The translations under genes were made by a program, and so were the position numbers. From positions 1 through 17,709 of the forward strand of contig CACYDK010000168.1 in assembly GCA_902773155.1 (NCBI GenBank): a DNA stretch of 17,709 nucleotides. The letters run 5' to 3'. The DNA is from an uncultured Ruminococcus sp. Its GTDB lineage: Bacteria; Bacillota; Clostridia; Oscillospirales; Acutalibacteraceae. Shown here one piece after another: positions 1-17,709 of this stretch; the first letter of the stretch is position 1; every line of letters begins with the position of its first letter. Below the pieces are notes generated by a model, which was not told the DNA's origin, did no database searches, and was given only the letters and a program-made list of their open reading frames with translations.

Positions 1-1
1 A

Positions 2-499
2 GAGCGCGGCTTTTCCGGCATCAAGCTGCATTTGCAGTTTCAGGAGACCTATATCGACAGCCCGCAGGTCATCCGCATCATCAAAAAGTGTGAAGCACTC
101 GGCCTGCTCGTGATCTTCCATGCAGGCGATGATATCGGTCTGCCCCCGCCCATCTACGCAACACCCGAACGCATCTCGCATGTGCTTGCGGAAACCGAAG
201 GCGCACACATGATCGCGGCGCATCTCGGCGGCTGGAAGCAGTGGGACGATGTGGAGAAATACCTTGTCGGTCAGCCTGTTTACCTCGACCTCGCGGTGAT
301 CCTGAGTATGGCTCCGAAAAGTCAAACGGAGCGCATCATCCGCGCTCACGGAGCGGGCAGGATACTCTACGCCAGCGATTATCCGTGGAGCGATCTCAGC
401 TCGAACGTCGGGCTGATGAAGTCGCTCGATCTCACCGAGCGCGAAAAAGAGCTGATACTCTGCAAAAACGCCGAAAAAATCCTCTTTGGCTCTAACTAA
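2..499 (+). CDS. Amidohydrolase family protein, 3' part (metal-dependent hydrolase)
   Basis: This is the last 165 codons of a gene whose start lies left of the window; the reading frame is open from base 2, so the TTG at 32 is not a real start. The visible part fits the C-terminal half of the amidohydrolase-2 (PF04909-like) TIM barrel: a GIKLH strand at the left edge (Lys and His typical of the barrel), then VIFHAG, AAHLGG (metal- or substrate-binding histidine) and ASDYPW, whose Asp is the usual catalytic or metal-binding acid near the end of the barrel. The protein ends with the usual short helical tail. Such enzymes hydrolyse or decarboxylate small cyclic or carboxylated substrates in the cytoplasm; the substrate cannot be read from this fragment. 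It is followed by a strong hairpin terminator, so it closes a transcript unrelated to the arg genes. Confidence 0.8.
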   Translation, partial: ERGFSGIKLHLQFQETYIDSPQVIRIIKKCEALGLLVIFHAGDDIGLPPPIYATPERISHVLAETEGAHMIAAHLGGWKQWDDVEKYLVGQPVYLDLAVILSMAPKSQTERIIRAHGAGRILYASDYPWSDLSSNVGLMKSLDLTEREKELILCKNAEKILFGSN

Positions 500-581
500 T
501 ATATTGTATACCAAAATATCAATATTTGCAATACCAAATTTTGCGCGGCCATCGCCTGTGCTATCGCAGCGCGCCGCGCAT

Positions 582-624
582 AAAAAAGGAACGATCCGCG
601 GTTCAACGGATCGCTCCTTTTTTT
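582..624 (+). terminator. Rho-independent terminator after the amidohydrolase gene
   Basis: A 17-nt arm (AAAAAAGGAACGATCCG, 582-598) pairs with 607-623 with one A-C mismatch, around an 8-nt loop, and the 3' arm runs into a stretch of T. The A-run on the 5' side means it could also act on the opposite strand. It lies 80 nt after the amidohydrolase stop. Confidence 0.85.
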
Positions 625-720
625 GTTTGGCAGGAAATTACGACAAATAGTAAAAATAATACTGCACTATTTGTAATCTTTATAGCTTTGATATATAGTT
701 AGCTCCTACCAAACAAAAAA
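619..720. repeat. 102-bp element bounded by 17-bp inverted repeats
   Basis: The left arm (619-635, TTTTTTGTTTGGCAGGA) and right arm (704-720, TCCTACCAAACAAAAAA) are complementary at 16 of 17 positions. Inside lies a second perfect 9-bp inverted repeat, ACAAATAGT (643-651) and ACTATTTGT (666-674). The nested arms would give one long two-stem hairpin in RNA or a small palindromic DNA element such as a MITE remnant. The left arm overlaps the T-run of the terminator at 582-624. No coding capacity. Its left end (626-652) is shared with 4248-4274. Function unknown. Confidence 0.6.
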
Positions 721-773
721 TAATTTATGTTCTCCGCACAGTTTTCTGCTGCGCAGAAACGTGCGATGAGTAG

Positions 774-798
774 AGAAAGGCGCACAAGGCGCCTTTCT
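774..798 (-). terminator. Hairpin at the stop codon of the minus-strand lipoprotein gene
   Basis: AGAAAGGCGC (774-783) and GCGCCTTTCT (789-798) are perfectly complementary with a 5-nt loop. On the minus strand this follows the TAA stop at once, but only a short pyrimidine stretch follows, so it is a weak intrinsic terminator or a 3'-end stabiliser. A second small hairpin (743-759, TTTCTGC and GCAGAAA arms) lies just beyond. Confidence 0.55.
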
Positions 799-1916
799 TA
801 CTTATTGCTTCTGAGGATGGTTCCCGTGACCTTTTTGTTGACCGCGCTGTACACCTCGTGTCCGAGGGTGTTTATGTCAAAACCGCCGACGGAATTCGAC
901 AGAAGCAGTACCGTTAAATCGGTGTCGCTGTCGCGGTGAAGATATGCGCGGTGGAGATTTATGCTTGTCCAGGCGTCGATATCGCCCTTAGAGAAGCCGA
1001 AGCCGTAGTGGTTTCCCGATTTTGACTTCGCTATATACGAGGCTACGTCGGTTTTGAAGAGCTTGCCCGAGAAGAACGCGTCGTAGAACGTGAACAAGTC
1101 GCTCTGCGAGGATTCCATTCCGTAGACCGAGAACAGGAAGCCCCAGTTCTTATAGCGCGGGGTTTGGGTTTTGAGCCATTTTTTGTTCTCGCTGTCGTAG
1201 CCGTGGTAGGGCTTGCCGGAGCTTGCGAACGAGGTGCTCTTGAGTCCGAGCTCGTCGATTATGTTTTTCTTTACATAATCTCTGTAATCCTCGCCCGAGG
1301 CCTTCTCAACAATGAGACCCAGCAGGTAGTAATTCGATTTATCCGTTGCGTAGTCGACCATTCCGAAGTTGAAGATGAAGTCGGCCACGACCTTCTTTAT
1401 TTTCTCGTTGTCGTCCTTTTTGACGAGCTTATCTATCTTTTTGAGGGTTTTCGTATCCTTCTCGACGTCTCCGATGTAATAGCCGAAGCTTACCTTGTTT
1501 TTGACCAGATCCTCAACGGTGACGTCGGCGACGTTCGCGTTGAAAAACTTTGTAAGGCTGTCCTCGAGCGACAGCTTTTTTTCGTCGGCCAGCTTCATAA
1601 TGGCCGCTGTGGTAAACGCCTCGGTAAGGTTTCCGACCTGGAACGCCGATGTAACCTCGATGTCGTCTCCGTTTTTGCTTTCTGAGCCCGTGCAGTCCAG
1701 ATATATGTAATTTTCGTTAAGCTTAACCGCGACCGTGCCTCTGTATTTGTTGTCCATAATGAGTTCGTCGATGTTCTTTACGACCTCGTATTTGTCCTCG
1801 CGCGATAAGACGACTGATTTTTTGTCGTATTTTTCGCCCGATGAACACCCGGAAAAGCAGAACGTCGCGGTAACAAAGCACAAAGCCAGGCACAAAGCCC
1901 TTTTAAAAATCCTCAT
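798..1916 (-). CDS. Lipoprotein of the serine beta-lactamase-like fold, apparently inactive
   Basis: A 372-residue protein with a lipoprotein signal peptide (Lys/Arg start, hydrophobic stretch, FSGC lipobox with Cys24), so it should be anchored outside the cytoplasmic membrane. The rest resembles the class C beta-lactamase/D-Ala-D-Ala carboxypeptidase family (PF00144): the AFQVGNLTEAFT segment (91-102) sits where active members have GSxxK, and KSNYYLLGLIVEKASG (193-208) sits at the YxN motif. Here the catalytic Ser and Lys are Asn96 and Glu99, the motif Tyr is Lys193, and the usual HTG-like motif near the C-terminus is replaced by LHRAYLH. It is therefore probably a pseudoenzyme, perhaps binding peptidoglycan or a peptide. 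A good AAGGTGG ribosome site precedes the ATG, and it starts 9 nt after the flavin reductase-like gene, so the two form one operon. Fold assignment fairly sure; role unknown. Confidence 0.75.
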   Translation of the reverse strand: MRIFKRALCLALCFVTATFCFSGCSSGEKYDKKSVVLSREDKYEVVKNIDELIMDNKYRGTVAVKLNENYIYLDCTGSESKNGDDIEVTSAFQVGNLTEAFTTAAIMKLADEKKLSLEDSLTKFFNANVADVTVEDLVKNKVSFGYYIGDVEKDTKTLKKIDKLVKKDDNEKIKKVVADFIFNFGMVDYATDKSNYYLLGLIVEKASGEDYRDYVKKNIIDELGLKSTSFASSGKPYHGYDSENKKWLKTQTPRYKNWGFLFSVYGMESSQSDLFTFYDAFFSGKLFKTDVASYIAKSKSGNHYGFGFSKGDIDAWTSINLHRAYLHRDSDTDLTVLLLSNSVGGFDINTLGHEVYSAVNKKVTGTILRSNK

Positions 1917-1925
1917 AAAGCCACC

Positions 1926-2432
1926 TTATTTCTTAAGAACCTTTACAATCTCGCTGATATACATCTTGTGGTAGTCGTCCTCTCCGTAGAAGCCGCCCAC
2001 GGTCTTTTTGTCCTTCACGCTTTCGGCGTTCATATCCTGAGCGTAAAGCTTTCGGCATATGAGCACAAGCTTTGCCTCCTTAAAGTAAGGAGCAGCCTCG
2101 CCGTATTCGGGAGTAAAGCCGCATTCGGCGATTTTGTCGGTATCGCGGCCGCTTTTTGTGCCGCAAAGCTTAAGAGCGTCGCGGTATTTTTCATCGTAGA
2201 AGCTCAGACTGTAGTAATCCTCGCTTTCCATCAGTCCAAAGGTAAAACGCTGGGGACGTATAAATGTAAAGGCCGCGGGTTTGTTCCACATTATTCCGAT
2301 ACCGCCCCACGAAGCTGTCATTGTGTTGCAGCTGTCGCCGTTTTTGGCCGTTACCAAAGCCCAGTCCTTTCCGATCAGCTCAAACGGGTTCTCCGCGAGC
2401 TCATAAGGGGAGATTTCCCTGAATTCAGACAT
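1926..2432 (-). CDS. Flavin reductase-like (flavoredoxin) FMN-binding protein
   Basis: A 168-residue cytoplasmic protein with the layout of the flavin reductase-like/flavoredoxin split-barrel family (PF01613): an N-terminal strand LVTAKNG (26-32), the FMN-phosphate-binding stretch NTMTASWGGIGIMW (36-49), then PAAFTFIRPQRFTFGLM (52-68) in which Thr and Arg residues are typical flavin contacts, and SLSFYDEKYRDALKLCG. Length is typical of small flavoredoxins. Family members bind FMN and pass electrons in redox chains or reduce flavin; the partner here is not evident. It is first in a two-gene minus-strand unit with the degenerate beta-lactamase-like lipoprotein, with a recognisable extended -10 promoter about 50 nt upstream, and is divergent from the arginine genes. 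Family confident, specific role unknown. Confidence 0.85.
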   Translation of the reverse strand: MSEFREISPYELAENPFELIGKDWALVTAKNGDSCNTMTASWGGIGIMWNKPAAFTFIRPQRFTFGLMESEDYYSLSFYDEKYRDALKLCGTKSGRDTDKIAECGFTPEYGEAAPYFKEAKLVLICRKLYAQDMNAESVKDKKTVGGFYGEDDYHKMYISEIVKVLKK

Positions 2433-2481
2433 AATATCTCATATCCTTTCGGTAAAAAGCTTTTTCTAAATACTATGTACC

Positions 2482-2510
2482 ATTGTACCACATTAATGCG
2501 CAATATTCAA
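2482..2510 (-). promoter_or_regulatory. Sigma-A type promoter for the minus-strand flavoredoxin unit
   Basis: On the minus strand a TTGAAT -35 (2510-2505) and a TACAAT -10 (2487-2482) are separated by 17 nt, with TGG directly before the -10 (extended -10 type). The -35 box is part of a 14-bp repeat, so a protein bound there would block this promoter. Confidence 0.65.
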
Positions 2511-2538
2511 TCTTATGTATAAATATGCGCAATATTCA
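2496..2538. promoter_or_regulatory. Two 14-bp direct repeats, possible ArgR-type operator
   Basis: ATGCGCAATATTCA occurs exactly at 2496-2509 and again at 2525-2538, 29 bp apart (about three helical turns). Read on the minus strand it is TGAATATTGCGCAT; its first eight bases equal those of the better ARG-box match at 2661-2674. The first copy covers the -35 of the flavoredoxin promoter. Most likely binding sites for a repressor, possibly ArgR, though the right half-site departs from the ARG consensus. Confidence 0.45.
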
Positions 2539-2660
2539 TTTTTTATACATTCAGAGAAAGAACGCCGATGGTATATTGCTCCGGTTTTACCCCGAAAAAC
2601 CATAAATTTAATTAATTAAAAGCGGTAAAGCGTGATATTTTATACAAAATTCATAAAGTT

Positions 2661-2674
2661 TGAATATTTATGCA
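2661..2674. promoter_or_regulatory. ARG-box-like ArgR operator upstream of the argG promoter
   Basis: TGAATATTTATGCA matches the classical ARG box pattern TGAAT-WWWW-ATTCA at 13 of 14 positions. It lies 8 bp before the -35 element of the argG promoter, a position from which ArgR could repress. No argR gene is in the window. Confidence 0.6.
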
Positions 2675-2682
2675 GATAGGAC

Positions 2683-2710
2683 TTGATTTTTCGGTATTTG
2701 CGTGTATAAT
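2683..2710 (+). promoter_or_regulatory. Sigma-A type promoter of the argG leader
   Basis: TTGATT (2683-2688) and TATAAT (2705-2710) with 16-nt spacing. It predicts transcription from about 2717, giving a leader of about 180 nt before argG that contains the structures listed below. Confidence 0.75.
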
Positions 2711-2733
2711 GTAATAGTAACATTATTCAGAAC

Positions 2734-2830
2734 AGCCCCAACTTCGGCGGCTTTAGTTTACGGAGGCAAATTGGTTGCCCGAAACTTGTTTTAGGTAGCA
2801 ACGCCCGTAAACGGAGATTACCGAATCTCC
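2734..2830 (+). ncRNA. Structured 5' part of the argG leader (unidentified)
   Basis: Three stems can be drawn upstream of the pseudoknot. AGCC and GGCT close a small hairpin (2734-2752). GTTTACGG (2756-2763) pairs perfectly with CCGTAAAC (2805-2812), enclosing a GGCAA/TTGCC hairpin (2765-2779) with an alternative GTTGC/GCAAC pairing (2774-2778 with 2798-2802). GGAGATT (2813-2819) pairs with AATCTCC (2824-2830) over a 4-nt ACCG loop. The argC copy of the pseudoknot has no such 5' part. I see no leader peptide rich in Arg codons and no T-box sequence. It may be a separate sensor domain or simply a folding spacer. Confidence 0.45.
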
Positions 2831-2831
2831 A

Positions 2832-2895
2832 TTTGCGCCTTACCTGCCCGCAGTAAGGTGGTAAAAATGCTAAAAAACATTTGCGGGAAGAAAGG
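2832..2895 (+). ncRNA. Candidate riboswitch-like H-type pseudoknot before argG
   Basis: Stem P1: TTTGC (2832-2836) with GTAAA (2861-2865), and GCCTTAC (2837-2843) with GTAAGGT (2853-2859), one bulged G at 2860. Loop bases CCCGCA (2847-2852) pair with TGCGGG (2882-2887), making P2, which would stack directly on P1. The strand linking them (2866-2881) is A-rich and has a possible 4-bp stem AATG/CATT. The 3' end of P2 abuts the ribosome-binding sequence GAAAGG (2890-2895), so forming P2 should affect ribosome access. The same fold with compensating changes occurs before argC. The RNA structure is well supported by two-copy covariation; ligand or protein partner unknown. Confidence 0.7.
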
Positions 2896-2897
2896 TA

Positions 2898-4133
2898 ATG
2901 GAGATCATTATGGCAGACAACAAGATCAAAAAGGTAGTACTCGCTTATTCAGGCGGTCTCGATACTTCAATCATCATTCCGTGGTTAAAGGAAAACTATG
3001 ACAACTGCGAGGTAATCGCGGTATCCGGCAACGTCGGTCAGGCCGACGAGCTCGAGGGTCTTGAGGAGAAGGCTATTGCCACCGGCGCCTCAAAGCTTTA
3101 CATCGAGGACCTGAACAAGGAATTCGTAGAGGAGTATGTATATCCCACAGTAAAGGCCGGAGCTGTATACGAGGGCAAGTATCTGCTCGGAACATCCTTT
3201 GCGCGTCCGATCATCGCCAAGCGTTTGGTGGAGATCGCTCTTAAGGAGGGCGCCGATGCTATTTGTCACGGCTGTACCGGCAAGGGCAACGATCAGGTTC
3301 GTTTTGAGCTCGCTATAAAGGCCTACGCTCCCGATATGAAGATCATCGCTCCCTGGCGCGTATGGGAATTCAAGAGCCGCGAGGAGGAGATCGCCTACGC
3401 TGAGGCCAAGAAGATCCCGCTCAAGATCAACCGTGAGACAAACTATTCAAAGGACAAGAACCTCTGGCATCTGAGCCACGAGGGACTCGACCTCGAGGAT
3501 CCGGCCAACGAGCCTATGTATGAGAAGGAAGGCTTCCTCGAGATGGGAGTTTCACCGCTTCAGGCTCCCGATGAGCCCGAGTATGTTACGATCCACTTCG
3601 AAAAGGGCGAGGCAAAGAGCGTAAACGGCGTTGAGATGGACGCGGTGAGCGTTGTTCAGAAGCTTAACGAAATCGGCGGCAAGAACGGTATCGGTATCAC
3701 CGACATCGTGGAGAACCGTCTCGTGGGCATGAAGGCTCGCGGAGTATACGAGACTCCCGGCGGTACGATCCTCTACGCCGCGCACAGCAAGCTTGAGGAG
3801 ATCTGCCTCGACAAGGATACACAGCATTATAAATCCGTGCTCGCGATCAAGTTCTCGGAGCTCGTTTACGACGGAAAATGGTACACTCCTCTGCGCGAGG
3901 CGCTCTCGGCCTTCGTCGACAGCACTCAGGAGTATGTAACGGGCGACGTAAAACTCAAGCTCTACAAGGGCAATATCATCGACGCCGGAGTTACCAGTCC
4001 GTATTCGCTCTATGACGAGGAAATCGCGACCTTTGATGAGGACGAGGTTTACGATCAGAACGACAGCGCAGGCTTCATCAACCTCTTCGGTCTCCCGATC
4101 AAGGTTCGCGCCAAGAAGGGCTTAATAAAGTAA
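2898..4133 (+). CDS. argG: Argininosuccinate synthase
   Basis: Joins citrulline and aspartate with ATP to give argininosuccinate, the penultimate step of arginine synthesis, in the cytoplasm. The N-terminal nucleotide-binding motif AYSGGLDTS (16-24) is intact, followed by the family blocks [11 protein letters not shown] and [19 protein letters not shown], and the length (411 aa) is normal. Two in-frame ATGs are possible: 2898, only two bases after GAAAGG, and 2910, which has GGAG at a standard 7-nt spacing and gives the usual [17 protein letters not shown]-terminus (407 aa). The later start matches the family better; the first keeps the same two-base gap from GAAAGG as argC. The gene follows an ArgR-type box, a sigma-A promoter and a structured leader, and is separated from argH by a 338-nt hairpin-rich gap. 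Confidence 0.97.
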
Positions 4134-4163
4134 GACCCTGCTTTACGCTGGAATAATAGTATG

Positions 4164-4195
4164 AACCGGCCTGCGGACGACGTCCGCGGTCGGTT
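4164..4195 (+). terminator. Strong GC-rich hairpin downstream of argG
   Basis: AACCGGCC (4164-4171) and GCGGAC (4173-4178) pair with GTCCGC (4182-4187) and GGTCGGTT (4188-4195), one G-T wobble and one bulged T, giving about 14 bp around a 3-nt loop. No U-run follows, so it may protect or process the argG 3' end rather than terminate outright. Confidence 0.5.
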
Positions 4196-4213
4196 TGGGA
4201 TATGCAGAATAAG

Positions 4214-4234
4214 GGGACAGGATTTTCCTGTCCC
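4214..4234 (+). terminator. Likely intrinsic terminator or attenuator between argG and argH
   Basis: GGGACAGGA (4214-4222) and TCCTGTCCC (4226-4234) form a perfect 9-bp stem with a 3-nt T loop, followed by a T-rich tract (CATTTTATTT) a few bases on. It would reduce transcription from argG into argH. Confidence 0.6.
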
Positions 4235-4247
4235 ATTAGCCATTTTA

Positions 4248-4274
4248 TTTGGCAGGACATTACGATAGATGGTA
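4248..4274 (+). repeat. 27-nt intergenic repeat shared with 626-652
   Basis: The two copies agree at 23 of 27 positions, with the core TTTGGCAGGA followed by A or C and then ATTACGA. Three of the four differences are transitions. Each copy begins just after a hairpin terminator. In this copy GGACATT (4255-4261) can pair with AATGTCC (4288-4294). Unknown dispersed element. Confidence 0.55.
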
Positions 4275-4287
4275 TAACAAAGCTGAC

Positions 4288-4448
4288 AATGTCCCCGCCT
4301 CTATAGGCGGCCATTATCTAAATACAGTGGTGGAATACAATCCCCCACTGAATTCGCAGTGCTATGAACTGCTTGCTTTGATAAAAGCAAAGCTTTGAAC
4401 AGAAACTATACTAACAGAGACGAGAAGCGAAATGCGCGCAGGGCGCGC
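4288..4448 (+). promoter_or_regulatory. Hairpin-rich leader of argH
   Basis: Successive short stems fill this stretch: CCGCC/GGCGG (4295-4310), CAGTGGTGG with CCCCCACTG (4325-4350, one mismatch), GCAGT/ACTGC (4356-4372), TTGCTTT/AAAGCAA (4373-4390) and GCGCGC/GCGCGC (4434-4448). The last is followed by CTTTATT and sits about 20 nt before the argH ATG, so it looks like an attenuator or a gate on the ribosome site. A TATACT (4407-4412) could be a -10 box but has no convincing -35. The pseudoknot found before argG and argC is absent here. Confidence 0.45.
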
Positions 4449-4471
4449 CTTTATTAAAATGAGGTGAATTT

Positions 4472-5842
4472 ATGCAGCTTTGGAAGGGACGCTTTAAAAA
4501 GGAGCTCTCCAAAACGACAAACGATTTCAACAGCTCAATATCATTCGACAGCCGTATGTTCCGCGAGGATATCGAGGGCAGTATCGCCCACGCGACAATG
4601 CTCGGAAAATGCGGAATAATACGCGAGGAAGAGGCCGAGAATATCCACAGAGGACTTCTTGAGATATTGTCCGATATCGAAAGCGGAAAGCTCGCTATAG
4701 ATATGGAGGCCGAGGATATCCACACCTTCGTCGAGGGAGAGCTCACAGCTCGTATCGGCGACGACGGAAAACGTCTCCATACCTCACGCAGCCGCAACGA
4801 CCAGGTCGCGCTCGATATAAAGCTCTACTTAAAAAAGGAAGTCAGGAACGTGCGCGCGCTCGTTGAGGCTCTCGTTAAGGTAATAGCCGATAAGGCCGAG
4901 CAGTACAGCGACACCGTTATGCCCGGCTATACCCACCTACAGCGCGCTCAGCCCATAACCTTCGGCCACCATCTTCTCGCTTACGCCGAAATGCTTTTGC
5001 GCGATATCGGCCGCCTCGACGATTGCCTTAAGCGTATGGACGAAATGCCTCTCGGCTCCTGCGCTCTCGCCGGAACAACGTACCCGATCGACCGCGACAT
5101 AACCCGTTCGCTTCTCGGGTTTGACAGAGTTACCAACAACTCGCTCGACGGAGTTTCCGACCGCGATCACTGCATTGAGTTTGCAGGCGCGCTCTCGATC
5201 ATTATGGTTCACCTTAGCCGCTTCTCCGAGGAGATCATTATGTGGTGCTCGTGGGAGTTCAAGTTTATCGAGCTCGACGACGCCTTCTCCACCGGCTCCT
5301 CAATAATGCCGCAGAAAAAGAACCCCGACATAGCCGAGCTTGTCCGCGGAAAGAGCGGCCGCGTTTTCGGCGACACAATGACGCTTTTAACAGTGATGAA
5401 GGGAATCGCTCTTGCGTACAACAAGGATATGCAGGAGGATAAGGAGGCGATCTTCGACGCGGTCGATACCGTCAAGATGTGCCTCACCGCCTTTACGCCT
5501 ATGCTTGACACAATGCGCGTTATCCCCGAGAATATGCGCAGAGCCGCGGCCGGAGGCTTTATCAACGCCACCGACGTCGCCGACTGGCTCACCAAGCACG
5601 GCGTGCCGTTCCGTGACGCTTACAAGGCTACCGGCGAGCTCGTCGCCCGCTGTATCGAGCTCGGGCTTGACCTCGAGAGTCTCCCGATCGAGGAGTACCA
5701 AAAGGTTTGCGACGTTTTCACAGACGATGTTTACCGCGCTATTTCGCTCGAATACTGCGTTTCTCAGCGCACGGCCTTCGGAGGCCCCGCCCCTGAAAAC
5801 GTAAGGGCTCAGGCTCAGAGGGTCAGGAAGATCGTCGAATAA
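4472..5842 (+). CDS. argH: Argininosuccinate lyase
   Basis: Splits argininosuccinate into arginine and fumarate, the last step of the pathway. The 456-residue length is normal. The N-terminus (LWKGRF, then FDSRMFREDIEGSIAHATML) and HTFVEGELTARIGDDGKRLHTSRSRNDQVALD are standard, and the fumarase/aspartase superfamily signature GSSIMPQKKNPD (275-286) with its catalytic serine loop is complete. It acts as a cytoplasmic tetramer. The ATG at 4472 has a GAGGTGA ribosome site at good distance. It lies between a hairpin-rich leader and the second pseudoknot leader, so its expression can be set apart from both argG and argC although all lie on one strand. Confidence 0.97.
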   Translation: MQLWKGRFKKELSKTTNDFNSSISFDSRMFREDIEGSIAHATMLGKCGIIREEEAENIHRGLLEILSDIESGKLAIDMEAEDIHTFVEGELTARIGDDGKRLHTSRSRNDQVALDIKLYLKKEVRNVRALVEALVKVIADKAEQYSDTVMPGYTHLQRAQPITFGHHLLAYAEMLLRDIGRLDDCLKRMDEMPLGSCALAGTTYPIDRDITRSLLGFDRVTNNSLDGVSDRDHCIEFAGALSIIMVHLSRFSEEIIMWCSWEFKFIELDDAFSTGSSIMPQKKNPDIAELVRGKSGRVFGDTMTLLTVMKGIALAYNKDMQEDKEAIFDAVDTVKMCLTAFTPMLDTMRVIPENMRRAAAGGFINATDVADWLTKHGVPFRDAYKATGELVARCIELGLDLESLPIEEYQKVCDVFTDDVYRAISLEYCVSQRTAFGGPAPENVRAQAQRVRKIVE

Positions 5843-5882
5843 AGACAGTAAAGTGTGAAAACCACTCTAATTCATATTTACA

Positions 5883-5952
5883 TTTACGCCTTATCCGCCC
5901 ACGATAAGGCTGTAAATACAATAAATCAAAAAACTGTTTGTGGGCGGAAAGG
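5883..5952 (+). ncRNA. Candidate riboswitch-like H-type pseudoknot before argC (second copy)
   Basis: Stem P1: TTTAC (5883-5887) with GTAAA (5912-5916), and GCCTTAT (5888-5894) with ATAAGGC (5904-5910), one bulged T at 5911. Loop bases CCCACG (5898-5903) pair with TGTGGG (5939-5944); CCG (5895-5897) can also pair with CGG (5945-5947). The linker 5917-5938 is A-rich with a possible ACA/TGT stem. Against the argG copy, the P1 closing pair C-G becomes T-A, a wobble G-T becomes G-C, a P2 pair G-C becomes A-T and a T-A becomes C-G. The strand ends at GGAAAGG, the ribosome site of argC. Confidence 0.7.
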
Positions 5953-5954
5953 CT

Positions 5955-6998
5955 ATGAAAACTATGATAAAAGCCGGAATCGTCGGAGCTACTGGTTACG
6001 CGGGCTGTGAGCTCGTCCGCCTTATCTCCGCTCATCCTCAGGCCGAGATATCGGCCGTAAGCTCCGTAAGCTTCGAGGGCAAAAAGCTCTCCGAGGTCTA
6101 CCCGAGCTACATATATTTGAACGATATGGTTTGCGGCACAGCCGCCGAGGTAGTGGAAAAAAGCGACGTTGTTTTTGCCGCTCTTCCTCACGGGCTCAGC
6201 CAGGAGCTGGCCGCCGACTGCAAGAAAAACGGGGTCAAGTTTATCGATCTCGGCGCGGATTTCCGCCTCGAGAGCGAGGAGGAGTACGCTGAATGGTACG
6301 GCGGAGCCTTCCTCGACAAGGCTCTTCACGAGGAGGCCGTCTACGGGCTTCCCGAGTTTTTCCGCGACAAGATAAAGGGCAGTGATATCGTGGCCAATCC
6401 CGGCTGCTACACGACCTGCTCGCCGTTGGCGCTGGCTCCGGCTGTCGTTAATGGCCTGATCGAGATGAAGGGTATAATATGCAACTGCGCGAGCGGAGTT
6501 ACCGGAGCCGGCAGAAAGCCCGTTCAGGGAAACCACTACCCCGAGCTCAACGAGGGCTTCCACGCCTACAAGGTCGCTTCTCACCGCCACACTCCCGAGA
6601 TAGAGCAGACGCTCTCCAAGCTCTCCGGCGAGAAGGTGACTCTCACCTTCGTGCCTCATCTTCTCCCCGTGAACCGCGGTATCCTCGCGACCTGCTACGC
6701 CGATCTAAAGGAAGGCGTGACCTATGAGCAAATAAGAGCCGCCTACGAGGATTACTACAGGGACGAGTATTTTGTCCGCGTGCTTCCCGAGGGGATGTGC
6801 GCCGACATTCACAACATAAAGTACAGCAATTTCTGCGATATCAGCGTTCACTTTGACCCGCGCGCCCGCAAGCTCATCGCCTGCGCCGCTATAGATAATA
6901 TGGTCAAGGGCGCCGCCGGTCAGGCCGTTCAGAATATGAACATTCTCTTCGGGCTTGACGAAAAAACCGGGCTCGAGATCGTTCCCCCGGCGTTTTAG
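5955..6998 (+). CDS. argC: N-acetyl-gamma-glutamyl-phosphate reductase
   Basis: Reduces N-acetylglutamyl phosphate to the semialdehyde with NADPH. It has the Rossmann motif GIVGATGYAGCELVRLI at the N-terminus, the active-site cysteine in ANPGCYTT (Cys151 counted from the first ATG), and the histidine-containing segment KVASHRHTPEIEQ; length about 347 aa is normal. The first ATG (5955) is only two bases after GGAAAGG; a second at 5964 would give MIKAGIVGATGYAG, the usual family N-terminus, at 11-nt spacing. An upstream GTG at 5940 is inside the pseudoknot and is rejected. It heads the tightly packed argC-J-B-GNAT-D-F run (gaps of 2 to 15 nt), so the pseudoknot before it could control all six genes. 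Confidence 0.97.
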   Translation: MKTMIKAGIVGATGYAGCELVRLISAHPQAEISAVSSVSFEGKKLSEVYPSYIYLNDMVCGTAAEVVEKSDVVFAALPHGLSQELAADCKKNGVKFIDLGADFRLESEEEYAEWYGGAFLDKALHEEAVYGLPEFFRDKIKGSDIVANPGCYTTCSPLALAPAVVNGLIEMKGIICNCASGVTGAGRKPVQGNHYPELNEGFHAYKVASHRHTPEIEQTLSKLSGEKVTLTFVPHLLPVNRGILATCYADLKEGVTYEQIRAAYEDYYRDEYFVRVLPEGMCADIHNIKYSNFCDISVHFDPRARKLIACAAIDNMVKGAAGQAVQNMNILFGLDEKTGLEIVPPAF

Positions 6999-7007
6999 AG
7001 GAAGATT

Positions 7008-8231
7008 ATGAATACAAAATTTATCCCGGGCGGTATTACCGCTCCCGAGGGCTTTACCGCGCAGGGCGTATGCGCCTCGATAAAGCCTTCAAATAAAACA
7101 AAGCGCGATCTAGCGCTCATATACTGCGACACGGTCTGCAACGCCGCCGCGGTCTACACTAAGAATCTTGTAAAATCCGACGCTATCACCGTCACCCGAG
7201 AGCACCTTAAAAACGTCAGAGCTCAGGCGGTCATCGTCAATTCAGGAAACGCGAACACCTGCAACGCCGACGGCTACGAAAAGGCTCAGCGCATGTGCGA
7301 TATCGCCGCAGACGTCCTCGGCGTAAGCGCCGACGACGTGATCGTAGCCTCCACAGGAGTGATCGGCGAGCCGCTTCCGATCGAGCCGGTCGAAAAGGGA
7401 GCTCAGGCTATGCGCGGAACGCTCTCGAAGGACGGCGGAACAAACGCCGCCGAGGCGATCATGACCACCGATACCGTCAAAAAGGAAATGGCAATGACAA
7501 TGACGCTCGGCGGAAAAACAGTCACTGTCGGAGGTATCGCAAAGGGAAGCGGTATGATCCACATTAATATGGGTACGATGCTGTCATTTGTGACCACCGA
7601 CGCCGCCGTATCGGCCGAAATGCTCGAGGCCGCTCTAAAAGAGGCGGTCGAGGACAGCTACAATATGGTCAGCGTCGACGGAGATACCTCCACCAACGAC
7701 ACCCTAGCGATCATGGCCTCCGGAAAGGCCGGTAACCCGGAGATCACCGAGAAAAACGAGGATTACCGCGTGTTTGTCGCCGGGCTTACAGAGGCGTTCA
7801 AGGCTCTCGCTAAAAAGCTCGCAGGCGACGGCGAGGGAGCTACAAAGCTCTTGGTTTGCTCTGTAAGCGGAGCCAAAACCAAGGCCGACGCGGTAAAGGT
7901 CAGCAAAAGCATAATATGCTCCAGCCTTTTCAAGGCCGCTATGTTCGGAGCCGACGCCAACTGGGGAAGGGTGCTCTGCGCCATCGGCTACAGCGGCGCC
8001 GACGTCGACGTAAAGAAGGTCGGCGTTAGCTTCTCGTCCAAAAAGGGCGAGCTCTGCGTGTGCGAAAACGGAGCGGGGATCCCCTTTAGCGAGGAAAAGG
8101 CTAAGGAGATACTGCTCGAAAACGAGATAAATATTATCGTAACACTCGGCGACGGCACCGAAAAGGCCGAGGCCTACGGCTGCGACCTAACATACGATTA
8201 CGTTAAAATCAACGGCGACTACAGAACATAA
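7008..8231 (+). CDS. argJ: Bifunctional ornithine acetyltransferase / N-acetylglutamate synthase
   Basis: Moves the acetyl group from N-acetylornithine to glutamate, and in bifunctional members also makes acetylglutamate from acetyl-CoA, giving the cyclic form of the pathway. 407 residues. The proprotein cuts itself before a threonine nucleophile; here the segment is KGSGMIHINMGTMLSF, so the nucleophile is Thr190 and the residue before it is Gly, where Ala is more often quoted. Other family blocks present are NSGNANTCNADGY, DTVKKE and SVDGDTSTNDT. An AGAGGA ribosome site precedes the ATG, 9 nt after argC. Whether it is mono- or bifunctional cannot be told from sequence alone; the neighbouring GNAT protein might supply the synthase activity. 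Confidence 0.96.
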   Translation: MNTKFIPGGITAPEGFTAQGVCASIKPSNKTKRDLALIYCDTVCNAAAVYTKNLVKSDAITVTREHLKNVRAQAVIVNSGNANTCNADGYEKAQRMCDIAADVLGVSADDVIVASTGVIGEPLPIEPVEKGAQAMRGTLSKDGGTNAAEAIMTTDTVKKEMAMTMTLGGKTVTVGGIAKGSGMIHINMGTMLSFVTTDAAVSAEMLEAALKEAVEDSYNMVSVDGDTSTNDTLAIMASGKAGNPEITEKNEDYRVFVAGLTEAFKALAKKLAGDGEGATKLLVCSVSGAKTKADAVKVSKSIICSSLFKAAMFGADANWGRVLCAIGYSGADVDVKKVGVSFSSKKGELCVCENGAGIPFSEEKAKEILLENEINIIVTLGDGTEKAEAYGCDLTYDYVKINGDYRT

Positions 8232-8243
8232 GAGGATAAGAGA

Positions 8244-9095
8244 ATGGATAATAACAAGAGAGCTGAAATACTGATACAGGCCATGCCCTATATCCAGAAA
8301 AACCGCGGACAGACCATCGTTGTAAAATACGGCGGCAACGCTATGCAGAGCGAAGAGCTGAAAAACGCGGTGATGAGCGATATCGTGCTTATGCAGCTCG
8401 TTGGGATCAACGTCGTGCTGGTTCACGGCGGCGGCCCCGAAATAAATACTATGCTCACAAAAACAGGAAAGAAGAGCGAGTTCAAAAACGGCCTGCGCGT
8501 AACCGACCGCGAGACTATCGACATCGTCCAGCAGGTGCTCGCCGGAAAGGTCAACAAAAGCCTTGTGCAGCACCTCTCGCTGAACGGCGGCCGCGCTATA
8601 GGACTTTGCGGGCTCGACGGAAAAATGCTCATGGCCAAAAAGCTCGCGTCCGCCGAGGATCTGGGTTTTGTCGGCGAGATCGACCGCGTTAACCCGATGA
8701 TCATCCTCGATTCCATAAAGAACGGATATATCCCGGTAATATCAACCATCGCCGGAGGCTACAATGGCGAGGTTTACAATATCAACGCCGACCTCGCGGC
8801 CGCAAAAATCGCCGCAAAGCTCGGCGCAAAAAAGCTGATTCTTATGACAGACGTCCGCGGACTTCTGCGCGACGTGCACGACGACAGCACCCTCATCTCC
8901 TCGGTCAACATTAACGACGTGCCGAAACTCAAAAAAGAGGGTGTTCTCGCCGGAGGAATGATCCCGAAAATCGAGTGCTGCGTCGACGCTGTGCGCAGCG
9001 GCGTAAGCCGTGCGCACATTCTTGACGGAAGGCTCAAGCATTCTATCCTGCTCGAGCTCTTCTCCGACGAGGGAATCGGAACAATGCTCTACTAA
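8244..9095 (+). CDS. argB: Acetylglutamate kinase (arginine-sensitive type)
   Basis: Phosphorylates N-acetylglutamate, the committed step when acetyl groups are recycled. The amino-acid kinase motifs are complete: VKYGGNAM (27-34), VHGGGPEIN (about 64-72), then GLCGLDGKML, NINADLAAAKIA and GGMIPKIECC. Two features point to feedback inhibition by arginine: the N-terminal helix before the first strand (ILIQAMPYIQKN), which interlinks hexamers in arginine-sensitive enzymes, and the C-terminal HSILLELFSDEGIGTML block that forms part of the arginine site in those enzymes. 283 residues. It starts 12 nt after argJ with a GAGGATAAGAG ribosome site. Confidence 0.97.
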   Translation: MDNNKRAEILIQAMPYIQKNRGQTIVVKYGGNAMQSEELKNAVMSDIVLMQLVGINVVLVHGGGPEINTMLTKTGKKSEFKNGLRVTDRETIDIVQQVLAGKVNKSLVQHLSLNGGRAIGLCGLDGKMLMAKKLASAEDLGFVGEIDRVNPMIILDSIKNGYIPVISTIAGGYNGEVYNINADLAAAKIAAKLGAKKLILMTDVRGLLRDVHDDSTLISSVNINDVPKLKKEGVLAGGMIPKIECCVDAVRSGVSRAHILDGRLKHSILLELFSDEGIGTMLY

Positions 9096-9107
9096 AGAAA
9101 GGCAAAT

Positions 9108-9539
9108 ATGAAAGAAAACTATACCATTCGTCCTATGAAAACAGAAGATTACGACAAGGTATTCGAAATGTGGCAGATCACCACTAAACGCGCCCTCAGC
9201 TCCGCCGACGAGCGCGAGAGCATCGCGCGGTACCTCGCCCGAAATCCCGGTATGAGCCAGATCGCCCTCGACGGAGACCGCGTTATCGGAACGGTTCTGG
9301 CAGGTCACGACGGACGGCGGGGCTTTATCCACCATATGGCCGTCCATCCCGACTACCGCCGCCATCATATCGGCCGCGCGCTCGCCTCTACCGCTCTCAA
9401 AAGGATCGCCGCCGACGGTATAAAAAAGACCCATATTTTTTGCTACAGGGATAATTCCCTCGGACAGAATTTCTGGAAAAGCCTCGGCTTTGAGCAGAGG
9501 GACGATATAATTGAGTTTTCTTTTAATCATAAGGAGTAA
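9108..9539 (+). CDS. GNAT-family N-acetyltransferase inside the arg operon
   Basis: A 143-residue single-domain GNAT protein. It shows the usual order: N-terminal strand and helices, a DRVIGTVLAGHDGRRG strand pair (57-72), the acetyl-CoA motif VHPDYRRHHIGRALAS (79-94) with the pyrophosphate-binding R-x-x-G-x-A pattern, then FCYRDNSLGQNFWKSLGF typical of the GNAT C-terminal half. The GTVxxGxDGxRG block recalls the YpeA-like group. It sits between argB and argD with gaps of 12 and 2 nt, so it is surely co-transcribed and perhaps translationally coupled. Acetylation of glutamate (a short ArgA-like synthase) would fit the location, but this is inference; protein or small-molecule acetylation is equally possible from sequence. 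Confidence 0.85.
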   Translation: MKENYTIRPMKTEDYDKVFEMWQITTKRALSSADERESIARYLARNPGMSQIALDGDRVIGTVLAGHDGRRGFIHHMAVHPDYRRHHIGRALASTALKRIAADGIKKTHIFCYRDNSLGQNFWKSLGFEQRDDIIEFSFNHKE

Positions 9540-9541
9540 AA

Positions 9542-10699
9542 ATGAACACAAAGGAACTAGACAATAAATATATAATGCATACCTACGGCCGCTACGACGT
9601 AGCCCTTAAAAGCGGAAAAGGCCGATATGCCTACGACGAGGACGGGAAGAGATACCTCGACGTCAGCTCCGGTATCGGTGTAAACGCGCTGGGCTACTGC
9701 GACGAGGGCTACGTAAAGGCTGTTTCCGCTCAGCTTTCCGAGATCCAGCATATGAGCAACTACTTCTACTGCCCTCAGGCTTCCAAGCTCGCCGAGACCT
9801 TGTGCGAGGCCACGGGATTTTCAAAGGTCTGCTTTGGAAACAGCGGAGCCGAGGCTAACGAATGCGCCATAAAAGTAGCGAGAAAATACAGCTTTGACAA
9901 GTACGGCGAAGGACGAAACGAGATCATAACCCTCTCCAATTCCTTCCACGGCCGAACCGTCACAACCCTCTCTGCTACAGGTCAGGATGTTTTTCACAAC
10001 TACTTTTTTCCCTTCACCGAGGGCTTTATGTATGCCGACCCCGACCTCGACAGCGTAAAGGCTCAGCTTACGGAGAGCACCTGCGGCGTGCTCATCGAGT
10101 GCGTCCAGGGCGAGGGCGGAGTAAATATTCTTGACAAGGACTTTGTTAAGGCGTTAAGAGAGCTCTGCGACGAGCGCGACCTGGTGCTTATAGTCGATGA
10201 GGTTCAGACCGGAATCGGCCGAACCGGCCGGCTCTTCTGCTTTGAGAATTTCGGAATTATGCCTGATCTGGCTACCTGCGCCAAGGGTCTAGGCGGCGGG
10301 CTTCCGATAGGAGCCTGTCTCTGCGCCGAAAAGCTCGCCGGGGTGATGACCCCTTCGACCCACGGCTCAACCTTCGCCGCGAATCCCGTGGTTTGCGCCG
10401 GAGCGAACTATATATTAAGCGTCGTGAATACAGAGGAATTCCTTTCGGAGGTGCGCGCTAAGGGCGAGTATCTTAAGGAAAAGCTCAGCGCTCTCAAGGG
10501 CGTAAAATCCGTAAGAGGGCTCGGATTGATGATCGGTATAGAGCTCGAAAACGGCGACGCTCACGAAATCGCCGCAAAATGCGTGGAGGACGGACTGCTG
10601 ATAATCACAGCGAAATCGCTGCTCCGTATGCTTCCCCCTCTCAATATCACACGCGATGAGCTCGACGAGGCCGTCGCGATACTGGCTGAAAATCTATAA
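9542..10699 (+). CDS. argD: Acetylornithine aminotransferase
   Basis: PLP-dependent class III aminotransferase that converts N-acetylglutamate semialdehyde to N-acetylornithine using glutamate. Visible motifs are FGNSGAEANECAIKVARK (PLP phosphate contact), NSFHGRT, ECVQGEGGV, DEVQTGIGRTG (Asp binds the PLP ring nitrogen), and CAKGLGGGLPIGA with the Schiff-base lysine at about residue 248, followed by GSTFAANPV. 385 residues, the usual length. The strong AAGGAG ribosome site overlaps the end of the GNAT gene, and only two bases separate the stop from this ATG. Some enzymes of this family also serve lysine biosynthesis (succinyl-DAP transamination); the location favours arginine. Confidence 0.95.
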   Translation: MNTKELDNKYIMHTYGRYDVALKSGKGRYAYDEDGKRYLDVSSGIGVNALGYCDEGYVKAVSAQLSEIQHMSNYFYCPQASKLAETLCEATGFSKVCFGNSGAEANECAIKVARKYSFDKYGEGRNEIITLSNSFHGRTVTTLSATGQDVFHNYFFPFTEGFMYADPDLDSVKAQLTESTCGVLIECVQGEGGVNILDKDFVKALRELCDERDLVLIVDEVQTGIGRTGRLFCFENFGIMPDLATCAKGLGGGLPIGACLCAEKLAGVMTPSTHGSTFAANPVVCAGANYILSVVNTEEFLSEVRAKGEYLKEKLSALKGVKSVRGLGLMIGIELENGDAHEIAAKCVEDGLLIITAKSLLRMLPPLNITRDELDEAVAILAENL

Positions 10700-10714
10700 A
10701 ACAGGAGAAGAAAT

Positions 10715-11620
10715 ATGAAACATTTACTTAAACTGGAGGATTGGTCAACAGAGGAGATCCTCTCGACTCTCGACCTCGCCGACAAACTCAAATACGAACA
10801 GAAAAACGGTATTGAGCACAAGCTCTTAAAGGGCAAAACGCTCGGAATGATTTTTGAGAAGGCCTCTACCCGAACAAGGGTTTCGTTTGAGGTAGGAATG
10901 ACCCAGCTCGGCGGTTATCCGCTCTTCCTTTCGTCGAACGATTTACAGATAGGCCGGGGCGAGCCCGTTCAGGATACCGCCCGCGTGCTCTCGCGTTTTA
11001 TCGACGGTATAATGATCAGAACTTTCGAACAGTCCGAGGTTGAGGCTCTTGCCGAATACGGCTCGATCCCGATCATCAACGGCCTCACCGACTATTGCCA
11101 TCCCTGCCAGGTTCTCGCCGATCTACAGACGATCCGTGAAAAAAAGGGTAAGCTCGAAGGTCTTAAGATGTGCTTTATCGGCGACGGAAACAATATGATG
11201 AACTCGCTCATAGTCGGAGCTCTGCGCACCGGAATGAGCATAAGCGTCGCCTGCCCCGAGGGCTATGAGCCGCCCGAGAATATCGTTAAGTTCGGGGAGT
11301 CCTTCGGCGATAAGTTCGAGATGGTAAGAAAGCCCGCCGACGCCGCCAAGGGTGCCGACGTGGTTCTCACCGACGTTTGGGCTTCGATGGGTCAGGAGGA
11401 GGAGCAGAAGATCCGTGCCGCCGCCTTTGAGGGCTATCAGGTCAATTCCGAGCTTATGAGTCTTACCAACGACGGCTGTATGGTTCTCCACTGCCTGCCC
11501 GCTCACCGCGGCGAGGAGATCACCGCCGACGTATTCGAGGCTCACGCCGACGAAATCTTTGAGGAAGCCGAAAACCGTCTCCACGCTCAGAAGGCCGTGC
11601 TGGTAAAGTGCTTCTTGTAA
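10715..11620 (+). CDS. argF: Ornithine carbamoyltransferase
   Basis: Condenses ornithine with carbamoyl phosphate to citrulline. The carbamoyl-phosphate motif FEKASTRTRVSFEVG (STRTR at 51-55), the HPCQVLADLQT block and the ornithine-side HCLPAHRGEEI block are all intact; 301 residues is normal. An ACAGGAG ribosome site precedes the ATG and the gene follows argD by 15 nt. It is last in the run and is followed by a hairpin. No carbamoyl phosphate synthetase genes are nearby, so that substrate must come from elsewhere in the genome. A catabolic role (arcB) is less likely given the biosynthetic neighbours. Confidence 0.96.
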   Translation: MKHLLKLEDWSTEEILSTLDLADKLKYEQKNGIEHKLLKGKTLGMIFEKASTRTRVSFEVGMTQLGGYPLFLSSNDLQIGRGEPVQDTARVLSRFIDGIMIRTFEQSEVEALAEYGSIPIINGLTDYCHPCQVLADLQTIREKKGKLEGLKMCFIGDGNNMMNSLIVGALRTGMSISVACPEGYEPPENIVKFGESFGDKFEMVRKPADAAKGADVVLTDVWASMGQEEEQKIRAAAFEGYQVNSELMSLTNDGCMVLHCLPAHRGEEITADVFEAHADEIFEEAENRLHAQKAVLVKCFL

Positions 11621-11642
11621 TAACGTAAGCAACGGCATAAAA

Positions 11643-11665
11643 GGGCAGACGTTTTTCGTCTGCCC
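11643..11665. terminator. Hairpin after argF
   Basis: GGGCAGACG and CGTCTGCCC form a perfect 9-bp stem around five T. On the plus strand no T-run follows; on the minus strand TTTTAT follows, so formally it is a better minus-strand terminator. It probably marks the end of the arg transcript by pausing or by protecting the 3' end. Confidence 0.5.
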
Positions 11666-11714
11666 CAAATAATACAATTATGTAATTATACTTGCATATT
11701 TCGCCGAATGTGTA

Positions 11715-11761
11715 TTAATATTAACACTGTATAGATTTATAATTCGATCACTATATAGATT
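11715..11761 (+). promoter_or_regulatory. Possible promoter with a 13-bp direct repeat before the envelope cassette
   Basis: TTAATA (11715-11720) and TATAAT (11738-11743) are 17 nt apart, a modest sigma-A match. The near-identical 13-mers CACTGTATAGATT (11725-11737) and CACTATATAGATT (11749-11761) flank the -10 at a 24-bp period and could be operator sites. Evidence is positional only. Confidence 0.35.
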
Positions 11762-11782
11762 CTGGTTCGGGAGGTGACGGAG

Positions 11783-12547
11783 ATGAACGATTTTTTGGAC
11801 AGCTTGCCCGATTACGACGTGCTTAAGGGCGGCGAGGTCGAGCCGGAAAAGAAAAAGCCGCGTCGTCGGCCAAACGATTACGGCGACGGCTTCGGCGAGT
11901 ATTATGAGCGAAAAACCCGTATAAACAACTACGTCTCCGTGCTGTTTTTTCCGCTTTTGATAATCTATCTCGAGTCGGTGCTGCGCCTGAGCATTGGGGA
12001 GACCTTCCTCTCGATCGGGGTCATATACACCGCGTTTCTGACGGTTCCGATAGCCTGCGTGCTGACAGTGCTCTGTACCTTCGGAAGCGAAGCGCTGAAC
12101 CGGGTTCTGTGCAACATCTTCGCACTGCTCATCACCCTGCTTTTTGTAGCTCAGATTCTCTATCAGAGCGTGTTTAACCGGCTTTTCACAATTTCCGGAG
12201 AAAGCCGCGCCCCGGTTTTCGAATCGGTTTTGAAATCGCTCGGAGACAAGGCGGGCTTTTTGATTGCCGCGATCCTGCCGCTCGTGCTGAGTATAATCGC
12301 CGGTAAATATCTTTTCCGCTTTCACAAAATAAGGATTCCCGCAAAAATCTGCCTGATACTCGTTGCGGTGCTGTTTCAGCTGGTCAGCCTTACCGCGCTT
12401 TCGATCAACCGCCGCTCAAGCTCGCCCGTGAGCTCCTATAATCTTTACCATCATTCCCTGCGTATAAACGACGCGCAGGAGAGGTTTGGACTCCTTACGG
12501 CGCAGCGGCTCGATATCCAGGCGCTTTTCGGAGGTAATAATGAATAA
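11783..12547 (+). CDS. Five-helix membrane protein resembling the N-terminal half of LtaS-type sulfatases, enzyme domain absent
   Basis: A 254-residue protein with a charged, Lys/Arg-rich cytoplasmic N-terminus (1-48) and five predicted membrane helices at about 50-66, 76-99, 106-127, 156-177 and 188-207, then a short outside tail ending ERFGLLTAQRLDIQALFG. Five helices followed by a linker of this kind is the layout of lipoteichoic-acid-synthase-like (sulfatase superfamily) proteins, in which an extracellular metal-dependent domain of about 400 residues follows; here the frame stops right after the linker. I chose the ATG at 11783, 7 nt after GGGAGGTG, over the GTG at 11774. It overlaps the next gene by 8 nt, so the short form is probably the working gene and not decay. 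The LtaS resemblance is from recall of the family and is moderately sure. Confidence 0.6.
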   Translation: MNDFLDSLPDYDVLKGGEVEPEKKKPRRRPNDYGDGFGEYYERKTRINNYVSVLFFPLLIIYLESVLRLSIGETFLSIGVIYTAFLTVPIACVLTVLCTFGSEALNRVLCNIFALLITLLFVAQILYQSVFNRLFTISGESRAPVFESVLKSLGDKAGFLIAAILPLVLSIIAGKYLFRFHKIRIPAKICLILVAVLFQLVSLTALSINRRSSSPVSSYNLYHHSLRINDAQERFGLLTAQRLDIQALFGGNNE

Positions 12548-12959
12548 TTTTATGAGGAAGCTCAGCTTCTTTATGCAAGGGCGTTACGGACACGATCAGC
12601 TCAATCTCACGATCACTGTGGTTTCGCTGATAATCTACATCATTTCCTCATTCGTGTTTAACTTTCACGCCCGTATTATAATGAGGATAATCGCGCTGAT
12701 ACTGTTCGGGATCGCGATTTTCAGGATGCTCTCCCGAAATGTCGACGCCCGCAGACGCGAGAATATGGTTTTTTTGCCGGCGTTTAAGGCGGTCACGGGC
12801 TGGTTTTCGCTCACATATAAAAGATTTCGCGACGGGCGGACTCACCGTTACTACCGCTGTCCCTCCTGCAAGGCTCAGCTTCGCGTAAAGAACGTCAAGG
12901 GCGTTCACACCATTCGTTGCCCGAAATGCGGCAATCAGTTTCAGAAAACAATAAGGTAA
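12540..12959 (+). CDS. Small membrane protein with C-terminal zinc ribbon
   Basis: 139 residues counted from the ATG at 12540, chosen because GGAGGTAATA lies directly before it; it overlaps the preceding gene by 8 nt. Two hydrophobic helices (about 21-40 and 46-63) are followed by a basic linker (NVDARRR, later YKRFRDGRTHRYYR) and a zinc ribbon with CPSC (107-110) and CPKC (127-130), spaced like a rubredoxin-type or zinc-ribbon fold. The ribbon is probably cytoplasmic. I do not recognise a named family. Its place between the LtaS-like helix protein and a polyprenyl-phosphate glycosyltransferase suggests a part in envelope glycopolymer synthesis; function unknown. Confidence 0.8.
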   Translation: MNNFMRKLSFFMQGRYGHDQLNLTITVVSLIIYIISSFVFNFHARIIMRIIALILFGIAIFRMLSRNVDARRRENMVFLPAFKAVTGWFSLTYKRFRDGRTHRYYRCPSCKAQLRVKNVKGVHTIRCPKCGNQFQKTIR

Positions 12960-12970
12960 GGAGACAGAAA

Positions 12971-13921
12971 ATGGAAGTACTATGGCTTGTAGTTCCCTGC
13001 TATAACGAGGAGGAGGTTCTTCCCGAGACCTCAAAGCTGTTATATAAAATAATGGCGGATATGATCATCAATAAAAAAATCGCTCCCGAAAGCAAAATCG
13101 CTTTTGTGAACGACGGAAGCAAGGATAACACGTGGAAGCTTATCGAAAAGTTCCATTCCTCTATTGATATGTTTGTCGGAATAAATCTTTCTCGAAACCG
13201 AGGCCACCAGAACGCCCTGCTCGCCGGACTTACCGTAGCCAAGGAGTACGCGGATATGGTGATCACTCTCGACGCCGACCTTCAGGACGATATCAATAAA
13301 ATCCCGGAATTCGTCGATAAATACTATGCCGGGAACGATATAGTATACGGCGTGCGCAACAACCGCGACACCGACACGGGATTCAAACGCCACACAGCTC
13401 AGGGCTTCTACAAGTTTATGAGGGCGCTTGGAGTCGATATTGTGGACAATCACGCCGACTACCGCCTTATGAGCAGGCGCGCTATCGAAGGACTTCTGGA
13501 ATTCAAAGAGGTCAACGTTTTTCTGCGCGGCATAATTCCCCAAATCGGCTATAAATCCGACATAGTTACATATAAGCGCAACGTCCGTGCGGCCGGCGAG
13601 TCAAAATATCCGCTTAAAAAAATGCTGTCCTTTGCCTTTGACGGAATAACCTCGTTCTCGGTCAAGCCGCTCAGGATATCGCTCGTTATGGGAATAATCG
13701 CCTTTCTTGTCGCGATAGTTTTTCTGATCTACTGTATCGTCCGCTTTGCTACGGGAAATACCGTCAGCGGCTGGGCCAGCCTCAGCGTGTCGATCTGGGC
13801 GCTCGGAGGAATGCAGCTTCTTATGCTCGGTATCGCCGGCGAATACATCGGCAAAATCTACCTCGAAAGCAAGCACAGACCCAAATTTATCATCGAAGAA
13901 GTCCTTTACAAGGAACTGTAA
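12971..13921 (+). CDS. GtrB/DPM1-like family 2 glycosyltransferase
   Basis: 316 residues from the ATG at 12971, which has the ribosome site TAAGGAGA overlapping the previous stop codon. The GT-A domain shows VVPCYNEEEVLPE (7-19), NDGSKDNTW (47-55), SRNRGHQNALLAGL (74-87) and the metal-binding DADLQD (101-106), followed by HADYRLMSRRA and two C-terminal membrane helices (about 230-257 and 270-295). This is the pattern of GtrB/ArnC/dolichol-phosphate-mannose-synthase-like enzymes, which put a sugar from a nucleotide donor on undecaprenyl phosphate at the inner face of the membrane for later use outside. It closes a three-gene unit and ends in a bidirectional terminator. Sugar specificity cannot be read. 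Confidence 0.9.
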   Translation: MEVLWLVVPCYNEEEVLPETSKLLYKIMADMIINKKIAPESKIAFVNDGSKDNTWKLIEKFHSSIDMFVGINLSRNRGHQNALLAGLTVAKEYADMVITLDADLQDDINKIPEFVDKYYAGNDIVYGVRNNRDTDTGFKRHTAQGFYKFMRALGVDIVDNHADYRLMSRRAIEGLLEFKEVNVFLRGIIPQIGYKSDIVTYKRNVRAAGESKYPLKKMLSFAFDGITSFSVKPLRISLVMGIIAFLVAIVFLIYCIVRFATGNTVSGWASLSVSIWALGGMQLLMLGIAGEYIGKIYLESKHRPKFIIEEVLYKEL

Positions 13922-13924
13922 GAC

Positions 13925-13958
13925 AAAAGTCCCTGCGGAAAAACCGCGGGGACTTTTT
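13925..13958. terminator. Bidirectional terminator between the glycosyltransferase and murE
   Basis: AAAAGTCCCTGCGG (13925-13938) pairs with 13944-13957 (one T-G wobble) around five A, followed by T on the plus strand. Both arms end in an A or T run, so it can serve both convergent genes. Confidence 0.9.
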
Positions 13959-13992
13959 AGTTATAAATTAATGATTTGAAAAGCTAGAATTT

Positions 13993-15453
13993 TTACTTTT
14001 TCTCGCTCAAAATCTCAGCTACGAGCTCGCGCTCGTCCATATGGTATTTTACTCCGCGAATCTCCTGATAGTCCTCGTGACCTTTTCCGGCAAGAACTAT
14101 GATGTCTCCGTCCTCGGCGTTCTCAATACAGTACCTTATGGCGTCCTTGCGGTTGGGCACTACTACGTATTTGCCGTCGGTTTTAGCGATACCGGTCTTG
14201 ATGTCCTCGATTATATCCATAACGTCCTCAAACCGGCTGTTGTCCTCGGTAATAACGCTTAGGTCGGATAGCCTGCCGCTGGTTTCGCCCATCTCGTACC
14301 GCCTTACCTTGGGACGGTTTCCTCCGGCTCCGAACAGGGTAATGAGGCGGTTCGGATTGTATTTTCTGAGCGTCGTGAGCACATTTTCCATCGACAGAGC
14401 GTTGTGTGCGTAGTCGATAAGAAGCGTATAATTTCCGGGAACCGGAACTATCTCGACTCTGCCCTTTACCTGTACGCTTTTCAAGCCTTCGGTGATATCG
14501 TCGTCGCTCACGCCGATATCCGAGCAGACAGCTATCGCGCAAAGAGCGTTGTATACGCTGAAATGTCCCGGAATCGCGACGTCGACCTTGAGCGAGCGTT
14601 TTCCGCTGAGTTCAAAGCGCGCTCCGAGGAAGCCCGGCTTGGAGAGAAGCTCGTCGTTTGAGGCGACAAAATCGGCGTCCTTGTCAAAGCCGTAGGTCTC
14701 GACCTCGCAGGTGCAGTCCTTTATTATCTCGCGCCACTTCTCATCGTCGCGGTTGACGATCCCGACCTTGCATTTCTTGAAAAGCATTGCCTTGCACTCG
14801 AGATACTCGTCCATGTCCTTGTGCTCGACCCCGCCGATGTGGTCGTGCGAGAAGTTGGTGAAAATTCCGTAGTCGAACTCAACGGCGTCGACTCTGTGCC
14901 ATTTAAGGCCGATCGACGAGGCCTCGATGATCATCGCCCTGCAACCGTCCTTTACCATCTCGCGCATAGCCTTCTGAACCTCGTAGCTCTCGGGGGTTGT
15001 GTTGTCGGTTTTTATAAGGCGGTCGCCTATTATGATACCAAGCGTGCCGATCGTGCCGCATTTAATTCCCGCGTGCTCGAGGATAGATTTTATCATAGCT
15101 ACGCTCGTGGTTTTTCCCTTGGTTCCGGTGATCGCGATCGTGGTGAGCTCCTTAGCCGGATTGCCGAAAAACTCAGCGCTTAAAAAGGCGAGCGCGACCC
15201 TGGTGTCGCTCACCTTTATAACGCTTACGTCGCCGCCGGTCTCGACCTCGTCGCTTATGACAAGCGCGGCGGCGCCCTTGCTCACGGCGTCGGATGCGTA
15301 TTTGTGGCCGTCTGCGGCCGAGCCCTTCAGACAGACAAAAAGACTGCCTGCGGTAACTTTTCTTGAGTCGTAGACGATGTCCGTGATATCGCGGTCAAGT
15401 CCTCCGCGCTCAACGGTATATTCTATATTTTTGACCAGTTCACAAAGCAACAT
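13993..15453 (-). CDS. murE: UDP-N-acetylmuramoyl-tripeptide synthetase
   Basis: Adds the third residue of the peptidoglycan stem peptide to UDP-MurNAc-L-Ala-D-Glu with ATP. The Mur ligase order is complete: N-terminal UMP-binding domain (DSRKVTAGSLFVCLKG), ATP loop ITGTKGKTTS (108-117), NTTPES, the central FDYGIFTNFSHDHIG block, and the C-terminal LIDYAHN, GAGGNRPKVRR and AGKGHEDYQ. The substrate-selecting motif is DNSR (404-407), where DAP-adding enzymes have DNPR; the arginine that contacts diaminopimelate is kept, so m-DAP is the likelier substrate. 486 residues with the ATG at 15453, which fits the family start and a promoter 28 nt upstream; the open frame extends to 15666 but lies upstream of the predicted transcript. 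The gene is alone on its strand. Confidence 0.93.
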   Translation of the reverse strand: MLLCELVKNIEYTVERGGLDRDITDIVYDSRKVTAGSLFVCLKGSAADGHKYASDAVSKGAAALVISDEVETGGDVSVIKVSDTRVALAFLSAEFFGNPAKELTTIAITGTKGKTTSVAMIKSILEHAGIKCGTIGTLGIIIGDRLIKTDNTTPESYEVQKAMREMVKDGCRAMIIEASSIGLKWHRVDAVEFDYGIFTNFSHDHIGGVEHKDMDEYLECKAMLFKKCKVGIVNRDDEKWREIIKDCTCEVETYGFDKDADFVASNDELLSKPGFLGARFELSGKRSLKVDVAIPGHFSVYNALCAIAVCSDIGVSDDDITEGLKSVQVKGRVEIVPVPGNYTLLIDYAHNALSMENVLTTLRKYNPNRLITLFGAGGNRPKVRRYEMGETSGRLSDLSVITEDNSRFEDVMDIIEDIKTGIAKTDGKYVVVPNRKDAIRYCIENAEDGDIIVLAGKGHEDYQEIRGVKYHMDERELVAEILSEKK

Positions 15454-15487
15454 ATTAACACCCGCTTTTAATAAATTGTATAGCTTG

Positions 15488-15516
15488 ATTATAACAAGCG
15501 TCAAAGAAAAAAACAA
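15488..15516 (-). promoter_or_regulatory. Sigma-A promoter of murE
   Basis: On the minus strand TTGTTT (15516-15511) and TATAAT (15493-15488) are 17 nt apart, with TGT before the -10 (extended -10). Transcription should begin near 15481, which supports the start codon at 15453. Confidence 0.7.
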
Positions 15517-15595
15517 CCCAAAATAAAAAATATTTAGCTCGATCATAATCGTGAAATTCTGCTTGAATACTAGATATGGTGGCGTTTTTGAGGCC

Positions 15596-15887
15596 TTGTG
15601 CAAATATAGAGCAATTTGCACAAAATATTTTGAGGAACCCCGGTTTGATGTCGGTTTTAGGCACATTGAATCCGTCTCTTTGTGGGAAAAGTCTATAATT
15701 TGTCAGGAGTCATAGATAAATTGCACAAAACCGCCTTAGTAATAATGCACAGAAAATCAAAATCATATTTGTGCAATCATACAAAAAACAAAGAAATCGT
15801 TGTCAGATTGCACAATTTTACACCTCTGTTTTGATGAATTAGACGAAATACACAAAAAAGAATAATTAGAGTTGCATTTTTGTGCTA
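15596..15887. promoter_or_regulatory. Array of TTGTGCAA motifs upstream of the sugar transporter
   Basis: The 8-mer TTGTGCAA or its complement occurs exactly five times: 15596-15603, 15769-15776 (plus orientation), 15616-15623, 15721-15728, 15808-15815 (minus orientation). Near-copies lie at 15746-15751 (TGCACA) and 15880-15887 (TTGTGCTA); the last falls between the -35 and -10 of the transporter promoter. Flanks are mostly T before and A or T after. These look like binding sites for one regulator acting on the transporter. The rest of the 550-bp gap shows no gene. Confidence 0.6.
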
Positions 15888-15901
15888 ATTTGTGGTATTA
15901 T
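15872..15901 (+). promoter_or_regulatory. Promoter of the sugar ABC transporter
   Basis: TTGCAT (15872-15877) and TATTAT (15896-15901) are 18 nt apart with TGG just before the -10. A TTGTGCTA motif lies between the two boxes, which suits repression. Predicted start near 15908, leaving a leader of about 95 nt. Confidence 0.65.
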
Positions 15902-15915
15902 TTATGTAGTGTAAA

Positions 15916-15978
15916 AGCGGTACATCCCCCCAATATGTACTGCTCCACTTGGCGCTTGTAAAACAGCGCGACCAAATA
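15916..15978 (+). promoter_or_regulatory. Two hairpins in the leader of the binding-protein gene
   Basis: AGCGGTACAT (15916-15925) pairs with ATGTACTGCT (15935-15944), one wobble, around a C-rich 9-nt loop. A second stem (TTGGCGCT with AGCGC and CCAA, 15950-15978, bulged) follows. They sit near the expected 5' end of the mRNA and could stabilise this highly expressed transcript. Confidence 0.45.
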
Positions 15979-16003
15979 TCTTTTTAGAAAGAGGGAATTC
16001 ACA

Positions 16004-17359
16004 ATGAAAAAAATCGTTGCTCTGCTTTTAGCAGCAATGATGATTGTTGCTGCCTTCGCAAGCTGCGGTGGCGGCGGCGACAACTCCGATACTGACAGCG
16101 GTAGTGGCACAAACACTTCCTCCGGCGCCGGCGACGACACAACGGATACGGGCTTTAACGTAACTGCCGATTCTTTCGGCGGCGAAGAGGTTGGCGCTTC
16201 CTTAAAGGTATGGGGCCCCTCCGCTTACACAAAGCTCCTCCAGAAGCAGTGTGATGCTTTTGTAAAGCTCTTCCCGGATCAGAAGATTAAGATCAAGGTT
16301 GTAGCTCAGGGCGAGGCTGAGGCCGCTACAGCGCTTTCTCAGGATCCTGAGGCTGCTGCTGACGTATTCGGCTTCCCGTCCGACCAGCTCACCACACTCG
16401 TTAACTCCGGCTCCATCTCTCCCGTAAACGTTAAGTTTGCTTCAAACATCGAGCAGACCGACATCGAGAGCGCTGTAAAGGGTTGTAAGGCTAAGGGTCC
16501 CAAGGACGACGAGGCTCTCCTTTACGCTTTCCCCGAGACCGGTAACGGCTACTACCTCGTATATGACAAGAGCGTAGTTTCCGACAAGCAGGCTCAGAAG
16601 CTCGAGGACGTTCTCGCAGCTTGTAAGAAGGCCGGCAAGAAGTTCATCATGTCCGCAGGCGACGGCTTCTATTCCTGCATGTTCATCTTCACTGGCGGTC
16701 TTTCCCTCGAGGGTCTCGACAAGAACGGCACACAGCAGTTCAACGACTACGACGAGCAGGAAGTTGCCGATACAATGAAGGCTTTCTCAACTCTTATGCA
16801 TGAGTACACCGGTACATTTACCTCCGAGGCTGTTGCTAACATTCCTTCCGGTTTCGTTTCCTCCAAGTCCAGAGCTTCCAAGTGCGGCGCAGGTATCGAC
16901 GGCACATGGGACAGCGCTGCTGACAGAGACGCTCTCGGAAAGAACTTCGGCGCTGCCAAGCTTCCTACAATCAATGTTAACGGCGAAGACAAGCAGATCA
17001 TCTCTATGTACGGTTACAAGATGATCGGCGTTAACTCCAACTCCAAGTATCCCATCACCTCTCAGATCCTTGCTTACTATCTCGCTTCCGAGGAGTGCCA
17101 GAAACAGAGAGCTGAGGAGCTCGGATGGGATCCCACAAACAAGGCTGTTGCAGAGTCCGATATCGTTAAGAACGATCCCGCGCTCTCCGCTTTAGTAGAG
17201 CAGAGCAAGAACGCTGTTCCGCAGTCCAACCTTGCTATGACAATCTGGACTCCGCTCGGAACACTCGGCGACAAGCTCAACGCTAAGGATACAGATCCTA
17301 AGACATTTGATTTCACAAAGCTCTTACAGACAACAATCGCTTCCATTAAGGACGAATAA
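16004..17359 (+). CDS. Sugar ABC transporter substrate-binding lipoprotein (family 1, maltose-type)
   Basis: 451 residues. A lipoprotein signal peptide (KK, hydrophobic stretch, FASC lipobox, Cys21) is followed by a Gly/Ser/Thr/Asp-rich linker (22-55), then a binding-protein fold starting LKVWGPSAYTKLLQKQCDAF. The segments KIKVVAQGEAEAA, ADVFGFPSDQLTTLVNSG and YAFPETGNGYYLVYDKSVV are typical of maltodextrin or oligosaccharide binding proteins (MalE/GanA-like, PF01547/PF13416). It captures an oligosaccharide outside the membrane and hands it to the permease encoded next. Ribosome site GAGGG lies 9 nt before the ATG. Its own promoter region carries repeated TTGTGCAA sites. Exact sugar unknown. 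Codon use is rich in TCC, CTC and AAG, suggesting high expression. Confidence 0.9.
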   Translation: MKKIVALLLAAMMIVAAFASCGGGGDNSDTDSGSGTNTSSGAGDDTTDTGFNVTADSFGGEEVGASLKVWGPSAYTKLLQKQCDAFVKLFPDQKIKIKVVAQGEAEAATALSQDPEAAADVFGFPSDQLTTLVNSGSISPVNVKFASNIEQTDIESAVKGCKAKGPKDDEALLYAFPETGNGYYLVYDKSVVSDKQAQKLEDVLAACKKAGKKFIMSAGDGFYSCMFIFTGGLSLEGLDKNGTQQFNDYDEQEVADTMKAFSTLMHEYTGTFTSEAVANIPSGFVSSKSRASKCGAGIDGTWDSAADRDALGKNFGAAKLPTINVNGEDKQIISMYGYKMIGVNSNSKYPITSQILAYYLASEECQKQRAEELGWDPTNKAVAESDIVKNDPALSALVEQSKNAVPQSNLAMTIWTPLGTLGDKLNAKDTDPKTFDFTKLLQTTIASIKDE

Positions 17360-17372
17360 GAACAGCATTTTT

Positions 17373-17400
17373 CCGTCAGCCCGGATATCCGGGCTGACGG
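17373..17400 (+). repeat. Perfect 28-bp palindrome between binding-protein and permease genes
   Basis: CCGTCAGCCCGG (17373-17384) and CCGGGCTGACGG (17389-17400) pair perfectly over a 4-nt ATAT loop, 13 nt after the stop. No T-run follows, so it should not fully terminate; it likely shields the binding-protein mRNA and lowers downstream expression, as hairpins between malE and malF do in enterobacteria. Confidence 0.75.
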
Positions 17401-17438
17401 ATAACCCGAAACGTTATCGTGTAGTTTATTAATTTATT

Positions 17439-17494
17439 TTAAATAATAATTTTTAAACTGAGGGGAACAGGATAACGCGAAAATTATTATTTAA
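17439..17494 (+). repeat. 15-bp perfect AT-only inverted repeat before the permease
   Basis: TTAAATAATAATTTT (17439-17453) and AAAATTATTATTTAA (17480-17494) are exact complements separated by 26 nt that carry GAGGGGAACAGG. It could be an RNA stem presenting a purine-rich loop, or a DNA operator. Function not known. Confidence 0.55.
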
Positions 17495-17539
17495 GCTAAA
17501 TTTTTAAAATTTTTATAAAGAAAAGGGAGAGTGATTTTG

Positions 17540-17709
17540 ATGAGATATATCGACTATATGCAGCTTAATCCTTTCCAGAGGTTCGGTTACAACTTTGTCC
17601 AGTTCTTCAAGAAGTTACCCGGAAATCTCGCCCGCTTCTTCAAAATGATAGGCAAGGCGATTGTACACTTCTTTGTATCAATTGGAAAAGGCTTCGCGGG
17701 CTACGGCAA
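17540..17709 (+). CDS. Sugar ABC transporter permease, 5' part (MalF-like)
   Basis: The first 56 codons are inside the window; the gene runs off the right end. The ATG at 17540 follows AAAAGGGAGAG at about 9 nt. The visible N-terminus is basic and aromatic (FQRFGYNFVQFFKKLPG, ARFFKMIGKAIVHFF, then SIGKGFAGYG) with repeated amphipathic FFK-type segments and no complete membrane helix yet. This resembles the long cytoplasmic N-terminal tail of clostridial MalF-type permeases, and the position straight after a maltose-type binding protein supports it. No permease core motif is visible, so the call rests mainly on context. Confidence 0.65.
   Translation, partial: MRYIDYMQLNPFQRFGYNFVQFFKKLPGNLARFFKMIGKAIVHFFVSIGKGFAGYG

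Follow-up and report, generated by a model that had tools for sequence, protein, structure and literature searches.

The leaders of argG and argC in this stretch of Ruminococcus sp. DNA (17,709 nucleotides, hereafter the window) are probably diverged copies of a dispersed, non-coding, mobile leader RNA that carries its own pseudoknotted ribosome-binding site. Dozens of copies of the element precede unrelated genes in Clostridia, which argues against an arginine sensor and for an apparently mobile piece of RNA. The element behaves as a small mobile repeat and as a leader RNA together.

The argG-leader copy occupies positions 2831-2895 of the forward strand, on which all features described here lie, and its fold was read directly from the letters. 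P1 (2832-2865) is a 12-bp hairpin in which T2832-C2836 pairs with G2861-A2865 and G2837-C2843 pairs with G2853-T2859, leaving G2860 bulged. The P1 loop (2844-2852) pairs with 2882-2890 to form the P2 pseudoknot, which has one mismatch (G2846 against A2888), and the 3' strand of P2 continues into GAAAGG (2890-2895), the element-carried ribosome-binding site (SD2). An outer stem, P0, is formed by ATCTCC (2825-2830) and GGAGAT (2900-2905). The argG gene (2910-4133) starts at ATG 2910, and an additional in-frame ATG upstream, at 2898, overlaps the 3' strand of P0. The native argG Shine-Dalgarno sequence, CGGAGG (2761-2766), recognized from 29 other argG leaders, is now stranded 5' of the insert, and an HP1-like hairpin (GGCAA/TTGCC, 2765-2779), located as HP1 is in full copies, overlaps its 3' end. 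The argG copy retains this hairpin and P0; HP2 is not clear in it. Within 2813-2830, the 5' strand of P0 is also complementary to GGAGATT (2813-2819) upstream of it, and this pairing may compete with P0.

The second copy (5882-5952), identified from its letters and by a covariance model, precedes argC (5964-6998, start ATG 5964). Its P1 pairs 5883-5887/5888-5894 with 5904-5910/5912-5916, the bulged base being T5911 at the spot equivalent to G2860; its P2 pairs 5895-5903 with 5939-5947, and its GAAAGG lies at 5947-5952. The sequence-only reading had described P1 with a bulge at the same place in both copies, P2 between the P1 loop and a strand touching the Shine-Dalgarno sequence, and six paired base changes between the copies. 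All of these are present in the two leaders, the base changes as laid out in a pair table. The linker stem AATG/CATT that it also proposed can be formed by the argG letters, but by eye it has no kept equivalent in the family alignment A4 described below. P0 had been missed, as had two upstream hairpins of full-length copies.

Full copies are ~165-180 nt long and core-only copies ~70-100 nt. From the 5' end, a full copy consists of the native Shine-Dalgarno sequence, HP1 (typical arms TAGTGTGA..TCACACTA), a TTTATATTG stretch, HP2 and the 5' strand of P0; these are followed by P1 with its bulged base, an A/T-rich linker, the 3' strand of P2, GAAAGG, CTAT, the 3' strand of P0, ~3 bases and the ATG. 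The first G of GAAAGG doubles as the closing base of P2. GAAAGG is near-invariant from the genus to the class, which should be read cautiously because it was itself part of the models used to find the copies, and conserved unpaired bases are few apart from GAAAGGCTATG.

Covariation among three copies alone was not clearly above that of shuffled alignments (82 of 500 shuffles reached it). We then have the much larger alignment A4 of 83 copies, made up of the first 80 by score of 117 full copies (251 nhmmer matches minus repeats and partials) and three from the window's genome. In A4, 94.2% of the HP2, P0, P1 and P2 cells are paired, both sides change in 21 of 41 pairs, and 197 cells carry double changes against 59 in shuffles; every measure was reached in 0 of 500 shuffles, and no slid register matched either. 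Double changes occur in six of the seven P0 pairs, and pair 55/145 is T-A in 37 copies and G-C in 34, much as HP2 pair 8/46 is T-A in 37 and C-G in 36. An alignment of 29 copies from other orders of the class (A6), fitted to P2 and not to P0 or P1, showed double changes in 14 of 21 P0, P1 and P2 pairs (5 of 7 in P0) and 44 double-change cells against 14.2 in shuffles, with four of five measures at 0/500 and the fifth at 1/500. P0 was paired in 70.6% of the A6 cells because core-only copies seem to be without it. Helices P0, P1, P2 and HP2 are maintained by compensatory change, as in a structured cis-acting leader RNA, and the family bears out the earlier proposal that an H-type pseudoknot is conserved at the ribosome-binding site.

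The structure is well supported and has no counterpart in Rfam, in agreement with the earlier view that the fold falls outside the recognized classes. Rfam 15 gave no match at E ≤ 1 over the whole window or to the element in further loci, and none to the element at E ≤ 10 in 15 further loci. Matches to V_AS7 (L178), Thr_leader (L069) and STnc370 (L307) do not overlap the element, and a known Rfam class was rejected; matches to tRNA and to a plastid family (both in L173) and five weak hits at E ≤ 10 likewise lie outside it. As a separate observation, the V_AS7 match (L178:4588-4756) reaches 85.6 bits against a cut-off of 90 in a clostridial bin, V_AS7 being a Vibrio RNA family. The 'PGK motif', a further candidate, was compared through Rfam alone and gave no match there. 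A literature search returned no title describing the element, which could still be a motif named in the Weinberg 2017 survey and missing from Rfam 15. The available portions of PMC6429828 and PMC11109978 do not mention it.

The position of the copies relative to genes is nearly constant. Among 103 copies (105 matches of the three-copy covariance model described below, minus the two weakest), 96 have the start of a same-strand ORF within 16 nt, counting ORFs of at least 60 aa, or 25 aa if running off the contig. An opposite-strand start lies within that distance in only 6 of 103, and all six are also among the 96. One of the 96, the first of the tandem pair in L098, leads into the second copy and not into a gene. 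As for the seven copies with no near start, one is at a contig end (L087), one is the first of a tandem pair (L104), one is followed by a 50-codon frame and then a stop (L085), one is a weak match (L025), and the remaining three have starts at 41, 130 and 91 nt (L096, L071 and L059, respectively). There were 10 frame instances in which the core lies within a stop-free frame of at least 150 codons. Position and strand before the start codon are nearly constant, as they are in leader RNAs. In addition, a Shine-Dalgarno-like motif stands directly 5' of HP1 in 56 of 117 copies, compared with 9-17 of 115-117 in intervals farther upstream.

The ~100 downstream ORFs look unrelated by eye (rimM-, alaS-, glnS-, trpS- and rbfA-like genes, lipoproteins, response regulators), and no functional theme emerged from this inspection. 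In the window's genome, an NCBIfam scan of 20 downstream proteins matched 15, with leuB, rpe, ispF, purM, purD and thioredoxin above the curated cut-off; purL (truncated by a contig end) and an asparagine synthase-like protein scored less than this. The presence of pur, leu and arg genes is perhaps a hint that copies in this genome favor biosynthetic genes. There, purM and purD lie ~3.7 kb apart with one copy each (L060, G000:C175), and purL (L053) likewise has one.

A pattern search of the window's genome located a first extra copy before a transglutaminase-like gene (Pfam), and a covariance model (R1) was built from the argG, argC and transglutaminase-like copies. R1 found 28 copies in the 1.54-Mb genome of the window and 18, 17, 15 and 14 in four other species of the genus, with fewer elsewhere; 14 of 59 genomes were positive. 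A model of the full element (R2) matched 66 of 120 sampled genomes of the genus, 12 of them with at least 18 copies, and 8 of 394 genomes of the order, the window's genome being one of those eight. A model of the core (R3) matched 49 of 391 genomes and 36 of 223 genera of the class Clostridia, a set in which matches with E ~1e-5 may include chance ones. In that sample, 48 of the 49 positive genomes belong to other orders, and the window's genome was the sole match from its own order. Copy numbers per genome from R2 and R3 are lower bounds (28, 8 and 10 candidates were scored per genome in the genus, order and class sets, respectively). A pattern scan of named genomes returned at least 116 stretches, and among the 80 listed the titles were Ruminococcus, Oscillospiraceae, Clostridiales, Eubacteriales, Clostridia or 'bacterium', with many rumen or gut sources. 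Neither the exact pattern nor one 161-nt query matched the phage, plasmid and viral sets, a search that diverged copies could escape.

Copies in other genera of the family have the same architecture in different letters, with P2 strands CCGGCTAC/GTAGCCGG instead of CCGCCCAC/GTGGGCGG and a different HP2. At the level of the class, full copies are mixed with bare cores of P1, P2 and GAAAGG, and the ORFs 3' of them resemble, by eye, serS, fba, pgk, guaA, murA and gatA. Two core-type copies (L036 and L412), from two families of the class, both precede fba-like genes (by eye), a shared or a repeated association.

Comparison of orthologous leaders shows that copies are gained or lost between related genomes. 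At argG, the window's genome is the sole carrier among 30, and the element is absent from all 29 other nearest orthologues, several of them 95-97% identical in protein; their leaders read GGAGG, 5-8 nt, ATG. At argC, 17 regions were fetched, and 14 of the 15 relatives in which the gene was found are without the element; the exception, G005, has a full copy that diverged differently from that of the window, so that 2 of 16 are filled when the window is included. The argC leader of G082 (L432), which has no detected element, ends 3' in GAAAGGTTATGAAATTTATG, which a lost copy may have left behind. For dtd, two of the 30 nearest orthologues are filled, in the sister genomes G001 and G121, and no copy was found in the other 28; for an ACT-domain gene, 2 of 30 are filled. 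The cleanest site came from a DNA comparison of G121 with G001, in which a 164-bp insertion splits AATAAAGGAAGAG from TATTATGC. The interrupted site, AAAGGAAGAG followed by TATTATG, places the insertion between the native Shine-Dalgarno sequence and the ATG. A second site in the G121/G001 region was not resolvable because the intergenic regions differ. The single cleanly resolved site has no target-site duplication, other sites being too diverged to judge, and no terminal inverted repeats, HP1 being found at the left end alone. The element occurs, as a MITE does, in multiple short non-coding copies with filled and empty sites.

The left arm of HP1 is largely native sequence, and the right arm matches it. 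Since picking hairpins by length had skewed an earlier test of the HP1 arms, the test was repeated with a fixed GTGTGA/TCACAC core. Beyond this core, HP1 extends by 3.42 bp, as compared with 2.22 bp (sd 0.13) when right arms are swapped between copies; none of 2,000 swaps reached the observed value, 45 of the 117 copies being used. Base by base, the excess stands out most at positions 2 to 4 and is slight farther out. In L102, a 16-bp HP1 stem takes in the last codons of the upstream reading frame, as the translated frame confirms. Selection to hide the native Shine-Dalgarno sequence could produce this match, and so, equally, could quasi-palindrome correction by template switching.

In a tree of the copies (L025, L113 and L114 left out and one row, L239, added), in which many forks are unresolved, copies cluster by genome overall, with 44 label changes compared with 65.1 in shuffles (0/200). 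Near-identical copies precede unrelated genes within G005, and five G005 copies before unrelated genes form one supported clade; those of G018 do not cluster (15 changes, 15.1 shuffled). The two orthologous dtd copies fall apart in the tree, so that this spot may have seen conversion or more than one insertion. Tandem arrays hold up to four copies 158-159 bp apart, and in L104 and L098 the second copy starts immediately 3' of the GAAAGGCTAT of the first. As for a moving enzyme, Y1_Tnp (PF01797) occurs in 63 of 120 genomes and in 6 of the 12 with at least 18 copies, and reverse transcriptase (PF00078) in 48 of 120 and in 2 of the 12, so neither seems to be needed in the resident genome, and neither follows copy number; the comparison assumes that three 120-genome samples are identical, with match-free genomes partly listed. 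The idea of a group II intron, drawn from the first bases alone (a GTGTG 5' end), was dropped.

From the fold and the insertion site, a sequence of events can be proposed. The transcribed element would form the P1/P2 pseudoknot closed by P0, leaving AAAGG unpaired between P2 and P0. GAAAGG is complementary to the 16S 3' tail CCUUUC, and with this complementarity it would be the working Shine-Dalgarno sequence for an ATG usually 11-16 nt downstream. A nearer ATG, 2 nt past GAAAGG, lies at P0 and is out of frame in some copies; it is too close for use with GAAAGG. The ribosome would then initiate from the element-carried site on the ATG just past P0, and the host gene would thus remain expressed with its native Shine-Dalgarno sequence ~165 nt away, often part-paired into HP1. 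More tentatively, and with rather less than even confidence, we suggest a new start-site-targeting mobile element of Clostridia. It would integrate in one orientation between Shine-Dalgarno and ATG, pair the displaced native site into a hairpin matched to the locus, and substitute a pseudoknotted ribosome-binding site, thereby bringing dozens of unrelated genes under one portable translational control element.

The sequence-only reading had taken the pseudoknot as a sensor of arginine or a pathway intermediate. Such a riboswitch would fit the pair of copies in one arg cluster, the filled argC of G005 and the possible remnant at argC of G082. However, 26 more copies lie in the window's genome, including those before leuB, rpe, ispF, purM, purD and thioredoxin, and none of 29 relatives has the element at argG, while 14 of 15 are without it at argC. 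Gene context and orthologues contradict the arginine riboswitch, which we rejected as very improbable. The absence of the fold from relatives' leaders, named beforehand as what would refute the proposal, was found for an argG/argC riboswitch; it does not extend to the RNA structure itself. A riboswitch or protein-binding leader with a broad regulon, similar to c-di-GMP or ribosomal-protein leaders, is a different matter: here a signal would drive P2 folding to hide or show GAAAGG, and genes would quickly gain or lose the module. The pseudoknot abutting the Shine-Dalgarno sequence, the strong covariation in genus and class and the sense position before genes all accord with it. Housekeeping genes (pgk-, fba-, serS- and guaA-like by eye) that follow core-only copies point the same way, and a regulon would equally give the copies before argG, argC, leuB, purL, purM and purD in the window's genome. 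Nevertheless, we consider it quite unlikely, in view of the ~100 downstream ORFs with no theme by eye, the argG, argC, dtd and ACT-gene orthologues that mostly are without the element, the near-identical G005 copies before unrelated genes and the few conserved unpaired bases besides GAAAGGCTATG.

Size, copy number, the absence of an ORF and the presence/absence pattern are also what a classical MITE would show, moved in trans by an insertion-sequence transposase and left at start codons through selection alone. The resolved site has neither terminal inverted repeats nor a target duplication, though, and the sense bias (96 compared with 6 of 103) and the helices conserved across genera and orders speak against it as well; we regard this reading as unlikely. 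An assembly artefact was also weighed, most of the records being bins and some of the contigs (L113, L114) breaking off at a copy. Copies lie inside contigs from many separately named studies, and orthologous dtd insertions are found in two separate bins (G001 and G121), which makes an artefact extremely improbable. We favor the dispersed mobile leader RNA.

If this holds, ordinary and probably essential genes in many genera of Clostridia have had their ribosome-binding sites exchanged for that of a non-coding element time and again, apparently without host death. The copies would form a natural library of one RNA leader before many genes, with which the effect of a pseudoknot on initiation can be tested, and they would point to a possible start-site-specific integration system. 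They also caution that finding a covarying pseudoknot in two leaders of one pathway does not make it a riboswitch of that pathway.

Other repeats were noticed along the way. One further dispersed repeat joins an HP2-like hairpin to a terminator-like one downstream of it. It lies between convergent genes at 717-795 of the window and also occurs at ~90-202 of L110, where it has an inverted flank (CCTATAAAGCAA / TTGCTTTATAGG); window positions ~4420-4455 hold its latter, terminator-like part only. Another repeat of ~100 bp (L336:3965-4070) has 43 listed matches in G001, one in G030 and none in G088 or G103, 40 candidates being scored per genome. In L382, 5' of argG, the contig start resembles a sequencing adapter (the Nextera motif), and the bin may hold untrimmed reads.

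Among known systems, preQ1 and SAM-II riboswitches have an H-type pseudoknot whose 3' strand abuts the Shine-Dalgarno sequence, and the element shares this design. Unlike them, it is mobile and present in dozens of copies per genome, with no gene theme seen and no Rfam match. The mobile or repeat candidates of structured-RNA surveys, as one survey describes them, often have transposase-type genes nearby and inconsistent orientation (PMC11109978). The element is likewise a structured motif with many copies per genome, but its copies almost always face the same way, and the comparison of two enzyme families across genomes tied no transposase to it. Small mobile repeats or MITEs such as ERIC, YPAL, RUP and Correia are, according to a review, shorter than 200 bp, encode no protein, have many copies per genome with filled and empty sites, and may fold as RNA in mRNA (PMC2229807). 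The element is similarly short, non-coding and multicopy with filled and empty sites; in contrast to them, it has neither terminal inverted repeats nor a target duplication at the resolved site, and it is sense-oriented before start codons with its ribosome-binding site in a covarying pseudoknot. The TAACTGA heptamers of Beggiatoaceae are reported to be direct repeats with many copies within a few nt of start codons, patternless downstream functions and little Shine-Dalgarno character (PMC4679880). Copies of the element also lie near start codons of genes with patternless functions, but the element differs from these heptamers in being a conserved fold that carries a Shine-Dalgarno sequence.
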